DNA from: Curtobacterium sp. MCLR17_032
Lineage (GTDB): Bacteria; Actinomycetota; Actinomycetes; Actinomycetales; Microbacteriaceae
Length of the DNA stretch: 64,000 nt
Direction of reading: 5' to 3'
Assembly (NCBI RefSeq): GCF_003234795.2
Contig: NZ_CP126268.1
Coordinates: 496,001 to 560,000, forward strand
The translations under genes and the position numbers were made by a program. Shown here piece after piece: positions 1-64,000 of this stretch. Positions within the stretch are counted from its first letter, which is position 1. Every line of letters begins with the position of its first letter. Below the pieces are notes generated by a model. That model did not search any database. It was not told where the DNA came from and worked only from the letters and a program-made list of their open reading frames with translations.

Positions 1-1019
1 GTGTCACCGACGAGGACATCGCCGCCGTGATCGCGCAGTGGACCGGCATCCCCGTCGGCCGGCTGCTGCAGGGCGAGACCGAGAAGCTCCTGCACCTCGA
101 GAGCGAACTGGGCCGCCGGATCATCGGGCAGCGCACCGCCGTCGCCGCCGTCTCGGAAGCCGTCCGACGCACCCGCGCCGGCATCTCCGACCCGGACCGG
201 CCGACCGGCTCGTTCCTGTTCCTCGGACCCACCGGCGTCGGCAAGACCGAGTTGGCGAAGGCGCTCGCCGAGTTCCTGTTCGACGACGAGAAGGCCCTCG
301 TCCGCATCGACATGAGCGAGTACGGCGAGAAGCACTCCGTCGCGCGGCTGATCGGCGCCCCGCCGGGCTACGTCGGGTACGAGGCCGGCGGGCAGCTCAC
401 CGAGTCCGTCCGCCGTCGGCCGTACTCGGTGATCCTGCTCGACGAGATCGAGAAGGCCCACCCGGAGGTGTTCGACGTCCTGCTGCAGGTCCTGGACGAC
501 GGGCGGCTGACGGACGGTCAGGGTCGGACGGTCGACTTCCGGAACACGATCCTGGTCCTCACCTCGAACCTCGGCTCCCAGTTCCTCACCGACCCGGCCC
601 TGACGCCCGAGCAGCGCGAGAGCGGTGTCCGCGAGCTCGTCCAGCAGGCGTTCCGGCCGGAGTTCCTCAACCGACTCGACGACATGGTCGTGTTCCAGGC
701 GCTCAGCCCGGAGGACCTCGGCCAGATCGTGTCCCTGTACGTCGACCGTCTGGCGCGGCGGCTGTCCGGGCGCCGGCTCGACCTCGCGGTCACGCCCGAC
801 GCCCGTGCCTGGCTCGCCGAGCGCGGGTACGACCCGGCGTACGGGGCCAGGCCGCTCCGCCGGCTCATGCAGCGGCAGATCGACGACCAGCTCGCCCGGG
901 CCATCCTGGCCGGGGACGTGCGCGACGGCGACACGGTGCGCGTCGACGTCGCGGGTGACGGGCAGGCGTTGACGGTCGAGCCGTTCGCGCTGGCCGAAGG
1001 CGAGCTCGTCGAGGAGTAG
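1..1019 (+). CDS. clpB: ClpB-type AAA+ disaggregase, C-terminal part (5' truncated by window edge)
   Basis: The reading frame is already open at base 3 and runs into a conserved segment ending in the motif QWTGIPV, so the true start lies upstream of the window and the GTG at 27 is not the start. Visible are the second AAA+ module: Walker [10 protein letters not shown] (bases 225-251), the pore segment [10 protein letters not shown], Walker [12 protein letters not shown], sensor LTSNLGS and the D2-small motif [11 protein letters not shown]. ClpB proteins solubilise aggregated cytosolic proteins with DnaK. The IGF/IGL-type ClpP-docking loop expected in ClpC/ClpA is not present after the sensor-1 strand, which favours ClpB over ClpC. 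The N-terminal half is not visible, so a ClpC-like paralogue is not fully excluded. Confidence 0.85.
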
Positions 1020-1037
1020 GCGCGGTCGGGCGTCGGA

Positions 1038-1083
1038 CGGGAGGCCCGTGGCCGGTTCCTGGGGGCCGGCCACGGGCCTCCCG
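1038..1083. terminator. Palindromic terminator, GACGGGAGGC family
   Basis: Perfect 18-bp arms (1038-1055 and 1066-1083) separated by 10 nt, 18 bases after the clpB stop and ending 15 bases before the DUF2231 ATG. No T-run follows. It belongs to a family of inverted GACGGGAGGC words found at many gene ends in this window. Confidence 0.75.
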
Positions 1084-1098
1084 GCTAGCGTCGGCGAC

Positions 1099-1653
1099 AT
1101 GCCCGAGATCAAGGCCCTGCGCCGCGTGACCGAAGCCATCGAGCACGCGAGCGTGCTCGATGCAGCCGTCGACTTCGACCGGAAGGTCGTCACCGCGTTC
1201 GCCCGCCCGCGGGCCGTGCGGCAGCTCCTGCACGGGGTGCCGTTCGGGCACCCGATCCACCCGCTGATGGTGCAGGTGCCGCTCGGTGCCTGGATCTCGG
1301 CCGCCGTCCTGGACCTGATCGGCGGGAAGGGCAACCGGAAGGCCGCGACGACCCTGATCGGCGTCGGTGTCGCCTCGGCCGGCAGTGCGAGCGTCGCCGG
1401 GTACGTCGACTGGTCGGAGCTGGACCGCGAACAGCTCCGGACCGGGTGGGTGCACCAGGCCGTGAACTGGGTCGGCATCAGCCTGTACGGGCTGTCCTGG
1501 CTGCAGCGGAAGCGCGGCAACCAGGCGTCGGGGAAGCTGCTGGCCTTCGCCGGACTCGGCGTCGTGAGCGTCGGCGGGTACCTCGGCGGACACCTGGCGT
1601 ACCGGCAGCGTGCCGGGGTCAGTGACGCTGGCGAGGTGCCGTTCGACAAGTGA
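1099..1653 (+). CDS. DUF2231 family membrane protein
   Basis: 184-aa predicted membrane protein of the DUF2231 family. The hallmark GHPIHPLMVQVPLGAW is followed by about four hydrophobic segments. The family has no settled biochemical role. A longer frame opens at GTG 1048, but that GTG lies inside the terminator hairpin. ATG 1099 gives the natural N-terminus MPEIKALRRV, although no strong ribosome binding site precedes it. It stands alone between clpB and the two-component system, on the same strand. Confidence 0.75.
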   Translation: MPEIKALRRVTEAIEHASVLDAAVDFDRKVVTAFARPRAVRQLLHGVPFGHPIHPLMVQVPLGAWISAAVLDLIGGKGNRKAATTLIGVGVASAGSASVAGYVDWSELDREQLRTGWVHQAVNWVGISLYGLSWLQRKRGNQASGKLLAFAGLGVVSVGGYLGGHLAYRQRAGVSDAGEVPFDK

Positions 1654-1709
1654 TCGACCGCGCCTGACCCTCTCAGCCGATCCACCGGTACATCACATGC
1701 AATAGGAGC

Positions 1710-2363
1710 ATGCGCGTACTCGTGGTGGACGATGAACCCGCCCTCGCTGACCTCGTGGTCCGAGGGCTCCAACGGCAGGAGATGGCCGTCGACGTCGCGT
1801 ACCGGGGCGATTCGGCCGACGAACTGCTCAGCGTCAACGACTACGACGTCGTGGTGCTCGACCGGGACCTGCCCGGACTGCACGGGGACGAGGTCGCCCG
1901 GCGTCTCGCGGCCCGGGGGTCCCTGACCCGCATCCTGCTGCTGACCGCGGCGACCTCGTTGACCGACCGGGTGAACGGACTCGAACTCGGTGCGGACGAC
2001 TACCTGACGAAGCCCTTCGAGTACCCCGAGCTGGTCGCCCGGGTGCGGGCACTCGGCCGGCGGGCGGTCGCCCCGGTCGCTCCGGTCCTCGGGCATGACG
2101 GTCTGGTCGTGGACACGAACCGGCGGATGGCGACCCGGGACGGCAAGCCGCTCGACCTGACCGCGAAGGAACTCGGGGTCCTCGAGGTGCTGCTCCGCGC
2201 GGACGGCCGGGTGGTCTCCGCCGAGGAACTGCTCGAGAAGGTCTGGGACATGAACGTCGACCCGTTCACGACCGCGGTCCGGGTGACGATGTCGAAGCTC
2301 CGTCGGAAGCTCGGCGCACCCGACCCGATCCGGACGGTGCCCGGGCAGGGGTACGCCCTGTGA
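1710..2363 (+). CDS. OmpR/PhoB-family response regulator
   Basis: 217-aa DNA-binding response regulator. The receiver domain covers about residues 1-115, with the acidic pair DD at 7-8, the phosphoacceptor Asp51 in VVVLDRDLPG and the conserved Lys in LTKPF. A winged-helix DNA-binding domain fills about 125-217. An AGGAG precedes the ATG. The stop overlaps the histidine kinase start (GTGA), so the two are translationally coupled. The efflux cassette starting at 3588 is the obvious candidate regulon because it lies directly downstream on the same strand (inference). Confidence 0.9.
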   Translation: MRVLVVDDEPALADLVVRGLQRQEMAVDVAYRGDSADELLSVNDYDVVVLDRDLPGLHGDEVARRLAARGSLTRILLLTAATSLTDRVNGLELGADDYLTKPFEYPELVARVRALGRRAVAPVAPVLGHDGLVVDTNRRMATRDGKPLDLTAKELGVLEVLLRADGRVVSAEELLEKVWDMNVDPFTTAVRVTMSKLRRKLGAPDPIRTVPGQGYAL

Positions 2364-3523
2364 GCCGAGTCTGGAGCCTCCGGACCCGGACGGCCCTGGC
2401 CTTCGCGGTGACGTCGATGGCGCTGACGGCGGCGGCGATCGTGTTCGTGACGTTGGGCTCCCAGCACGCGATCGCAGAGGTCGTGGTGGCGGATGCCGCG
2501 GGCGGTGTCGCGATCTCACCGGATGCCTCGGGTGGCCCCCGTCGGGCGACCGGGCCAGCACCCGACGGTGCCGCCGCACCCGGTGGGATCGCGATCGTCT
2601 CCCGCGTCGCCGCACTGCAGTGGCAGTGGTCGGCACTGGGCATCGCCGGCGCCGGGGTCGTCGCCGGGCTGACCGGGTGGCTGCTCAGCCGTCGGATGCT
2701 CGCGCCGCTCGACCGGATCGCCGGAACGGCCGAACGGATCTCGGCGTCGACACTGCACGAACGGATCGACCTGCGCGGTCCGGACGACGAGCTCCGTCGG
2801 CTGTCGCGGACCATCGACGGACTGCTCGACCGGCTCGAGACGGCCTTCGCCAGCCAACGACGCTTCGTGGCGCAGGCGTCGCACGAACTGCGCACCCCGA
2901 TCGCCGTCCAGCGTGCGGCGATCCAGATCGGGCTGCACGACGACGCCGACGCGGTGGACGTGGCCCGGGCGCGGGCGGAACTGCTCGAGCAGAACCGGCG
3001 GACCGAGCACCTGGTCGAGTCGTTGCTCGTCCTGGCCGAGGCGGAGCGCGGGCTCGACGGACGGACGGCGGACGTCGACCTCGGCGTCCTGGCCGGTGCG
3101 GTCGTCGACGAGGCCCAGGCGGCGGCACGCGAGGCGGGCGTCCGGCTGCACTGCAAGGTATTCGGTGCCGGTGCCGGTGCCGGTGCCCGTGCGGTCCGGT
3201 GCGAGCCCGTGCTCACCCGGCAACTCGTCCACAACCTGGTGGACAACGCGATCGAGTACAACGTCCCGGGCGGTCACGTCGACGTCGAGGTCGACGGCAC
3301 GGTGCTCCGGGTCCGCAACACCGGGCCGGAGCTCGACGACGCGCTCGTCCCGAACCTGACCGAGCCGTTCCGACGCGCGAGCGCTGCTGCCGGTGGACGG
3401 CGGCACAGCGGGCTCGGCCTGTCCATCGTCGAGGCCGTCGCGCAGGCCCACGGCTGGCGGGTGTCCTTGACGGCTCGACCGGGCGGCGGACTCGTCGCCG
3501 AGGTGGACGTCTCGCCGAGGTGA
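2360..3523 (+). CDS. Sensor histidine kinase (HAMP/HisKA/HATPase)
   Basis: 387-aa membrane sensor kinase. One membrane helix lies near residues 12-33 and another near 91-110, enclosing a short extracytoplasmic loop of about 55 residues. A HAMP segment follows, then the HisKA H-box SHELRTP with phosphoacceptor His175, the N-box NLVDNAIEYN near 295 and the G-box GLGLSIVEAVAQAHG. The small sensor loop resembles kinases that sense cell-envelope stress or their partner transporter. A short GGTGCC microsatellite near 3165-3190 encodes a Gly-Ala run between H-box and N-box, probably length-variable. The GTG start overlaps the regulator stop. Confidence 0.9.
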   Translation: MSRVWSLRTRTALAFAVTSMALTAAAIVFVTLGSQHAIAEVVVADAAGGVAISPDASGGPRRATGPAPDGAAAPGGIAIVSRVAALQWQWSALGIAGAGVVAGLTGWLLSRRMLAPLDRIAGTAERISASTLHERIDLRGPDDELRRLSRTIDGLLDRLETAFASQRRFVAQASHELRTPIAVQRAAIQIGLHDDADAVDVARARAELLEQNRRTEHLVESLLVLAEAERGLDGRTADVDLGVLAGAVVDEAQAAAREAGVRLHCKVFGAGAGAGARAVRCEPVLTRQLVHNLVDNAIEYNVPGGHVDVEVDGTVLRVRNTGPELDDALVPNLTEPFRRASAAAGGRRHSGLGLSIVEAVAQAHGWRVSLTARPGGGLVAEVDVSPR

Positions 3524-3587
3524 ACGTTTCGCCGATGTGACCTGCGCGGTACGCCCGGCGAAACACGGTGTCCGGTGTCCTGGATGC

Positions 3588-4118
3588 ATGCACACCACGA
3601 CACGCACACGAACCAGCGCGAGGACCCGGCTGCTCCTCGCGACCGTCTCCGGAGCCGTGCTCCTGGCCGGACTGACCGCCTGCTCGGGCGGGACGCCGCC
3701 GAACGGTGACGGGGCAACCGCAGCGGACGGTCCGGGCATCGGCGCACAGTGGGGCTCCTGCATGCGCGCCGCGGGCTTCGACGTGCAGGACCCCAGCGAC
3801 GACCAGGTCCGGTCGGGCACCGCCCTGGCCCCGGAGACCGGCGACCGCGAGGCCTTCGCGACGGCGGCGTCGACGTGCTCCGCTGACCTCGGCGTCGAGC
3901 AGGTGGACTCCGCCGAGAAGGACAGGTGGACACGGGAGTACGCCCGCGTCGCGTCCTGCATCCGCGACGAGTACCCCGACTACCCGGAGCAACAGCCCGG
4001 CGGCCTGTCGTTCAACCCGGAGGACTACCCGCGGGCGCTGGAGGACGGGTTCCAGGAGCGCGCCGACGAGTGCCTGGCGGAGTTCTCGCCCGACACGAAG
4101 TCCCAGCCGGTCGGCTGA
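3588..4118 (+). CDS. Putative lipoprotein A of the efflux cassette
   Basis: 176-aa secreted lipoprotein candidate. The N-terminal signal ends in the lipobox LTAC (hydrophobic run LLLATVSGAVLLAG). The mature part carries GSCMRAAGFD, a later Cys, and CIRDEYPDYP. The next protein (4157-4660) has the same GSCMR..G[FY]D / C / CIRD / DYP skeleton, so the two are paralogues. ATG 3588 is chosen over the upstream GTG 3537 because it places a basic n-region directly before the hydrophobic core. A role as substrate-binding or sensing partner of the MacB-like transporter is inferred from position only. Confidence 0.75.
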   Translation: MHTTTRTRTSARTRLLLATVSGAVLLAGLTACSGGTPPNGDGATAADGPGIGAQWGSCMRAAGFDVQDPSDDQVRSGTALAPETGDREAFATAASTCSADLGVEQVDSAEKDRWTREYARVASCIRDEYPDYPEQQPGGLSFNPEDYPRALEDGFQERADECLAEFSPDTKSQPVG

Positions 4119-4156
4119 CCGCCGCCCGCCACGACCATCACGACCACGAGGAACAC

Positions 4157-4660
4157 ATGATGACCAGACGACCCACCCTGATCGCCGTCACCGCGGCGGT
4201 GCTGCTCCTGCCGGGGCTGCTGACCGCTTGCTCGTCCGGCTCCGACGACTCCACGACGACCGGCGCGGCGCCGACCCCGGTCAGCGAGCGTGCCGGCGAG
4301 GTCGGCTCGTGCATGCGGGACAAGGGGTACGACTTCGACGACTCTGCGCTGACCGGCGGCGACTTCACACTCGCTGCCCCGGAGGGTGTCGATCCCCAGC
4401 AGTACGCCCAGGACCTCGGTACGTGCAGCGGCAACCCGGACACCGGCGGCGTCGACGTCGGCGACGTGCCGCCGGGGCCCGAGGACCTGGCGTTCGCGAA
4501 GTGCATCCGGGACAACGGCTTCGACGACTACCCGGACGGCGCAGAGGCGCGGCGTGACTACCACCCGCGTGACGAGTCCGCCTTCTCCCAGGTCGAGACC
4601 ACGTGCGTCACGACGGCCTACGGCGACCAGTCGGAGCCCCAGAAGGCGGGTCCGCGGTGA
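4157..4660 (+). CDS. Putative lipoprotein B of the efflux cassette
   Basis: 167-aa lipoprotein candidate: MMTRRPTLIAV, a hydrophobic stretch, then lipobox LTAC. The mature chain has GSCMRDKGYD, CIRDNGFDDYP and a final Cys in TTCVTT, paralogous to the preceding lipoprotein. The double ATG at 4157/4160 leaves a one-residue ambiguity. A CACGAGGAACAC stretch supplies a moderate ribosome binding site. The stop overlaps the adaptor GTG (4657), so it is translated as part of the transporter operon. No enzymatic motif is seen. Confidence 0.75.
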   Translation: MMTRRPTLIAVTAAVLLLPGLLTACSSGSDDSTTTGAAPTPVSERAGEVGSCMRDKGYDFDDSALTGGDFTLAAPEGVDPQQYAQDLGTCSGNPDTGGVDVGDVPPGPEDLAFAKCIRDNGFDDYPDGAEARRDYHPRDESAFSQVETTCVTTAYGDQSEPQKAGPR

Positions 4661-5730
4661 ACCGGCGCCGCACCACCCGGATCACGGTCACGGCCGCGTG
4701 CCTGGTCGCCGTCCTCGGCGCCGGAGCCGCGACCTGGGCGCTCCTCGACCCGCCGACCTCGAGCCAGGCGGCCGAGACGGACACGAGCACGGACGCGGGA
4801 ACGTCGACCGGTACGGTCACGAAGGGCGACCTCGTGGCGTCGAAGACCATCGCCGGCACGCTCGGGTACGGGGCCCCGGTCGCCCTGCCCGGCGCGGCCT
4901 CCGGCACGCTCACCTGGTTGCCGAAGCCCGGGCAGGTCATCCATCGTGACGACCCGCTGTACGCCGTCGACGAGCGACCGGTCCGGGCGATGCACGGCAG
5001 CACTCCGCTCTGGCGCCCACTCGCCGTCGGGACGACGGGCGCCGACGTCCAGCAGCTCAACGAGAACCTGGCCGCGCTCGGCTACGACGTGGCGCAGGAC
5101 GGCGTCTTCGGGCGCCGGACGCTGGCCGCCGTCCGGCAGTGGCAGCGGGACCGAGGGCTGCCCGTCACCGGCCGGATCACGGCGGACCAGATCGCCTTCG
5201 TGGACGGGGACGTCCGGGTGGCCGCGGTCACCGGGCAGCTCGGGCAGCCGGCCGAGGGGGAGACCGAGGTGCTGCAGACGACGAGCACGAAACGTGTCGT
5301 CACCGCCACCGTGCCGCAGCGCGACGCCGAACAGGTCGCCGTCGGCACCGAGGTCCAGGTCGTCGTGAACGGCGCCGGGGGTCCGATGCCGGGCGAGGTC
5401 GTCGACGCCGTGCCGACCGAGTCCGACGACGGTGCCCAGGACGTGGCCGTCACGGTGGCGTTCGACGCCGGGGACCGGAAGCTGCCGTCCGCGGCCTCGG
5501 CCCAGGTCACCGCTCGGAGCGAGACCGCGCACGACGTGCTCTCGGTGCCGGTGTCCGCGCTCGTGGTCGACGGGGGCGACACCGGGTCCGCCCCGCAGTA
5601 CGCGGTCGACGTGCTCCGGCCCTCCGGTGAGCCCCACCGGGTGCGCGTCGAGGTCGGCCTGGTCGCCGACGGTCGCGCCCAGGTCACCGGCGACGTCCAC
5701 GAGGGCGACGAGGTCGTGGTGCCCTCGTGA
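4657..5730 (+). CDS. Efflux adaptor (MFP-like) with peptidoglycan-binding domain
   Basis: 357-aa membrane-anchored adaptor. An N-terminal signal-anchor helix (about residues 8-28) is followed by a short barrel-like segment, then a PG_binding_1 domain (GTTGADVQQLNENLAALGY to GLPVTGRITADQI, about 125-185), then the C-terminal beta-barrel region of membrane-fusion-type adaptors. In actinobacteria such adaptors sit outside the membrane beside MacB-like ABC pumps. The GTG start at 4657 overlaps the previous stop; upstream in-frame codons fall inside lipoprotein B. Its own stop overlaps the ATPase start (5727). Confidence 0.8.
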   Translation: MNRRRTTRITVTAACLVAVLGAGAATWALLDPPTSSQAAETDTSTDAGTSTGTVTKGDLVASKTIAGTLGYGAPVALPGAASGTLTWLPKPGQVIHRDDPLYAVDERPVRAMHGSTPLWRPLAVGTTGADVQQLNENLAALGYDVAQDGVFGRRTLAAVRQWQRDRGLPVTGRITADQIAFVDGDVRVAAVTGQLGQPAEGETEVLQTTSTKRVVTATVPQRDAEQVAVGTEVQVVVNGAGGPMPGEVVDAVPTESDDGAQDVAVTVAFDAGDRKLPSAASAQVTARSETAHDVLSVPVSALVVDGGDTGSAPQYAVDVLRPSGEPHRVRVEVGLVADGRAQVTGDVHEGDEVVVPS

Positions 5731-6494
5731 GCGTCGCAGCCGTCCTCACCCCGGACGACCGGGTGCAGCCGGTGGGCGACGTGGTGCTGTCCCTCGACGA
5801 CGTGTCCCGGAGCTACGGGGACGTCCAGGCGCTCCGCGGGGTCTCGCTCGAGGTCCGTCGCGGGGAACTCGTCGCCGTCGTCGGGCCCTCCGGCTCGGGG
5901 AAGTCCACGATGCTGAACATCGTCGGCACCCTCGACCGCCCGAGTTCCGGCACGATCGCGATCACCGGCCAGGACGTCGGCACGATGCGCGACGACGACC
6001 TCTCCGCCCTGCGCGCCGAGCACATCGGGTTCGTCTTCCAGCACTTCCACCTGCAGGCGGGAGCCACCGCGTGGGAGAACGTCGCGGACGGCCTGCTCTA
6101 CTCGGGTGTCCCGCGTCGGGAACGGCACGACCGAGCCGTCACCGCCCTGGGCCGGGTCGGGCTGGGGCACCGGGTCGACCACCGCCCCGGGCAGCTCTCC
6201 GGCGGTGAGAAGCAGCGCGTCGCCATCGCCCGTGCCCTGGTCGGGGAGCCGACCGTGCTGTTGGCCGACGAGCCGACCGGCGCGCTCGACACCGCGTCCG
6301 GTGCGGCGATCGTCGCCCTGCTCCGCGAACTCAACGCCACCGGGACGACGGTGCTCGTCATCACGCACGACCTGGACCTCGCGGCCTCCCTGCCGCGGCG
6401 GGTCCGGATGCGCGACGGGCAGCTCGAGAGCGACAGCGCGGACCGTGCCAGCGTCCGCGGCGGCGGCGGCGCACCGACCGGAGTCGGCCGGTGA
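5727..6494 (+). CDS. MacB-like ABC transporter ATP-binding protein
   Basis: 255-aa ATPase with a complete set of motifs: Walker A GPSGSGKST (53-61), signature LSGGEKQRVAIARAL, Walker B VLLADEPTGALD and switch His in VITHD. It resembles LolD/MacB ATPases that power extrusion of lipoproteins, peptides or antibiotics with an FtsX-type permease. It is coupled at both ends by GTGA overlaps with the adaptor and the permease, so all three are made together. The substrate cannot be read from the sequence. Confidence 0.9.
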   Translation: MSVAAVLTPDDRVQPVGDVVLSLDDVSRSYGDVQALRGVSLEVRRGELVAVVGPSGSGKSTMLNIVGTLDRPSSGTIAITGQDVGTMRDDDLSALRAEHIGFVFQHFHLQAGATAWENVADGLLYSGVPRRERHDRAVTALGRVGLGHRVDHRPGQLSGGEKQRVAIARALVGEPTVLLADEPTGALDTASGAAIVALLRELNATGTTVLVITHDLDLAASLPRRVRMRDGQLESDSADRASVRGGGGAPTGVGR

Positions 6495-7678
6495 GCGCGC
6501 GGCGCACCCTCGGCCCGGGTGACCTGCTCCGGCTCGGCGTCTTCGGCCTCCGCACCCGGCCGACCCGCGTGGTCCTGTCGGCCCTCGGCATCGCGATCGG
6601 CATCGCGGCGATGATCGCGGTCGTCGGCATCTCGTCCTCGAGCAAGGCCGCCCTCGACCGGGTCCTCGACACCCTGGGCACCAACGTCCTGACGGCGACC
6701 CAGGCGCAGGGCTTCACCGAGGTCCCACCCCTGCCGGAGACGGCGGTCGCCTCGGTCCTCCGGCAGGACCCGGTGCTCGACGCGGCCGGGGTCGGCGCGG
6801 TCACCGACGGCCGGGTCTACCGCAACCCGTTCATCCCCGCCGCGGAGTCGAAGGGCATCGGCATGCTCGCCGCCTGGGGGGACGTGCCCGAGGTGCTCGG
6901 CGGGTCGGTCGCCTCCGGCCGCTGGCTCGACCCGGCAGCAGATGCACCTGCCCAGGTCGTGCTCGGGTCCGCGGCGGCACGCAACCTCGGCATCGAGCGG
7001 GTCGACGCGAGCACCCGGGTGTGGACGGGGGACCGGTGGGTGCAGGTGGTCGGGGTGCTCGAGCCGTTCGGCCTGGCCGCCGACCTGGACAACCAGGTGT
7101 TCGTCCCTCGCGGGTTCGCGGCAGCGCTCGGCTTCGACGGGCACCCGACCGCCGTCTACACCCGGGTCGACCCGGACGACGTGGCACACGCCCGCGAGGT
7201 CCTGGCCGACGCGATCAGCCCCGGCACACCACAGGACGTCGGCGTCACGCGTCCGTCGGACGCCCTGGCCGCCAAGAACGCCACGGACGACTCGTTCACC
7301 GGCCTGCTCGTCGGGATCGGCGGGGTCGCCTTGCTCGTCGGCGGCATCGGCGTCGCGAACACGATGGTCATCACGGTGCTGGAACGCCGGGCCGAGGTCG
7401 GTGTCCGACGGGCGCTCGGTGCGCGGCGGGCCGACGTCCGCAACCAGTTCCTGGTCGAGTCGCTGCTGCTGTCCTTCCTGGGCGGGGTCGCCGGGGTGGT
7501 GATCGGCCTGGGCGTGACCGTCGCGTTCGCGCTCAGCCAGGGCTGGCCGGTGGCGACTCCGCTCTGGGCGGTCGCGGGTGGCCTCGCCGCCACCGTCGTG
7601 ATCGGTGGGGTCTCCGGCCTCTACCCGGCCAGCCGGGCGGCGAAGATCCCCCCGACGAGCGCGCTGGCCGCGGTGTGA
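6491..7678 (+). CDS. MacB/FtsX-type ABC transporter permease
   Basis: 395-aa permease. One membrane helix lies near residues 22-45, followed by a large extracytoplasmic MacB core domain (about 50-260), then three C-terminal helices (about 270-385) that include GIGGVALLVGGIGVANTMVI and the conserved segment ERRAEVGVRRALGARR. This topology matches mechanotransmission ABC proteins such as MacB and LolCE. It closes the operon that begins with the two-component system or the lipoproteins. The last codons and the stop are part of a 25-bp unit repeated three times. Confidence 0.88.
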   Translation: MSARRTLGPGDLLRLGVFGLRTRPTRVVLSALGIAIGIAAMIAVVGISSSSKAALDRVLDTLGTNVLTATQAQGFTEVPPLPETAVASVLRQDPVLDAAGVGAVTDGRVYRNPFIPAAESKGIGMLAAWGDVPEVLGGSVASGRWLDPAADAPAQVVLGSAAARNLGIERVDASTRVWTGDRWVQVVGVLEPFGLAADLDNQVFVPRGFAAALGFDGHPTAVYTRVDPDDVAHAREVLADAISPGTPQDVGVTRPSDALAAKNATDDSFTGLLVGIGGVALLVGGIGVANTMVITVLERRAEVGVRRALGARRADVRNQFLVESLLLSFLGGVAGVVIGLGVTVAFALSQGWPVATPLWAVAGGLAATVVIGGVSGLYPASRAAKIPPTSALAAV

Positions 7679-7730
7679 CGCGAGCGCGCTGGCCGCGGTG
7701 TGACGCCAGCGCGCTCGCCGCTGTGTGAAC
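7656..7730. repeat. 25-bp tandem repeat containing the permease stop codon, 3 copies
   Basis: Units at 7656-7680 and 7681-7705 are identical; 7706-7730 is a diverged third copy. Each holds the GGTGTGA that ends the permease gene, so the 3' end of the coding sequence including its stop has been duplicated downstream. Confidence 0.85.
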
Positions 7731-7733
7731 GCG

Positions 7734-7786
7734 CGGACGGGAGGCCCGCAGCCGGTCCGCCGGACCGGCTGCGGGCCTCCCGTCCG
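7734..7786. terminator. 53-nt perfect palindrome, GACGGGAGGC family terminator
   Basis: Arms 7734-7759 and 7761-7786 are exact reverse complements (26 bp, one central base). It lies 4 nt after the stop-codon repeat and ends the efflux operon. It is the longest stem of this family in the window. Confidence 0.85.
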
Positions 7787-7843
7787 GCCCTTGCGCGCCG
7801 GCGCGCACCTGGGATCGTGTTGGTTCGAGCGCGGAACAGTTGC

Positions 7844-7888
7844 GTTCGTGTGGGGTTCGGACGTACAGTTCTCGAAACCCACGCGAAC
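7844..7888 (+). promoter_or_regulatory. Candidate operator of the fructose operon
   Basis: Inverted repeat GTTCGTGTGGG (7844-7854) and CCCACGCGAAC (7878-7888) match at 10 of 11 positions with a 23-nt spacer. It sits directly upstream of the AAGGAG and start of the DeoR-type regulator. Autorepression by that regulator is the simplest reading (inference). Confidence 0.4.
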
Positions 7889-7902
7889 GAAGGAGTTCGG
7901 GC

Positions 7903-8691
7903 ATGTACGCAACCGAGCGGCACGAGGCCATCGCCGCCGCCCTGCAGTCCGCCGGGCGCGTCTCCGTCGCCGACCTGGCCGACCACTTCGACGTCACGAC
8001 CGAGACCATCCGTCGTGACCTCGGCGCCCTCGAGACCGCCGGCCTGCTGCGCCGGGTGCACGGCGGAGCGGTCCCCGCCGAGCGCTCCAGCCTGGTCGAG
8101 CTCACCGTCGCCGAGCGCGAGGGCCAGCACGGCTCCGAGAAGACCGCGATCGCCCGGGCCGCCATGCGCCTGGTGCCGCCGACCTTCACCGGATCGATCG
8201 CCATCGACGCCGGCACCACCAGCGGCGCCGTCGCCACCGAGCTCGCCCGCTGGGAACCGGCCACCGCGGGTGCCACGATCACCGTCATCACGAACTCGGT
8301 GCCGATCGCAGCCACCCTGCAGCACAGCGAGCACGTCGAACTGCACCTGCTCGGCGGCCGGGTCCGCGGGGTCACGAGCGCCGCTGTCGGCACCGCGACC
8401 GTCGACCAGATCGGCGCCCTCCGCCCCGACGTCGCCTTCATCGGCACGAACGGCCTGTCCGCCGGCTTCGGGCTGAGCACCCCGGACGAGTACGAAGCCG
8501 CCGTCAAGGCCGCGTACGTCCTGGCCGCGCGTCGCAGCGTGGTGCTCGCCGACGCCGCGAAGCACGGGGTCGAGGCCCTGATGCGCTTCGCCCGCCTCGA
8601 CGAGATCGACACCCTCGTGACCGACCAGGTGCCGCCGGCCGACCTCGGCGGAGCACTCGCCGACGCCGACGTCGAGGTGATCGTCGCATGA
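7903..8691 (+). CDS. fruR: DeoR-family transcriptional regulator of the fru operon
   Basis: 262-aa DeoR-type repressor. The N-terminal helix-turn-helix carries the family signature VADLADHFDVTTETIRRDLGAL, and the C-terminal DeoRC sugar-phosphate sensor domain includes IDAGTTSGA and TNSVPIA. ATG 7903 is fixed by an AAGGAG eight bases upstream; the longer frame from 7840 is not preceded by a site. The stop overlaps the kinase ATG (ATGA). In actinobacteria this gene order (DeoR, fruK, fruA) is typical for fructose uptake, with fructose 1-phosphate the usual inducer (family knowledge). Confidence 0.88.
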   Translation: MYATERHEAIAAALQSAGRVSVADLADHFDVTTETIRRDLGALETAGLLRRVHGGAVPAERSSLVELTVAEREGQHGSEKTAIARAAMRLVPPTFTGSIAIDAGTTSGAVATELARWEPATAGATITVITNSVPIAATLQHSEHVELHLLGGRVRGVTSAAVGTATVDQIGALRPDVAFIGTNGLSAGFGLSTPDEYEAAVKAAYVLAARRSVVLADAAKHGVEALMRFARLDEIDTLVTDQVPPADLGGALADADVEVIVA

Positions 8692-9788
8692 GCACCCCGA
8701 CCACCCCGCAGCCCGGGCGCCCGATCGGCGGCCGCATCGTCACCGTCACCCCGAACCCGTCGCTCGACCGCACGATCGAGCTCGCCGGCGAGCTGCAGCG
8801 CGGCGCCGTCCAGCGCGCCACGCGCTCCACGGCCGAGCCCGGCGGCAAGGGCGTCAACGTCTCCCGGGTCGTCGTCGCCAGTGGTGGGGACACCGTCGCG
8901 GTCCTGCCCGGCGACGAGCTCGACCCGGTCCTCGTCGGCCTGGCCACCCGGGGCATCCCGACCGCCGCACTGCCGATCGGTGCCGCACTGCGGTCGAACG
9001 TCACCGTGACCGAGCCGACCGGCACCACCACGAAGCTCAACGAGCCGGGCCCCTCGCTCGCCGGACGCCTGGACGACCTCGCCGACCTGGTCGCCACGAC
9101 CGCCGGACCGACCCCGACCGGCCCCGCCGCACGCTGGGTGGTCCTCGCCGGGTCCCTGCCGCCCGGCCTGCCCGACGACGCCCTCGCTGTGCTCGTCCGG
9201 GCCGTCCGGCAGCGCCACGGTGACGACGTCCGGATCGCCGTCGACTCGTCCGGCGTCCCCTTCACCGCGCTGCTGCAGTCCGGCGAACGGATCGACCTGG
9301 TCAAGCCGAACGCCGAGGAACTCGCCGAGGTCGTCGGCGGCGACCCCGAGCAGTACGAGCAGGACCCGGAGCGCGCCGCCGCCGCAGCCGCGCGTCTGCG
9401 GGAGCGTGGCGTCGACACGGTCCTGCTGACCCTGGGCAGCGCCGGGGCCGTCCTGGTCGACGGCACCGGTTCGTGGACCGCAGCCGCACCGCGGATCACG
9501 GCCCGCTCGACCGTCGGTGCGGGGGACTCCTCGCTCGCCGGGTACCTGCTCGCCGAGGTCGCCGGCGCCACACCTGAGCGCCGACTGGCCCAGGCCGTCG
9601 CCACCGGAGCCGCCGCCGCCGGACTGCCCGGCAGCGACGTCCCGGCCCTCGACGCCACCGATCCGGACGCGATCGTCGTCCACCGCCTCGGTCCACCGGC
9701 CAGCCCGGTCGGGCCACCGCCGACACCGCCCGGTGCATCCGCACCGACGCCGGTCGGCGAGACCGTCCCCGTCCCGCACGGCGCCTGA
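8688..9788 (+). CDS. fruK: 1-phosphofructokinase (PfkB family)
   Basis: 366-aa kinase converting fructose 1-phosphate to fructose 1,6-bisphosphate. PfkB features: TPNPSLDRTIEL at the N-terminus, PGGKGVNVSR substrate site, KPNAEEL, and the catalytic GAGDSSLAGYL with the base Asp in GAGD. It is longer than typical FruK (about 310 aa) because of a Pro-rich tail of about 45 residues after VVHRLG, which looks unstructured. It is translationally coupled to the regulator. Confidence 0.9.
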   Translation: MSTPTTPQPGRPIGGRIVTVTPNPSLDRTIELAGELQRGAVQRATRSTAEPGGKGVNVSRVVVASGGDTVAVLPGDELDPVLVGLATRGIPTAALPIGAALRSNVTVTEPTGTTTKLNEPGPSLAGRLDDLADLVATTAGPTPTGPAARWVVLAGSLPPGLPDDALAVLVRAVRQRHGDDVRIAVDSSGVPFTALLQSGERIDLVKPNAEELAEVVGGDPEQYEQDPERAAAAAARLRERGVDTVLLTLGSAGAVLVDGTGSWTAAAPRITARSTVGAGDSSLAGYLLAEVAGATPERRLAQAVATGAAAAGLPGSDVPALDATDPDAIVVHRLGPPASPVGPPPTPPGASAPTPVGETVPVPHGA

Positions 9789-9902
9789 CCACCCGGTCCG
9801 TCGTCCCTCCCGATCGTCCCGGTGCCACCCGTCCCGGTCCGACCGTTCCGTCCCCACCAGCACCGCCCCCGGCGCCCCGCGCCACTTGCGAAGGAGCAAC
9901 CC

Positions 9903-12062
9903 ATGTCCGCAGCGCACAGCACCGGCACCAGTGCCGGCAACGGCGCCGACCTGATCGGCGTCGACCTCGTCGGCCTCGACGAGGACCTCGGTGCCACCTC
10001 GGCCGACGTCATCCGCGTCCTGGCCGACCGCATCGCCGCGACCGGTCGAGCCGCCTCCGGTGACACCCTCGCCGCCGACGCGATCAAGCGCGAGGCGAGC
10101 GTCGGCACCGGCGTCCCGGGCGGCATCGCCATCCCGCACGCCCGGTCCACCTCGGTCACCACGCCGACGCTCGCGTTCACGCGCCTGGCCCGGAAGGTGC
10201 CGTTCGGCGCCCCGGACGGCGACGCCGACGTCGTGTTCATGATCGCGGTGCCGGACGGGGCCGACAAGGACCACCTCACCGTCCTCTCCACCCTCGCCCG
10301 TGCGCTGATCCGCGACGACTTCACCGCAGCCCTCCGCGCCGCCGCGAGCCCGCAGGAGATCGTCGACCTGGTCGACCGCGAGGTCAGCGGCGAGGTCGCC
10401 GCAGCCGGCGTCGGGACCGGGGGACGAGCCTCCAGCCCGTCGACCACGACCACTGCCGGTTCCGACACCCACGTCGTGGACAGCGACACCTCGGCCGCCG
10501 GCGGCCGCCGCAAGGTCATCGTCGGCGTCACCGCCTGCCCGACCGGCATCGCGCACACCTACATGGCCGCCGACGCCCTCGTCGCCGCCGCCCAGCGCGC
10601 CGGTGCCGAGATGCACGTCGAGACGCAGGGGTCCTCGCAGGTGGAGCCCCTCGACCCGGCGCTCATCGCCCGCGCCGACGCCGTCGTGTTCGCGGTCGAC
10701 GTGGACGTCCGCGATCGCAACCGCTTCGCCGGCAAGCCCCTCGTCTCCGGACCCGTCAAGCGTGGCGTGGACGAGCCCGACGCGATGATCGCCGAGGCCC
10801 TCCGTGCCGCCGACGACCCGAAGGCCGCGCGGGTCTCCGGCTCCGCCGCCGAGGCCGGCACGAGCACCGCCAAGGACGAGCACTTCGGGCAGTCCCTCAA
10901 GCGCTGGCTGCTGACCGGCGTCTCCTACATGATCCCGTTCGTCGCGGGCGGTGGGCTGCTCATCGCGCTCGGCTTCCTGCTGTCGGGCTACGGCATCGCG
11001 CTCACGCACGGCAGCGACGGCGTCAACAACGCGGTCTGGGCGCTGCAGCACTACACCCTGGTCGACCTGCCGCCGCAGGGGCTCGGCTACTACCTCGGCG
11101 CCGCCGCGTTCCAGATCGGCTCGGTGTCGCTCGGGTTCCTCGTCGCCGCCCTCGCCGGGTACATCGCTTACGCGATCGCCGACCGGCCGGGCATCGCGCC
11201 GGGCTTCGTCGCCGGGTCGATCGCCGTGTTCATGAACGCCGGGTTCCTCGGTGGCCTGGTCGGCGGTCTCATCGCCGGTGCCGCCGCCTACTGGATCGGA
11301 CGCATCCCGACCTGGCGCTGGCTGCGCGGTCTGATGCCGGTCGTGATCATCCCGCTGTTCGCGTCGATCATCGCCTCCGGCCTGATGCTGCTCGTGCTCG
11401 GCGGTCCGATCGCCTGGGTCATGACCGAGCTCACCGCATGGCTCAACTCGCTGTCCGGGGCCTCGGCCGTCCTGCTCGGCATCATCCTCGGCCTGATGAT
11501 GGCGTTCGACCTCGGTGGTCCGGTCAACAAGGTGGCGTACGCGTTCGCCGTCGCCGGCCTGGGTGCCGGCAGCGCCACCAACGTCGTGCCGTTCGAGATC
11601 ATGGCCGCGGTGATGGCCGCCGGCATGGTCCCGCCGCTCGCCCTGGCCCTCGCCTCGACCGTCCTGTACCGCAATGGCTTCACGAAGCCCGAGCGCGAGA
11701 ACGGCAAGGCCGCGTGGCTGCTCGGCGCCTCGTTCATCTCCGAGGGTGCGATCCCGTTCGCCGCCGCCGACCCGCTGCGGGTCATCCCGGCGTCGATGGT
11801 CGGCGCCGCGGTGACGGGAGCGATCTCGATGGCCGCCGGGGTCACCTCGCGGGCACCGCACGGTGGGATCTTCGTCTTCTTCGCGATCGGCGGCATCGGG
11901 ATGTTCATCCTGGCGATCGTCACCGGGACGATCGTCTCCGCCCTGGTCCTCGTGGCGCTGAAGAAGTGGGTGCGTCGGGCTCCGGCCGCGACGGACGCGG
12001 CAGCCGGGCAGGCGGCGTCGGCCGGCGAGACGGTCGGGCAGCGCGCGCCGGTCGCGGTGTAG
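9903..12062 (+). CDS. fruA: PTS fructose transporter EIIABC
   Basis: 719-aa fused phosphotransferase permease. The EIIA domain has the phosphorylated His79 in IPHARS; the EIIB fructose domain has phosphorylated Cys212 in VTACPTGIAHTY; the EIIC part (about 320-690) has 8-10 hydrophobic segments from SYMIPFVAGGGLLIALGF on. It imports fructose and releases fructose 1-phosphate for FruK. AAGGAG precedes ATG 9903. A pyrimidine-rich 114-nt spacer separates it from fruK. No HPr domain or separate HPr/EI gene is seen in the window. Confidence 0.93.
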   Translation: MSAAHSTGTSAGNGADLIGVDLVGLDEDLGATSADVIRVLADRIAATGRAASGDTLAADAIKREASVGTGVPGGIAIPHARSTSVTTPTLAFTRLARKVPFGAPDGDADVVFMIAVPDGADKDHLTVLSTLARALIRDDFTAALRAAASPQEIVDLVDREVSGEVAAAGVGTGGRASSPSTTTTAGSDTHVVDSDTSAAGGRRKVIVGVTACPTGIAHTYMAADALVAAAQRAGAEMHVETQGSSQVEPLDPALIARADAVVFAVDVDVRDRNRFAGKPLVSGPVKRGVDEPDAMIAEALRAADDPKAARVSGSAAEAGTSTAKDEHFGQSLKRWLLTGVSYMIPFVAGGGLLIALGFLLSGYGIALTHGSDGVNNAVWALQHYTLVDLPPQGLGYYLGAAAFQIGSVSLGFLVAALAGYIAYAIADRPGIAPGFVAGSIAVFMNAGFLGGLVGGLIAGAAAYWIGRIPTWRWLRGLMPVVIIPLFASIIASGLMLLVLGGPIAWVMTELTAWLNSLSGASAVLLGIILGLMMAFDLGGPVNKVAYAFAVAGLGAGSATNVVPFEIMAAVMAAGMVPPLALALASTVLYRNGFTKPERENGKAAWLLGASFISEGAIPFAAADPLRVIPASMVGAAVTGAISMAAGVTSRAPHGGIFVFFAIGGIGMFILAIVTGTIVSALVLVALKKWVRRAPAATDAAAGQAASAGETVGQRAPVAV

Positions 12063-12073
12063 CCGCACCACGT

Positions 12074-12121
12074 GACGGACGGGAGGCCCGGTGCCAGCTG
12101 GCACCGGGCCTCCCGTCCGTC
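12074..12121. terminator. 48-nt perfect palindrome, GACGGGAGGC family terminator
   Basis: Arms 12074-12097 and 12098-12121 are exact reverse complements with no spacer. It lies 12 nt after fruA and separates it from the convergent hexosaminidase gene. The 10 nt before it (GCACCACGTG) recur before the 34751 palindrome. Confidence 0.85.
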
Positions 12122-12171
12122 GTGGGCCGGGTGCGGCCCGTCAGGCGTCGGGACGCGCCCGGGGGCTGACG

Positions 12172-12230
12172 CCGAGCGGTTACGAAGCGTCGTTCTGGAG
12201 GCGTGGGACCGACAGTTCGTGACCACTCGG
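12172..12230. repeat. Hairpin repeat, CCGAGYGGTYACGA family, copy 1
   Basis: Arms 12172-12185 and 12217-12230 pair over 14 positions with two wobble-type differences. The same element, with about 20 nt of shared flank ending in GCGGGGTGTC, recurs at 20803-20861. No gene is seen in the rest of 12122-12304. Confidence 0.65.
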
Positions 12231-12304
12231 CGGAGGTGAGCGGGGTGTCGTGACCGGTCGGGGTCACGCGGCGGACCCGGCGGCGGGCGGCCGACCCGGC
12301 GCGA

Positions 12305-13990
12305 CTACCCGGCGATGTTGGCCGTCACCGCGTCGATGTAGGCGGCGCGCTCCTCGCGGGAACTCGGGCGACCCGGCACGCCCGGCCGCTCCTCCCACGG
12401 CAGCGGCCCGGACTCGTGGCGGTACTCGATGCCGAGCGCGTCGAGCCGCGCCAGGTGCTCGGTCAGGCGCTCCCGGAAGTCCGCGACGTCGCGCGGGCCG
12501 GCGACGTCCGCGGACCAGAGCGCCTCGGACAGGGCGACCACGCGCGGGAACAGCTGGTAGTCGAGCCGTCGGACGGTGTCCACGTGCTCGGTCCACATGT
12601 TCGCCTGCCCGCCGACCACGTGCGCCCGCTCGGACTCGGTCAGGGACTCGGGCACCGGGTCGAACGCGTAGACGTCGTCCACGGTGAGCACGATCGACAC
12701 CGGGATCGGCTCGTTCGGCAGGTCGCTCTGCCGGTAGTCGAGGTACACCTGGTCGTCCGGGGTCGAGATGACGTCGTGTCCCCGACGGGCCGCCGTGACT
12801 GCTCCGCGCATGCCACGCCAGGACACCACGGTCGCGGACTGGGAGAGCGTGCCGCCCTCGAGGATCTCGTCCCATCCGAACGCCCGGCGGCCGTGCGACT
12901 CGATGTGGGCGGCGAGCTGGCCGACGATCCAGGCCTGCAGCTGCTCCTCGTCCTCGAGCCCGAGCTGCCGGATCCGCTCCTGCGTGCGCGGGTCGTCCTC
13001 CCACTGGTCCTTCGGGCACTCGTCGCCGCCGAGACCGATGTACGCCGAGGGGAACAGCGCGATGACCTCGTCGAGCACGTCCTTGAAGAACTGCACCGTG
13101 CTGTCGTCGGCGTTGAGGACGTCGTGCGCGATGCCCCACTCCGTCCAGACCTCGACCCGACGCTCCGGGTGCACGCCGAGCTCCGGGTAGGCGGCGAGGG
13201 CGGCGCGGACGTGCCCGGGCGTCTCGATCTCCGGCACGACGGTCACGAAGCGGTCCTGGGCGTAGGCGACGATCTCGCGGATGTCGTCCTGCGTGTAGAA
13301 GCCACCGTGCGGGCGGCCGTCGTACCCGGCGACCTGCAGCACCCCGTCGGCGTCGGGGACGTGGGCGCCGACCTGGGACTCGCGGCGCCAGGAGCCGACC
13401 TCGGTCAGGCGCGGGTACTTCGTGATCTCGATGCGCCAGCCCTGGTCCTCCGTGAGGTGGAAGTGCAGGCGGTTGATCCGGTGCGCGGCCAGTTGGTCGA
13501 CGACCCGCAGGACCTCGGCCTTGGTGCGGAAGTGCCGGGCCACGTCGAGCATCACCCCGCGCCAGGCGAACGCGGGGGCGTCCTCGACGACCGTCGCCGG
13601 CAGCGTCCACGCCGCCGTGCGCACCTGCCCGCGGCGGTACACGTCGGCGGGCAGCAGCTGCAGCAGGGCCTGGACACCGTAGAACACCCCGGCCGGGCCG
13701 CCGCCCTCGACGGTGACCCCGTCCGGCGTGACGGTCAGGCGGAAGGACTCCTCGCGGCTGTCACCCGGCCCGGCGGGCAGGTCCTCCGGCATCGTGGCGA
13801 TCGTCAGCGCGATCACGGGGGCGTCGGAGTCGCCCGCGCCGAACAGCGGCAACCGCGTGGAGGCTCGGAGCACCTGCTGCAGGTACTGTGCGGTCGACTC
13901 GGTGGCGGGCTCGGCGCGGACGCGCGTGCGCTCGTCGATGGTGAAGGTGCCGGACGAGTCGTTCCGGGATCGCGGTCGGGGGATCAGCAT
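12305..13990 (-). CDS. Beta-N-acetylhexosaminidase (GH20)
   Basis: 561-aa glycoside hydrolase family 20 enzyme that removes terminal GlcNAc/GalNAc from chitooligosaccharides or glycans. An N-terminal GH20b-like domain (about 15-140) leads into the catalytic barrel starting WRGVMLDVARHF. The catalytic Asp-Glu pair is D323-E324 in GLGGDECPKDQW. No signal peptide is visible, so it is probably cytoplasmic, acting on imported oligosaccharides. ATG 13990 (GGTGGA upstream) is preferred over the TTG at 14011. It is divergent from the ROK regulator, with about 45 bp between starts. Confidence 0.9.
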   Translation of the reverse strand: MLIPRPRSRNDSSGTFTIDERTRVRAEPATESTAQYLQQVLRASTRLPLFGAGDSDAPVIALTIATMPEDLPAGPGDSREESFRLTVTPDGVTVEGGGPAGVFYGVQALLQLLPADVYRRGQVRTAAWTLPATVVEDAPAFAWRGVMLDVARHFRTKAEVLRVVDQLAAHRINRLHFHLTEDQGWRIEITKYPRLTEVGSWRRESQVGAHVPDADGVLQVAGYDGRPHGGFYTQDDIREIVAYAQDRFVTVVPEIETPGHVRAALAAYPELGVHPERRVEVWTEWGIAHDVLNADDSTVQFFKDVLDEVIALFPSAYIGLGGDECPKDQWEDDPRTQERIRQLGLEDEEQLQAWIVGQLAAHIESHGRRAFGWDEILEGGTLSQSATVVSWRGMRGAVTAARRGHDVISTPDDQVYLDYRQSDLPNEPIPVSIVLTVDDVYAFDPVPESLTESERAHVVGGQANMWTEHVDTVRRLDYQLFPRVVALSEALWSADVAGPRDVADFRERLTEHLARLDALGIEYRHESGPLPWEERPGVPGRPSSREERAAYIDAVTANIAG

Positions 13991-14034
13991 GTCGGTTCCA
14001 CCATTCCTCAATGGTCTTTCGTAATGTGGAGATT
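13991..14034. promoter_or_regulatory. AT-rich divergent control region, hexosaminidase / ROK regulator
   Basis: The gap between the two starts contains ACCATT-4-AATGGT (14000-14015) and TAAT-6-ATTA (14022-14035), unusually AT-rich for this genome. Both divergent promoters and a ROK operator probably overlap here (inference). Confidence 0.4.
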
Positions 14035-15213
14035 ATGGCGACGCACTCGAGCATGTCAACGATCGGCAGCTCCCCGGCCCTGCTCCGCAGGATGAACTCC
14101 CGCGCGGTCCTGGTCGAGCTGTTCCGGGCCGGACCCGACGTCGGGGACCCGGGGCGGGCCTCCCGGACGGTCACCGAACTCGTCGCCGCCGTCGGGCTGA
14201 CGCGCCCCACGGTCGAGGCCGCGCTGACCGACCTGGTCGCCGAGGGCTGGGTCGAGGAACTCAAGGCCGTCGCCACCCCGAACCGCGCCGGACGCCGCGC
14301 CCGCCGGTTCCGCATCGACGCGCGATCCGGACTGGTGCTCGGCATCGACCTCGGCCTGCACGCCGTGGTCGGCGTCCTCGCCGACCTGCACGGTGACCCG
14401 GTCGCCCGCACCGAGCAGTTCGCCCCCACGCTGGCCCCGGTCGAGCAGGCCGTGGACGCCGTCCGCGAGGTCGTCGACCGCCTGGTCGGCACCCTGCCGC
14501 CCGGACGACTGCTCGCCGTCACCGTCTGCGTCCCGGCGATCATCGACCGCGCCGGCCGCATCGTGCACTCCGTCGCCGCGCCCGAGTGGCAGAGCGGCGG
14601 CATCACCGACCGCATCGCCGCGCTGGTCCCCGACGCGGTCACCGTCTTCGAGAACGACGCGAAGGCCGCCGCCCGCGCCGAGGCCGCCTGGGGGCGCCTG
14701 CACGGCGTCCGCGACGGCCTGCTCCTGGTGATGGGGCGACAGATCGGCGCGGCCCTGGTGGTCGGCGGCACGGTCGCGCAGGGCGCCCACGGCGCCGCCG
14801 GTGAGGTCGGCGGGATCGCCGCGACCGGGTGGCCGGCTGCGGCACGCGCCCTGGAGGCCCGGACCGGCTCCGGCGTGGACCTCCCGTCCGCCGCCGGTGA
14901 CGGCCGTGCCGCCGTGCGGGCGCTCGCCGCGGACGTCGCCCCCGGGGTCGCGCAGCTCGTCGCCGCGGTGGACCCCGAGGTCGTGGTCGTCGGCGGCGAG
15001 GTGCTGCCCGACGGCGAGGAGTTCTGCACCGCCCTGGCCGGTGAACTCGAGCGGACGCCGGGTCTGGGGCTGCCGGGCGCCGCCGGGGTGTCGGTCGTGC
15101 CGTCGGGCCTCGGGCGGGACGCGGTGTCGCGCGGAGCGGTGGCGCGGTCCCTGGCGACGGCTCGGGCGGAGCGGCTCGGGCTCGGGGCGGAGCTGCGCAC
15201 CGGCGTCGTCTGA
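14035..15213 (+). CDS. ROK-family transcriptional regulator
   Basis: 392-aa ROK protein. An N-terminal winged helix-turn-helix (SPALLRRMNSRAVLVELF to LTRPTVEAALTDLVAEGW) precedes a sugar-kinase-like ROK fold starting LVLGIDLGLHAVVGVLADL, with VTVFENDAKAAARAE and HGAAGEVGGIA. The usual zinc-binding CxCGxxGCxE segment after the GEVG motif is absent (the chain reads AATGWPAAARALEAR). Its position opposite a GH20 gene suggests it senses an amino sugar and controls that gene. ATG 14035 has a GGAG only 4 nt upstream; ATG 14053 is an alternative start. Confidence 0.85.
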   Translation: MATHSSMSTIGSSPALLRRMNSRAVLVELFRAGPDVGDPGRASRTVTELVAAVGLTRPTVEAALTDLVAEGWVEELKAVATPNRAGRRARRFRIDARSGLVLGIDLGLHAVVGVLADLHGDPVARTEQFAPTLAPVEQAVDAVREVVDRLVGTLPPGRLLAVTVCVPAIIDRAGRIVHSVAAPEWQSGGITDRIAALVPDAVTVFENDAKAAARAEAAWGRLHGVRDGLLLVMGRQIGAALVVGGTVAQGAHGAAGEVGGIAATGWPAAARALEARTGSGVDLPSAAGDGRAAVRALAADVAPGVAQLVAAVDPEVVVVGGEVLPDGEEFCTALAGELERTPGLGLPGAAGVSVVPSGLGRDAVSRGAVARSLATARAERLGLGAELRTGVV

Positions 15214-15294
15214 CGGTTGCGGGCGGGCGTGGGGCGCGTCCCGCAGCGCGCTCGCACACCGGAGTCTGTCAGCCCGCTCAGGCAGGGTGGGCGG

Positions 15295-16008
15295 ATGACG
15301 ACTGCCGTGTCCTCGACCGTCGCCCACACCGGCGTCCTGACCGCATCCTCCGGCTCCGGCGGTGGACCGGACCCCGACATCGGTGGGCTGACCGGCCTGG
15401 TGCTGCAGGTCATCGACGCGATGGGGGAGTGGGGCGTCGCCCTGATGCTCTTCATCGAGACGGTGTTCCCGCCGATCCCGTCCGAGGTGATCCTGCCGCT
15501 CGCCGGGTTCCTCGGAGGTGCCGGCCGGATGGACCTGACGCTGGTGCTGGTGCTGGCGACCGCCGGGTCGTACCTCGGGGCGCTGGTGCTCTACTGGCTC
15601 GGCGCGGTGATCGGCTTCGACCGGACCGTCCGCTGGTTCGGCAAGCTGCCGCTGGTCGACGAGGACGACTTCCGGAAGGCCGCGTCCTGGTTCCACCGGC
15701 ACGGCAAGAGCGCGGTGTTCTTCGGTCGCCTGGTTCCCGTGGTCCGCAGCCTGATCTCGCTGCCCGCCGGCGCCGACCGGATGCACCTCGGCACGTTCAC
15801 GCTCTTCACGGTGCTCGGCAGCGGGCTGTGGAACTCGGTCCTGGTGCTCGGCGGAGCGGCCCTCGGCACCCAGTACGAACGCATCGAGGCCTACACGGAG
15901 TGGATCGACCGCGCGGTCTCCGCGGCGGTCGTCGTCATCGTGGTGGCGTTCGTCGTCCGCCGGGTCCGACGAGGCCGGGCCGCAGCGCGGTCGACCGCGT
16001 CGGAGTAG
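15295..16008 (+). CDS. DedA-family (VTT/SNARE-associated) membrane protein
   Basis: 237-aa integral membrane protein of the DedA family, linked to phospholipid flipping and proton-dependent envelope homeostasis. Seen: ETVFPPIPSEVILPLAGFLG, then FGRLVPVVRSLISLPAGADRM, the conserved re-entrant DedA segments, with about five hydrophobic stretches. ATG 15295 is chosen because the frame upstream is low-complexity and non-conserved. It is monocistronic, convergent with the DUF2945 gene. Confidence 0.88.
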   Translation: MTTAVSSTVAHTGVLTASSGSGGGPDPDIGGLTGLVLQVIDAMGEWGVALMLFIETVFPPIPSEVILPLAGFLGGAGRMDLTLVLVLATAGSYLGALVLYWLGAVIGFDRTVRWFGKLPLVDEDDFRKAASWFHRHGKSAVFFGRLVPVVRSLISLPAGADRMHLGTFTLFTVLGSGLWNSVLVLGGAALGTQYERIEAYTEWIDRAVSAAVVVIVVAFVVRRVRRGRAAARSTASE

Positions 16009-16036
16009 CGGACCGACCGCGTCGCGGTAAGGAGCC

Positions 16037-16234
16037 CTACGCCTTCGTCAGCGCCGACTCCTTGTGGGCGGCCTTCTTGCCGGACTTCTCCGACTCGATG
16101 ATCCAGTACGGGTCGTCGTCGGTCGGCTTGAAGTGCTGTCCGTCGAACTCGAAGTCCGCGGTCTTCTTCTCGACGAGCTTGCCCGTCGTCTTCCCCTGGG
16201 ACGTGTTCCAGTGGACTTCGTCGCCCTTGCGCAT
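16037..16234 (-). CDS. DUF2945 (HVA1/TUDOR-like) small protein
   Basis: 65-aa basic protein. The core KGDEVHWNTSQGKTTGKL and the Lys/Glu-rich tail match the DUF2945 family, annotated as a small SH3/TUDOR-like fold of unknown function. AGGAGG lies five bases before ATG 16234, which decides the start over the longer frame from 16291. Confidence 0.8.
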   Translation of the reverse strand: MRKGDEVHWNTSQGKTTGKLVEKKTADFEFDGQHFKPTDDDPYWIIESEKSGKKAAHKESALTKA

Positions 16235-16316
16235 CTCGGCCTCCTGCCTCGTCCGGACCGGCTGTCCGGAGCCCGGACGGTACCCGGGCACCCCCGGCAG
16301 TCGCCGACACCATCCC

Positions 16317-16360
16317 GGTTACGCACCGGGGACGCGAAGACGGGTCACATTCGCGTAACC
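16317..16360 (+). promoter_or_regulatory. Inverted repeat upstream of the Ser/Thr kinase
   Basis: GGTTACGC (16317-16324) and GCGTAACC (16353-16360) are exact inverted copies, 28 nt apart, about 100 nt upstream of the kinase start. Possibly an operator; no matching regulator is known from the window. Confidence 0.3.
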
Positions 16361-16456
16361 CCGCCTCGGATCGGCAGGCCCGCGCGTACCGTGGCAGAGG
16401 AGTCAGACTGCGATCACCGACGCGGTCCCCGAACTCCCAGAGGATCGAACGACACC

Positions 16457-17512
16457 ATGAGCATGGCCATCGGCAGCGCACGAGCGGACACCGTCCTGGC
16501 AGGACGCTACCGCCTCGTCAAGCTGATCGGCACGGGCGGCATGGGCTCCGTGTACGAGGCTCGCGACGAGCACACCTACCGCGCGGTCGCCGTGAAGATG
16601 TTCGCGACCCCCGAGCGGATGACCACTGCCGACCGGATCCGCCAGGAGCGCGAGATCCGCCTGCTCAGCATGCTCTCGCACCCCGGCCTCATCCCGCTCT
16701 ACGATGCCGGCACGCACGACTTCGAGGACGGCCCGCACCGCTACATCGTGATGGAGCTCATCGCCGACGCGACCCTGCTGCGTCGCCTGGCCGAGGGACC
16801 GCTGCACAACTACGAGGTCGCCGACCTCGGCGCACAGCTCGCCGACGCCCTGGCCTACGTGCACTCCCGCGGGATCGTGCACCGCGACGTCAAGCCCGCC
16901 AACATCCTGCTGAGCGACGAGGGCGCCTCCGGGTTCGTCCGGACCGTCAAGCTCACCGACTTCGGGGTCGCGCACTTCGTCGACGGCTCCCGGCTCACCA
17001 ACGACGGCACGATCATCGGCACCGCCGCCTACCTGTCTCCGGAGCAGGTCGCCGGCGAACCGATCAGCTACGCCACCGACGTCTACTCGCTCGGCCTGGT
17101 GCTGCTCGAGGCGTTGACCGGCGACCAGGAGTACTCCGGCACCGTCATCGAGGCGGCCCTCGCCCGGCTCCGCCGCGACCCGCAGGTCCCCGACTCGGTG
17201 GCGTCCGAGTGGCGGGAGCTGCTCACCCTGATGACGTCCCGCGACCCGGAACGCCGGCCGACGGCCGTCGCCGTCGCACGTGCTCTCCGGGGCGGGTCGA
17301 CGCAGGTCACCGGGCCGGTGCCGCTGGGGCCCGAACGGGAGGTCCGCCGCCGGGAACACCGCATGCACCGGGCGGCTCACCGGCACGCCCGGCGCGGGAC
17401 GTTCGACGTGGTGCGGCGTTGGCGCCGACGGAACGTCCTGGCCGCGTCGGCCACGGCGCTCGCCGTCGCCGCGGCCTGCGTCGGCTGCTACATCGTCGGC
17501 GCGCTGCACTGA
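16457..17512 (+). CDS. Membrane-anchored Ser/Thr protein kinase
   Basis: 351-aa Hanks-type kinase with an intact catalytic set: glycine loop LIGTGGMGSVYEARD, Lys in VAVKMF, HRDVKPANILL catalytic loop, DFG, and activation-segment end TAAYLSPEQ. The kinase domain covers about 12-275. A basic linker leads to a single C-terminal membrane helix (about 327-348) ending VGCYIVGALH. No PASTA repeats follow the helix, so almost nothing is exposed outside. ATG 16457 was chosen where similarity to kinases begins; the open frame extends upstream without support. Confidence 0.9.
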   Translation: MSMAIGSARADTVLAGRYRLVKLIGTGGMGSVYEARDEHTYRAVAVKMFATPERMTTADRIRQEREIRLLSMLSHPGLIPLYDAGTHDFEDGPHRYIVMELIADATLLRRLAEGPLHNYEVADLGAQLADALAYVHSRGIVHRDVKPANILLSDEGASGFVRTVKLTDFGVAHFVDGSRLTNDGTIIGTAAYLSPEQVAGEPISYATDVYSLGLVLLEALTGDQEYSGTVIEAALARLRRDPQVPDSVASEWRELLTLMTSRDPERRPTAVAVARALRGGSTQVTGPVPLGPEREVRRREHRMHRAAHRHARRGTFDVVRRWRRRNVLAASATALAVAAACVGCYIVGALH

Positions 17513-17520
17513 CCCAGCCC

Positions 17521-17565
17521 GGACCAGACCGGACCGGACCAGACCGGACCGGACCGGACCGGACC
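17521..17565. repeat. Pentanucleotide repeat (GGACC/AGACC), 9 units
   Basis: Nine consecutive 5-mers, seven GGACC and two AGACC, start 9 nt after the kinase stop and end about 50 nt before trpF. No gene is seen in it. A slippage-prone tract of this kind could vary in length between strains. Confidence 0.8.
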
Positions 17566-17613
17566 GAGCATGGTCGGGCTCGTCGGCTGCGGCCGATCAG
17601 GCAGGATGGGTGC

Positions 17614-18237
17614 ATGAGCGACCAGCGATGGATCAAGATCTGCGGCCTCTCCACCCCGGAGACGGTCGACGCCGCCGTCGAGGCCGGTGCGGACGCCGTC
17701 GGGTTCGTCTTCGCCGCCGGCAGCCCCCGCACCGTCACGGCCGACACCGCGAAGGAGCTCGTCGAGCGCCTGCCGGAGGGCATCGACGCCGTCGGGGTGT
17801 TCCGGGACCAGCCGATCGACGAGGTCGTGGGCATCGCCTCCGCCGTCGGGCTCACCACCGTCCAGCTGCACGGCCGCGAGTCCGCCGCCGACTTCGCCCG
17901 TGCCCGCGACGCCGGCTTCTTCACGATCCGCGCCCTGGCCGCCGCCGACTACCTGGCCGAGACCGCCGACCAGCGCGCCGCGTTCGACCACGACCTGCTG
18001 CTGCTCGACGCGGCCGTCCCCGGCAGCGGACACCTCGTCGACCCCGCGACCCTGACCGGCACCGTCGACGAGGCCTGGATCCTGGCCGGCGGCCTCACCC
18101 CGGAGAACGTCGCCGGGCTCGTGCAGCGACTCGACCCCGACGGCGTCGACGTCTCGAGCGGCGTCGAGTCCGAACGCGGCGTCAAGGACGTCCGCGCGAT
18201 CCGGGCGTTCGTCGAGGCGGTCCGCAACATCCCCTGA
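17614..18237 (+). CDS. trpF: Phosphoribosylanthranilate isomerase
   Basis: 207-aa (beta/alpha)8 enzyme of tryptophan synthesis, converting N-(5-phosphoribosyl)anthranilate to CdRP. Motifs: KICGL with the catalytic Cys, GADAVGFVF, PRTV, VQLHGRE, ILAGGLTPENV and GVDVSSGVE with the catalytic Asp. It is isolated from other trp genes in this window, as is common for trpF in actinobacteria. GCAGGATGG upstream of ATG 17614 is a modest ribosome site. Confidence 0.9.
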   Translation: MSDQRWIKICGLSTPETVDAAVEAGADAVGFVFAAGSPRTVTADTAKELVERLPEGIDAVGVFRDQPIDEVVGIASAVGLTTVQLHGRESAADFARARDAGFFTIRALAAADYLAETADQRAAFDHDLLLLDAAVPGSGHLVDPATLTGTVDEAWILAGGLTPENVAGLVQRLDPDGVDVSSGVESERGVKDVRAIRAFVEAVRNIP

Positions 18238-18285
18238 GGCGGGCGGTCTCTGAGACGCGGGGCGGGCCTCCTGGCCGTGTCCGTA

Positions 18286-18327
18286 CTCGTCAGGCCGTGC
18301 GGAGCGCTCGTCAGGCCTTGCGGAGCG
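18286..18327. repeat. 21-bp tandem duplication spanning the HAD gene stop codon
   Basis: 18286-18306 and 18307-18327 differ at one position. The right copy contains the minus-strand stop of the HAD gene (18311-18313); the left copy repeats the last codons and stop downstream of it, in the same frame. Confidence 0.85.
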
Positions 18328-19084
18328 TCGGGATGAGCTCACGGAGGAACGCGTCGGTGTCCTCCCAGCCCTCGACCGCGTGCGTGGGCACGCCCAGGGC
18401 CTTGACCGGGTAGTCGTTGCCCTCCGGGTCGAGCCGGTCGCCGACGAACAGCATGTCCGACAGGGCGATGCCGGTCAGCTCGGCGAGGCGCTGCATGCCG
18501 TACGCCTTGTCGATGCCCTTGCGGGTGATGTCGATGCTCGTGGAGCCGCCGGAGCGGACCTCGAGGTCGGGCAGCTCGGCCTGCACCAGGCGGCGCAGGT
18601 CGTCCTTCTTCGCACCGGTCGGGTCCCAGCGCTTCTTGACGTCCACCGGAGCCGACTGGCCGAGGGCCGAGAACGTGATCTGCGATCCGCGGTCCTCGAG
18701 GATCGCGCCCCAGGTCTCGGACTCCCAGTAGCCGGCGGCCTTCGCCTGCGCCTCGACCGCGGCGAGGGCACGGGCCTTCTCGTCCTCGGTGAGGTCCTCG
18801 GCGTACTGCAGGGTCCAGTCCAGTTCCCACGCGTAGTACCGGGTGCCGCACGTCGGCATGAGGTGCAGGTCGTCGAGGCGCAGCCCCGGTCGCTTCCGGA
18901 GCGGCGTGACGAGCTGCTGCTCGAACTGCTGGAAGTTCCCGCCGCTGATGACGGCGACGGGGACGACCTCGAGCAGGGCCGCGAAGGTCTCGAGCATCTG
19001 CGGATCGAGCGGGGACTTCGACGGGGCGAGCGTGTCGTCGAGATCGAAGGCGACGAGGCGAGGTGCAGGCATGCCCTCGATCAT
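18311..19084 (-). CDS. HAD-IIB family phosphatase
   Basis: 257-aa haloacid-dehalogenase hydrolase. Motif I is VAFDLDDTLAPSK; motif II VAVISGGNF; the C-terminal part GIDKAYGMQRL and FVGDRLDPEGNDYPV supplies the Lys and acidic motifs. The C2B-type cap fits sugar-phosphate or phosphomannomutase-like phosphatases. The substrate is unknown. The start may be 19084 or the ATG at 19072 (MPAPRLVAF). It overlaps nothing but lies 9 nt after the nitroreductase stop, so the two are probably cotranscribed. Confidence 0.82.
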   Translation of the reverse strand: MIEGMPAPRLVAFDLDDTLAPSKSPLDPQMLETFAALLEVVPVAVISGGNFQQFEQQLVTPLRKRPGLRLDDLHLMPTCGTRYYAWELDWTLQYAEDLTEDEKARALAAVEAQAKAAGYWESETWGAILEDRGSQITFSALGQSAPVDVKKRWDPTGAKKDDLRRLVQAELPDLEVRSGGSTSIDITRKGIDKAYGMQRLAELTGIALSDMLFVGDRLDPEGNDYPVKALGVPTHAVEGWEDTDAFLRELIPTLRKA

Positions 19085-19093
19085 GCCAGGCGG

Positions 19094-19684
19094 CTACTCC
19101 TTGACGAGCACGACCTCGTCGAGGGGGATGCGGGTGCGCGGGGCGACCTCACGCTCGGCGGCCTTCTCGTCGAGGACCGACGGGTCGGCGACGGTGCCCA
19201 CCGCGGTGACGGTGAACGGCACGAAGCGCTCGGGCAGGTCGAACGCGGCGGACAGGCCCGCGGCGTCGATGCCGGCCATCTGGTGCACGTGCAGGCCCTC
19301 GGCGTGCGCCTGGACGGTCAGCGCAGCGAGCGACTGGCCCAGGTCGTACTCGGCGAAGCGCAGCGGCTCGCCGTCCTCGTTCGTGGTCTCGAGGATCCCG
19401 ACGACCAGCGCGCTGGCGCGGAACGCCCACGCGGCGTTGAAGCCGAGCAGGTTCTCGGTGACCTTGCGGAACGCGTCCGTGCCACGGCGGGCGGCGACGA
19501 AGCGGCGGGGCTGCAGGTTCATCGCGGACGGGGCCCAGCGGGCGGCCTCGAGGACGGCGTCGAGCTGCGCGTCCGTCATCGTCGCGGTCTCGTCGTAGGA
19601 GCGCGGGCTCCACCGTTCCTCGAGCAGGGGGACGAGGGGCTGGCTGGAGTCCGTGGAGCGGGAGAGCGTCGTCTGCGTGGTCAT
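19094..19684 (-). CDS. Nitroreductase family protein
   Basis: 196-aa FMN-dependent oxidoreductase. Seen: RWSPRSYDETATMTDAQL, then WAPSAMNLQPRRFV, the FMN-binding signature, and a C-terminal HVHQMAGIDAAGL region. Family members reduce nitro groups, quinones or flavins with NAD(P)H. ATG 19684 is chosen because the longer frame (to 19795) runs into the divergent AEC gene promoter. The ribosome site is weak. Confidence 0.85.
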   Translation of the reverse strand: MTTQTTLSRSTDSSQPLVPLLEERWSPRSYDETATMTDAQLDAVLEAARWAPSAMNLQPRRFVAARRGTDAFRKVTENLLGFNAAWAFRASALVVGILETTNEDGEPLRFAEYDLGQSLAALTVQAHAEGLHVHQMAGIDAAGLSAAFDLPERFVPFTVTAVGTVADPSVLDEKAAEREVAPRTRIPLDEVVLVKE

Positions 19685-19745
19685 GGTTGCCGGAACAACC
19701 GCCTGCGCGCGGCTATTTCCGTCCGGGCCTGCGAAGATGGGCAGG

Positions 19746-20669
19746 ATGAGTGGCGTCCTGATCGGCTTCGCGATCATCGCCGCCGTCATCGTCACGGGCT
19801 ACGGCGTCGGTCGCGCCGGACTCCTCGGACCCCACGCGCAGTTCGTGCTGAGCCGGCTGGCGTTCTTCGTCCTCATGCCGTGCCTGCTGTTCCACACGAT
19901 CGCCACGGCCGACGTCCGGACGCTGTTCTCGCCGATGCTCGCCGTCTCCGCGATCACCGCGCTGTCGGTCGCCGCCGGCACCGCCCTGGTGTTCGGACTC
20001 GTGCTCCGGCGTCCACTCACCACCACGACCGTCGGAGCGCTCGCCGCCTCGTACTCGAACGCGAACAACATCGGACTGCCCGTCGCCGTCTACGTGCTCG
20101 GGCAGGCGACCGCGGTGGTGCCGGTGATCATGCTGCAGCTCGTCGTGATGGCACCGATCGCCCTGACCGTCCTCGACGCGGCCACGGCCTCCGGTGGCGG
20201 GTGGCGACGCCGCGTGCTCGGGCCGGTGTCGAACCCGCTCATCATCGCGTCGCTGCTCGGGCTGCTCTGCTCGGTCACCGGCGTGCAGCTGCCGGATCCG
20301 GTCCTCGAACCCTTCGCCCTGGTGGGCGGCGCGGCGGTCCCCGTCGTGCTGCTCTCGTTCGGGATGAACCTGCACGGCGCCGCTCCGCTGCGGGACGCGG
20401 CCACCCGGGTCGACGTGCTGCTGGCGAGCGGGGTGAAGCTCCTGGTGATGCCGACCGTCGCGTTCCTGCTCGCCCGGTACGCGTTCGGGTTGGACGCCGA
20501 GCACGTGTTCGTCCTGACCGTCCTGGGCGGGCTGCCGGCGGCGCAGAACGTCTTCAACTACGCCCAGCGGTACGGCGCCGCGGTGCCGGTGGCGCGGGAC
20601 GTGGTGCTGCTCACGACCGTCGGGTCGGTGCCGGTCCTGGTCGGGATCGCGGCGTTGCTGCACCCGTAG
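19746..20669 (+). CDS. AEC (auxin efflux carrier) family transporter
   Basis: 307-aa permease with about ten hydrophobic segments. The N-terminus GFAIIAAVIVTGYGVGRAGL, the motif SYSNANNIGLPVAVYVLG in the first half and GGLPAAQNVFNYAQRYG in the second are typical of AEC proteins, which export or import organic anions. ATG 19746 follows GCAGG; ATG 19737 is possible. It is divergent from the nitroreductase. The substrate is unknown. Confidence 0.85.
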   Translation: MSGVLIGFAIIAAVIVTGYGVGRAGLLGPHAQFVLSRLAFFVLMPCLLFHTIATADVRTLFSPMLAVSAITALSVAAGTALVFGLVLRRPLTTTTVGALAASYSNANNIGLPVAVYVLGQATAVVPVIMLQLVVMAPIALTVLDAATASGGGWRRRVLGPVSNPLIIASLLGLLCSVTGVQLPDPVLEPFALVGGAAVPVVLLSFGMNLHGAAPLRDAATRVDVLLASGVKLLVMPTVAFLLARYAFGLDAEHVFVLTVLGGLPAAQNVFNYAQRYGAAVPVARDVVLLTTVGSVPVLVGIAALLHP

Positions 20670-20679
20670 GGGCGTCCGG

Positions 20680-20715
20680 CGGGAGGCGCGTGGCGGAGCC
20701 GGGGCGCGCCTCCCG
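20680..20715. terminator. Terminator hairpin, GGGAGGC family
   Basis: Perfect 11-bp arms (20680-20690 and 20705-20715) 11 nt after the AEC stop. It carries the GGGAGGC / GCCTCCC core of the palindrome family, but with a looser loop than the 24-26 bp members. Confidence 0.7.
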
Positions 20716-20721
20716 TCCGCC

Positions 20722-20800
20722 TGACGTGCCGTCGGGTGACGCGTCGTCGGGCGACGTGCCGTCGGGCGACCGCCGGCCGTCTGACGCGCCGTCGGGCGAC
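20722..20800. repeat. 15-bp tandem repeat, about 5 units
   Basis: Degenerate units of the form TGACGTGCCGTCGGG follow each other from 20722. The 356-base gap 20670-21025 holds this array, hairpin elements on both sides, and no recognisable gene. Confidence 0.7.
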
Positions 20801-20802
20801 TG

Positions 20803-20861
20803 CCGAGTGGTCACGAAGTGTCGGTCTCGGCCGGCCGGAGCGACAGATCGTGACCGCTCGG
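20803..20861. repeat. Hairpin repeat, CCGAGYGGTYACGA family, copy 2
   Basis: Arms 20803-20816 and 20848-20861 pair at 13 of 14 positions, the exception being G-T. It is homologous over about 80 nt to 12172-12250 and related to the cores in the 49.3-49.7 kb array (shared CAGRTCGTG and CTCGGCGGA). Confidence 0.65.
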
Positions 20862-20944
20862 CGGAGGTGAGCGGGGTGTCGGGGCGCCGGAAGCGGCGCC
20901 GAGGGGGCGGCGCCGACCGGGCGGAGTCGAGACGGCCGGCAGAC

Positions 20945-20987
20945 GCGACGGGAGGCGTGCACCCGGCTGGTGCGCGCCTCCCGTCGC
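20945..20987. terminator. Terminator hairpin, GACGGGAGGC family
   Basis: CGACGGGAGGCG (20946-20957) pairs exactly with 20975-20986, with further imperfect pairing inward. It lies 39 nt beyond the stop of the secreted-protein gene on the minus strand. Confidence 0.65.
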
Positions 20988-21025
20988 TCGTCGGTGCAGT
21001 CCAGTGCACCGCGGTCGCGTCGCGG

Positions 21026-22786
21026 TCAGCGTCCGCGCTCGGCACCCTCGATGCTGACGGCGGCGCCGTAGTCGAGGTCGACGGACCGGTCCGGACCGAC
21101 CGCGATGCCGTCGAGGAGCTGCTCGACCGTCACGGTGTGCACGCCCCCGGCGTTCGGGGCGGGCACGTCGACCGTGAACGCGCCACCCGCTGCCTCGTCG
21201 CCCGCGATGACCGGGGTCCCGACCGGGGCACCGTCGCGGAGGAGCTGGACGGTCGCGCCGGGGACGGCCGTGCCGGTGACCTGCGCGGGCCGGGTCACGT
21301 CGTCGTCGAAGTGGTCGGCCACGTCGGCGAGGTCCGTCGCGTCGAGCTGGACGGTGCGCTCCTCCTGGCCGACGATCGAGCTGCCGACGAGCTGTTCGAT
21401 GACGAGCGTCTGCTCCACACCGACCGGCAGGTGGCGCAGCGTGGTCGTCCACGTCGAGTCGTCACCCGCGGCACGGGTGGCGACGGACTCGATCGGTGCG
21501 CCGTTGATCGTCACGGTCGCTCCGGGGATCTTCGTGCCGGACAGCGTGATGCTCCGGTCGGCGACGTCCGCCACGGGGTCCTCGACGGACCACGAGTCGG
21601 AGTAGTCGTCCTCGGCGGCGAGCTGGGCCGCGTCGTCCGACGAGCCGACCACGACACGACCGTCGTCGCCGAGTGCGAGGTACCAGTCGCGGTTCGACCG
21701 CGACTGCAGGACGGTGCCGCCGGTCCGCTCGACGGCGGTGAACTGCTGGACCCGGTCGCTGGTGCGGCAGGTCGAGAGGATGACCCGTCCGTCCAACGCC
21801 GCGCTGCTGGCCGGCTGGACGCAGCGGTTGCCGTTCACGACGACCTGCGCGGTCGTGCCGGTCTTCGGGACCGCCCACGAGAGCGTCTTGGCGGTGGCCT
21901 CGTCAGTCGGCTTCGAGTCCCACGTGATCTCCTGCAGGAGGCCCTCGCCGGAGCGGACCGGCTCGAGCGCGACCGCTTCGCCGGCCGTGGCGCTCGCGAA
22001 GAGGGCGCGGCCACCGCGGAGGTCCTTGTCCTCGATGATCGGCCAGGCCAGCGTGGGGTCGGTCGGCCCGACCGGGGCCGCGCCCGCCTGCTGCGGCGTC
22101 ACGACGATCTCGTCGTTGCCGACCGCGATGGTCACCGTGGCGATGGAGAACTCGCCGGCGAACGAGACCCCGAAGAGGCCGTCCGGACGTGCCGTCGTGC
22201 GGTACTCCTTGTCGTACACGTCGACGACGCGGATCCGTGCACCCGGGTAGGTGGTTCCGATCACGGTCTGGCGGCGGTTGCCCGCGCTGCCCTTCTGCCA
22301 GATCTTCAGGTCCTCCGGTTCGGCGAGGGCCTTGCGGACGGTGGCGTGCGCGGGGCTGGTCTGGCGGTCGTCGTCCGTCACCACGAAGGCGTCGATGTCC
22401 CACCGCCCGTCGTCGACGGTGAAGTCCACGTCGGTGGTGCCGGCCGTGACGGCGGTCGTGGCGACCACCTCGTCGTCGTCGGCGTTCCACGGGTCGTTGC
22501 GGTCGACGACGGTGAGGGTGCCGGCGGCGCTGGACTCGACCGTGGCGGTCACGTCGTTGCGGTCGACGTCGAAGCGGGGCCGGTCGCCGGAGGCGCCTTC
22601 GGGTGCTGCACCGTCGACGGCGGTGATGGTGGTGCTGCTGCCCGGGATGACCGGGAGCTGGGGGATGGTGGCGCTGGTCTGAGCGCCGGTGGTGTTCGCG
22701 GTGGCGGTCTCCTGCGCCGTGGCGGTCCCGGCGCACAGGGCGGCGGTCAGCACGGCGGTGCCGAGGAGGAACGGGCGGTACTTCAC
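21026..22786 (-). CDS. Secreted Ig-like / ricin-like repeat protein, paralogue 1
   Basis: 586-aa exported protein. The signal peptide is KYRPFLLGTAVLTAALCAGTATAQ. The mature chain has beta-rich Ig-like units (GTTYPGARIRVVDVYD near 180; LSGTKIPGATVTINGAP; VTGTAVPGATVQLLRDG) and a central segment NRCVQPASSAALDGRVILS with a later Cys and QQF that resembles a ricin-type beta-trefoil. GTG 22786 is chosen (AAAGG upstream; signal peptide begins there). It is 43 nt downstream of a full-length paralogue. No enzymatic motif is seen; surface adhesion or glycan binding is a guess from the folds. Confidence 0.75.
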   Translation of the reverse strand: MKYRPFLLGTAVLTAALCAGTATAQETATANTTGAQTSATIPQLPVIPGSSTTITAVDGAAPEGASGDRPRFDVDRNDVTATVESSAAGTLTVVDRNDPWNADDDEVVATTAVTAGTTDVDFTVDDGRWDIDAFVVTDDDRQTSPAHATVRKALAEPEDLKIWQKGSAGNRRQTVIGTTYPGARIRVVDVYDKEYRTTARPDGLFGVSFAGEFSIATVTIAVGNDEIVVTPQQAGAAPVGPTDPTLAWPIIEDKDLRGGRALFASATAGEAVALEPVRSGEGLLQEITWDSKPTDEATAKTLSWAVPKTGTTAQVVVNGNRCVQPASSAALDGRVILSTCRTSDRVQQFTAVERTGGTVLQSRSNRDWYLALGDDGRVVVGSSDDAAQLAAEDDYSDSWSVEDPVADVADRSITLSGTKIPGATVTINGAPIESVATRAAGDDSTWTTTLRHLPVGVEQTLVIEQLVGSSIVGQEERTVQLDATDLADVADHFDDDVTRPAQVTGTAVPGATVQLLRDGAPVGTPVIAGDEAAGGAFTVDVPAPNAGGVHTVTVEQLLDGIAVGPDRSVDLDYGAAVSIEGAERGR

Positions 22787-22829
22787 GGAAGGCCTTTCGA
22801 GGTGAGGGGGAGCGGTGTCGGCCGTGGGG

Positions 22830-24671
22830 TCAGGACGCGGTGGGCGCGTCGACGGTGACACCGGCGCCGTAGTCGATCGTCACCGTGGTCGGCGTCCCGA
22901 CCGCGGCGCCGTCGAGGACCTGCACGACCGCGAACTCGTGCGGACCGGCTGCGTTCGGAGCCGGCACGTCGAGCACGAAGGAGCCGGCGGCGTCACCGTC
23001 GGCCGCGGCCGTCGTCGTGGCACCCTCGACCGGGACCCCGCCGTCGAGCAGCTGGATCGTCGCCCCGGGTTCGGCGTCGCCGGTGATCTGGGCCGGGAGG
23101 GTGACGTCGTCGCGGAACGCGCTGGTCACGCCCGAGAGGTCTCCGGCGTCGATGCGGACGGTCTGCTCGCTCTGGGCGACGACGACGCCGTCGATGAGCT
23201 GCTGGACCTCGAACGTGCGGGCCTGTCCGATCGGCAGGTCGTGCAGCGTCGTGCTCCAGGAACCGCCCGCGGCGATCGCACGCGCGTCCTTCGCCGACCG
23301 GGCGCCGGTGCCGTTGTCGACGGGGGTGCCGTCGACCGTGACGACGGCACCGGGGATCGCGGTGCCGGACAGCCGGACCGAGCGGTCCGCCACGGACGGG
23401 GCGGGCTCGTCGACCGACCACGAGGACTCGTACTGGTCGACGTAGGCGAGCACCGCCGCGTCGGCCTCGTCACCGAGGATGATCATGCCGTCGGCGCCGA
23501 GGGTCAGGTAGCGGGACTCGTCCGATGCCAGGCGCAGCAGCGTGTCGCCGTCGCGCAGGACCGCGGTGAAGGTCTGGCTCGGGTCGCCGTCCTCGGCACG
23601 GATGCAGGCCGCGGAACGGAGCGAACCGTCGTCTCCGGCGGTGACGCAGGTGTTGCCTTCGAGGATGATCGGTCCGGACACGTCGACGTTCGGGATCGAC
23701 CACCCCACGGCGTTGTTGCCCGCGATGTCCTCCGGGCCGAGACGCCACTGCAGCCCTGCGCTGGACGCAGTGGTGAGGTACGCGCTCTCACGCCCCTCCT
23801 CGCCACCGACGAAGAGACCGAACAGGGAGCGGAGGTCCCCGAGGTCCACGATCGGCCAGACCAGGGACGGGTCACCCTCGCCCGGCTCGACCTGTTCGAA
23901 CGGGACGACCTGGGCGCCGTTGGTGAGCTGGTTGTGCTCGACGATGACCTGGGTGCGGCCGGTCGACCCGAAGTAGCTGATGCCGAAGCGGCCGTCCTCA
24001 CGCGAGCGCGTGGAGTACCGCTCGCCGTCGTCGGTCACGATCTCGACGCGCTCGTTCGCGTAGGTCGAGCCGGTGACCGTGATCCGCTGGTCCGAGCTGC
24101 CCGCCACGTCCGAGTACGTCCCGGCGAGGTCCTGGACGTCCTGACCGCCGACGGCGAGCGTGAACTGCTCGGGTCGGGTGCGCTGCCCGTCCGCCGTGAC
24201 GACGTACATCGAGTAGTCCCAGTTGCTGTCCGGCACCGCGAACGAGACGTCGCTCGTGCCGGCCTCGACCGGGGTCTCGAGGACGACGGCGTCGTCGGTC
24301 GGGTCGTACGGGTCACCGTGTTCGACGATCGTCAGGGTGCCGTCGTGGCTGGAACGCAGCGAGATGTCGATCGGGACGTCGTTGTCGATGTCGTCGTCGT
24401 CGTCCGGGACGACCCAGAGCGGCAGGTCCTGCCCGTACTCGGTCTCCCACTCGCCGTTGACGGTGTAGAGCAGGGTCGTGGAACCCGGGATGTCCGGGTA
24501 CTCGGGGATGATCTCGCGCTGCGCTCGGGAGTCGTGCGCCGCGGTGGTCGTCGTCGCCTTCGTCGCGGTGGAGTCGGCGGGGGCGGCGTCGGCGGTGCCG
24601 GCCAGCACGAGTCCGGAGGCGATGGTCGCGACGAGGGCGGTGGCGCCCGCGAGGGTGGGTCGGTTGTGCAC
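22830..24671 (-). CDS. Secreted Ig-like / ricin-like repeat protein, paralogue 2
   Basis: 613-aa exported protein, colinear with paralogue 1. Signal peptide with hydrophobic core ALVATIASGLVLAGTADA. Ig-like units include VTGSTYANERVEIVTDDG and LSGTAIPGAVVTVDGTP, and the central part NTCVTAGDDGSLRSAAC is followed by SQTFTAV, the counterpart of the ricin-like region. The N-terminal mature region is rich in Thr/Ala. The GTG start at 24671 has AAGGA upstream. The gene pair arose by tandem duplication and is likely one operon read from the AT-rich promoter region at 24721-24750. Confidence 0.75.
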   Translation of the reverse strand: MHNRPTLAGATALVATIASGLVLAGTADAAPADSTATKATTTTAAHDSRAQREIIPEYPDIPGSTTLLYTVNGEWETEYGQDLPLWVVPDDDDDIDNDVPIDISLRSSHDGTLTIVEHGDPYDPTDDAVVLETPVEAGTSDVSFAVPDSNWDYSMYVVTADGQRTRPEQFTLAVGGQDVQDLAGTYSDVAGSSDQRITVTGSTYANERVEIVTDDGERYSTRSREDGRFGISYFGSTGRTQVIVEHNQLTNGAQVVPFEQVEPGEGDPSLVWPIVDLGDLRSLFGLFVGGEEGRESAYLTTASSAGLQWRLGPEDIAGNNAVGWSIPNVDVSGPIILEGNTCVTAGDDGSLRSAACIRAEDGDPSQTFTAVLRDGDTLLRLASDESRYLTLGADGMIILGDEADAAVLAYVDQYESSWSVDEPAPSVADRSVRLSGTAIPGAVVTVDGTPVDNGTGARSAKDARAIAAGGSWSTTLHDLPIGQARTFEVQQLIDGVVVAQSEQTVRIDAGDLSGVTSAFRDDVTLPAQITGDAEPGATIQLLDGGVPVEGATTTAAADGDAAGSFVLDVPAPNAAGPHEFAVVQVLDGAAVGTPTTVTIDYGAGVTVDAPTAS

Positions 24672-24720
24672 TGTGGTCCTTCCCGAACAGCTGGGGTGCT
24701 GGTCGTCAGGATCACTACTG

Positions 24721-24750
24721 TCTCATGTCAAATGTAAAATACATCGACGG
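24721..24750 (-). promoter_or_regulatory. AT-rich promoter island with ATGTA-AAA-TACAT palindrome
   Basis: A stretch around 24724-24744 is strikingly AT-rich. It holds ATGTA (24732-24736) and TACAT (24740-24744) around AAA, and on the minus strand a TTGACA hexamer about 60 nt upstream of the paralogue 2 start. It is the most promoter-like sequence in the window. Confidence 0.5.
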
Positions 24751-24768
24751 TGAGGGAATCGACGCCGA

Positions 24769-25605
24769 TCAGAAGATCATCGGGCGGTCGTCGTCGAGCA
24801 CCGTGTCGAGGTCCAGGTCGACCGACACCGGCACGTGGTCGCTGGGGGCGTCGCCCTTGCGCTCGTCACGGTGGATCGTGGCCGCCACGGTGACGTCCGC
24901 GAACGCCTGCGAACCCATCACGAAGTCGATGCGCATGCCCTCGTTGCGGGGGAAGCGCAGCTGCTTGTAGTCCCAGTACGTGTACCCGGTCGGCACGAGG
25001 GGGCGGACGACGTCCTGCAGCCCGCGCTCCTCGAACGCCCGGAACGCCGCGCGCTCGGGCTCGCTGACGTGGGTGGAGCCCTCGAAGACCCGGACGTCCC
25101 AGACGTCGTCGTCGAAGGGAGCCACGTTCCAGTCGCCCATCAGTGCGAGGGGCAGGTCGGGCTCGGCCTGCAACCACTCCGTCGTCCGGTCGGCCAACTG
25201 CGCCAGCCAGTCGAGCTTGTACGTGTAGTGCGGGTCACCGAGCTCGCGGCCGTTCGGGACGTAGAGGCTCCACAGCCGGACGCCCTCGACCGTGACGCCG
25301 ATGGCACGGGCCTCGACCGGCAGGTCCGGACCCTCCTGCCCCTTGAGGAAGCCGGGCTGGCCGGGGAAGTCCCGGGTGACGTCCGCCATCGGCAGGCGGC
25401 TGGCGAACGCGACGCCGTTCCACTGGTTCAGGCCGTGCGCCTCCACGGTGTAGCCGGCGGCCTCGAAGGCCTCGACCGGGAACTGCTCGGGCTTGCACTT
25501 GATCTCCTGCATGCCGAGGACGTCGACGTCCTCACGCACCAACCAGTCGACGACCCGGCCGACTCGGGTGCGGACGGAGTTGACGTTCCAGGTCGCGACG
25601 CGCAT
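24769..25605 (-). CDS. xth: Exodeoxyribonuclease III
   Basis: 278-aa AP endonuclease / 3' exonuclease of base-excision repair. Exonuclease-endonuclease-phosphatase family motifs: MRVATWNVNSVRTR, LGMQEIKCKPEQFP with the metal-binding Glu, GDWNVAPFDDDVWD, and RIDFVMGS with SDHVPV at the C-terminus. ATG 25605 starts exactly at the conserved N-terminus; the longer frame adds 48 non-conserved residues. It is monocistronic, divergent from the Asp23 cluster. Confidence 0.93.
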   Translation of the reverse strand: MRVATWNVNSVRTRVGRVVDWLVREDVDVLGMQEIKCKPEQFPVEAFEAAGYTVEAHGLNQWNGVAFASRLPMADVTRDFPGQPGFLKGQEGPDLPVEARAIGVTVEGVRLWSLYVPNGRELGDPHYTYKLDWLAQLADRTTEWLQAEPDLPLALMGDWNVAPFDDDVWDVRVFEGSTHVSEPERAAFRAFEERGLQDVVRPLVPTGYTYWDYKQLRFPRNEGMRIDFVMGSQAFADVTVAATIHRDERKGDAPSDHVPVSVDLDLDTVLDDDRPMIF

Positions 25606-25751
25606 GGGATCGAACCTACCGGGAGCGGCCGACCGCCCGCCCCGACAGCAGCGGGGCACCCACCCGGGAGGCCCGCCCCCTGTCCGCGGGCGCGCTCCGG
25701 TGGCAGGGTGTTCCCTGGACGCACATCCGACCAGCACCACAGGAGGCACTC

Positions 25752-26201
25752 ATGGCAACGACGGCGAACTCCGACCGCGTGGACGGCACCACCACCGGCA
25801 GCACCACGACCCAGGTGACCGCGAAGGGCCGCACGGTCATCGAAGACGCGGTCGTCGCCAAGGTCGCCGGCATCGCCGCCCGCGACGTCCCCGGCGTGGT
25901 GGCCCTCGGCGGCAACACCGCGCGGGCCTTCGGCGCGATCCGCGACGCCATCGGCTCGAGCGACCTCGGGCAGGGCGTCCGCGTCGAGGTCGGCGAGACC
26001 CAGGCCGCGGTCGACCTGACGCTCGTCGTCGCCTATCCGATGCCGATGCAGGAGGTCGCCTCCGCCGTCCGGCAGGCCGTGACCGACGCCGTCACCGACC
26101 TCGTCGGGCTGCAGGTGACCGAGGTCAACATCGCGATCATCGACGTCGACATCCCCGCACTCGACGCTCCCGCCGCCGCGCCCGAGACGCGCGTCCGGTG
26201 A
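25752..26201 (+). CDS. Asp23/Gls24 family envelope stress protein
   Basis: 149-aa protein with the Asp23 core: KGRTVIEDAVVAKVAGIAARDVPGV, VRVEVGETQAAVDLTLVVAYP, then an amphipathic helix VASAVRQAVTDAVTDLVGL. In Staphylococcus Asp23 forms a membrane-bound scaffold anchored by AmaP. AGGAGG precedes the ATG. It heads a chain of overlapping genes up to 28000, so the products probably form one complex under the membrane. Confidence 0.85.
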   Translation: MATTANSDRVDGTTTGSTTTQVTAKGRTVIEDAVVAKVAGIAARDVPGVVALGGNTARAFGAIRDAIGSSDLGQGVRVEVGETQAAVDLTLVVAYPMPMQEVASAVRQAVTDAVTDLVGLQVTEVNIAIIDVDIPALDAPAAAPETRVR

Positions 26202-26389
26202 ACACCACCGTCGTCGGCATGGCCGTCGGGGCGGTCCTGGCGGTCGTCGCCCTGACGCTCGGGTTCTGGGCGTTCGTCGTGGTCGCCGTCGCGATCGCAC
26301 TCGGTGGATTGATCGGGCGGATCGTCAGCGGTGACGTCGACGTCCGTCGTCTCCTCGACGTCCTCCGCGGGCGTCGGAGTTCCTCGTGA
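26198..26389 (+). CDS. Small membrane protein of the Asp23 cluster
   Basis: 63-aa protein made of one long or two short hydrophobic helices (VVGMAVGAVLAVVALTLGF and WAFVVVAVAIALGGLIG) followed by a basic tail DVRRLLDVLRGRR. It resembles the DUF2273-type small proteins that sit beside Asp23 genes. The GTG start overlaps the Asp23 stop, and its stop overlaps the next GTG. Confidence 0.75.
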   Translation: MNTTVVGMAVGAVLAVVALTLGFWAFVVVAVAIALGGLIGRIVSGDVDVRRLLDVLRGRRSSS

Positions 26390-26727
26390 GCGCAGCCGCG
26401 CTGCCCGGCACCGACCGGATCGCGACGCCTGCCCTCGTCCACACCGCGCAGGCCGTCGCCGCCGAGGCGCTCCGGGCACCCCTCCGGGAGGTCCGTGCCC
26501 GGGTCGTCGACGACGGTCGCGGTGCACTGGCGGTCGAGGTCACCAGCCCGCTGACCCTGCCCGCGCTCGGCTCGCACGCGGTCCCCGACGAGCCCGTCCT
26601 CGCGACGGCGCACCGGGCCCGCGCCGCGATCGCCGAGCGGTTCCGGACGATCACCGGACGGAAGGTCGAGCGCGTCTCGGTGACGTTCTCGTCCGCCGTG
26701 CTGGACGTGCCGCGGAGGGTCCGGTGA
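26386..26727 (+). CDS. Asp23-like cytosolic protein (hypothetical)
   Basis: 113-aa protein with an Asp23-like alternation: RARVVDDGRGALAVEVTSPL, then AHRARAAIAERFRTITGRKVERVSVTF. No membrane segment is seen. It is shorter than Asp23 and lacks its N-terminal helix, so it may be a partner subunit. It is coupled by GTGA overlaps on both sides. Confidence 0.65.
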   Translation: MSAAALPGTDRIATPALVHTAQAVAAEALRAPLREVRARVVDDGRGALAVEVTSPLTLPALGSHAVPDEPVLATAHRARAAIAERFRTITGRKVERVSVTFSSAVLDVPRRVR

Positions 26728-27422
26728 GCCCGGCAGGCACGAGTCCGGCAGACATGCGTCCGGCAGACACGCTTCCGTCGAGCACGAGTGACAGGAGCAG
26801 TGCCGCGCCCGGGTCGGGGCCCGTCACGAAGGCCCCACCGGCAGACGCGGATCGCTTCCTGCGCCGCATCGTCCGTCGCGAGACCTCGGCGCCCCGGACC
26901 CCCACCGTCGTCGTCGCGATGGTCCTGCTCCTGGTGGTCGCCGCGGCCGTCGGGACCGCCGCGGTCGTGGCGCTGCTGGACGAGCGCATCGCCGGCGTCG
27001 ACCCCCGTGCCGTCGTGGACGCCGCAGTCCGTGTCCCGGCCGGTCTGCTCGACGCGGTGGTCGTCGCCATCGGTGCAGTGGTCGCCCTGCTCGGCCTCTG
27101 GTTCCTGCTGCACGGGGTCCTGCCCGCGCGTCGACCCCGGCACGCGATCCGCTCCGCCCGGCTCGGCGTGGTCGTCGACGACGAGGTCCTGGCCTCCGCC
27201 GCGGCCCGCGCCGCACGCTCGGCCACCCGCCTGGCACCGGACGCGGCCGTCGGCTCGGTCGGCCGACGGACGCTCGACGTCGTCCTGTTGCCGGCCTCCG
27301 GCGTGGACGTCGCCGTGGTCGCCGCCACCGAGGCCGTCGAACGCGAACTGGCTGCCGTCGACGCCGTCCCGCCGCTCGCTGCCCGGGTGCGCGTCCGCTC
27401 GACCGGTCGGATCGACGGATGA
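26724..27422 (+). CDS. DUF6286-like membrane protein of the Asp23 cluster
   Basis: 232-aa protein. A Ser/Pro/Asp-rich N-terminus with repeated PAD motifs is followed by two hydrophobic helices (TVVVAMVLLLVVAAAVGTA and LLDAVVVAIGAVVALLGLW) and a C-terminal domain of about 85 residues (SARLGVVVDDEVLASAAAR onward). The arrangement matches the DUF6286 proteins found in actinobacterial Asp23 loci. GTG 26724 overlaps the previous stop; its own stop overlaps ATG 27419. Confidence 0.7.
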   Translation: MSPAGTSPADMRPADTLPSSTSDRSSAAPGSGPVTKAPPADADRFLRRIVRRETSAPRTPTVVVAMVLLLVVAAAVGTAAVVALLDERIAGVDPRAVVDAAVRVPAGLLDAVVVAIGAVVALLGLWFLLHGVLPARRPRHAIRSARLGVVVDDEVLASAAARAARSATRLAPDAAVGSVGRRTLDVVLLPASGVDVAVVAATEAVERELAAVDAVPPLAARVRVRSTGRIDG

Positions 27423-28000
27423 ACGGCACGAACCGCACGCTCGGCCGCGTCGTCCTGGTGCTGGTCGGGCTGGTGTTCCTGGCGCTCGGCACCGCCGCCG
27501 TGCTGGTGCAGACGCTGCCCGCCGCGGCGGACGTCTGGCGCACGGCAGCGGACCGGACGCTCGGCGGCCTCCGCACCGGTGCGGCCGACACCTCGGCGTG
27601 GTGGTGGGCGCTCGGCGGTGCCGTCGTCCTGGGCGTCCTCGCGCTCCTCGTCCTCGGTTCGATCGGGGGTGGCCGGACCGGCACCGTGCTCGAGGACGAC
27701 GGGCCCGACGGCGGGCTGCCCGGGCAGGTCCGGATCGAGGCGGCAGCCGTCGAGCACGCCCTCTCGGCCGCGATCACGCCGCTGCCGCAGGTCGCGTCCC
27801 TGGCGGTCGACGTCCGCCGCGTCCGCCGCCTCACCGCCGTCCGGATCGTCGTCCGCACCCGCCGCGGGGCACCACCCCGGGAGGTCGTCGACCGGGTCGA
27901 GGACGTCGTCCGCGACCTGGACGCACTGCTCGGGCAGCGACTGCCGGTGCTGCTCCGGATCGTCCGCGGCGGATCGTCGCGGCCCGACCGGGTGCGCTGA
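27419..28000 (+). CDS. AmaP-like alkaline-shock membrane anchor
   Basis: 193-aa protein with two N-terminal hydrophobic helices (VVLVLVGLVFLALGTAAVL and WALGGAVVLGVLALLVLG) and a cytoplasmic domain of about 110 residues (GQVRIEAAAVEHALSAAI onward). This is the layout of AmaP, which tethers Asp23 to the membrane. Last of the overlapping chain; the APH-like gene starts 3 nt after its stop. Confidence 0.7.
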   Translation: MNGTNRTLGRVVLVLVGLVFLALGTAAVLVQTLPAAADVWRTAADRTLGGLRTGAADTSAWWWALGGAVVLGVLALLVLGSIGGGRTGTVLEDDGPDGGLPGQVRIEAAAVEHALSAAITPLPQVASLAVDVRRVRRLTAVRIVVRTRRGAPPREVVDRVEDVVRDLDALLGQRLPVLLRIVRGGSSRPDRVR

Positions 28001-28003
28001 GCC

Positions 28004-28819
28004 GTGGCGCCGACCGACGACCTCGCCGGCCGCGGCGGGCAGCCGGATGCGCCGGTGACCGTGCCGGATGCCGTCGCCGAACTCGCCGCCGGCCGGACCC
28101 TCGTGCCGGTGTGGGTGAACACCGCGGGTGGGAAGACCTTCCGGATCGGACCGTCCCCCGACCGTGCCGAAGGGTACGTGAAGTGGGTCCCGCCGCACTA
28201 CGCGCCGTGGGTCGCCGCGGAGGTCGCGCGCCTGCAGTGGGCCGGCCGATGGCTCACCGTGCCGGATGTCGTCGAGCACGGAGCGGACGGGTCCGGCGCC
28301 TGGATGGTCACCCGGCCCGTCGTCGGCTGGAGCGCGGTCGACCCGCGGTGGCACGACGACCCGCGCACGGCGGTCATCGCGGTCGGTGAGGGGCTGCGGG
28401 CGCTGCACGAGACCCTGCCCGTGGCCGCCTGTCCGTTCTTCTGGTCGACCGACGAACGGGTCGACCGTGCACGGGCAGCGGGGCGGGACGTCGACGCGAT
28501 GGGGTCGACGCCGGAGACCGACCAGCTGGTCGTCTGCCACGGGGACGCCTGCACGCCGAACACGCTGGTCGGCGACGACGGCCGGTGGGTCGGGCACGTG
28601 GACCTGGGCGACCTCGGGGTCGCGGACCGGTGGGCGGACCTGGCGGTGGCGTCGATGAGTCTCGGCTGGAACCACGGACCCGGCTGGGACGACCTGTTCC
28701 ACGAGGCGTACGGGGTGCCGCAGGACCGGGACCGGACCGCCTGGTACCGGATGCTGTGGGAGCTGGACGTCGACGACGTGGACGACCCGCGGGGTGCGGC
28801 AGGAGCCTCCCGGCCCTGA
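28004..28819 (+). CDS. APH-type phosphotransferase (aminoglycoside phosphotransferase-like)
   Basis: 271-aa kinase-like protein. The catalytic loop VVCHGDACTPNTLV and metal site GHVDLGDLGVADRWADLA follow the APH(3') pattern (HGD...N, D). An N-terminal lobe with KTFRIG and EGYVKWVPPHYAPW is present. Chromosomal actinobacterial members are mostly of unknown substrate, so antibiotic resistance should not be assumed. The GTG lies 3 nt after the AmaP-like stop, implying cotranscription with the stress cluster. Confidence 0.8.
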   Translation: MAPTDDLAGRGGQPDAPVTVPDAVAELAAGRTLVPVWVNTAGGKTFRIGPSPDRAEGYVKWVPPHYAPWVAAEVARLQWAGRWLTVPDVVEHGADGSGAWMVTRPVVGWSAVDPRWHDDPRTAVIAVGEGLRALHETLPVAACPFFWSTDERVDRARAAGRDVDAMGSTPETDQLVVCHGDACTPNTLVGDDGRWVGHVDLGDLGVADRWADLAVASMSLGWNHGPGWDDLFHEAYGVPQDRDRTAWYRMLWELDVDDVDDPRGAAGASRP

Positions 28820-28838
28820 CCGGACGACTGGCCGCGAC

Positions 28839-28940
28839 GACGGGCCGGGCCGCGGTGACGGGCCGGGCCGCGGTGACGGGCCGGGCCGCGGTGACGGGCC
28901 GGGCCGCGGTGACGGGCCGGGCCGCGGTGACGGGCCGGGT
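28839..28940. repeat. 18-bp tandem repeat, 5.7 copies
   Basis: Five identical 18-bp units (28839-28856, -28874, -28892, -28910, -28928) plus 12 bases of a sixth. It fills the gap between two convergent genes, starting 20 nt after the APH-like stop. Perfect identity between units indicates recent expansion. No terminator is otherwise seen here. Confidence 0.92.
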
Positions 28941-28957
28941 CGAGCCGCCGACGCGGT

Positions 28958-30316
28958 CTAGAAGCCGACGCCCCGTGCGGCCATGAAGCCGACCGGGTTC
29001 ACCGTGCCGCCGCCGACGTGCGTCTCGAAGTGCAGGTGGCACCCGGTCGAGTTGCCGGTCGAGCCGACGAGGGCGACGAGCGCACCCGCCCCGACCTGCT
29101 GCCCGGGGGAGACCCGGAAGCCGCCGTCGACGATGTGGCCGTACGCGGTCTTGACGCCGCCACCGTGGTCGATGCGGACGTAGTTGCCGTACCCGCCGTA
29201 GCGGCCGACGTACTCCACCGTGCCGGCGGACGCGGCGACGATCGGAGTGGAGCAACCGCTGCCCAGGTCGAGGCCGTCGTGCATGGCGACCGCGCCGGTG
29301 TAGGGGTTCACACGGACCCCGTAGCCGCTGGTGATCCAGCCGCCGGCGGGACGGACCCAGCCCGACCCGGAGCCCGAGCCGACGGGGGCGCCACCGCCAC
29401 CACCGGAGGACGAACCGCCACCGCCGCCGCCGCCCTGGTTCGCGGCGGCTGCGGCGGCCGCAGCCTGCTGGGCACGGAGCTGACGGGCGATCTCGGCCTC
29501 GAGCGCCTTGCGCTTGCGCTCTTCCTCCGCCTTGCGGATCCGCTCGCCCTTCTCGTACTGCGCCTCGGTCGTGGCGCGACCCGAGGTCAGCGAGGTGAGC
29601 TGCGCTTCGAGCCGGGACTTGTTGCCCTCTTGCTCGTCGGTGGCGGCCTGCGCCCGGTCGGAGGCGGCCTGCGCCTCGCCCATCCGGTCCTGCGCGGCCT
29701 GGGCCAGGTCGGCGAGCTTCAGCGCTGCGCGGTCGGCCTGGGCGGTGAGGGACCGGGCGACGGAGGCGTCGGTGGTGGCCGCGGTCTCGACGCGTTCGGC
29801 CTGCTCGGACAGCTTGCTCAGCGCCCCGAGGTCGTAGAGCAGGTCGCGGGAGTCCTCGCCGCCGGTGATCACGCTGGTGGTGACGTCGGCGCCGCCGGAG
29901 CGGGCCATCTGCGCGGCGAACCGACCGGCCTGCGCGGCGCTGGCCTCGGCGATCTCGGCGTGCTCCTCGGCGTCGTCGCGGAGGGCCTGCTCCTTCTCTG
30001 CCGCACGGAGGGCCTTGCGCTGCGCGGCCTCGAACACCTGCCCCAGCCGCTCGGCCTCGGCCTTCGCAGCGTCGGCTCTGTCGGACAACTCCGCGATGAG
30101 GCCGCGGATCTCGACGATCTGCGACTGCTTCGCGGACTCCTTGCCACGGGCCGCGACGACGTCGTCCCACGACGGGTACGAGGCCGCCTGGGCGACCGGC
30201 GCGTCGAGGACCAGCGAGCCGACCAGGCCGACGATCGCGAGCGCGGTGGCGAGCAGGCGTCGGCGGCCCGGCGAGGCGGAGCGGGGACGGGGAGCGGGGA
30301 CCACGGAGCGAGACAT
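28958..30316 (-). CDS. M23 family murein endopeptidase with coiled coil
   Basis: 452-aa secreted cell-wall hydrolase. Signal peptide up to VAQAASYPSW; long coiled coil (about 55-280, rich in Ala/Glu/Arg/Gln); Gly/Ser-rich linker near 300; LytM domain at the C-terminus with zinc ligands in MHDGLDLGS and CHLHFE plus YGHI. The catalytic residues are intact, unlike the degenerate EnvC/NlpD activators. The coiled coil suggests regulation by a partner such as FtsEX (inference). The start is at an ATG with only a weak ribosome site. Confidence 0.88.
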   Translation of the reverse strand: MSRSVVPAPRPRSASPGRRRLLATALAIVGLVGSLVLDAPVAQAASYPSWDDVVAARGKESAKQSQIVEIRGLIAELSDRADAAKAEAERLGQVFEAAQRKALRAAEKEQALRDDAEEHAEIAEASAAQAGRFAAQMARSGGADVTTSVITGGEDSRDLLYDLGALSKLSEQAERVETAATTDASVARSLTAQADRAALKLADLAQAAQDRMGEAQAASDRAQAATDEQEGNKSRLEAQLTSLTSGRATTEAQYEKGERIRKAEEERKRKALEAEIARQLRAQQAAAAAAAANQGGGGGGGSSSGGGGGAPVGSGSGSGWVRPAGGWITSGYGVRVNPYTGAVAMHDGLDLGSGCSTPIVAASAGTVEYVGRYGGYGNYVRIDHGGGVKTAYGHIVDGGFRVSPGQQVGAGALVALVGSTGNSTGCHLHFETHVGGGTVNPVGFMAARGVGF

Positions 30317-30367
30317 CGGAACGGAGCCTATACATCCACACAGGTGGAACCCTGCGGCGACGCTCCG

Positions 30368-30417
30368 CTGTGGAGGACTCGGGCACGCAGGTCGGCCTGT
30401 GGAGGACGAGTACCCCG
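30368..30417. repeat. Direct repeat CTGTGGAGGAC (2 copies) upstream of the M23 gene
   Basis: Copies at 30368-30378 and 30397-30407, 29 nt apart, about 50-90 nt upstream of the M23 start on its 5' side. The second runs into GACGAGTACCCCG (30405-30417), which recurs exactly at 61669-61681. Function unknown. Confidence 0.5.
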
Positions 30418-30442
30418 CTGCAGAGCCCGCTGGCCGCCGGGC

Positions 30443-32128
30443 TCAGAACCCCCGGTCGCGCAGGATCTGCTCCGCCGACCCGACGACCCGCTGCCGCAGC
30501 ACTTCCGCGCCCCGGGTGCCCGCGTAGTCGTAGACGTCGTACCCGGTGCAGTGCGTGATCGTCGCCGGGCGGCCGAGCGAGTCCTCGACCGGCGTGGTCC
30601 AGACGTCCCCGGACCCGATCACGACGTAGTCCGGTCGCGCGTCCCGGTAGGCGCCGAGGTCGACGAGCCACGGGTACGTGTCGAACGAGTCGCGGACCTG
30701 CAGCAGCCGGACGTCCTGCTCGGCGTAGGCGGCGAGCGGACGCACGGTCCAGAACTGGCCGACGCCGACCGGGTCCCGCCCGTCGCTCCGCTGCGCGTCG
30801 ACCCAGCGGTCCAGGCAGGTCACCGGTGTGTACTGCGCCACGGCGACGGCCCGGACGGTGCCCGGTGTCACGGCGACGCCGAGGACGAGCACCGCTGCGG
30901 CCGCGACCGCCAGCGCGGTCCGCAGGCCGCGCACCGGTCGGTGCACCCGGGTACGGCGGACCGCGGTGCGGGTGAGCTCGCACACCGCGACGACGGCGAG
31001 CAGCGGCATCGCGACGACCGGCTCGAGGTAGCGCGGCGTCTCCGACCCGGCGACGACCACCCCGACGGACACCGCCACGATGGTCACGAGGGGCAGCGCG
31101 GTCGCCACGAGCACCGTCCGGGAGGTCCGTGCACGCCAGGCCCAGACCGTGCCGCCCGCGCTGAGCAGCACCCCGAGCAGCATCAGGAGCAGCCCGGCGT
31201 CCCCAGCCGCCGACGCCGCCCGGTCGTCGGTGAGCGACGCGAAGAAGGCCGCGGTCGCCCCGGCCTGCTCCGGGTGCACGTAGGTCGAGGGGTCGAGCGA
31301 GACGAAGGGCCGCAGCGGGATCCGCAGGAGGTACCCGACGACCGCCCCGAGCGTCAGCGTCGCCGCCACCCAGACTGCCGGTCGCCAGGGCACGCGGCGG
31401 GCGAGTGCGAGCAACGCCAGCGTGACGACGACCGGTGCCGCCGACCACGGCACGTACAGCGGGTTGGAGGCCGTGCTCAGCGCCGCCACGAGGCCGAGCG
31501 TCACGAGGACGGGGACCGACGCACGCCCGGTCCGGACCGCGCGGAGCACCAGGACGGCGGTCCCGAGCATCGCGAGCACCGCGCCGTAGTAGTAGGTCGT
31601 GGTGAGGAGGAGCGAGGCCAGCTCGAGCGAGGTCGCGGTCGCCGACGACTCCGTGAGCACGAGCATGGTGAGCAGGACGACGGCGATCACGGACACGGCG
31701 ACGCGTGCCGGACGCGCGGCCGACGGCATGAGTTCGTTCGCAGCCGCCCGCACGAGCGCGTACACGGCGAGCAGCACGAGCACCCCGTTCAGCGCCAGCG
31801 CCTGCTGCGGGGTCGTCGTCACGGCCGCGGTCGCCAGGTACACCGGCAGCTCGGGGAAGAAGAACAGCGCCGGGGACATCGCCCACTCGAACGGCTGCCC
31901 GAGTGCGATCGAGCGTGCGACCAGCGGCAGGAGCACCGAGTCGCCGTCGTACCAGAGCAGCGTGACCCGCGCCGTGGCGAGCACGTGCCGCAGCGCCACC
32001 ATCGCGAGCACCAGGGCAAGCACGGCTCCGACGGCCTCGTGCGCGACCGCCCGGGCGAGGGCGGATCGCGGGCGGCGGTCGCCGGCCTCGATCGGTCGGA
32101 CGCCGTCCCGCGGACGGGCGAGGGGCAT
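30443..32128 (-). CDS. Polytopic membrane protein, possibly GT-C fold glycosyltransferase
   Basis: 561-aa protein with about ten to eleven hydrophobic segments up to residue 400 and a soluble C-terminal part (VDAQRSDGRDPVGVGQFW onward). An early loop LLWYDGDSVLLPLV contains acidic residues in the first extracytoplasmic loop, as in GT-C glycosyltransferases, but no diagnostic motif was identified. ATG 32128 (MPLARPRDG) is preferred to the frame start at 32194, which would reach the pyrE promoter. It is monocistronic. Confidence 0.6.
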   Translation of the reverse strand: MPLARPRDGVRPIEAGDRRPRSALARAVAHEAVGAVLALVLAMVALRHVLATARVTLLWYDGDSVLLPLVARSIALGQPFEWAMSPALFFFPELPVYLATAAVTTTPQQALALNGVLVLLAVYALVRAAANELMPSAARPARVAVSVIAVVLLTMLVLTESSATATSLELASLLLTTTYYYGAVLAMLGTAVLVLRAVRTGRASVPVLVTLGLVAALSTASNPLYVPWSAAPVVVTLALLALARRVPWRPAVWVAATLTLGAVVGYLLRIPLRPFVSLDPSTYVHPEQAGATAAFFASLTDDRAASAAGDAGLLLMLLGVLLSAGGTVWAWRARTSRTVLVATALPLVTIVAVSVGVVVAGSETPRYLEPVVAMPLLAVVAVCELTRTAVRRTRVHRPVRGLRTALAVAAAAVLVLGVAVTPGTVRAVAVAQYTPVTCLDRWVDAQRSDGRDPVGVGQFWTVRPLAAYAEQDVRLLQVRDSFDTYPWLVDLGAYRDARPDYVVIGSGDVWTTPVEDSLGRPATITHCTGYDVYDYAGTRGAEVLRQRVVGSAEQILRDRGF

Positions 32129-32239
32129 GACCGGAGCGTACCGGCGTCGGCATCGGAGCAGCCGGACAGTGCGCCCTGCGGGAGTGCACAGCACAGCCGG
32201 GTGGGCGCGGAACGGCGGTCGCCGCTACCCTTGACCCTC

Positions 32240-32791
32240 GTGACCCACGCGCGCGAGCAGTTGATCGAGCACATCAAGGCCGATGCGGTCTTCCACGGCG
32301 ACTTCACGCTGACCAGCGGGAAGCAGGCGTCGTACTACATCGACCTCCGCAAGGTGAGCCTCGACCACCGCGTCGCGCCGCTGATCGGCCAGGTGATGAC
32401 CGACCTCATCGCGAGCATCCCGGACGTCGACGCCGTCGGTGGTCTGACGATGGGCGCCGACCCGATCGCGAGCGCCGTGCTGCACCAGTCGGCAGCGCGC
32501 GGTGGTTCGTACGACGCCTTCGTCGTCCGCAAGGAGCCGAAGGACCACGGCCGCGGCCGCCAGGTCGAGGGCCCGGACGTCCGCGGCAAGCGCGTCATCG
32601 TGCTCGAGGACACCTCGACCACCGGCGGCTCGCCCCTCAAGGCCGCCGAAGCACTCGAGCGTGAGGGCGCCGTCATCGCCGCCGTCGCCGTCGTCGTCGA
32701 CCGGGACACCGGCGCCAAGGAGAAGATCGAGGCAGCCGGCTACCCCTACCTCGCGGCGATCGGGCTGGCCGACCTGGGGCTGTCCGCGTGA
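32240..32791 (+). CDS. pyrE: Orotate phosphoribosyltransferase
   Basis: 183-aa enzyme of pyrimidine synthesis making OMP from orotate and PRPP. Seen: FTLTSGKQASYYIDLR, GLTMGADPIASAV, VRKEPKDHGRGRQVEG and the PRPP loop VIVLEDTSTTGGSP. GTG 32240 is the start; the open frame continues far upstream as an antisense shadow of the membrane protein. Its stop overlaps the start of the acidic membrane protein. No other pyr genes are present nearby. Confidence 0.93.
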   Translation: MTHAREQLIEHIKADAVFHGDFTLTSGKQASYYIDLRKVSLDHRVAPLIGQVMTDLIASIPDVDAVGGLTMGADPIASAVLHQSAARGGSYDAFVVRKEPKDHGRGRQVEGPDVRGKRVIVLEDTSTTGGSPLKAAEALEREGAVIAAVAVVVDRDTGAKEKIEAAGYPYLAAIGLADLGLSA

Positions 32792-34731
32792 CCGAGGAGC
32801 GTCCGGAGGGGCGCGACGAGTCCGACCGGTCGGTCGCGCCCGAAGACGGGGGCGACGGACAGGAGGCTCGGCGCGGTCCCGATCCGGACGCTCCGTTCCA
32901 CGGTCTCCGCAGTGCGGCCGACATCTTCGGTGCGCCGATCACGGAAGAGGAGTGGCCGTCCCGCCGCGAGCGTCGGGAGGCCGAACGGGCCGCCCGGCAG
33001 GCGGGGCAGCCCGAACCCGAGCCCTTCACCGCCCCGGCCTCCGTGCCCGCGTCAGCCCCGCAGGCGGACCACGAGCAGGCCGACCACGAGCCGCACGCCG
33101 ACGAGACCGATGAACCCGATGAACCCGCTGCCGCGGTCGACCCTGCGGCGACCCAGGCGATCTCGATGCCCGAGCAACTCGCCCTGCCCGGTGGCGTCGC
33201 CGGCCGGGTACCGCCGCCTGCTGCCGTGCCGCCGGTGTCGAACGCGCCGGACCCCCGTGCCATCACGCTGCCGACCGCGCGCTCGGACCGCGACCTCCGT
33301 GCTGCCGAGGCCCGGGCGATCGAGGACGAGCGCCGCCGCACCGACCCGGACGGCGTCGGCCGTGACGACGTCGACTGGCTCGGCCGGGCCCGTCCGTCCG
33401 CGACACCGCTGCCGCCCGAGTCCGTGCAGTCCGCGCCGGTGCCCCCGTCGTTCCGCGGCGGTCCGGACGCGCAGCCGCTCGGGGTGCAGGACGCGCTGCC
33501 GCCGACGTCCGAGCCGCCGACCTTCACGGAGCTCCTCCGCCTGGGCGACGACGTCGACGCCGCTCCCCAGGCTGACCGTCCCTTCGACTGGTCCCTGCTG
33601 GACGACCAGACCGGCGAGGTCCCGACGACCCTGACCCGCGACGCGTTCGACACGAACCTGGTCGCGGCGGAGTCCTGGGCGACCGGCACCGGCCTGGGCG
33701 CCGAACCCGTCGAGGAGTCGGCGAGTGCGTCCGCCGCACCCGCTGCCTCGGTTCCCCCGGGCGCTGTCACCCCGACGGCGGGCACCGTGCCGGACCACGA
33801 CTGGGCCGACGAGCGGACCACCCCCTCGGGCTCGAGCTGGTCCCTCAGCGACGACGCGGCCCGTACCGGCGAGGTCTTCCCCGGCGACGTGGACGTCGTG
33901 GTCCCTCGTGACACGACGGTCGACGCGCCGGACGCCGACACCCGCGCCGCCGACGCCAACGACGACGCCGACGACGACCTGGCCGACGACGGCGGTTCCG
34001 CCCCGACGGCTGCGTTCTCCCCGCGGTCCGCCGCCGCGGTCCCGCCGCCCGCAGTCCCGTCGCCCTCGGTACTGCCGACCCCCGAGGTGCCGTGGTGGGA
34101 AGCCGACGACGACGGCACCGACCGACGATCGGCCGTCCCACCGCTCGTGGAGCCCGCACGGCAGGAGCCGGCACGCCAGGACCCCGCACGCCAGAGCGCC
34201 GCACCGCAGGACCACGCCGCCGCGTGGCCGATGCCGGACTGGCAGACGCCGACGGCAGCGGGCCCCGCCGGTGACGACGACGGCACGCCGGGCCCGCGCG
34301 GCCTGGCGCCCGAGGACATCGACCAGTCCGAGTGGCAGGGCCGCGAGACGAGCGACACCGGCGTCATCAAGGACCTGTTCGGCACCGAGGCGATCCAGCA
34401 ACTCCGCGACGCCAGCCCCCGGGAGGACACCAGCACCCGGATGATGCCCGCCGTCGCCCGACCCGAGCAGCCCGCAGCAGCAGGCCCCGGAGCGAACGCG
34501 GCCGATCGCGACAACTTCATCAACGAGGGCTTCGCCCGCCTGCAGAACGAGGGGCGTCGCGGCAAACAGCTCCTGGTCTACGGCTCGATCGCGATCATCG
34601 TGGTGCTGCTGGTCCTCGTGCTGCTCATCACCACGTGGATCCGCGGCAACACCATCGACGACCACCCGGCGTCCCCGTCGAGCAGCCCGGCCGCAGCGCT
34701 CTCGGTGCAGCCGCCCGGCAGCGGCGGCTGA
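32788..34731 (+). CDS. Acidic, largely disordered protein with C-terminal membrane helix
   Basis: 647-aa hypothetical protein. Residues 1-590 are rich in Asp, Glu, Pro and Ala with short repeats (for example PARQEPARQDPARQ near 450) and no domain I recognise. One hydrophobic helix near 600-622 (LLVYGSIAIIVVLLVLVLL) leaves a short Ser/Pro tail outside. The first 60 residues (FHGLRSAADIFGAPITEEEW) look more conserved and may be a short binding motif. The GTG start overlaps the pyrE stop. Function unknown; the layout suggests a tail-anchored scaffold. Confidence 0.75.
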   Translation: MTEERPEGRDESDRSVAPEDGGDGQEARRGPDPDAPFHGLRSAADIFGAPITEEEWPSRRERREAERAARQAGQPEPEPFTAPASVPASAPQADHEQADHEPHADETDEPDEPAAAVDPAATQAISMPEQLALPGGVAGRVPPPAAVPPVSNAPDPRAITLPTARSDRDLRAAEARAIEDERRRTDPDGVGRDDVDWLGRARPSATPLPPESVQSAPVPPSFRGGPDAQPLGVQDALPPTSEPPTFTELLRLGDDVDAAPQADRPFDWSLLDDQTGEVPTTLTRDAFDTNLVAAESWATGTGLGAEPVEESASASAAPAASVPPGAVTPTAGTVPDHDWADERTTPSGSSWSLSDDAARTGEVFPGDVDVVVPRDTTVDAPDADTRAADANDDADDDLADDGGSAPTAAFSPRSAAAVPPPAVPSPSVLPTPEVPWWEADDDGTDRRSAVPPLVEPARQEPARQDPARQSAAPQDHAAAWPMPDWQTPTAAGPAGDDDGTPGPRGLAPEDIDQSEWQGRETSDTGVIKDLFGTEAIQQLRDASPREDTSTRMMPAVARPEQPAAAGPGANAADRDNFINEGFARLQNEGRRGKQLLVYGSIAIIVVLLVLVLLITTWIRGNTIDDHPASPSSSPAAALSVQPPGSGG

Positions 34732-34750
34732 CGGTCACCGACGCACCACG

Positions 34751-34800
34751 TGACGGACGGGAGGCTCCCCACCAGCTGGTGGGGAGCCTCCCGTCCGTCA
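34751..34800. terminator. 50-nt perfect palindrome, GACGGGAGGC family terminator
   Basis: Bases 34751-34775 and 34776-34800 are exact reverse complements. It separates the acidic membrane protein gene from the convergent aldo/keto reductase gene and so can serve both. Confidence 0.87.
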
Positions 34801-34829
34801 GTCGGTCGCGATCCGCGACCGTGCCCTGG

Positions 34830-35783
34830 TCAGGAGGACGCGGGGACCGCTGCCGACACGTCGGTGAGCGTCTGCAGCTCCTCGGCGCTGAGGTCGAGCT
34901 CCGCCGAGGCGAGGAGCGCCGGCAGCTGCTCGGTGTTGCGCGCCGACGCGATCGGCGCGACGACGTCCGGCTGCGCCTGCAGCCAGGCGAGCGCGACCGA
35001 GGCGATCTCGGCGGAGTGCGCCGACGCGATCTCGGACAGGGCCTCGACGACGGCGAGACCCTGGTCGGAGAAGTAGCCGGAGACCTGGCCCTCGCGGTCC
35101 TTGCCCGCGAAGTCCTGCTTCGTCCGGTACTTGCCCGTCAGGAAGCCGGCGGCCAGTGCGAAGTACGGCACGACGCCCAGGTGCTCGCGAGCGGCGAGCG
35201 GTGCGATGTCGGACTCGTAGGGCTCGCGGGTGACGAGGTTGTAGTGCGGCTGGATCGCGACCGGCACGGCCAGGTCGTGCTCCTTCGCCAGGCGGATCCA
35301 CTCCGCGGCGCGCTCGTCCGAGTAGTTCGAGATGGCGGTGTAGCGGACCAGGCCTTCGCGGACGAGCTGGTCGAACGCGCGGACGGTCTCCTCCAGCGGG
35401 GTGTCCTGGTCGTCGAAGTGGGCGTAGTAGAGGTCGATCCGGTCGGTGCCGAGGCGCTGCAGGCTGGCGCGTGCGGCCTTCGCGACGTTGTCCGCCGACA
35501 GACCGGGGAACTCGGGGTGCTGCGACACCTTCGTGGCGATCGTCACGTCGTCACGCTTGCCGGACGCGGCGAACCACGAGCCGATCACGGTCTCGGACTC
35601 GCCGCCGGAGTTGCCGTCACCCCACGCCGAGTACACGTCCGCGGTGTCGATGAAGTCGCCGCCGGCACCCGTGTAGGCGTCGAGGACCCGGTGCGAGGTG
35701 GCCTCGTCCGCGGTCCAGCCGAAGACGTTGCCTCCGAGGGCGAGGGGGAAGACGGTGAGGTCACTGGAGCCGATGCGGGGCAT
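34830..35783 (-). CDS. Aldo/keto reductase
   Basis: 317-aa NADPH-dependent oxidoreductase with the AKR tetrad context: DFIDTADVYSAWGDG (Asp, Tyr), TKVSQHP (Lys), and YYAHFDDQDTP (His). The C-terminal IASARNTEQLPALLAS supplies the coenzyme-binding segment. AAAGGACT lies upstream of the ATG. It is monocistronic between a convergent and a divergent gene. The substrate is not predictable. Confidence 0.9.
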   Translation of the reverse strand: MPRIGSSDLTVFPLALGGNVFGWTADEATSHRVLDAYTGAGGDFIDTADVYSAWGDGNSGGESETVIGSWFAASGKRDDVTIATKVSQHPEFPGLSADNVAKAARASLQRLGTDRIDLYYAHFDDQDTPLEETVRAFDQLVREGLVRYTAISNYSDERAAEWIRLAKEHDLAVPVAIQPHYNLVTREPYESDIAPLAAREHLGVVPYFALAAGFLTGKYRTKQDFAGKDREGQVSGYFSDQGLAVVEALSEIASAHSAEIASVALAWLQAQPDVVAPIASARNTEQLPALLASAELDLSAEELQTLTDVSAAVPASS

Positions 35784-35873
35784 GCTGCAGTCCTTTCAGG
35801 TCGGTACGGACTGCTCCACGCTATGCCCCTCGCCGGGCTGCCACTCAGGTGCGCGGGGTGAGGTGGAGGAGCC

Positions 35874-36518
35874 ATGCCGACGCTCTCCTCGTACCTCACC
35901 GACCCCCGCCCCGCCGTCCGTCTGCGGGCGGTGATGGCCGCCGGGACCACCCCCTCGGTGGACGAGCTGGACCTCCTCGTGGCGCAGTGCGCCGTGGAGC
36001 CGGACCTGCAGGTGCGGGAGATGCTCACGTGGGCGTTGGTGCGCCTCCCGGCCGACGTGGTCGTCCCGCGCCTGCTCGACGAACTGGACCGACCGGAGGC
36101 GCAGGCGCGGAGTCAGGCTCTGCACACCCTGTCGAAGATCCGCGACGGGTCGGTGTACCCGCAGGTGGCGCGGCTGCTCGGTGACGTCGACCCCGGGGTC
36201 GCGCGGACGGCGTGGCGCGCTGCGGCGCTGCTCGCCCCGGAGGACGGCAAGCCCGCGCTGGCTCGGACCCTCGCGGTGCAGCTCGGCCACGGGGACGAGG
36301 AGACCCGGCTGGCACTGAGCCGCGCGATCGCCGGGCTCGGGGCGGAGACCGCCTCGCCGGTCCTGGACGCGGCGGCGTCGCACCGGAGCGCGGCCGTCCG
36401 GGAGCACGCGGCCGAGACCGCGCGGTTGCTGGAGGACCCGGACGCCGGGTCAGCGCTGGCGCTCGCCCGGGCGCGGCGTGAGGTCGCCCTCGGTCGGACG
36501 CGTTCGGCGAAGGGCTGA
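35874..36518 (+). CDS. HEAT-repeat protein
   Basis: 214-aa all-helical protein with five to six HEAT/PBS-lyase-like repeats, such as PRPAVRLRAVMAAG, PEAQARSQALHTLSKI and HRSAAVREHAAETARLL. Such repeats are scaffolds for protein binding. GGAGGAGCC precedes ATG 35874. It is convergent with the DtxR-family gene, leaving only 13 nt between stops. The partner is unknown. Confidence 0.8.
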   Translation: MPTLSSYLTDPRPAVRLRAVMAAGTTPSVDELDLLVAQCAVEPDLQVREMLTWALVRLPADVVVPRLLDELDRPEAQARSQALHTLSKIRDGSVYPQVARLLGDVDPGVARTAWRAAALLAPEDGKPALARTLAVQLGHGDEETRLALSRAIAGLGAETASPVLDAAASHRSAAVREHAAETARLLEDPDAGSALALARARREVALGRTRSAKG

Positions 36519-36531
36519 CGCGGCCTGCCGG

Positions 36532-37227
36532 TCAGTGCGGGGCGTCGGGGGTCAGCCAGATGGCGGTCGCGGCGGCGGCCGGGAGGTCCACCATCGCCTC
36601 CGCCCCGCCGGCGTCACGCCGCGAGACCGCCACAACCCCCGCGTAGTCCCGCACCTGCTCGACCCGCAGGTGCGTCCCCAGTCCGACACCGAGCTCGTCG
36701 AAGTACCGCAGCAGCGCCGGGTCGTCGTCGGACACCCGCTCGACCGTCCCGCAGACGCCAGGGTCGACCGTGCCGAGGAGCGAGCCGGGGGAGTCCGGCA
36801 CGACGCCGTCCGCGCTCGGGATCGGGTCGCCGTGTGGGTCGTGCGTCGGGTGGCCCAGGTCGGCGTCGACCCGGTCGAGGAAGGTCTCCGACACCGCGTG
36901 CTCGAGCGCCTCGGCCTCGGTGTGCACCTCGTCCCACGAGTAGCCGAGCCGCTCGACCAGGAACGTCTCGATCAGGCGGTGTCGGCGGACCATGGCGACG
37001 GCGGCCTGCTGCCCGAGCGGGGTGAGCACCACGCCGCGGTACAGCGTGTGCTCGATCAGCCCGTCGCGGTCGAGCTTCCGGAGGTTGCCGGACACGGTCG
37101 AGGCGGACACGTGCAGGGCTGCGGCGATGTCCCGCGTGGCGAGACCGCCGTCGCCGCCGCGCTCGGAGGCCTTCCAGACGAGCTTGACGTAGTCCTCCGC
37201 CATGGTGCTGAGCGAAGGCAGACGCAT
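36532..37227 (-). CDS. DtxR/MntR-family metal-dependent regulator
   Basis: 231-aa repressor. The N-terminal winged helix (MAEDYVKLVWKASERGG to VSASTVSGNLRKLDRDGLI) is followed by a dimerisation/metal domain with HRLIETFLVERLGYSWDEVHTEAEALEHAVS, which contains the Cys-less E/H ligand pattern common in manganese-type members, and a C-terminal FeoA/SH3-like domain (about 155-231). ATG 37227 is used; ATG 37203 is possible. It may control Mn/Fe uptake genes elsewhere; no metal transporter is adjacent. Confidence 0.85.
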   Translation of the reverse strand: MRLPSLSTMAEDYVKLVWKASERGGDGGLATRDIAAALHVSASTVSGNLRKLDRDGLIEHTLYRGVVLTPLGQQAAVAMVRRHRLIETFLVERLGYSWDEVHTEAEALEHAVSETFLDRVDADLGHPTHDPHGDPIPSADGVVPDSPGSLLGTVDPGVCGTVERVSDDDPALLRYFDELGVGLGTHLRVEQVRDYAGVVAVSRRDAGGAEAMVDLPAAAATAIWLTPDAPH

Positions 37228-37240
37228 GGGGCAATCGTAC

Positions 37241-37285
37241 GACCGACACCGCTCCGGTCGACACCGGGACGGTCGACACTGGTAC
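37241..37285. promoter_or_regulatory. Three 15-bp direct repeats between divergent mntR-like and CPBP genes
   Basis: Units 37241-37255, 37256-37270 and 37271-37285 share the form GGTCGACACYGG. They fill most of the 68-nt gap between the two start codons. Regularly phased direct repeats in a shared promoter may bind a regulator, possibly the DtxR-type protein itself (inference). Confidence 0.4.
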
Positions 37286-37295
37286 AACCGTCAGG

Positions 37296-38204
37296 GTGAC
37301 CCCCGTGCAGCCTCCCGCCGTTCGTCGCCGCAGACGGTGGTGGCCGGTCCCGCCGTCGTTGCTCGTCGGCATCGCCCCGCTGGTGCTCTTCGCGACGTAC
37401 AGCATCGTCCGCTCGCGCCCGAGTGACGACTACGACTCGCTCGGCCTGACGACCGACAGTGTCCTGCACGACCTGGTGCTGCCGGAGTCGATCGTCGCCG
37501 GGGTGATGGTCGTGCTCGTCACCGCGCTCGGCTGGTGGCGGATCGCGACCGTCGACCCGACCCGCGGGCGCCCACGGTGGACGCTGCTCGCGCCGGTCCT
37601 GATCCTGGCGGTGTGCATCGGACGGCTGCCGCTGGTCGACTGGGCGGGGAAGTCGGTGGACTACTTCCTGCTCCTCACCGTCGGGGTGCTGCTCGTCGGG
37701 GTCTTCGAGGAGCTGCTGACCCGCGGTGTCCTGCTCGTCGGACTGCGGCGGCGCCTGCCCGAGTTCGGGGTGTGGATCGCGTCGTGCGTGCTGTTCGGGC
37801 TGCTGCACTTCGTCAACATCCTGGCCGGGGCGCCGGTGTCCCAGACGGTGGTGCAGGTGGTGTTCGCCGCCTCGTTCGGATCGACGCTCTACCTGGCGCG
37901 GCGGCTGACCGGCAACCTGCTCGCCCCGGTGCTGCTGCACGCGTTCTGGGACTTCGGTGCGATCGCGGTCAGTGCCTCGCGGGGCGCCGGGCTCGACTTC
38001 TTCCTCGTCGGGCTGCTCGGCCTGGCGTCGTTCGCGGTGCTGCTGCTCGGTGTGGTCGCCGGCGCGTTGGTCGCCTGGCGGGATGACCGTGCCTGGCGAC
38101 AGGGGCGCCGGTGGCGGACCGTGCCCGCGATGGACCGCACCGGTGTCGACGGGGGTGGGGCGGGCCTCCCGGCCGGGGTGGGACCGGTGCCGCTCGCGCG
38201 CTGA
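37296..38204 (+). CDS. CPBP-family intramembrane metalloprotease
   Basis: 302-aa protein with about eight hydrophobic segments and the Abi/CPBP motifs: FEELLTRGVLL (EExxxR), FGLLHFVN and HAFWDFGA, which supply the metal-binding Glu and His residues. Bacterial members act in CAAX-like processing, bacteriocin immunity or unknown roles. The GTG start is at 37296. The last bases and the stop merge into a 16-bp minisatellite. Confidence 0.85.
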   Translation: MTPVQPPAVRRRRRWWPVPPSLLVGIAPLVLFATYSIVRSRPSDDYDSLGLTTDSVLHDLVLPESIVAGVMVVLVTALGWWRIATVDPTRGRPRWTLLAPVLILAVCIGRLPLVDWAGKSVDYFLLLTVGVLLVGVFEELLTRGVLLVGLRRRLPEFGVWIASCVLFGLLHFVNILAGAPVSQTVVQVVFAASFGSTLYLARRLTGNLLAPVLLHAFWDFGAIAVSASRGAGLDFFLVGLLGLASFAVLLLGVVAGALVAWRDDRAWRQGRRWRTVPAMDRTGVDGGGAGLPAGVGPVPLAR

Positions 38205-38210
38205 CGGGGG

Positions 38211-38370
38211 CGCGCGCTGGCCCGCTCGCGCGCTGGTCCGCGCGCGTGCTGGCCCGCTCGCGCGCTGGCGGAGACCCGTGCTGGCGGGGACGCGCGCTGG
38301 CCCGGTCGCGTGCTGGTCCGCGCGCGTGCTGGCCCGCTCGCGCGCTGGCGGAGACCCGTGCTGGCGGGGA
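38211..38370. repeat. Two-level minisatellite: 16-bp units in two 80-bp tandem copies
   Basis: 38211-38290 and 38291-38370 differ at two positions. Each consists of five 16-bp units of the type CGCGCGCTGGCCCGCT. The unit core CGCGCGCTG is also the end of the CPBP gene with its stop, 6 nt upstream, suggesting the array grew from the gene end. Confidence 0.9.
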
Positions 38371-38396
38371 CGCGCGCGCTGACGGAGACGGGGAGG

Positions 38397-38431
38397 CGGT
38401 GCCCCGGAGCGCAGGACGCTCCGGGACACCG
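38397..38431. terminator. Bidirectional terminator hairpin
   Basis: Arms 38397-38411 and 38417-38431 pair at 14 of 15 positions around a 5-nt loop, between the convergent CPBP and phosphoesterase genes. It is not of the GACGGGAGGC family. Confidence 0.75.
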
Positions 38432-38445
38432 CCGGTGCGGACCCG

Positions 38446-40377
38446 TCAGGCGCGACGGCGGAGCTGGCGACGACGCAGCACGATCAGGCCGATGCCCGCC
38501 AGCAGGAACACGATCGTGGCGATCGAGACGCCGGTGAGCTGCGCACCCGTATAGGCGAGCCGGTTCGCGTGCGCGCCGGTCTGGGGCGGGTCGGCGACCG
38601 TCCGTCCGCCGGTTCCGGTGCCGGTGCCGGTGCCGCCCCCGGTTCCCGTGGTCGGGCTGGTACCCGTCCCGGAGCCCGTGCCGGTGCCGCTACCGCTGCC
38701 GGAACCGGGCGTGCCGGTCGGCGTCCGCGTCGGGGTGGGTGTCGGAGTCGGGGTCGCAGCCGTCGACACGATCCGGCTGACCGCGCCGGTCCTGGTGTCG
38801 AGCAGCACCTCGCGCTGCTGCGGGTGGGCGAAGTCGAGCATGCCCCGGATCGATCCGGCGCGTGCGTCGAACGACTGGTCACCGATGCGGCCGGTCGACC
38901 AGTTGTCCTCGATGAACTTCGTGGTCGAGGTCTGCTCGATCGCGGTGTGGTCGACGGCGTTCTGCTTGGCGAACGGCGAGATGACCAGGTACGGCAGGCG
39001 CTGCGAGGGACCGCAGCGGTCCAGGTAGCCGCCGGCGACGCCGACCTTCGTGGCGGCCGTCGTGCAGACCGTGGTGTCGGTCGACGAGTCGGTCGACCCG
39101 TTCAGGACGGTCGGCGCGACGTGGTCGTACCAGCCGTCCGAGTCGTCGTAGTTGATGACGATCGCGGTGCTCGCCCACTCGGGGGACTGTTCGATCTCGT
39201 TGATCTTCGATGTCAAGAACTCCTGCTCGTCCAACGGGTCGGAGTACGCGGCGTGGCCGTCCTGGGCCTCGGGGGCCTTGAGGAAGGAGACCGCCGGCAT
39301 CCGGTGCTCGGCGAGCGCGGTGTCGAACGCGGTCAGGTCGTACTGGTGGTTCGCCCGGTCGGTGTACCCGATCATGCTGTCGCTCGTCGGCGCGAGGTGG
39401 TGCGGGTTCGACGTCGAGGCGTAGTAGGCGAACGGGTTGTGGTGCGGCGAGTAGTCGGTGACGACGGTGCCGCCGACGTTGGTCCGAGAGGCGTCGCACT
39501 TGGCGAACGACCCGGCTCCCGCGGCGGCCGTGGTCGGTGCGAAGCCGCCCTGGAACCAGCCCCAGGTGACGCCCTTCGCGTTGAGCAGGTCGCCGATGTT
39601 CTTCCCCGACATCTTCACCAGGTTCGACGTCGACGTGTGGTCCTTGTCGGAGCAGTCGTCGAAGGCGGGGTCCGGGTCGGCGATGACGGTGCCCTGGCCG
39701 GCGGCGTCCTTCCCGACGACCGCGGTCGAGGTGACGACGGGCGCTCCGGTGACCGAGTCGACGCCGGTGCCACCGTGGGTGTTGCCGCTGATCAGGTTGA
39801 GCGCACCGGGGGTGGACGGGCCGAAGCCGGTGTCCCAGGCGTTGTCGCTCATCGCGTAGTTCTGGGCGTAGTTCCAGAGCCCGGTGGTCGTGTTGCCGTC
39901 GTAGTGGTCCATCGTGAGGCCCGGCGAACCGTACAGGCCGGTGCAGGTGTCGACCGAGGTGCTCTCGACGAACTTGTCCATGGCACCGGCGTCGACGGCC
40001 TTCTGCTCCGGCAGGTAGTTGTGGTTCTGGTCGCAGGTGAGCGCCTGCGCCGGGCTCAACCGTGACGGGGCGTAGGCGTTCGGGTTCTTCGTCAGCGTCC
40101 CGGACGACGCGAGCGTGTTCGCGGCGGGGGTCCCGGCGGCGGCGGTGAAGGGCGTCCCGTCCGTGTTCGCGGCCTTCGGGTAGGTGCCGAAGTAGTGGTC
40201 GAACGACACGTTCTCGTCGTACAGCACGACGACGTGCTTGATCGGCGTGGTGGTGTTCAGGGAGTTGTCGGCGGCGGACGCCGACTGCGGGACGGCGAGG
40301 GCCGTCGCGGCGACGGCCGCGAGGGCCATCACGGCGAGCGCTCCCTGTTGGAGACGTCGCTCGGAAGGTCGGAACAC
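38446..40377 (-). CDS. Secreted phosphoesterase (phospholipase C / acid phosphatase type) with sortase anchor
   Basis: 643-aa exported enzyme. Signal peptide to QSASAADN; PF04185-type phosphoesterase domain with KHVVVLYDENVSFDHYFGTYP, DHYDGNTTTGLWNYAQNYAMSDN and INYDDSDGWYDHVAP. A TPTPTP and GTGTG-rich linker leads to LAYTG, a hydrophobic helix and RRRQLRRR, the layout of a sortase (class E, LAxTG) substrate. It is thus probably attached to the cell wall. The GTG start at 40377 has AGAGGA upstream. No sortase gene is in the window. Confidence 0.87.
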   Translation of the reverse strand: MFRPSERRLQQGALAVMALAAVAATALAVPQSASAADNSLNTTTPIKHVVVLYDENVSFDHYFGTYPKAANTDGTPFTAAAGTPAANTLASSGTLTKNPNAYAPSRLSPAQALTCDQNHNYLPEQKAVDAGAMDKFVESTSVDTCTGLYGSPGLTMDHYDGNTTTGLWNYAQNYAMSDNAWDTGFGPSTPGALNLISGNTHGGTGVDSVTGAPVVTSTAVVGKDAAGQGTVIADPDPAFDDCSDKDHTSTSNLVKMSGKNIGDLLNAKGVTWGWFQGGFAPTTAAAGAGSFAKCDASRTNVGGTVVTDYSPHHNPFAYYASTSNPHHLAPTSDSMIGYTDRANHQYDLTAFDTALAEHRMPAVSFLKAPEAQDGHAAYSDPLDEQEFLTSKINEIEQSPEWASTAIVINYDDSDGWYDHVAPTVLNGSTDSSTDTTVCTTAATKVGVAGGYLDRCGPSQRLPYLVISPFAKQNAVDHTAIEQTSTTKFIEDNWSTGRIGDQSFDARAGSIRGMLDFAHPQQREVLLDTRTGAVSRIVSTAATPTPTPTPTRTPTGTPGSGSGSGTGTGSGTGTSPTTGTGGGTGTGTGTGGRTVADPPQTGAHANRLAYTGAQLTGVSIATIVFLLAGIGLIVLRRRQLRRRA

Positions 40378-40438
40378 GTGGGTCCTCTTTCTGGGTGGGG
40401 CGTTCGGTGTCGTGGGTGACGTGCCGCTGGGAGCGGGT

Positions 40439-41878
40439 CTAGGTCCGGGCGAGGAGCCCGCGCCCCAGCCAGTCGTCCGCGTGCCGGACGCCGGGGAGGG
40501 CGAAGTAGTAGCCGCCGCCGACCGGCGAGACGTAGTCGACGAGCGGCTCGTCGACCAGGCGCTTCTGCACGGCCACGAACTGCCGGTCGAGGTCCGCCTG
40601 GAAGCACGCGAACAGCAGCCCCATGTCGAGGTTGCCGTTCGCGTCGGTGCCGTTGTCGTAGTTGTACGGACGACGGAGCATCTGCTGCTTCCGGGCCTCG
40701 GCCGTGCGCGGGTTCGCGAGCCGGATGTGCGCGTCCATCTGGATGACGTCGCCGGTGGGGTCGTCCTGGTAGCGCGGGTCGTCGAACTCGTCGCTGCGGG
40801 TCAGGGGCGCCCCGGAGTCGCGGTGGCGGCCGATCATCTCCTCCTGCTCCTGGATCGAGACGCGGTCCCAGAACTCGACGAACATCCGGATGGTGCGGAC
40901 GACGTGGTAGCTGCCGCCGGTCACCCAGGCGGGTTCGCCGTCCCGGTCGCCGCGGGTCCAGACGAGCTCGTCCATCCGGTCCCGGTCGGTGGTCGACGGG
41001 TTCCCGGTGCCGTCCTTGAAGCCGAGCAGGTTGCGGGGTGTGCCGGACGGCCGGGGCGGGGAGCCGAAGCCGTCCTGTCGCCACCGCACCTGCATGCCGC
41101 CGCGGGTCGCGCGGGCGATGTCGCGGACGGCGTGCAGGACCGTGTCCGTGTTGTGGGCGCACACCTGCAGGAGCAGGTCGCCGTCGCAGATCGACCGGTC
41201 CAGGTCGTCGTTCGGGAAGTCCTCCATGGTGCGGAGTCGGGCCGGCCGCTGTCCCGCCAGGCCGTACCGGTGGTCGAAGAGCGACGCGCCGACGCTGGCG
41301 GTGACGGTCAGGCCGTCGGCGGGGACGTCCGGGCCGAGGACCCCGGAGTCGGCCGGCGGTGCGGTGATGCCGACGTCCGCCGGTGTCCCACCCCGGGTCA
41401 GGGCCCGGGCACGCTCGGTGATGGTGCGGAGCAGGTCGGCGAGTTCCGCGCGGCTGCCGACGGTCGTGTCGAACGCCAGGAACGCCGACTGTCGCTGCGC
41501 CGGCGTGGTGATCCCGGCCTGGTGGGCGCCGTGGAACGCGTACGACGTCCGGGCGCTCGCGTCGTCCGCGCGGGTCGCGGCGGCTGCCTCGGTCTGGAGG
41601 CCCGGAACCCCTCCGACGGTCAGGCCCACCGCCGCAGCGGCTCCCGCTCCGGCGCCGACCGCGCCCGTCAGGAACGCCCGGCGGCCGAGTGGGCGGCGCG
41701 GTGCCGGTGTCTTTGCCGATGCCGGCACCGGCACCGGGTCTGCGGGCGCCGGCTCGGTGTCCGCGGTCGGGACGCCCGCGGGGCAGACGGTACCCGCCGC
41801 GGTGAGCCCGGCTCGTGCGTGCGCCTCGACCATCAGGCGGTGGGTCGCAGCGTCCATGCCGTGTCCGGGGGTGGTCAC
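40439..41878 (-). CDS. efeB: Dyp-type peroxidase, EfeB-like, Tat-exported
   Basis: 479-aa haem peroxidase. The Tat motif RRAFLTG with a hydrophobic run follows about 65 unusual N-terminal residues. The Dyp motif GFKDGTGNPS carries the catalytic Asp, and GGSYHVVRTIRMFVEFWDR the proximal His region. EfeB oxidises ferrous iron or extracts it from haem during EfeUOB uptake. GTG 41878 has an AGGAGG five bases upstream and overlaps the efeO stop. The long pre-Tat extension is odd for a signal peptide. Confidence 0.88.
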   Translation of the reverse strand: MTTPGHGMDAATHRLMVEAHARAGLTAAGTVCPAGVPTADTEPAPADPVPVPASAKTPAPRRPLGRRAFLTGAVGAGAGAAAAVGLTVGGVPGLQTEAAAATRADDASARTSYAFHGAHQAGITTPAQRQSAFLAFDTTVGSRAELADLLRTITERARALTRGGTPADVGITAPPADSGVLGPDVPADGLTVTASVGASLFDHRYGLAGQRPARLRTMEDFPNDDLDRSICDGDLLLQVCAHNTDTVLHAVRDIARATRGGMQVRWRQDGFGSPPRPSGTPRNLLGFKDGTGNPSTTDRDRMDELVWTRGDRDGEPAWVTGGSYHVVRTIRMFVEFWDRVSIQEQEEMIGRHRDSGAPLTRSDEFDDPRYQDDPTGDVIQMDAHIRLANPRTAEARKQQMLRRPYNYDNGTDANGNLDMGLLFACFQADLDRQFVAVQKRLVDEPLVDYVSPVGGGYYFALPGVRHADDWLGRGLLART

Positions 41879-43065
41879 GAGGTCCTCCTCGGTTGACAGA
41901 TGGCGGCGACGGGGGCGAGCAGTTCGAGGGCACGGTCGAGCGCGGCGTCCAGGTGCTCGCGCGCCGAGCCGTCCAGGTCGTCGAGCGCCGCCCAGCTGCC
42001 GTCGGACCGCCGGTGCGACTCGACCTCGGTGCGGAGGGACTGCAGGGCACGCTCGGTCTCGGCGAGCTCCGGGTACCGCGTCCGGAGGATCCCGTGCAGG
42101 GGGTCGAGCGCGTGCTCGGTCCCGGCGATGTTCGCGTCGATCGTCGCCAGTGTGGTGTGGCTGCCCGCGTCCGACCGCCCGGTGACCTCGAACTGCAGCG
42201 CGTTCTCGAGGATCTCGTGCGAGCGCAGGCCGACGTCGAGCGGGTCGACGCGGGAGTCCGGGAAGACGCGCTGGAGGTGCGTGACGGCCGCGACCAGCGC
42301 GTCGGCCGGGGCGAGTGCCCGGGTGACCGGTGCGCCGGACCAGAGGAGGGCCTCCAGGCGGTGGAACCCGGTCAGGTGCGGGTCGTCGGGTGCCGTCCGT
42401 CCGGAGGCAGGCAGGCCGTCGATCGCGGTGTCGTCGTCGCCGAACGCGCCGTAGGCGGCACCGAGCTGTTCGTACTCGCGGTGTCCGGTGAGCCAGTCGC
42501 GCTCGGCCGCGGCGACGTCCCCGGCGTGCACGTCCGCGTCGAGCGCGCGCACGTCGGCGAGCAGGACCGGCAGGCGTCCCTCGATCCAGTCGCCGTACGA
42601 CTTCGCGGCGGGGATCAGGTCGGCGCGGGTGACCGGGACGATGCCCGGCGCAGCACCGGCCACGTGCGTGGCACCGCGCACGTGGACCACCGGGCCGGTC
42701 TCGGGCTCACCGTCGGCGGGCAGGCAGCGGAAGCGGTAGTCGCCGCGGGCCAGGCGGACGCGGTAGGTCTGGGCTGCGCCGGAGCCCAGGCCCTCGGCGT
42801 CGAGGAAGACCGCACCGTCGGCCGGGTCGACGAGCTGGACCTCGATGCCCGCCACGGACGTGTTCTCGATCCGGAGGGTCTGGGTGCCGGACCGGGCCCC
42901 GGCGTCACCGGGCCAGCCGGACCCGCACGTGTCGGTCCCGACCCGGACCGTGTACCGGGTCGGCGTCGGGGCGCTCGCCGGGGTCAGGTGGGTGGCGACG
43001 AGGGCGGCTGCGACGACGGCACCGAGCACGCCGACGACCGCGGCCGTCGTGGCGCGAACAGACAT
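41875..43065 (-). CDS. efeO: EfeO iron-uptake protein (cupredoxin + imelysin/M75)
   Basis: 396-aa envelope protein. An N-terminal membrane helix (VVGVLGAVVAAALVATHL), a cupredoxin-like domain (about 35-140) and a C-terminal M75/imelysin helical domain with the signature GFHRLEALLW (HxxE) are visible. EfeO binds iron and hands it to the EfeU permease. efeB follows with a 4-nt overlap. No efeU/FTR1 gene lies upstream, where the carotenoid operon begins its 3' end instead. ATG 43065 was chosen at the positively charged start of the signal anchor. Confidence 0.88.
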   Translation of the reverse strand: MSVRATTAAVVGVLGAVVAAALVATHLTPASAPTPTRYTVRVGTDTCGSGWPGDAGARSGTQTLRIENTSVAGIEVQLVDPADGAVFLDAEGLGSGAAQTYRVRLARGDYRFRCLPADGEPETGPVVHVRGATHVAGAAPGIVPVTRADLIPAAKSYGDWIEGRLPVLLADVRALDADVHAGDVAAAERDWLTGHREYEQLGAAYGAFGDDDTAIDGLPASGRTAPDDPHLTGFHRLEALLWSGAPVTRALAPADALVAAVTHLQRVFPDSRVDPLDVGLRSHEILENALQFEVTGRSDAGSHTTLATIDANIAGTEHALDPLHGILRTRYPELAETERALQSLRTEVESHRRSDGSWAALDDLDGSAREHLDAALDRALELLAPVAAICQPRRTS

Positions 43066-43229
43066 CGACACGGCTGGTCCCAACTGAGCAGTTTCACAGA
43101 AATCCCTGGTCAGAGGCTGGTTCGCCTCGATCACGGGCAACCATAGAGTCGCTCGGGGGCCAGTTCGCCTGCCGTTCACCGCAGGGCGGTTCTGTTCACC
43201 GGATGGTCATCAGCGCCCTCGACGGGGTG

Positions 43230-43314
43230 GCGTCAGGACAGTGGCGCGTCAGGCCGGGGTGTCAGAGCGGGGGCGTCAGGACGGGCGCGTGAGGCCGGGT
43301 GCGTCAGGACGGGT
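43230..43314. repeat. 14-bp tandem repeat spanning the crtI-like stop codon, about 6 units
   Basis: Units such as 43273-43286, 43287-43300 and 43301-43314 follow GCGTCAGGACGGGT with small changes; earlier, more diverged units reach 43230. The last unit holds the minus-strand stop TCA at 43304-43306, so the end of the coding sequence has been copied downstream. Confidence 0.8.
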
Positions 43315-44737
43315 TGCTCTTCAGCAGCCGGGTCACCGCGATCATCGCGCCGCCCACCACCGCGGGGATGCCGCCGCCGGGGTGCACGGACGCGCCGACA
43401 CGCCACAGCCAGGGGCGCCAGGGGTCGTTGTAGGAGGGCCGGTGGAACGGGCCGCTCAGCCACGGAGGACGTGCCGCCCCGTAGAGCGCCCCGCGCGGTT
43501 CGCCGCCACCGCCGTAGTACTGCGGATCGAGCACCATCTGCTCGTCCAGGAGGTCGGTGAGCGGCCCGTCGAGGCCCATCGCTGCCGAGACGCGGTCGAC
43601 CTCGCGCCGCACGAAGGGGTGCTCGACCGTGTAGTGCCCGCCGTCGGCCGGGGCGGTGAGCAGGATGCCGACGGTGCTGCGCGCGTTCGGGTAGACCTCG
43701 CCCGCGCGGTACTGGTTGACGAACACCATCGTGTCCGCCGGCTCGTCGCCCGCCTCGAGGCTGCGGTGCAGTGCGGCCGGCTTCGTCGGCAGCACCACGC
43801 TGTGCGTCGCGATCCGGGGTGGCAGTTCCTGCTGCAGCACGCCGTACACGGCGATGGCCGAGCAGGAGAGGGTGCGCGGGCGACGGCGGGGGAGCGCCGG
43901 GACCCGCGACGGAGCCATCAGGGCGGCGAGCCGGTCGGCGTCCAGAGCACTGACGACGAGGTCGGCCGAGTGGTGCCCGACGTCGGTGGTGACCGACCCG
44001 CGCTCGATGCGGCTGACGGCCTCGCCGGTGCGGATCTCGACCCCGGCCGCCTCGGCAAGCCGGCCCAGCGCGAGCACGATCTCGTACACGCCCCCGCGCG
44101 GCACCCAGGCCCCGGTCTCCGCCATGATCGCCGGCATGCTCGCGTAAAGGGCGGGGGTGCGGGACGGCGAGACGCCCGCGTTCAGCGTGTGGATCGCGAT
44201 GATCTCGCGCAGCCCGTCCGGCAGCCACGGCAGGCTGTCGAGGTACGCGCGCGTGGTGAGGCGCGAGCCGTAGACGGCCAGCAGGCGGCGGAGCGCCGGC
44301 AGCGCCGCCCGGTCGAGCGGATCGGCGAGCAGCAGCTCGGTCACGTCGTCGGCGAGCGGCGCGTGCAGGTCGGAGAAGCGTCGCCAGGCCGGGTACCACG
44401 GGTGGTCGGGTGCCACCGGCAGGGCGGTCTCCTCGCCGTCGTGGTAGTACCGGCCCACTTCCGGCATCCGCACCAGGTCGAGGTGGCCGTCGTCGTCGGT
44501 GCGGTCGGACGCGCGTCCGCCGTCGCCGAGTCGCCGCAGCAGTTCGTCCCACACCGCGGGGAACGTCACCAGCGACGGCCCGGTGTCGATGCGGTCGTCG
44601 CCGAGGTGGATGCGACGGCTCTTGCCGCCGAGCTCGGTGGACGCCTCGAGCAGGGTCACCCGGTGTCCGGCGTGCGCGAGCAGCGCGGCGGCGGTCAGCC
44701 CGCCGATCCCGCCGCCGACCACGACGACGCGGCTCAC
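43304..44737 (-). CDS. crtI: Phytoene desaturase-like FAD oxidoreductase (CrtI family)
   Basis: 477-aa flavoprotein. The dinucleotide fold VVVVGGGIGGLTAAALLAHAG starts at residue 4, followed by ELGGKSRRIHLGDDRIDTGPSLVTFP, typical of carotenoid desaturases, and the C-terminal signature GASVHPGGGIPAVVGGAMIAV. It would dehydrogenate a carotene backbone at the membrane. GTG 44737 overlaps the UbiA stop, so the pair is coupled. A related CrtI-like oxidase or saturase is possible. The stop lies in a tandem repeat. Confidence 0.83.
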   Translation of the reverse strand: MSRVVVVGGGIGGLTAAALLAHAGHRVTLLEASTELGGKSRRIHLGDDRIDTGPSLVTFPAVWDELLRRLGDGGRASDRTDDDGHLDLVRMPEVGRYYHDGEETALPVAPDHPWYPAWRRFSDLHAPLADDVTELLLADPLDRAALPALRRLLAVYGSRLTTRAYLDSLPWLPDGLREIIAIHTLNAGVSPSRTPALYASMPAIMAETGAWVPRGGVYEIVLALGRLAEAAGVEIRTGEAVSRIERGSVTTDVGHHSADLVVSALDADRLAALMAPSRVPALPRRRPRTLSCSAIAVYGVLQQELPPRIATHSVVLPTKPAALHRSLEAGDEPADTMVFVNQYRAGEVYPNARSTVGILLTAPADGGHYTVEHPFVRREVDRVSAAMGLDGPLTDLLDEQMVLDPQYYGGGGEPRGALYGAARPPWLSGPFHRPSYNDPWRPWLWRVGASVHPGGGIPAVVGGAMIAVTRLLKSNPS

Positions 44738-45609
44738 GAGGCGCCTCCGAGCACGATCGAGACCATGAGCAGCACCCCGGCGAACGACCCCGCGATGTAG
44801 GGGAACGCGACCGACAGTCGGTAGAGCCGGTGACCGGTCTCCGGCGTCGGGTGCCGCAGCAGGCTCACCACGAGGATGCCGGCGATCAGGAGGTTGACCG
44901 CGGCGACGGGCAGGCTCACCACCGCGAACAGCACGGTCGAGACGATCCACCAGGCGCCGCTCCACAGGGCCGTCCCGCGCGCGCCGAGCCGGACCGCGGT
45001 GGTCTCGATGCCCGCATCACGGTCCTCCACGATGTCCTGGACCGCGTCGAAGGCGTGCTTTGCGACGCTCCACGCCATCAGCCCGATCGCGGCCGGCCAC
45101 ACCGGCGTCACCCCGAGGGCCAGCGGCACGATGACGAGCGGCAGGGCGTAGGCCGCGTTGCTCAGCGAGTCGAGGAACGGCCGCGCCTTGAAACGCAGCG
45201 GCGGTGCCGAGTAGAAGACGAAGACGCCCACGTAGAGCAGGATCGCGGCGTTCGCGAGCGGCGGCAGCGTGACGAGGAAGAAGACCAGGAACGGGACGTT
45301 GACGATCGCGACGGCCCAGGCGATGAGCCGGACCTCGGACTGCCGGATCCGCGCACCCTCGATGGAGCCCTTGCGCGGATTGGCCGCGTCGGTGTCCTGG
45401 TCGTAGATGTCGTTGACGCCGTAGATGAGCAGGTTGAACGGCAGGGTGAGCCACAGGATGACCGGCAGCGCCCGCAGGTCGAACAGCGCCCCGGTGAGCC
45501 AGACGGCGACGAGGCCGGAACCGATGGTGTTGATCCACAGCACCGGGCGTGAGATGTGCACGAGGCGGCGCACGGCCACGCCGATCCCCGACGGCGTGGT
45601 GCGCGACAT
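44734..45609 (-). CDS. UbiA-family prenyltransferase, lycopene-elongase type
   Basis: 291-aa integral membrane prenyltransferase with the two Asp-rich motifs NDIYDQDTDAANPRKGSIEG and AVQDIVEDRDAGIET and about eight hydrophobic segments. Coupling to a CrtI-like gene suggests it is a CrtEb-like elongase adding C5 units to lycopene on the way to C50 carotenoids. The cyclase genes crtYe/crtYf are not nearby. The start is ATG 45609 (GAGCGG before it) or the GTG at 45630 in the same frame. Confidence 0.78.
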   Translation of the reverse strand: MSRTTPSGIGVAVRRLVHISRPVLWINTIGSGLVAVWLTGALFDLRALPVILWLTLPFNLLIYGVNDIYDQDTDAANPRKGSIEGARIRQSEVRLIAWAVAIVNVPFLVFFLVTLPPLANAAILLYVGVFVFYSAPPLRFKARPFLDSLSNAAYALPLVIVPLALGVTPVWPAAIGLMAWSVAKHAFDAVQDIVEDRDAGIETTAVRLGARGTALWSGAWWIVSTVLFAVVSLPVAAVNLLIAGILVVSLLRHPTPETGHRLYRLSVAFPYIAGSFAGVLLMVSIVLGGAS

Positions 45610-45693
45610 CCGCTCACTGCCGTCAGTCACGGGTCCGAGCGTACCCGGCCCACCTCGACGACGGGCCGCGGCTTCCAGGCCAGACTGTGGGGC

Positions 45694-46890
45694 ATGCGCC
45701 TGATGCTGCTCACCGCCGGCACCCGTGGCGACGTCGAACCCTTCGCCGCCCTGGCACGGCACGCCGCCTCGCGCGGTCACGACGTCCGGCTGGCGCTGCC
45801 CGACGACGCCCCCGCGCCCGACGGGGTCGACACGGTGCCCCTCGGTCTCGACGTGCGGCGTGTGCTCGCCCCGGCCGGCCGCACACCCTGGAGGCTCGTC
45901 CGTCACGTCCGCGCTGAGGTGCGGCCCGCGATGCGCCGGATGTTCGCCGCCGCGGTGCGGGAGACGATCGCCTTCGACCCCGACGTGGTCGTGCACCACC
46001 CGCTGGTCCTCAGCGCGCCGATGGTCGCGGACGCCCTCGGAGTGCCCCGCGTCCTGGCGGAGTTCGCGCCGGTGGCCACCCCCAGCGAGCGCTTCCCCGC
46101 GGCCGGTGGTCCCACGGCCACCCGCGACCTGGGCTCGTACAACCGGTCGACCTATACCGTGCCGCGCACCGCCGCACGCCTCTTCGACGCCGACGTCGCG
46201 CGCGCCGCCGCCGAACTGCCGAGCGGGCGTCGTCCCGACGGGCGCTCGCCGTCGCGCGCGACGCTGATGGCCGTGAGCCCCACGCTGCTGCCCCGACCCG
46301 ACGACTGGCCGGAGCGGGTGCACCAGACCGGCGCCTGGTACGAGGACGCGACGGCGGCGGCCCTCGACCCCGCCGTCGCGGACTTCCTGCGCGCCGGCCC
46401 GTTCGTCGTGGCATCGTTCGGCTCGATGGCGACGGGGGACGCGTCGGCCCGGGGGAGCGCGATCGTCACGGCCGCCCGTGTCCACGGTCTGCGGGTGCTG
46501 CTGGTCACCGGGTGGGGCGGGCTCGCGCTGCCGGGAGCATGCGCCGGCCCCGACGTGCTGGCCGTGCGCTCGGTGCCGTTCGACGCGGTGCTGCCGCGAG
46601 CGGCGCTCGCCGTGCACCACGGTGGGGCCGGCACGTCGCACGCGGTCGCCCGGGCCGGAGTGCCCGCCGTCGTCGTGCCCGTCACCGCCGACCAGCCGTT
46701 CTGGGCGGCACAGCTGCACCGACAGGGTGTGGCCGCCGCCCCGGTCCCGCTGCGCCGTCTGTCGGTCGACGCCCTGGTGCCCGCGATGGCGGACGCCCGG
46801 TCACGGCAGGAGCGTGCCACCGAGGTGGGCGGGCTGATGCGGCAGGAGCACGGGGTGCAGCGGGCGGTCGACGTGCTCGAGTCGCTCTGA
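45694..46890 (+). CDS. Glycosyltransferase, UGT/GT28-like
   Basis: 398-aa GT-B fold enzyme. The N-terminus MRLMLLTAGTRGDVEPFAAL is typical of sterol/macrolide UDP-glucosyltransferases, and the donor-site region AVHHGGAGTSHAVARAGVPA with TADQPFW lies near residue 305-335. It is divergent from the carotenoid pair, with 84 bp between starts. Glucosylation of a carotenoid alcohol is an attractive guess, since C50 carotenoid glucosides occur in related bacteria. Another lipid acceptor is equally possible. Confidence 0.8.
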   Translation: MRLMLLTAGTRGDVEPFAALARHAASRGHDVRLALPDDAPAPDGVDTVPLGLDVRRVLAPAGRTPWRLVRHVRAEVRPAMRRMFAAAVRETIAFDPDVVVHHPLVLSAPMVADALGVPRVLAEFAPVATPSERFPAAGGPTATRDLGSYNRSTYTVPRTAARLFDADVARAAAELPSGRRPDGRSPSRATLMAVSPTLLPRPDDWPERVHQTGAWYEDATAAALDPAVADFLRAGPFVVASFGSMATGDASARGSAIVTAARVHGLRVLLVTGWGGLALPGACAGPDVLAVRSVPFDAVLPRAALAVHHGGAGTSHAVARAGVPAVVVPVTADQPFWAAQLHRQGVAAAPVPLRRLSVDALVPAMADARSRQERATEVGGLMRQEHGVQRAVDVLESL

Positions 46891-46896
46891 ACCGGC

Positions 46897-47694
46897 CTAG
46901 ATCTCGACCTCGTACGGCTCGGTGTGCAGGAGCTCGTGCACGCCGGCGATGACCTCGCTCGGACGGAACGGGTACCGGTCGATCTCGGCCTGGTCGCTGA
47001 TGCCGGTCATGACCAGGACGGTGTGCAGCCCCGCCTCGATGCCGGCCTGCACGTCGGTGTCCATCCGGTCGCCGATCATGCCGGTGTTCTCGGAGTGCGC
47101 CCCGATCCGGTTCATCGCCGAGCGGAACATCATCGGGTTCGGCTTGCCGACCACGTAGGGCTGCTTGCCGGTGGCCTTCTCGATCATCGCGGCGATCGCG
47201 CCCGTCGCCGGCAGGACGCCCTCGGCGCTCGGGCCGGTCGCGTCCGGGTTCGTGACGATGAACCGTGAACCGTCGCGGATCAGACGGACCGCCTTGGTGA
47301 TCGCCTCGAACGAGTAGTTGCGGGTCTCGCCGACGACGACGTAGTCCGGGGCGGTCTCGGTCATGATGAAGCCGGCCTCGTGCAGGGCGGTCGTCATGCC
47401 GGCCTCGCCGATCACGAACGCCGAGCCGCCGGGCATCTGCGACTTGCAGAAGTCCGCCGTCGCCAGGGCGCTCGTCCAGATGCGCTCCTCGGGCACCTCG
47501 AGACCCGACCAGCGCAGCCGTGCACTGAGGTCACGCGGCGTGAAGATGGAGTTGTTCGTCAGCACGAGGAACTCGGTGCCCTGGTCCTGCCACTGCCGGA
47601 TCAGCTCCGGGGCACCGGGGAGCGCCTGGTTCTCGTGGACGAGCACGCCGTCCATGTCCGTCAGCCAGCACTCGACCTCGTCGCGGGATGCCAT
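46897..47694 (-). CDS. HAD-IIA hydrolase (NagD-like)
   Basis: 265-aa phosphatase. Motif I CWLTDMDGVLVHENQALPG, motif II VLTNNSIFTPRDL and the acidic motif GMIGDRMDTDVQAGIEAGL are complete, with the C2A-type cap between (about 85-180). The NagD family dephosphorylates nucleotides or sugar phosphates and is often called housekeeping. It is convergent with the glycosyltransferase gene (6 nt apart) without a visible terminator. Confidence 0.87.
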   Translation of the reverse strand: MASRDEVECWLTDMDGVLVHENQALPGAPELIRQWQDQGTEFLVLTNNSIFTPRDLSARLRWSGLEVPEERIWTSALATADFCKSQMPGGSAFVIGEAGMTTALHEAGFIMTETAPDYVVVGETRNYSFEAITKAVRLIRDGSRFIVTNPDATGPSAEGVLPATGAIAAMIEKATGKQPYVVGKPNPMMFRSAMNRIGAHSENTGMIGDRMDTDVQAGIEAGLHTVLVMTGISDQAEIDRYPFRPSEVIAGVHELLHTEPYEVEI

Positions 47695-47747
47695 GCGGTC
47701 AGCGTAGTGCTCCTGGCTGCGCGGGAGCGGTCGTGCCGTAGGCTGCC

Positions 47748-47771
47748 GGGAACGCGTTCCCGTACGCGTAC
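47748..47771. promoter_or_regulatory. Two adjacent palindromes, candidate TetR operator
   Basis: A 14-bp perfect palindrome GGGAACGCGTTCCC (47748-47761) is followed directly by GTACGCGTAC (47762-47771). They end 21 nt before the TetR GTG and lie between it and the divergent HAD gene. Autoregulation by the adjacent TetR protein is likely (inference). Confidence 0.6.
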
Positions 47772-47792
47772 CGGAAACCCGAGGAGGACGCC

Positions 47793-48464
47793 GTGCCCGA
47801 TGCCGAGCCTGCTGACGCCGAGCCTGAGGATGCAGCGCCTGTCGCTGGCGAGCCCGAGCCGCGTCGCCGCGGGCGACCCCGCGCCTTGACCCGCGACCAG
47901 ATCGTCGACGCGGCCACGGTGATCGCGAACGAGGACGGCCTCGACCGCCTCAGCTTCCGCGCCCTCGGCCAGGCACTCGGCGTCGCCCCGATGACCGTGC
48001 ACCGCACCATCGGCGGCCTCGACGACCTGCACGCCGAACTCGTCCGCCGCACCGTCGACGAGTTCACCGACACCTTCGTCTGGCCCGAGGACTGGCGTGA
48101 CGTCGTCCGGGTCTTCGCCACCACCTTCCGCGACCTGCTCGTCCGGCACCCGCTGGTCCTCGAGTCGCACAGCAGCCGGGCACCGCTGGCCTCGACCGAG
48201 TCGGACGCCGTCGCCGCCACCGTCGTCCGGGCGCTGTGTTCCGCGGGCCTGTCGGAGACCGAGGCGATGTACGCCTTCTTCGTCGTCTACGACTTCGTCG
48301 TCGGGCACACCGCCGTGCAGGTCGGGCGTGGGGACTCCGAGGCCGGCCGGCCCGAGCGACACCGGCTGGTCAGTGAGATCCTCGGCCAGCACTCGTACGA
48401 GGCACGCTTCACGATGGGGCTCGACGTGCTCCTCGACGGGATCGCGGCGCGCGCGGCACGCTGA
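47793..48464 (+). CDS. TetR-family transcriptional regulator
   Basis: 223-aa regulator. An acidic 20-residue start leads to RRRGRPRALTRDQIVDAATVIANEDGLDRLSFRALGQ and the helix-turn-helix ALGVAPMTVHRTIGGLDDL. The C-terminal ligand domain contains RHPLVLES and YAFFVVYDFVVGHTAVQ, as in TetR-C-type members. GGAGG lies upstream of GTG 47793. The regulated genes are not obvious apart from itself and the divergent HAD gene. Confidence 0.85.
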   Translation: MPDAEPADAEPEDAAPVAGEPEPRRRGRPRALTRDQIVDAATVIANEDGLDRLSFRALGQALGVAPMTVHRTIGGLDDLHAELVRRTVDEFTDTFVWPEDWRDVVRVFATTFRDLLVRHPLVLESHSSRAPLASTESDAVAATVVRALCSAGLSETEAMYAFFVVYDFVVGHTAVQVGRGDSEAGRPERHRLVSEILGQHSYEARFTMGLDVLLDGIAARAAR

Positions 48465-48474
48465 GCGGTCGGGC

Positions 48475-48524
48475 GGGCTGGGTCGGGCTGGGCCGGGCCG
48501 GGCTGGGTCGGGCTGGGCCGGCGT
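48475..48524. repeat. 25-bp tandem repeat after the TetR gene, 2 copies
   Basis: 48475-48499 and 48500-48524 share their first 22 bases and are themselves built of GGGCTGGGTC words. The array begins about 10 nt after the TetR stop. Confidence 0.75.
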
Positions 48525-48541
48525 GGCCGGCTGCGCGGCGT

Positions 48542-48604
48542 CCGGACGGGAGGCGCGGCGGACGCACCGTACGCTGGTCACGTGACCCAGGGCCTCCCGT
48601 CCGG
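48542..48604 (+). promoter_or_regulatory. GACGGGAGGC-family inverted repeat wrapped around the trmH start
   Basis: CCGGACGGGAGGC (48542-48554) and GCCTCCCGTCCGG (48592-48604) are exact reverse complements. The 37-nt loop contains the GTG start at 48582, and the right arm encodes residues 4-8. In mRNA this stem would enclose the translation start, so it could affect initiation. Confidence 0.6.
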
Positions 48605-49256
48605 CGACCTGCCGGAGCCGACGCCGGCGCTCCCACCCACCCATGAGGCGACGACGCACGGCGTCGGACCACACCCGCGGCCGTGGCCCGAGGGCCCGCA
48701 GTACGACCCGGAACTGCTCGAGCACGGCGACACCCGCAACGTCGTCGACCGCTTCCGGTACTGGAGCATGGCGGCGATCGTCGCCGACCTGGACACCCGC
48801 CGACACGGCTTCGACGTCGCCATCGAGAACTGGCAGCACGACCTGAACATCGGGTCCATCGTCCGCACCGCGAACGCGTTCCTCGCCGGGACCGTGCACA
48901 TCATCGGCCGACGCCGCTGGAACCGTCGCGGGGCGATGGTCACCGACCGGTACCAGCACGTGCGGCACCACGAGGACGTCGCCGCGTTCCTCCAGGTCAT
49001 GCGTGCCGAGGGGCGGCCGGTCATCGCGATCGACAACACGCCCGGGGCCTCGCGGATCGAGACGGCGGAGGTGCCGGAGCGCTGCGTGTTCCTGTTCGGG
49101 CAGGAGGGGCCGGGGCTGACGGACGAGGCGGTCTCGGGCGCGGACGGGCACCTGGAGATCACGCAGTTCGGGTCGACGCGGAGCATCAACGCCTCGGCGG
49201 CTGCGGCGATCGTGATGCACAGCTGGGTCGTCCGGCACGCGGAGCTCCCCGCCTGA
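48582..49256 (+). CDS. TrmH/SpoU-family RNA 2'-O-methyltransferase
   Basis: 224-aa SPOUT methyltransferase. The three family motifs are present: NWQHDLNIGSIVRTANAF (motif 1), CVFLFGQEGPGLTDEAV (motif 2) and GSTRSINASAAAAIVMH (motif 3), which form the knotted SAM site. It methylates a tRNA or rRNA ribose; the exact target is unknown. The GTG lies inside a family palindrome, and no clear Shine-Dalgarno sequence is seen, so the start could differ. Confidence 0.88.
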   Translation: MTQGLPSGDLPEPTPALPPTHEATTHGVGPHPRPWPEGPQYDPELLEHGDTRNVVDRFRYWSMAAIVADLDTRRHGFDVAIENWQHDLNIGSIVRTANAFLAGTVHIIGRRRWNRRGAMVTDRYQHVRHHEDVAAFLQVMRAEGRPVIAIDNTPGASRIETAEVPERCVFLFGQEGPGLTDEAVSGADGHLEITQFGSTRSINASAAAAIVMHSWVVRHAELPA

Positions 49257-49264
49257 CGGGAGGG

Positions 49265-49294
49265 GCTGGCCGGCGCTGGCCGGTGCTGGCCGGT
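49265..49294. repeat. 10-bp tandem repeat after trmH, 3 copies
   Basis: GCTGGCCGGC/T is repeated at 49265, 49275 and 49285, starting 8 nt after the trmH stop and followed by the larger hairpin-repeat array. Confidence 0.7.
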
Positions 49295-49313
49295 GCCGGT
49301 GGTCGGTCGCGTG

Positions 49314-49685
49314 CGCCGAGGTCGCACGACGCGCCGTCGGCCTCCCGCCGAGGTCGCACGTTCTGCCGGTCGGGGAGCCCCGGGGCGGCAGATCGTGCGA
49401 CCTCGCCGGACCGGGGACGGCGGGTCGTGCGACGTCGGCGGAACGGGGGCGGGCAGGTCGCGCGACGTCGGCGGAGCGGGGCGGGGCGGGCAGGTCGTGC
49501 GACGTCGGCGGAGCGGGGCGGGGCGGGCAGGTCGTGCGACGTCGGCGGACCGAGGGTGGCAGGTCGTGCGGCGCGCCGTCGGTCTTCCGCCGAGGTCGCA
49601 CGGTCTGCTGGTCGGACAGCCCCGGGGCGGCCGATCGAGCGACGTCGGCGGAACGGGGGCGGGCAGATCGTGCGACCTCGGCGGA
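49314..49685. repeat. Hairpin-repeat array: 8 direct and 3 inverted cores
   Basis: A 24-nt core (GGCAGRTCGTGCGACSTCGG plus CGGA) occurs directly at 49387, 49419, 49452, 49489, 49526, 49558 (diverged), 49629 and 49662, at a 32-37 nt period, and inverted near 49314, 49345 and 49586. Cores 49345-49367 and 49387-49409 pair at 21 of 23 positions. A composite of about 88 nt is itself duplicated (49324-49410 and 49564-49652). The whole 465-base gap 49257-49721 contains no gene I can support. Confidence 0.85.
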
Positions 49686-49721
49686 CCCGGGCGGACCGGA
49701 GGGGACCCGGGACGGGCCGGA

Positions 49722-50744
49722 CTAGCGCTGCGCGGTCGTCCGGCGGGCGACGAGCCTCGGCTCGACGAGCACCTCTGTCGTGGGCAGCGCCGGGTCCGCG
49801 ATCCGCTCGAGCAACCGGGCGCCCGCACCGCGGCCGATGTCGATGCTCCGGTCGTCGATGCTCGTGAGACCGACGTACCGAGAGGCCGCGATCGGGGTGT
49901 CGTCGTACCCGATCACCGAGATGTCCTCGGGGACGCGGAGTCCTCGCTCGGCGATCGCGGACATCGCACCGAGCGCGGTCACGTCGTTCGCGGCGAACAC
50001 CGCCGTCACGTCGGGGTGCTCGTCGAGCAGGCGGTGGGTGCCGGTGACGCCGGTCTCCTCGGTGACGTCGGCGGGCAGGACGACCGCGACCCCGGTGACC
50101 GACGAGCCGCCCGTGCCTGCTCCACCGGCGGCGTCGATGCCGGCGCGCCAGCCCTCGAGCCGGGCGTCACTGGCTGCCGACTGTCCGCCGACGAACCCGA
50201 GCCGCACGTGCCCGAGCTCGATGAGGTGCTCGGCCGCCATCCGGCCACCGGCCAGGTCGTCGTTCGCCACGGTGTCGGCGCGGGGCAGCGCTGCCCGGCC
50301 GCCGGCGACGACGACCGGGGTGCTGGTGGGGACGACGAGGTCCGGATCGGGTTCGCCCGCGATCACCAGACCCTCGACACGCATGGACAGGAAGCCCTCG
50401 ACGGGGGAGACGTCGAGCCCGGTGTTGAGGAAGCGGTCCGCGACGACGAGTCGGTGCCCCTGGTCCTGCAGTGATTCGCGCAGACCGGTGAGCAGGTCGA
50501 CGAACCACTGGTTCCGGAAGTCGTCGAGCACGACGCCGATGGTCCGGGAGCGGGTGCCGGCGAGGGACACCGCCGCGGTCGAGGGGCGGTAGTCGAGCTC
50601 CTGGATCGCCGCGAGGACTGCTGCCCGACGCTGCTCGCTGACCCGGGGAGATCGCTGCAGCACAAGGGACACGAGTGACTTCGACACCCCCGCGCGAGCG
50701 GCGACGTCGTAGATCGTCGCGGGCTTGGTGTTCCCCATCGTCAT
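49722..50744 (-). CDS. LacI-family transcriptional regulator
   Basis: 340-aa regulator. The helix-turn-helix ATIYDVAARAGVSKSLVSLVLQ is followed by hinge residues DYRPSTAAVSL and a periplasmic-binding-protein-like domain (GVVLDDFRNQWFVDLL, FAANDVTALGAM, ISVIGYDDTPIAA). The last motif binds sugar-type effectors. ATG 50744 has GGAGG six bases upstream; ATG 50738 (MGNTK) is also possible. No sugar transporter or hydrolase is adjacent, so the target operon is elsewhere. Confidence 0.88.
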   Translation of the reverse strand: MTMGNTKPATIYDVAARAGVSKSLVSLVLQRSPRVSEQRRAAVLAAIQELDYRPSTAAVSLAGTRSRTIGVVLDDFRNQWFVDLLTGLRESLQDQGHRLVVADRFLNTGLDVSPVEGFLSMRVEGLVIAGEPDPDLVVPTSTPVVVAGGRAALPRADTVANDDLAGGRMAAEHLIELGHVRLGFVGGQSAASDARLEGWRAGIDAAGGAGTGGSSVTGVAVVLPADVTEETGVTGTHRLLDEHPDVTAVFAANDVTALGAMSAIAERGLRVPEDISVIGYDDTPIAASRYVGLTSIDDRSIDIGRGAGARLLERIADPALPTTEVLVEPRLVARRTTAQR

Positions 50745-50925
50745 CCTCGACCTCCGGCTGCGCACCCGCCGGGTGCGTCCCGACGATCGTACCGCTGTCG
50801 CGCTCCACGCCCGGGCCCGGGCCGAACCGGAGCGGGCCGGACCGGGCCGGACCCGACCTGCACGTCGCGCCCGCAGCCTCCCGTCCGCCGCCTGCCGCCC
50901 GTCGCCCGCTGCCCGCCGCCCGCCG

Positions 50926-51620
50926 CCGGTTTAGTTCGGCTGCGCGCAACGGAAGTCCGTCCGAACCACGGCATGCCACGGTTCGGGCGGGTTCCTGTTG
51001 GGCCCAGGCGAGTAGGAGCCGAACGGGCCGCCGGGCCACCGGAGCCGCCGAGGCCGCCGGGCCGCCGTGCTGCGGGCGCCGAACGAGCCGCCGGGTCGCC
51101 GTGCTGAGGGCCCCTTGACCTGCACGGCGCGCCCGCAGCGTCCCGTCCGCCGTCCGCACCCGCTGCCGACGGTGTCGTTGGGCTGCGCACAACGGAAGCC
51201 CATCCGAACCACGGGATGCCGCGGTTCGGATGGGTTCCTGTTAGGCCCGTGGGGCCTCGGGGCCGCTATGCCGCCGGGGCGGTGGCGGTCCGCTCGCTGC
51301 CCCCGCCGCCGGTGTCGTTCGGTTGCGCACAACGGAAGCCCGTCCGAATCACGGGATGCCGCGGTTCGGGCGGGTTCCTGTTGGGCCCAGGCGAGTCGGA
51401 GCCGAACGGGCCGCCGGTGCCGCCGGTGCCGCCGGGCTGCCGGCGGCCCGACCTGTACTGCGCCCCCGTAGCGCCCCGTCCGCCGGTCGACCGCTGCCCC
51501 CTACCCCCTACCCCCTACCCCGCAGACGGTGTCGTTCGGCTGGGCACAACGGGAACCCGCCCGAACCGCGGGATGCAACGGTTCGGACGGGTTCCTGTTG
51601 GGCCCAGGCGGGGCGGAGCC
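50926..51620. repeat. Four-copy hairpin cassette array
   Basis: Copies around 50926-51012, 51169-51253, 51310-51394 and 51525-51612, all in one orientation, share GTGTCGTTCGGCTGCGCACA, a stem of about 20 bp (CCGAACC / GGTTCGG at its tip) and GTTCCTGTTGGGCCCAGGCG. In copy 2 a G-C pair of the stem is replaced by A-T on both arms. Spacers also repeat (CGCGCCCGCAGC, GTCCGCCG), and CCCCCTA occurs three times at 51497-51517. The whole 50745-51642 gap (about 900 bases) contains no gene I can support. Confidence 0.85.
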
Positions 51621-51642
51621 GCCCGCCCGGGCCGCGCCCGGC

Positions 51643-53724
51643 TCAGCCGATCAGGCTCGGCCGCAGGTCGCGCAGTGTCCGCGTCCGGGTCTGCCGCGCC
51701 GTCACCAGGTACGACACGAGCAGCGCCCCGAGCAGCCAGCAGAGCAGGACGCCCGCGTCGCTCCAGGCCGTGGCGAGCGAACCGCCGTACATCGTCTGCC
51801 GGATCGCATCGACGGAGTACGTCATCGGCAGGGCGAAGTGCAGCGCGGCGAGCGGCCCCGGCAGTGTCTGCCACGGGAAGGTGCCGCCCGCGGTGACGAG
51901 CTGGATGAGCATGAGCACCAGGCCGAGGAACTGTCCGACCGAGCCGAGCAGCACGTTCAGCGTCATGATGATCGCCGCGAAGGTCGCCGACGCCAGGATC
52001 ATGATGCCGACCGTCCCGCCGGCGTGCACCACGTCGAGGTCCAGGGCGTACCGGACGATGAGGAACAGTGCCGCCATCTGCACGACGCCGAGGAGCGCCG
52101 GGGTCAGCCAGCCGCCGAACACGACGCGCAACGGGCGTCGGACCGCGGTGATCGCCCGCTTCGAGATCGGCTTGAGGATGAGGAACAGCGCGTACATGCC
52201 GATCCAGGCGGCGAGCGAGATGAAGAACGGTGCCAGGCCGGCGCCGTAGTTCGACGCCGCGGCGACGTTGTCGTCCCCGACCTTCACCGGGTCCGAGATC
52301 ACCTTCGCCTGCTGGGCGCGCTGCGACGCGTCCGAGGCCGGGATCTTCGTCCGCCCCTTGTCGAGCTGGGACGCCAGTTCCGAGGAGCCGGACTCGAGCG
52401 AGTGCAGTCCCTTGGCCAGGGACGTCGCGCCCTGGTCGGCCGAGGCCGCACCGGTCGCGAGCTGCGACGCTCCGGAGGACAGCTGCGGCGCTGCGGCGGC
52501 GAGCTTCTGCGTCCCGCCGGCGACCTGCGCGGCGCCGTCGGACAGCGTCGACGCCCCGGAGGCCGCAGTCGCGATGCCGGAGGACAGCTGCGGTGCCGCG
52601 TTGGCGAGCGTCGTGGCGCCGTCCGACACCTGCTGCGCGCCGCTGCTCAGCTGGTCGATCTTCGCCGTGGTGGCACCGAGCTGCTGCTTCGCGTCCGCAC
52701 CGGAGCTGTTCGCCCGCTGCACGGCCGAGTCGACCGTGGCGGTGAGTGCCTGCTGCTGCTCGGGCGTCAGGGTGACGCCCTCCGGCAGGTTCGCCGTGAT
52801 GTCGGCGATCACGGTCTTCGTGTCGAGCGGCTGGATCGCCTGCACCGTCTTGTTGGCCGTGTCCACCTGCCGTGCGAGTTCGGCGTTGCCGGCGGCGACC
52901 TTCGCCGCCCCCTGCGCGAGCTGCTGCGTCTGCTCCGGCAGCGCGGCCGTCTGCTGCTGCGCCGACCGGAGGCCCGTGGCCAGCGACCCCGCACCGGTCG
53001 CCACCTGCTGCGCGCCGGAGTTCAGCGTCGCGGTCTGCGACGGCAGCGCGGCCGTGCTCGACGCCAGGGTGGAGGCACCCGAGGAGAGCTTCGCGGTGCC
53101 GGCCTCGAGCGAGTCTGCCCCGTTCGCGGCGGTCGTCGCTCCGGAGGCGAGCTTGCCCGCCCCGTCGACGGCGTCGCCCAGGCTGTCGCGGACGTCGGCG
53201 AGTCCGACGAGCAGCGTGCTCGCGGCTTCCTTGCCGACGCGTTCGGCGACGGCGGTCCGCATGGTCTTGCCGGCCTGCTCCGCGATGGTCGAGGCGAGGT
53301 ACGAGTTCGTGTCCGCCGTGGTCATCACGAGTTCGGCACGCTTCGGGTCGTCGGACTGCGCCGAGGCCAGAGACTCCGAGAAGTCGTGCGGGATCGTCAC
53401 GACGAAGTCGTAGGTGCCGTTGCGGACACCGGAGCGGGCGTCGGCGGCGGTGGTGCGCTTCCAGTCGAAGGCGCCGCCGTCGATGGCCTGCTTCGCGACG
53501 TCCTTGCCGTAGTCGACGTGTTCGCCGTCGAGGGTGGCGCCGCCGTCCTGGTCGACGATGGCCGCCGGGATCTGGTCGAGCTTGGCGTACGGGTCGCGGT
53601 TGGCCCAGAGGTACGCGCCCCCGTAGAGCAGCGGCACGCACATCAGCGCGATGAACGCGAGACGGGCGAGGGGGGTGGCGGTCAGGCGCGCGAGTTCGGC
53701 GCGGACGAGCGAGGGGATGGTCAC
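51643..53724 (-). CDS. YhgE/Pip domain membrane protein
   Basis: 693-aa protein. One membrane helix near residue 20 (LAFIALMCVPLLYGGAYLW) precedes a large extracellular part with many repeated SGASQLATGA / LSSGASTLA heptad-like units (about 190-470), then five to six C-terminal helices typical of the ABC-2 fold. YhgE/Pip proteins include the phage infection protein of Lactococcus, and relatives form ESX/T7SS-linked or drug exporters. The GTG start overlaps the stop of the ATPase-like gene. Confidence 0.88.
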   Translation of the reverse strand: MTIPSLVRAELARLTATPLARLAFIALMCVPLLYGGAYLWANRDPYAKLDQIPAAIVDQDGGATLDGEHVDYGKDVAKQAIDGGAFDWKRTTAADARSGVRNGTYDFVVTIPHDFSESLASAQSDDPKRAELVMTTADTNSYLASTIAEQAGKTMRTAVAERVGKEAASTLLVGLADVRDSLGDAVDGAGKLASGATTAANGADSLEAGTAKLSSGASTLASSTAALPSQTATLNSGAQQVATGAGSLATGLRSAQQQTAALPEQTQQLAQGAAKVAAGNAELARQVDTANKTVQAIQPLDTKTVIADITANLPEGVTLTPEQQQALTATVDSAVQRANSSGADAKQQLGATTAKIDQLSSGAQQVSDGATTLANAAPQLSSGIATAASGASTLSDGAAQVAGGTQKLAAAAPQLSSGASQLATGAASADQGATSLAKGLHSLESGSSELASQLDKGRTKIPASDASQRAQQAKVISDPVKVGDDNVAAASNYGAGLAPFFISLAAWIGMYALFLILKPISKRAITAVRRPLRVVFGGWLTPALLGVVQMAALFLIVRYALDLDVVHAGGTVGIMILASATFAAIIMTLNVLLGSVGQFLGLVLMLIQLVTAGGTFPWQTLPGPLAALHFALPMTYSVDAIRQTMYGGSLATAWSDAGVLLCWLLGALLVSYLVTARQTRTRTLRDLRPSLIG

Positions 53725-54461
53725 GAGCGGGTCTCCAGGGGAGCGGTTGCGTCAGTGGTGTCGGTCGGGAGGCCCGTGTCGGCCCCGCCGGTCCGGGTCG
53801 CGTCCTCGGGACCCTCGGTGGTGGTGGTGTCCGCCGCGTCGTCGCGCGGCTCGTCGGCGATGGTGTCGAGCAGGGCCGAGGCCGTCTCCGCCGCGGCCTT
53901 CGAGGTCACGAGCACGACGGTCACCCCGCGGCGGGCGATGTCCCGGACGACGGCGAACCACTCGGCGACCACTCCGCCGTGCCGCTCGGGAGCGGTGATC
54001 ACGAGCCCGGTGACGTCCGGCCGCAGGAGTGCCAGCTCGGCGAGCAGCCGCACGCGGACGTCGGTCGGTACGCGCTGCACGTGGGTGTCGGCCCAGCTCG
54101 TCATGCCGAGTTCGTCGAGCACGGTCGCGACGTCGCTGCGGGAGGGGCGACGCCCGGCGAACGCGAGCTCTTCGTGCACGATCCGCTTGAGGCTCATCAC
54201 CGGGAACGGTTCGGCGACGCCCGGGGTGTCGACGAGCGCGAAGGCCCGTCGGATGCCCGCGGGGTCGTCGTGGCCGTCGAGCAGGACGCGCCCGGTGTCG
54301 GGCTTCATGCGCCCACCGGCGACGAGCGACGCCAACACCGGGGCCTGTTCGGTCTCGACGGCGACGATGCCCGGGTGGCCGGGGGCTGCGACGGCGCTGA
54401 CGGCGGGGAGCGCGGCGCCGGGTTCGGTGCCGATGCCGACGGCGGCGAGTTCGAGCGTCAT
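53721..54461 (-). CDS. Degenerate ABC-type ATPase paired with YhgE
   Basis: 246-aa protein that keeps the layout of an ABC ATPase but not its catalytic motifs. MKPDTGRVLLDGHDD (52-66) is the usual segment after the P-loop, yet the Walker A position (about 31-45) reads GIVAVETEQAPVLAS without GxxGxGKS. The signature region reads VPTDVRVRLLAELALL instead of LSGGQ, and the Walker B region reads GLVITAPERHGG without DEP. A Thr/Asp-rich tail follows. ATG/GTG overlaps tie it to TetR and YhgE. Probably a structural or regulatory pseudo-ATPase. Confidence 0.65.
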   Translation of the reverse strand: MTLELAAVGIGTEPGAALPAVSAVAAPGHPGIVAVETEQAPVLASLVAGGRMKPDTGRVLLDGHDDPAGIRRAFALVDTPGVAEPFPVMSLKRIVHEELAFAGRRPSRSDVATVLDELGMTSWADTHVQRVPTDVRVRLLAELALLRPDVTGLVITAPERHGGVVAEWFAVVRDIARRGVTVVLVTSKAAAETASALLDTIADEPRDDAADTTTTEGPEDATRTGGADTGLPTDTTDATAPLETRS

Positions 54462-55099
54462 GCGGGGTCCTCCGGGAGGGTGGCGGGGAGAGCGAGCAGG
54501 GCGGTGCGCCAGTCGACGCCCGCCATGCCGAGGGCGGACAGGACGACCATCCGGCGGCCGGCGTCGTTCGGGGTGGCGGAGCGTGTGGCTTCGTCGAGGA
54601 CGGCCAGGCAGGCACCCTCGACCAGGCGGCCGAGCGTCGCGGCGTCCACGTCGTCGCGCAGGGTGCCGTCGGCGATGCCGAGGGCGCAGGCGTCGCGGAC
54701 CTGTTCGCGCAGCGGGGCGAACACCGTGGCGACGGTCTCGACGAGCGGGCCACGGACGGCGATGACCGCCATCGAGCGGACGTGCGACACCTCGGTCCAG
54801 AGGGTCACGGCGATCGCGGCCAGCCGGGAGGCCGGGGCCAGCCCGGCGAGGGCGGCTCGGCTGGGCATCGCGGCCAGGATGCGTTCGGCTCCGCCGGCCA
54901 CGACCTCGCGCATGAGGTCGTCACGGGAGGGGAAGTGTCCGTAAATCGCACGTCGGGACAGTCCGGCGTGTGCGGCGATCGATTCGAGCGACGCGTCCGG
55001 GTCGGCCTGCAGGAGGGTCCGGGCAGCCGCGACGAGGGCGGCACGGTTCTCGGTGGCGTCCCGTCGTGGCGCGCGTGCGGGCCGATCGGTGGTGGTCAT
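54458..55099 (-). CDS. TetR-family regulator of the YhgE operon
   Basis: 213-aa repressor. DNA-binding domain RRDATENRAALVAAARTLL to AAHAGLSRRAIYGHFPSRDDLM, then an alpha-helical ligand domain. ATG 55099 is preferred over the frame start at 55195, which lies beyond the operator palindrome. The last codon overlaps the start of the ATPase-like gene (ATGA). The palindrome at 55118-55133, 19 nt upstream, is its likely binding site. Confidence 0.88.
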   Translation of the reverse strand: MTTTDRPARAPRRDATENRAALVAAARTLLQADPDASLESIAAHAGLSRRAIYGHFPSRDDLMREVVAGGAERILAAMPSRAALAGLAPASRLAAIAVTLWTEVSHVRSMAVIAVRGPLVETVATVFAPLREQVRDACALGIADGTLRDDVDAATLGRLVEGACLAVLDEATRSATPNDAGRRMVVLSALGMAGVDWRTALLALPATLPEDPA

Positions 55100-55117
55100 G
55101 CAGCCATCGTAATAACC

Positions 55118-55133
55118 TGCACACCGGTGTGCA
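55118..55133. promoter_or_regulatory. 16-bp perfect palindrome, TetR operator candidate
   Basis: TGCACACCGGTGTGCA lies 19 nt upstream of the TetR start, next to an AT-rich TAATAA on the plus strand (TTATTA on the minus strand) that can serve as a -10-like element. Such symmetric sites are typical of TetR autoregulation. Confidence 0.7.
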
Positions 55134-55247
55134 ACTTCGAGGAACCACAGGTTCTGTCCCCTGAACTGCCGACTCCCCGTGCTGGGAACGAGCACATAGC
55201 TTCATCTGGACTTCACCCGGAGTTCGGACAAACCAGGAGTGTGCTGC

Positions 55248-58200
55248 GTGGCACGTGCGACACCACCCACCAACCCTTCCCGTCGGTACCGCTCCCCGCG
55301 GCTGCTGACCTCGATCGTCGCCGTGGCGGCACTGGCCTGCGGCGGCCTCGCCGTCGGCGGTGCGGCCTCAGCGGCACCGGCCAGCACCGCCTCGGCCGGC
55401 CTCAAGCTCTCCGCCCCGCTGCGGAACGCGTCCCCGACCAAGACGGTCAGCGCGTTCGTCCGCACGACGGGTGCCGGCGCCCTCGAGGTCGACGCGCAGG
55501 CGAAGGGCGGCGACCTGACCCGCTCGAAGACGCCGTCGTCCGCCGCGAAGAGCCGGGTCGCGACGATCCGCTCGACCAACGCGAAGGTCCTCAGCGCCGT
55601 CAAGAGCGCCGACGGCAAGGCTGCTGAGCTCTACTCGACCGAGTACACCGTCCCCGGTGTCGCGGTCGTCGCCGACGTCTCGGCCTTCACCGCGATCGCG
55701 AAGCGCTCCGACGTGCTGAGCATCGTCCCGCTGCTGCCGAAGAAGATCGTCGACCCGAAGCGGAACGCCTCGGCGGACGCCGCACCCTCGGGCGTCGACC
55801 CCGACCTCGTGCAGCCCGGCGCCGACGGTGTCACGCCGAAGAACGCCGCGAGCGACCTCTACACGAAGGCCGTCGACGCCTGGACCCAGACCGGGCACAC
55901 CGGCAAGGGCGTCAACGTCGCGGTGATCGACACCGGCCTCGACTACACCCAGGCCGACTTCGGCGGTCCCGGCACCACGGCCGCCTACCAGGACGCCCTC
56001 GCCAGCACCGGAGCCCCGGCGTCGAGCTGGTACGACCCGTCGAAGTTCCTCGGCGGCTACGACTTCGCCGGCCCCACGTACAACGCGGACCCGTCCGACC
56101 CGGACACCTACGACCCGGAGCCCGCGCCGGACGCCAACCCCATCGACGGCGAGGGCGGCGACCACGGCACCCACGTCGCCGGCACCGCGGCCGGGTTCGG
56201 CATGAACGCCGACAAGTCGACCTTCCGCGGCGACTACTCGACCCTGACCCCGCAGCAGGTGCAGGACATGTGGGTCGGCCCGGGCAGCGCCCCGCAGGCC
56301 GGGCTCTACTCGCTCAAGGTGTTCGGTGACGGCGGCGGTTCGACCGACCTGACCGGTGCCGCGCTCGACTGGGTCGGGCAGTCCCTCACCGAGGGCAAGA
56401 GCATCAACGTCATCAACCTGTCGCTCGGCTCCGACTACGGCGCAGCGGACGACCCGGACAACGCGAAGATCGACGCGCTCACCGCCCGCGGTGTGCTGCC
56501 CGTGATCGCCGCCGGCAACGCGGACGACTTCACCGACATCGGTGGCTCGCCGGGCAACTCGGCCGGTGCCCTGACCGTCGCCGCTGCAGCGACCGGGCAG
56601 AGCCTGTTCGACGGCGTCGAGGCGACCGCCCCGGCGGACGTCGCGAAGACCTGGCGCGCGCAGTACTCGCAGGACTACCAGGGCGCACTGCCGGTCGAGG
56701 GTGACGTCGTCGTCCCGACCACGGACATCGACGGCTGCACGGCGTTCAGCGCCGACCAGGCAGCCGCGATCGCCGGCAAGGTCGTCTGGCTCAAGTGGAC
56801 CGACGGCGCCCTCGAGTGCGGTTCCGGTGCACGGTTCAAGAACGTGGCGGCTGCCGGCGGCATCGGCGTCCTCCTCGCCGGCACGGTGAACACCTTCGAC
56901 TCGGGCATCGCGGGCAACGCGACCATCCCGGGTGCCGAGCTGACCCGTGACAGCGTGACGGGCCTCCAGGCCGCGGCGAAGGCTGGAACCCTGCACGTCC
57001 GGTTCGCCGACGAGCTCCGCGGTTTCCAGCTCGCCACCGACGCCGAGACGGTGAACACCCTGGCGTCCTTCAGCAGCCGCGGTGAGCACGGGTCGTACGG
57101 CGACGTCGTCAAGCCGGACATCGCCGGCCCCGGCGTCAACGTGATCTCGGCCGCCAACGGCACCGGCAACGACCGGCTGTCGCTCAGCGGCACCTCGATG
57201 GCCACCCCGCACGTCGCCGGCGTCGCCGCGCTCGCGTTCGAGGCCCACCCGGGCTGGAGCGCACCGGAGATCAAGGCAGCACTCATGAACACGGCCACGC
57301 ACGACGTGCGCCAGAGCGCGAAGGACAGCCAGTCCGCCACCCTGCTCCGCCAGGGCACCGGGCGGGTCGACGCCCTCCAGGCCGTGCAGGACGGCACCAC
57401 CGTCCGCAGCCAGGAGAACGGACAGCTCGTCACCGCGTCCTTCGGGGTCGTCGAGGTCGGCGCGGCCACCACCGAGAAGCGCACCCTGCTGGTGCGCAAC
57501 ACCTCGGCCACCGCGCACACCTACCGCGTCGCCTACGAGTCGCGCATCGCCCAGCCCGGCGTCGCGTTCACGCTGAGCGCCGACACGGTCACCGTCGCCG
57601 CGGGCGGCACCGCCACGGTGACGGTCACCATGACGATCGCCGACCCGACGCTGCTGCGGAAGGTCATCGACCCGACGCAGGTCGCCGTCGAGGGCGGCAC
57701 ACCGCGGGAGTTCGTCCCGGCCGCCACCGGCCTGGTCACGTTCACCCCGGCCGCCGACGGCGTCACGCCGCTCCGACTCGGCGTCTACGCCGCGCCGGAG
57801 CCGGTCAGCGCCCTGCACGCCGACGACGTGGTGTTCTCCGGTGCGGCCCGCACCAGCGTCATCACGATGGCGGGCCGCGGCCTGTCCCAGGGAACCGGCA
57901 CGACCGGGTACCAGGCACTCGTCGCACCGTTCCAGCTCGGCGGCACGGACCCGAAGGAGTCGTTCCCGGACGGCACCGCGAAGCAGACGCTCGGCGGCGC
58001 GGACATCCGTGCCTACGGCGCGAACTCCACGGCGCTCGGCCTGGCCGACAAGTCGAAGGGCCTGGTGTCCTTCGGGGTGCAGACCGACGGGGCCGAGTCG
58101 AACCCCGGCCAGTCGAACAACGTCGAGGTGCTCATCGACACGAACCGTGACGGCGACCCGGACTTCCTGACGTACGACACGAAGTCGGCGACGGCGGACG

Positions 58201-58928
58201 TGACGATCGTCAAGACGATGGACCTGCACCAGAAGGACCCGAAGAAGCAGATCGTCGACACGCGGCCCCTCGGTGGTGTCGCAGCCGGCGTCGACGTCAA
58301 CACGTTCGACTCCGCGGTCAAGGTGCTGCCGGTGTCGCTCGCGGCGCTCGGCTACACGGCGAAGTCGACGTCCGGTGTCTTCGACTACTCGGTCGTGACC
58401 GAGTCGTCGTACTCGCCGACGCTGCCGACGGCCGCGTCCTCGGTGGTCGACGAGACGAAGACCGCGACGTACAACGCCTTCCAGCCGGCGGTGTCGTTCA
58501 CGGCGAACGGGACGTCGAACCTGACCTACCCGGACACGTCCGTCAAGGTCATCCGGGCCTCGGCCAGCTCGACCACGGCGAAGGTGCTGCTCCTGCACCT
58601 GCACAACGCCCCGGGCGACCAGGCGGACCTGCTCAGCACGACCTCGGTGACGCCGAAGCTCGCGCTGGTCTCCAGCCAGGTCAAGATCACGGGTTCGCTC
58701 AAGGTCGGGACCAACATGCGCGGACGCACCGGCAACTGGAACACGGACGGCATCACGTTCACGTACAAGTGGCTCCGTGACGGCAAGGACACCGGCTCGA
58801 AGGCGTCGACCTACAAGACGTCGACGAAGGACGTCGGACACAAGCTGTCGCTCACCGTGACCGCCAAGAAGTCCGGGTACGAGAGCACGTCGATCACCTC
58901 GGCCCCGACCGGCACGATCACCAAGTAG
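55248..58928 (+). CDS. Large secreted subtilisin-like serine protease (S8)
   Basis: 1226-aa exported protease. Signal peptide core SIVAVAALACGGLAVGGAASA; an I9-type propeptide region up to about 190; catalytic triad Asp228 (VAVIDTGLDY), His306 (DHGTHVAGTAAG) and Ser650 (LSGTSMATPHVAGVAALA). The long gap between His and Ser contains a PA-like insertion (about 440-590). The C-terminal half has Fn3/Ig-like segments, ending with GTNMRGRTGNWNTDGITFTY. GTG 55248 sits 8 nt after AGGAG; GTG 55239 would overlap it. It is divergent from the TetR operon. Confidence 0.92.
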   Translation: MARATPPTNPSRRYRSPRLLTSIVAVAALACGGLAVGGAASAAPASTASAGLKLSAPLRNASPTKTVSAFVRTTGAGALEVDAQAKGGDLTRSKTPSSAAKSRVATIRSTNAKVLSAVKSADGKAAELYSTEYTVPGVAVVADVSAFTAIAKRSDVLSIVPLLPKKIVDPKRNASADAAPSGVDPDLVQPGADGVTPKNAASDLYTKAVDAWTQTGHTGKGVNVAVIDTGLDYTQADFGGPGTTAAYQDALASTGAPASSWYDPSKFLGGYDFAGPTYNADPSDPDTYDPEPAPDANPIDGEGGDHGTHVAGTAAGFGMNADKSTFRGDYSTLTPQQVQDMWVGPGSAPQAGLYSLKVFGDGGGSTDLTGAALDWVGQSLTEGKSINVINLSLGSDYGAADDPDNAKIDALTARGVLPVIAAGNADDFTDIGGSPGNSAGALTVAAAATGQSLFDGVEATAPADVAKTWRAQYSQDYQGALPVEGDVVVPTTDIDGCTAFSADQAAAIAGKVVWLKWTDGALECGSGARFKNVAAAGGIGVLLAGTVNTFDSGIAGNATIPGAELTRDSVTGLQAAAKAGTLHVRFADELRGFQLATDAETVNTLASFSSRGEHGSYGDVVKPDIAGPGVNVISAANGTGNDRLSLSGTSMATPHVAGVAALAFEAHPGWSAPEIKAALMNTATHDVRQSAKDSQSATLLRQGTGRVDALQAVQDGTTVRSQENGQLVTASFGVVEVGAATTEKRTLLVRNTSATAHTYRVAYESRIAQPGVAFTLSADTVTVAAGGTATVTVTMTIADPTLLRKVIDPTQVAVEGGTPREFVPAATGLVTFTPAADGVTPLRLGVYAAPEPVSALHADDVVFSGAARTSVITMAGRGLSQGTGTTGYQALVAPFQLGGTDPKESFPDGTAKQTLGGADIRAYGANSTALGLADKSKGLVSFGVQTDGAESNPGQSNNVEVLIDTNRDGDPDFLTYDTKSATADVTIVKTMDLHQKDPKKQIVDTRPLGGVAAGVDVNTFDSAVKVLPVSLAALGYTAKSTSGVFDYSVVTESSYSPTLPTAASSVVDETKTATYNAFQPAVSFTANGTSNLTYPDTSVKVIRASASSTTAKVLLLHLHNAPGDQADLLSTTSVTPKLALVSSQVKITGSLKVGTNMRGRTGNWNTDGITFTYKWLRDGKDTGSKASTYKTSTKDVGHKLSLTVTAKKSGYESTSITSAPTGTITK

Positions 58929-58945
58929 AGAGGTACGAGCTACGG

Positions 58946-58986
58946 CACGAGCGGGCGGTCCGGCAACGGGCCGCCCGCTCCGTCGT
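58946..58986 (+). terminator. Terminator hairpin after the subtilase gene
   Basis: GAGCGGGCGGTCC (58949-58961) pairs with GGGCCGCCCGCTC (58968-58980), one G-T pair, 20 nt after the stop. Weaker ACGA/TCGT pairing extends it outward. Confidence 0.7.
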
Positions 58987-59042
58987 GCGGTGCACGGCAG
59001 TGCCCCCCCGTTCGCGGGCGGGATGTGCGCCAACGGGACAGG

Positions 59043-59057
59043 TAGTTAGACGAACTA
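59043..59057 (+). promoter_or_regulatory. TAGTT-5-AACTA inverted repeat upstream of small gene
   Basis: TAGTT (59043-59047) and AACTA (59053-59057) flank AGACG in a locally AT-rich stretch 25 nt before the small ORF. The form recalls MarR-type operators, but no MarR gene is in the window. Confidence 0.35.
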
Positions 59058-59081
59058 GGTACTTTGTGACAGTGTTGCCAC

Positions 59082-59249
59082 ATGCGAACGAACACCCTGG
59101 TGCAGCTCCGGCAGAACCCGATGGAGTGGCGACGACGCGGCCTCACCCCGCCGGACGCCATCCGGGCAATGGTCGAGGAACGGCTCGCCGAACCGGGCCA
59201 CACCCAGTCGTTCGGGGATCCCTCGTACGCCGACTTCTTCCGCGGCTGA
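59082..59249 (+). CDS. Small hypothetical protein (55 aa)
   Basis: ATG 59082 opens a 55-codon frame with mostly G/C third positions, as in neighbouring genes. The product is basic at the start (RTNTLVQLRQ, WRRRG) and acidic/aromatic at the end (GDPSYADFFRG). It lies between the AT-rich inverted repeat and a family palindrome terminator 27 nt after its stop, a complete transcription-unit layout. The ribosome site is weak. Function unknown. Confidence 0.6.
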   Translation: MRTNTLVQLRQNPMEWRRRGLTPPDAIRAMVEERLAEPGHTQSFGDPSYADFFRG

Positions 59250-59275
59250 CACCGCGAGGTCGCGACGCGACCACC

Positions 59276-59325
59276 TGACGGACGGGAGGCCCGGTACCAG
59301 CTGGTACCGGGCCTCCCGTCCGTCA
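59276..59325. terminator. 50-nt perfect palindrome, GACGGGAGGC family terminator
   Basis: Bases 59276-59300 and 59301-59325 are exact reverse complements. It lies between the convergent 55-aa and 52-aa genes. Confidence 0.85.
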
Positions 59326-59343
59326 GTGCGAGCGGGTGTCTGC

Positions 59344-59502
59344 TCAGGCGTCGGGACGCTCGTCCGCGGCTTCGCGGCCACGGTCGGTCTCGGGCATGAC
59401 GTCGGAGGGGGCGCCCTCGACCGAGCCGATGCCGCCGTCGGTGAGCTCCTCGGCCTGCTGCGTGTCGAGCAGACGGTTCATGTCGTCGATGGGGTCGCTC
59501 AT
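59344..59502 (-). CDS. Small acidic protein (52 aa)
   Basis: ATG 59502 with AGAGGA seven bases upstream opens a 52-codon frame ending at 59344. The protein is strongly acidic (MSDPIDDMNRLL, QQAEELTDGG, DVMPETDRG) and has no membrane segment. It is divergent from purA with about 170 bp between starts. Function unknown. Confidence 0.7.
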   Translation of the reverse strand: MSDPIDDMNRLLDTQQAEELTDGGIGSVEGAPSDVMPETDRGREAADERPDA

Positions 59503-59610
59503 GGTGGTTCCTCTCGTCGTGGTCGTGGTGCTGTCCCCAGCGTGCTCCGGTGGAGCCGGGTACTCCACAGGTGGCGGCACCCCGGTGACGCGGAGATGAC
59601 CAGCCGATAG

Positions 59611-60966
<1,356 letters not shown>

Positions 60967-60968
60967 GC

Positions 60969-61526
60969 GTGCGGATCCTCTTCGTCTGCAGCGGCAACAT
61001 CTGCCGGTCGCCGCTCGGCGCCCAGGTGCTCCACGAGCGCCTGGGCCCGGCGGCGTCGGTGCACGTCATCGAGTCGGCGGGCACGATCGCCGACGACGGT
61101 GCCGTGATGGACGGTGCCGCGGCCGAGCAGTCCGCGCGCCTCGGGGGACACCCGGACGCGCACCGTTCCCGGTACCTGACCGAGCGGATCGCTGGGGCCG
61201 CTGACCTGGTGCTGACGGCCGAGCGCTCCCACCGTGCCGCGGTCGTGCAGCTCGCGCCGCGGGCCGCCAAGCGGGCGTTCACCATCAAGCAGTTCGCGCG
61301 GGTGCTCGACGGCCTCGAGCCCGGGGACCTGGCGGACGTGCAGTCGCCCGAGGCCCTGGTCGAGCGGGTCGCCCGGCTGCGGGGGACCGTGCCGCCGCCT
61401 GCCGACCCGGCAGACGACGACGTGGACGACCCCTACCGTCGCTCCGAGTCCACGCACGTGCGGGTCGCGGACGAGATCGACGCCGCGCTGAGGACGATCG
61501 CGGACGCCCTGCGCGCGGTGTCCTGA
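60969..61526 (+). CDS. Low-molecular-weight protein tyrosine phosphatase family
   Basis: 185-aa phosphatase. The P-loop VCSGNICRSPLG has nucleophile Cys7 and Arg13 (CX5R), and DVDDPYRRS near residue 155 supplies the general-acid Asp region. The family dephosphorylates tyrosine or arginine residues, for example on exopolysaccharide kinases, and includes arsenate reductases. The GTG start lies 2 nt after the purA stop, so the two share a transcript. Confidence 0.87.
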   Translation: MRILFVCSGNICRSPLGAQVLHERLGPAASVHVIESAGTIADDGAVMDGAAAEQSARLGGHPDAHRSRYLTERIAGAADLVLTAERSHRAAVVQLAPRAAKRAFTIKQFARVLDGLEPGDLADVQSPEALVERVARLRGTVPPPADPADDDVDDPYRRSESTHVRVADEIDAALRTIADALRAVS

Positions 61527-61534
61527 GGCCTGGC

Positions 61535-61621
61535 CGCCCCCGTTCACGCGAGACGACGCCCCCGTTCACGCGAGACGCCGCCGAACCCGGCGGTGTCTCG
61601 GCAATTCGGCGGCGTCTCGCG
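61535..61621. repeat. 21-bp direct repeat plus 17-bp perfect inverted repeat
   Basis: 61535-61555 and 61557-61577 are identical 21-mers. The second overlaps an inverted repeat whose arms, 61569-61585 and 61605-61621, are exact reverse complements around a 19-nt loop that carries a partial third copy. The hairpin may also terminate the purA transcript. Confidence 0.75.
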
Positions 61622-61668
61622 TCGACGCCGGCGTCTCTCGTCGTCCCCCGACCGGCCGTCGTCCGGAT

Positions 61669-61854
61669 GACGAGTACCCCGATCGCTCCGGTTGTACCCC
61701 GAACGTCGGGGGACGAAGCCCGGAGTTCCGGGCTTCACGGATGAACATCCGGGGCTGAACCCGTGAATCGACGGGCCTCGCTGTCGACGGCGACGATCGG
61801 TGTCGTAGCGTTCACGTACTGCACCACGTACCCCGAACACGACAGGAGAGCGCG
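61669..61854 (+). promoter_or_regulatory. Palindrome-rich leader of the 110-aa protein gene
   Basis: Three hairpins follow each other: CCCCGA-ACG-TCGGGG (61697-61711), a 22-nt palindrome with 10-bp arms (61715-61736) and CCCGT/ACGGG (about 61760-61776). The 11-mer GTACCCCGAAC occurs at 61694 and 61828, and GTACCCCGA also at 61674. The 328-base gap 61527-61854 holds this and the preceding repeats and no gene I can support. It may be an untranslated leader, a small RNA or a multi-site promoter. Confidence 0.45.
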
Positions 61855-62187
61855 ATGACCACGACCATCAACCGGACCGCAGCCGGGACCGACGTCACCC
61901 TCGACACCGAGACCGTCGACATCGTCGCCGTGCTCGAGGCCCAGGCCGCCACCAGCGCCCGCGCCTCGCGTGCCAAGCTCACCTGGACGCTCGAGGGCGA
62001 CGACGAGTGGGTCGCCAACTACGGCGGCTACTTCGGTGGCTCCGTCGACAAGCGCGACAGCCGTTACGTCGCCTCGGACACCTTCGGCCTGGTCGTCGGC
62101 GAGTTCGCCTCGCTCGAGGACGCGCAGACCGCGCTCGCCGGGCACCTGCACGTGATGCTGCCGTCGGTCATCCGCCCGACCGCGTAG
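61855..62187 (+). CDS. Hypothetical 110-aa protein
   Basis: AGGAG precedes ATG 61855. The protein is soluble and acidic, with a Thr-rich start, a helix EAQAATSARASRAKLTW, the aromatic/Gly segment EWVANYGGYFGGSVDKRDSRY and a C-terminal helix ASLEDAQTALAGHL. I recognise no family. A strong bidirectional hairpin follows 17 nt after the stop, so it is a single-gene unit behind a highly structured leader. Confidence 0.7.
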   Translation: MTTTINRTAAGTDVTLDTETVDIVAVLEAQAATSARASRAKLTWTLEGDDEWVANYGGYFGGSVDKRDSRYVASDTFGLVVGEFASLEDAQTALAGHLHVMLPSVIRPTA

Positions 62188-62203
62188 CGCTCTCCGCTCC
62201 GTC

Positions 62204-62242
62204 GACGACGCCCCGCTGGCCACTGGCCGGCGGGGCGTCGTC
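62204..62242. terminator. Bidirectional terminator hairpin
   Basis: GACGACGCCCCGC (62204-62216) and GCGGGGCGTCGTC (62230-62242) are exact reverse complements around a 13-nt loop, between two convergent genes. Confidence 0.8.
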
Positions 62243-62272
62243 GTGCGTGCGGCGTGCACGCCAGCAGCGACG

Positions 62273-63250
62273 TCACTCCGGCAGGCGGTAGGACCCCACC
62301 GTGATCGCGTGCGCACCCTGCCCGGCGAGCACCCGGACGACGGCGTCGGCGCGGGCCCGGTTCGGTACCGAGTCCTTCGCCGCCCACGACGCCAGGGCCG
62401 ACTGCAGCTCGTGGTCGTTCGTCACGATGCTCGTCGTCACGGTGCCGCTGCGGTCCTCCGGCTGCACGAACGTCGCCGCCGAGGGCGCCGAGTAGAAGAC
62501 GCACGTGTCGAACCACGTCCGCGAGACCCCGGTCTGCTCGTCGACGAACCGGGCGAGCCGTCGGGCCTGCTGCCGGACCTGGTGCGCCGGCGACGCCCCC
62601 TTCGCCTGCACCCGCACCTGCCACCAGTTCTCGGCCTGCTCCTCGCCGTTGAGCACCGTGCGACTGCGGACCTGCACGGCGAACGGCGGCACCAGGGACG
62701 ACTCGTCCACCAGGTTCCGGAACGCCGGGTGCACCTCGCTCGGCCGACGCCCGTCGAACACGATGCCGCCCCAGCGCTTGTTCTCGATGACCAGACCCCG
62801 GCCGGACTCCGACACGAGCACGTGGTCGGCCTGTGCGACGAACTTCCGCCACGGACCCTGCTCGGTCTCGCCGAGGGGCACGAACACGACGTTCGTCATG
62901 AGCACGCCGCTCACCCCGGCGGCACGGCAGGCCCGGAGGATCGCCTGCTCGGACGCCTCCTCCCACTGCATGCCACGGCGGGCGAGCGCGCGGCTCTCCT
63001 CAGCCTCGGAGAGGGCGTCGCGTCGAGCGGCGTCAGCGGCCGCCACCTGCGCGGCGCGGTCGGCCTCGAGGCGTGCGGTGGCATCGCGGTGCGCGGCCTC
63101 GCGCTCGGCGAGCTCCGCGGTCCGCGCCCGCTCGGCAGCGTCGAGTTCGGCACGGGCAGCGGTCTGGTGTCGCCGTAGGAGGACCACCAGGACGACCACC
63201 ACGACGGCGAGCCCCCCGGCGACCAACCACGGCACGAGGTCGTCGGTCAT
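62273..63250 (-). CDS. Membrane-anchored NERD-like nuclease-fold protein
   Basis: 325-aa protein. An N-terminal membrane helix (WLVAGGLAVVVVVLVVLL) is followed by an Ala/Glu/Arg-rich coiled coil (about 28-90) and a NERD-like PD-(D/E)xK domain: Asp142 in AQADHVLVS and Glu156/Lys158 in GLVIENKRWGG form the candidate metal site. NERD domains are predicted nucleases found in many membrane or defence-related proteins. The C-terminal part (FVDEQTGVSRTWFDTCVFYS) is conserved-looking but unassigned. The ATG overlaps the divergent small ORF start. Confidence 0.75.
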   Translation of the reverse strand: MTDDLVPWLVAGGLAVVVVVLVVLLRRHQTAARAELDAAERARTAELAEREAAHRDATARLEADRAAQVAAADAARRDALSEAEESRALARRGMQWEEASEQAILRACRAAGVSGVLMTNVVFVPLGETEQGPWRKFVAQADHVLVSESGRGLVIENKRWGGIVFDGRRPSEVHPAFRNLVDESSLVPPFAVQVRSRTVLNGEEQAENWWQVRVQAKGASPAHQVRQQARRLARFVDEQTGVSRTWFDTCVFYSAPSAATFVQPEDRSGTVTTSIVTNDHELQSALASWAAKDSVPNRARADAVVRVLAGQGAHAITVGSYRLPE

Positions 63251-63464
63251 GGCACCACCCCACCACGGGCACCGGCCTGGAGGCGCGTGGTGCGTCGGCG
63301 CGTCCCCGTCGCCTCCGCCATCAGTACGGTGGGCGCTCGGCGCAGTCCTGCTGGTCGGCGGGTTCAGCCTGAGCCTCGTGCGTGCGCGCCGGTTCAGCCG
63401 TCGCGAGGTCGACGCCGAGATCGAGCGCCACCGCGCGGAGCAGCGGACGTCCGACCCCGCCTGA
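63249..63464 (+). CDS. Possible small membrane protein (71 aa)
   Basis: ATG 63249 opens a 71-codon frame: a His/Pro/Gly-rich start, one hydrophobic helix WALGAVLLVGGFSLSLV, then a charged helix FSRREVDAEIERHRAEQR. Third positions are G/C-rich. GAGG lies about 8-10 nt upstream. The start overlaps the NERD gene start on the other strand, which is unusual; a later GTG is not available in frame. It may be a real short gene or a chance frame. Confidence 0.4.
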   Translation: MAPPHHGHRPGGAWCVGASPSPPPSVRWALGAVLLVGGFSLSLVRARRFSRREVDAEIERHRAEQRTSDPA

Positions 63465-63492
63465 CCCGCAGCCAGACGACGCGGCCGGGTCG

Positions 63493-64000
63493 TCAGCCCA
63501 CCGAGGCCGCTCCCGAGCCCGAGCCCGACCCGGCGAACCGGTCCGTCGTCTCGAGCAGCGCGTCGAGGATCCCCGGCTCGTCGAACGCGTGCCCGGCGTC
63601 GTCGATCAGCCGGAACTCCGCCGACGGCAGCGCCCGGTGCAGGTCCCACGCGGTGACGGCCGGCGTGCACATGTCGTAGCGCCCCTGCACGATGACGGTC
63701 GGGATGTCCCGCAGCCGGTCGGCATCGCGGATCAGCTGGCTGTCCTCGAACCAGCCGTCGTGCGTGAAGTAGTGGTTCTCGATCCGGGCGAACGCCAGCG
63801 CGTACGTCGGATCCGCGTACCGGGCGACCAGGTCAGGCCGGGGCAGCAGTGTGATCGAGGCCGCCTCCCAGCTGGCCCAGGCGACCGCGGCCGGTCCGTG
63901 CACGGCGGGGTCCGGGTCGGCGAGCAGCCGTTCGAACACGCGGACCAGGCCGCCGGGCTGCCGTTCCTCCGGGGCCAGGGGAGCGAGGTACCCCTCCCAC
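63493..64000 (-). CDS. pip: Proline iminopeptidase-like alpha/beta hydrolase, C-terminal part (truncated by window edge)
   Basis: The frame is open to the right edge (WEGYLAPLAPEER is read upstream of the MFERLL codon), so the N-terminal half lies outside the window. Visible are AAVAWASWEAASITL, IENHYFTHDGWFEDSQL, the Asp motif VQGRYDMCTPAVTAWDLH and the catalytic His in DDAGHAFDEPG. These match the cap and C-terminal regions of S33 prolyl aminopeptidases, which release N-terminal proline. A Gly/Ser-rich tail ends the protein. Confidence 0.85.
   Translation of the reverse strand, partial: WEGYLAPLAPEERQPGGLVRVFERLLADPDPAVHGPAAVAWASWEAASITLLPRPDLVARYADPTYALAFARIENHYFTHDGWFEDSQLIRDADRLRDIPTVIVQGRYDMCTPAVTAWDLHRALPSAEFRLIDDAGHAFDEPGILDALLETTDRFAGSGSGSGAASVG

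Follow-up and report, generated by a model that had tools for sequence, protein, structure and literature searches.

What is the array of four hairpin-forming sequences that occupies a gene-free gap in the Curtobacterium sp. MCLR17_032 genome, what keeps the arms of these hairpins paired, and how did four copies come to lie side by side? The 64,000-nt stretch of DNA analysed here (NZ_CP126268.1, positions 496,001 to 560,000; hereafter the window) was originally predicted, from the sequence alone, to contain a four-copy structured cassette at this position, which implies a local structured RNA. The features of the locus are listed in Table 1.

Table 1. Features of the array locus, in window coordinates.
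Feature	Positions	Strand	Remarks
Copy 1	50919..51017	+	palindromic core 50944-51003
Copy 2	51162..51260	+	core 51187-51246; bears the compensatory change from G-C to A-T
Copy 3	51302..51400	+	core 51327-51386
Copy 4	51519..51617	+	core 51544-51603
Two-copy unit (copies 1 and 2 with spacers)	50903..51280	.	self-alignment
Two-copy unit (copies 3 and 4 with spacers)	51291..51632	.	self-alignment
Gene-free gap holding the array	50745..51642	.	bounded by the lacI start and the membrane-protein operon's 3' end
LacI-family regulator, downstream neighbour	49722..50744	-	Pfam PF00356, PF13377
ABC-2-type membrane protein	51643..53724	-	Pfam PF12698; the array lies past its stop codon

Much of the predicted anatomy is confirmed. 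There are four direct copies, which are about 99 nt long rather than the 85 nt first estimated, and their cores align without gaps. The distances of 243 and 140 nt between successive copies are as predicted, and the last one is 217 nt, not 215. The stem is longer than the predicted 20 bp or so, with 28 pairs, 20 to 23 of which are Watson-Crick in the window copies. The compensatory change is present, copy 2 having A-T where copies 1, 3 and 4 have G-C; the adjoining pair is T-G in copies 1 and 3 and T-A in copy 2, and in copy 4 it is a C-A mismatch. The spacers are repeated along with the hairpins, in line with the proposed larger unit: the unit comprising copies 1 and 2 is about 75% identical to that comprising copies 3 and 4. 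The profile match to copy 4 ends 35 nt from the stop codon of the operon. In the gap, which spans 898 nt, no gene is called by a home-made codon-usage gene caller. Of the two neighbours, the LacI-type regulator is supported by Pfam; the other is an ABC-2-type membrane protein for which the name YhgE comes only from the prediction.

The array is one site among many. With a sequence profile, at least 53 non-overlapping copies were identified at 32 sites of the 3.71-Mb own genome (G000; fetched loci plus the window); the fetched loci of a relative, G019, hold 34 copies distributed over 31 sites. Searching the own genome at the DNA level yields at least 49 matches on both strands (40 of 57 candidates scored), and a covariance model derived from 41 copies yields at least 105, which is a lower bound because 150 of the 6967 candidates were scored. 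Some copies are the same to the letter (the element in L046, L134 and L092, and likewise that in L138 and L087). Among the 60 genus genomes, own included, 53 have matches at E<=1e-6, the weak ones of which could partly represent other hairpins. At the same threshold, there is no match in 117 genomes that represent 84 further genera of the family; in this family-wide draw (120 genomes over 85 genera, stricter filters, 34 candidates scored per genome), matches are confined to the three genomes of the own genus. An exact pattern scan of a species-genome collection, from which own-genome records were possibly excluded, retrieves 16 stretches, all of them labelled Curtobacterium. We conclude that the repeat is a real family of REP-like palindromes, restricted to the genus in the genomes sampled, and it is almost certain that this family is a dispersed one. 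The local structured-RNA cassette is not borne out, given that the palindromes are scattered genome-wide and that the mismatch types described below carry no RNA-strand signal. Among the titles and abstract openings listed on Curtobacterium palindromes, REP and intergenic repeats, none describes the repeat, and text searches for Curtobacterium in PMC12306157 and PMC3733652 return no occurrence in either.

The core of the element is a 60-nt palindrome that consists of GC[A/C]CAAC.G.AACC, a variable 4-nt block, CGAACC.CGG, a short loop and the mirror image of these parts. The constant blocks lie at fixed spacing in 41 copies. The 4-nt block varies and covaries with its partner (columns 40-43 with 68-71); among the 87 copies, it takes the forms GGCT/AGCC (14), CGCT/AGCG (9), GGCC/GGCC (7), GCCC/GGGC (6) and further ones, not all of which are paired. 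A search of the genome for the half-site GCACAACNGNAACC gives 43 occurrences, compared to 0 for a reversed control; 42 of the 43 fall within known copies, and hence no larger element bounded by such ends is seen. The one half-site outside all known copies is GCACAACGGCAACC, at G000:C1:649057-649070. Both the fixed spacing of the constant blocks and the half-site counts would fit a recognition site for a sequence-specific DNA protein, such as a nucleoid protein, a topoisomerase or a non-Y1 recombinase that also spreads the repeat, with the constant blocks as contacts. A dimer site needs no pairing in the 4-nt block, yet this block covaries, and we consider such an explanation quite improbable.

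For the analysis of covariation, 41 own copies were aligned over the 28 stem pairs, the weakest of the 42 being excluded. Standard pairs account for 85.5% of the cells in this alignment, against 82.0 in shuffled versions; 74 cells are changed on both sides, against 42.6; and the covariation score is 0.161, against 0.108. None of 500 shuffles reaches any of these three values, and slid versions have covariation scores of 0.033-0.098. Two of the five alignment measures are unexceptional, namely, the 12 pairs with two-sided changes (reached by 74 of the 500 shuffles) and the 32 further pair types (64 of 500), and the RNAalifold covariation term on the same alignment is about zero (0.06 kcal/mol). 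Because the shuffle control ignores relatedness, more weight is due to a comparison of orthologs.

This comparison covers the elements present as one copy per site in G000 as well as in G019, 17 in all. The cores are identical at 945 of 1020 positions (92.6%), with no gaps, whereas the remaining non-coding spacer, in alignments with 1276 gap columns, is 78.2% identical (1685 of 2155 aligned bases); a cruder count over flanks of 60 nt, which takes in some coding sequence and scores gaps and ragged ends as differences, gives 1870 of 2968. The neighbouring genes are 81-98% identical at the DNA level. Thus, the core evolves more slowly than the surrounding spacer. In the arms, 60 sites have changed, among which are six two-sided stem changes, all Watson-Crick in both genomes. 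Under independence and a uniform rate, about 1.9 two-sided pairs are expected (Poisson 0.013); when a third of the expected two-sided pairs are counted as paired, the Poisson value is 5e-5. Paired changes in the arms are, then, commoner than expected, in support of the predicted maintenance of pairing.

Pairing could also be preserved without functional selection. The palindromes might be selfish or inert, REP/MITE-like elements in which one arm serves as template for the other through quasipalindrome template switching, a mechanism documented in E. coli (PMC7202029). Between G000 and G019, the one-sided changes from Watson-Crick pair to mismatch or back include 17 A-C and 15 G-T (and 11 others), nearly equal numbers, as if the type of mismatch were irrelevant, and copy numbers differ between genomes, both of which agree with this possibility. 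Taken alone, it fails to explain a core that is 92.6% identical and ungapped next to a gapped spacer at 78.2%, or the two fixed constant blocks and the preference for convergent gaps, and we regard it as unlikely.

The mismatches also bear on the level, DNA or RNA, at which the palindrome is maintained. Selection on the sense strand of an RNA should favour G-T. Across all 87 copies in consensus orientation, there are 120 A-C cells and 85 G-T cells; when the 33 tandem-site copies are read in the direction of transcription, the counts are 59 and 42. The mean per copy at tandem sites is 1.26 for G-T and 1.56 for A-C, and among the 20 tandem sites, G-T is higher at 5 and A-C at 10; these sites (11 own and 9 from G019) are not independent, many being orthologous. 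G-T is not above A-C, which argues against selection on one RNA strand. Parity at convergent sites is uninformative because both strands may be transcribed there. We therefore rejected a structured RNA on the sense strand, and likewise an intrinsic terminator with a T-run: a scan of positions 50700-51700 detects no terminator-like site, that is, a hairpin followed by a T-run. A structured RNA, or an intrinsic terminator, that functions on a single transcribed strand would be compatible with the frequency of copies past stop codons and with the stable folds on both strands, where the window copies have folding z-scores of -3.2 to -7.9 and only 0 to 2 of 200 dinucleotide shuffles fold as well. 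It is nevertheless very unlikely, considering that G-U is not favoured at the 20 transcript-oriented tandem sites, that the window array has no T-tract, and that no Rfam family reaches its gathering score in the window, all matches in the gap being sub-threshold.

The copies lie between genes, and no copy among the 53 extends more than 30 nt into a called gene. Gaps of at least 100 nt in the fetched own loci were classed as convergent, tandem or divergent. The counts are 19, 11 and 1, respectively, for gaps with the element (one of the 32 sites, at a locus edge, is left out), compared to 13, 34 and 26 for gaps without it, so that the element is enriched between convergent genes (Fisher p 4e-5 for convergent gaps against the rest). 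A gene end adjoins 50 of the copies, and for 23 of these the distance past the nearest stop codon is 20-60 nt; the other 27 fall outside this range and include array copies that are further out. Of the 32 convergent gaps counted above, 13 lack the element. With the element masked, the first 90 nt were scanned for perfect inverted repeats of at least 10 bp. Where the gap lacks the element, 24 of 97 gene ends have such a repeat; where the gap holds it, 6 of 49 do; and among gene starts the figure is 2 of 117. Mononucleotide shuffles give 1, 0 and 1, respectively. Inverted repeats are commoner at gene ends than at gene starts, so hairpins are a gene-end feature here. The contrast between 24 of 97 and 6 of 49 is weak, and the repeat family may share the gene-end slot with other hairpins.

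Single copies occupy 21 of the 32 own sites, and four of the sites, none of which is exceeded by any other, carry four copies, the window array thus being one of the larger ones. We traced the history of the sites in relatives. When 27 own sites were mapped by both flanks in one G019 locus, all 27 proved to be occupied in G019, an estimate of shared occupancy that is biased upward because the G019 loci were fetched for carrying elements; the copy number is equal at 18 of these sites, higher in G000 at 9 and higher in G019 at none. It appears, therefore, that most sites predate the split of the two genomes and that the numbers at the sites change faster. Of the five remaining own sites, the one in L042 at 3506 matches an element in L119, that in L128 has a different sequence in G019, and the others (L032, L042 at 6856, and L038) were assigned no G019 counterpart. 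Conversely, the G019 element in L103 faces a different sequence in G000.

The window site itself has four copies in the own genome and one in G019, which is 92% identical to copy 3 across 91 nt. Such differences in copy number at fixed sites are those of a tandem VNTR array. The membrane-protein gene is present in 59 of the 60 genus genomes, and 30 of these loci were fetched. By profile, 24 of the 30 have no copy; the others are the own genome and G019, G048 with five copies, G049 with three, and G017 and G055 with one each, the G055 copy being weak (E 4e-4). The gap retains its two flanks in G024, G018 and G035, where the profile finds no copy of the repeat. Inspection by eye reveals another hairpin after the operon in G018, G035 and G034, and none in G024, that is, in three of four relatives without the element. 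The outcome that was to refute the prediction was not obtained: two-sided changes in the arms exceed expectation, and homologous loci hold the element in differing numbers. That the array arose by local duplication or loss is highly probable. Two further arrangements were observed. In L108 (3488-4533) of G019, two small predicted genes lie between copies that are adjacent in G000 (L033, 3439-3727). In G034 (G034:C12:249126-249659), there are four copies about 150 nt apart, and L021 is similar, with three copies at 154 nt.

RAYT transposases are the usual explanation for REP repeats. The Y1 transposase domain PF01797, to which the RAYT and IS200/IS605 transposases belong, is found neither in the own genome nor in any of the 60 genus genomes (own included), in a search for which the control was positive in 5 of 14 known genomes. 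A RAYT/IS200 mobiliser was rejected on this ground. By eye, the GTAG/CGTC head tetranucleotide is found at the palindrome foot in none of the 42 aligned copies. At two inspected sites where the element is present in only one genome (L128 and L103), most of the spacer differs besides the element; the spacer having been exchanged, no target duplication is readable, and neither site offers a clean junction between empty and occupied states. Composite transposons flanked by inverted copies, as in L029 and L042, were considered and rejected: the gene within the L029 pair has no Pfam hit, and the L042 pair encloses two genes, one of which was scanned and is a response regulator, the other being L042 4334-6826. 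The outer boxes GCCCAAC/GTTGGGC resemble those of integron attC sites; this candidate was set aside, with 21 of the 32 own sites being single copies beside other genes.

The interpretation we favour, with a probability of about 0.55, is that of a dispersed family of REP-like palindromes that would act as 3'-boundary elements, spread earlier in the genus and formed arrays via tandem duplication and loss. The boundary role by itself, suggested by the place of the copies, the sharing of the slot and the slow evolution of the core, is a tentative proposal, with odds slightly short of even. At gene ends, the palindrome might stop or insulate transcription arriving from either side, or protect transcript ends, and it could act either as a hairpin or as protein-bound palindromic DNA. 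The family would have spread earlier in the genus by a mechanism not found here, and most of the examined sites are common to two close relatives. Under the favoured interpretation, the copy number at a site would shift by duplication or loss of the element together with its spacer, and the four copies in the window would be one such array.

The repeat is not the only palindrome in this genome. A second, more abundant family has the form GGACGGGAGGC-N-GCCTCCCGTCC, with an inner block that varies and is often paired. It is represented in the window at 7736-7784, 12078-12117, 20947-20985, 34756-34795, 48545-48601 (where the interior is long and poorly paired) and 59281-59320. The own genome contains 118 exact copies, compared to 0 for the reversed control; two other members of the genus have 27 and 30, and the other 117 of the 120 family genomes have none. 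Of 20 copies matched loosely within fetched loci of the own genome, convergent gaps hold 10, tandem gaps 8, and a divergent gap and a called gene 1 each. Furthermore, at two neighbouring gaps where the repeat is present in only one of G000 and G019 (L128 1140-1300 and 3430-3600; L103 330-640 and 3420-3640), the other genome shows ACACCGGTGT-like palindromic motifs, possibly a third family. A more speculative and, in our estimate, unlikely generalization is that such genus-specific palindrome families, the Curtobacterium repeat and the GGACGGGAGGC family alike, share a design of constant arm blocks around a varying, mostly paired block, and are interchangeable two-way boundaries of gene ends, maintained at the DNA level and spread by a yet-unknown non-Y1 enzyme.

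A genus that carries REP-like palindromes, in which no RAYT gene was found and cores at shared sites are conserved amid spacer turnover, provides a system for asking what spreads and what preserves palindromic repeats. The boundary role, if true, would help to explain how convergent genes end in a high-GC actinobacterium without T-tract terminators, and the arrays could serve as strain-typing markers.

Among known systems, bidirectional intrinsic terminators are similar in that a hairpin lies between convergent genes, often soon past the stop codons; unlike them, the window array has no T-tract, and the repeat is strongly conserved in sequence, restricted to the genus and found in arrays. Mycobacterial interspersed repeats of the MIRU type are likewise actinobacterial and intergenic, and form tandem arrays with strain-variable copy number, but are not known to be long palindromes. 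PMC2267715 names them, and the stem-loop-containing repeat families that it lists for bacterial genomes resemble our repeat as repeated hairpins found by structure plus sequence; a text search of that paper returns no occurrence of 'actino', Leifsonia or Streptomyces. In overall habit, the repeat resembles the REP/BIME elements associated with RAYT (TnpA-REP), which are likewise short intergenic palindromes, many per genome, sometimes clustered and restricted to a species or genus. In PMC2817692, RAYT presence tracks REP number in most of the strains; for the Curtobacterium repeat, no Y1 transposase was found in the 60 sampled genus genomes and no GTAG/CGTC head is visible by eye in the aligned copies, and its 60-nt core compares with 20-40 bp for REP in PMC3733652. 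The family is therefore REP-like rather than a RAYT-linked REP, and because the two features that define RAYT-associated REPs, the transposase and the head motif, were both absent on testing, it appears to be a separate variant of dispersed palindromic repeats.
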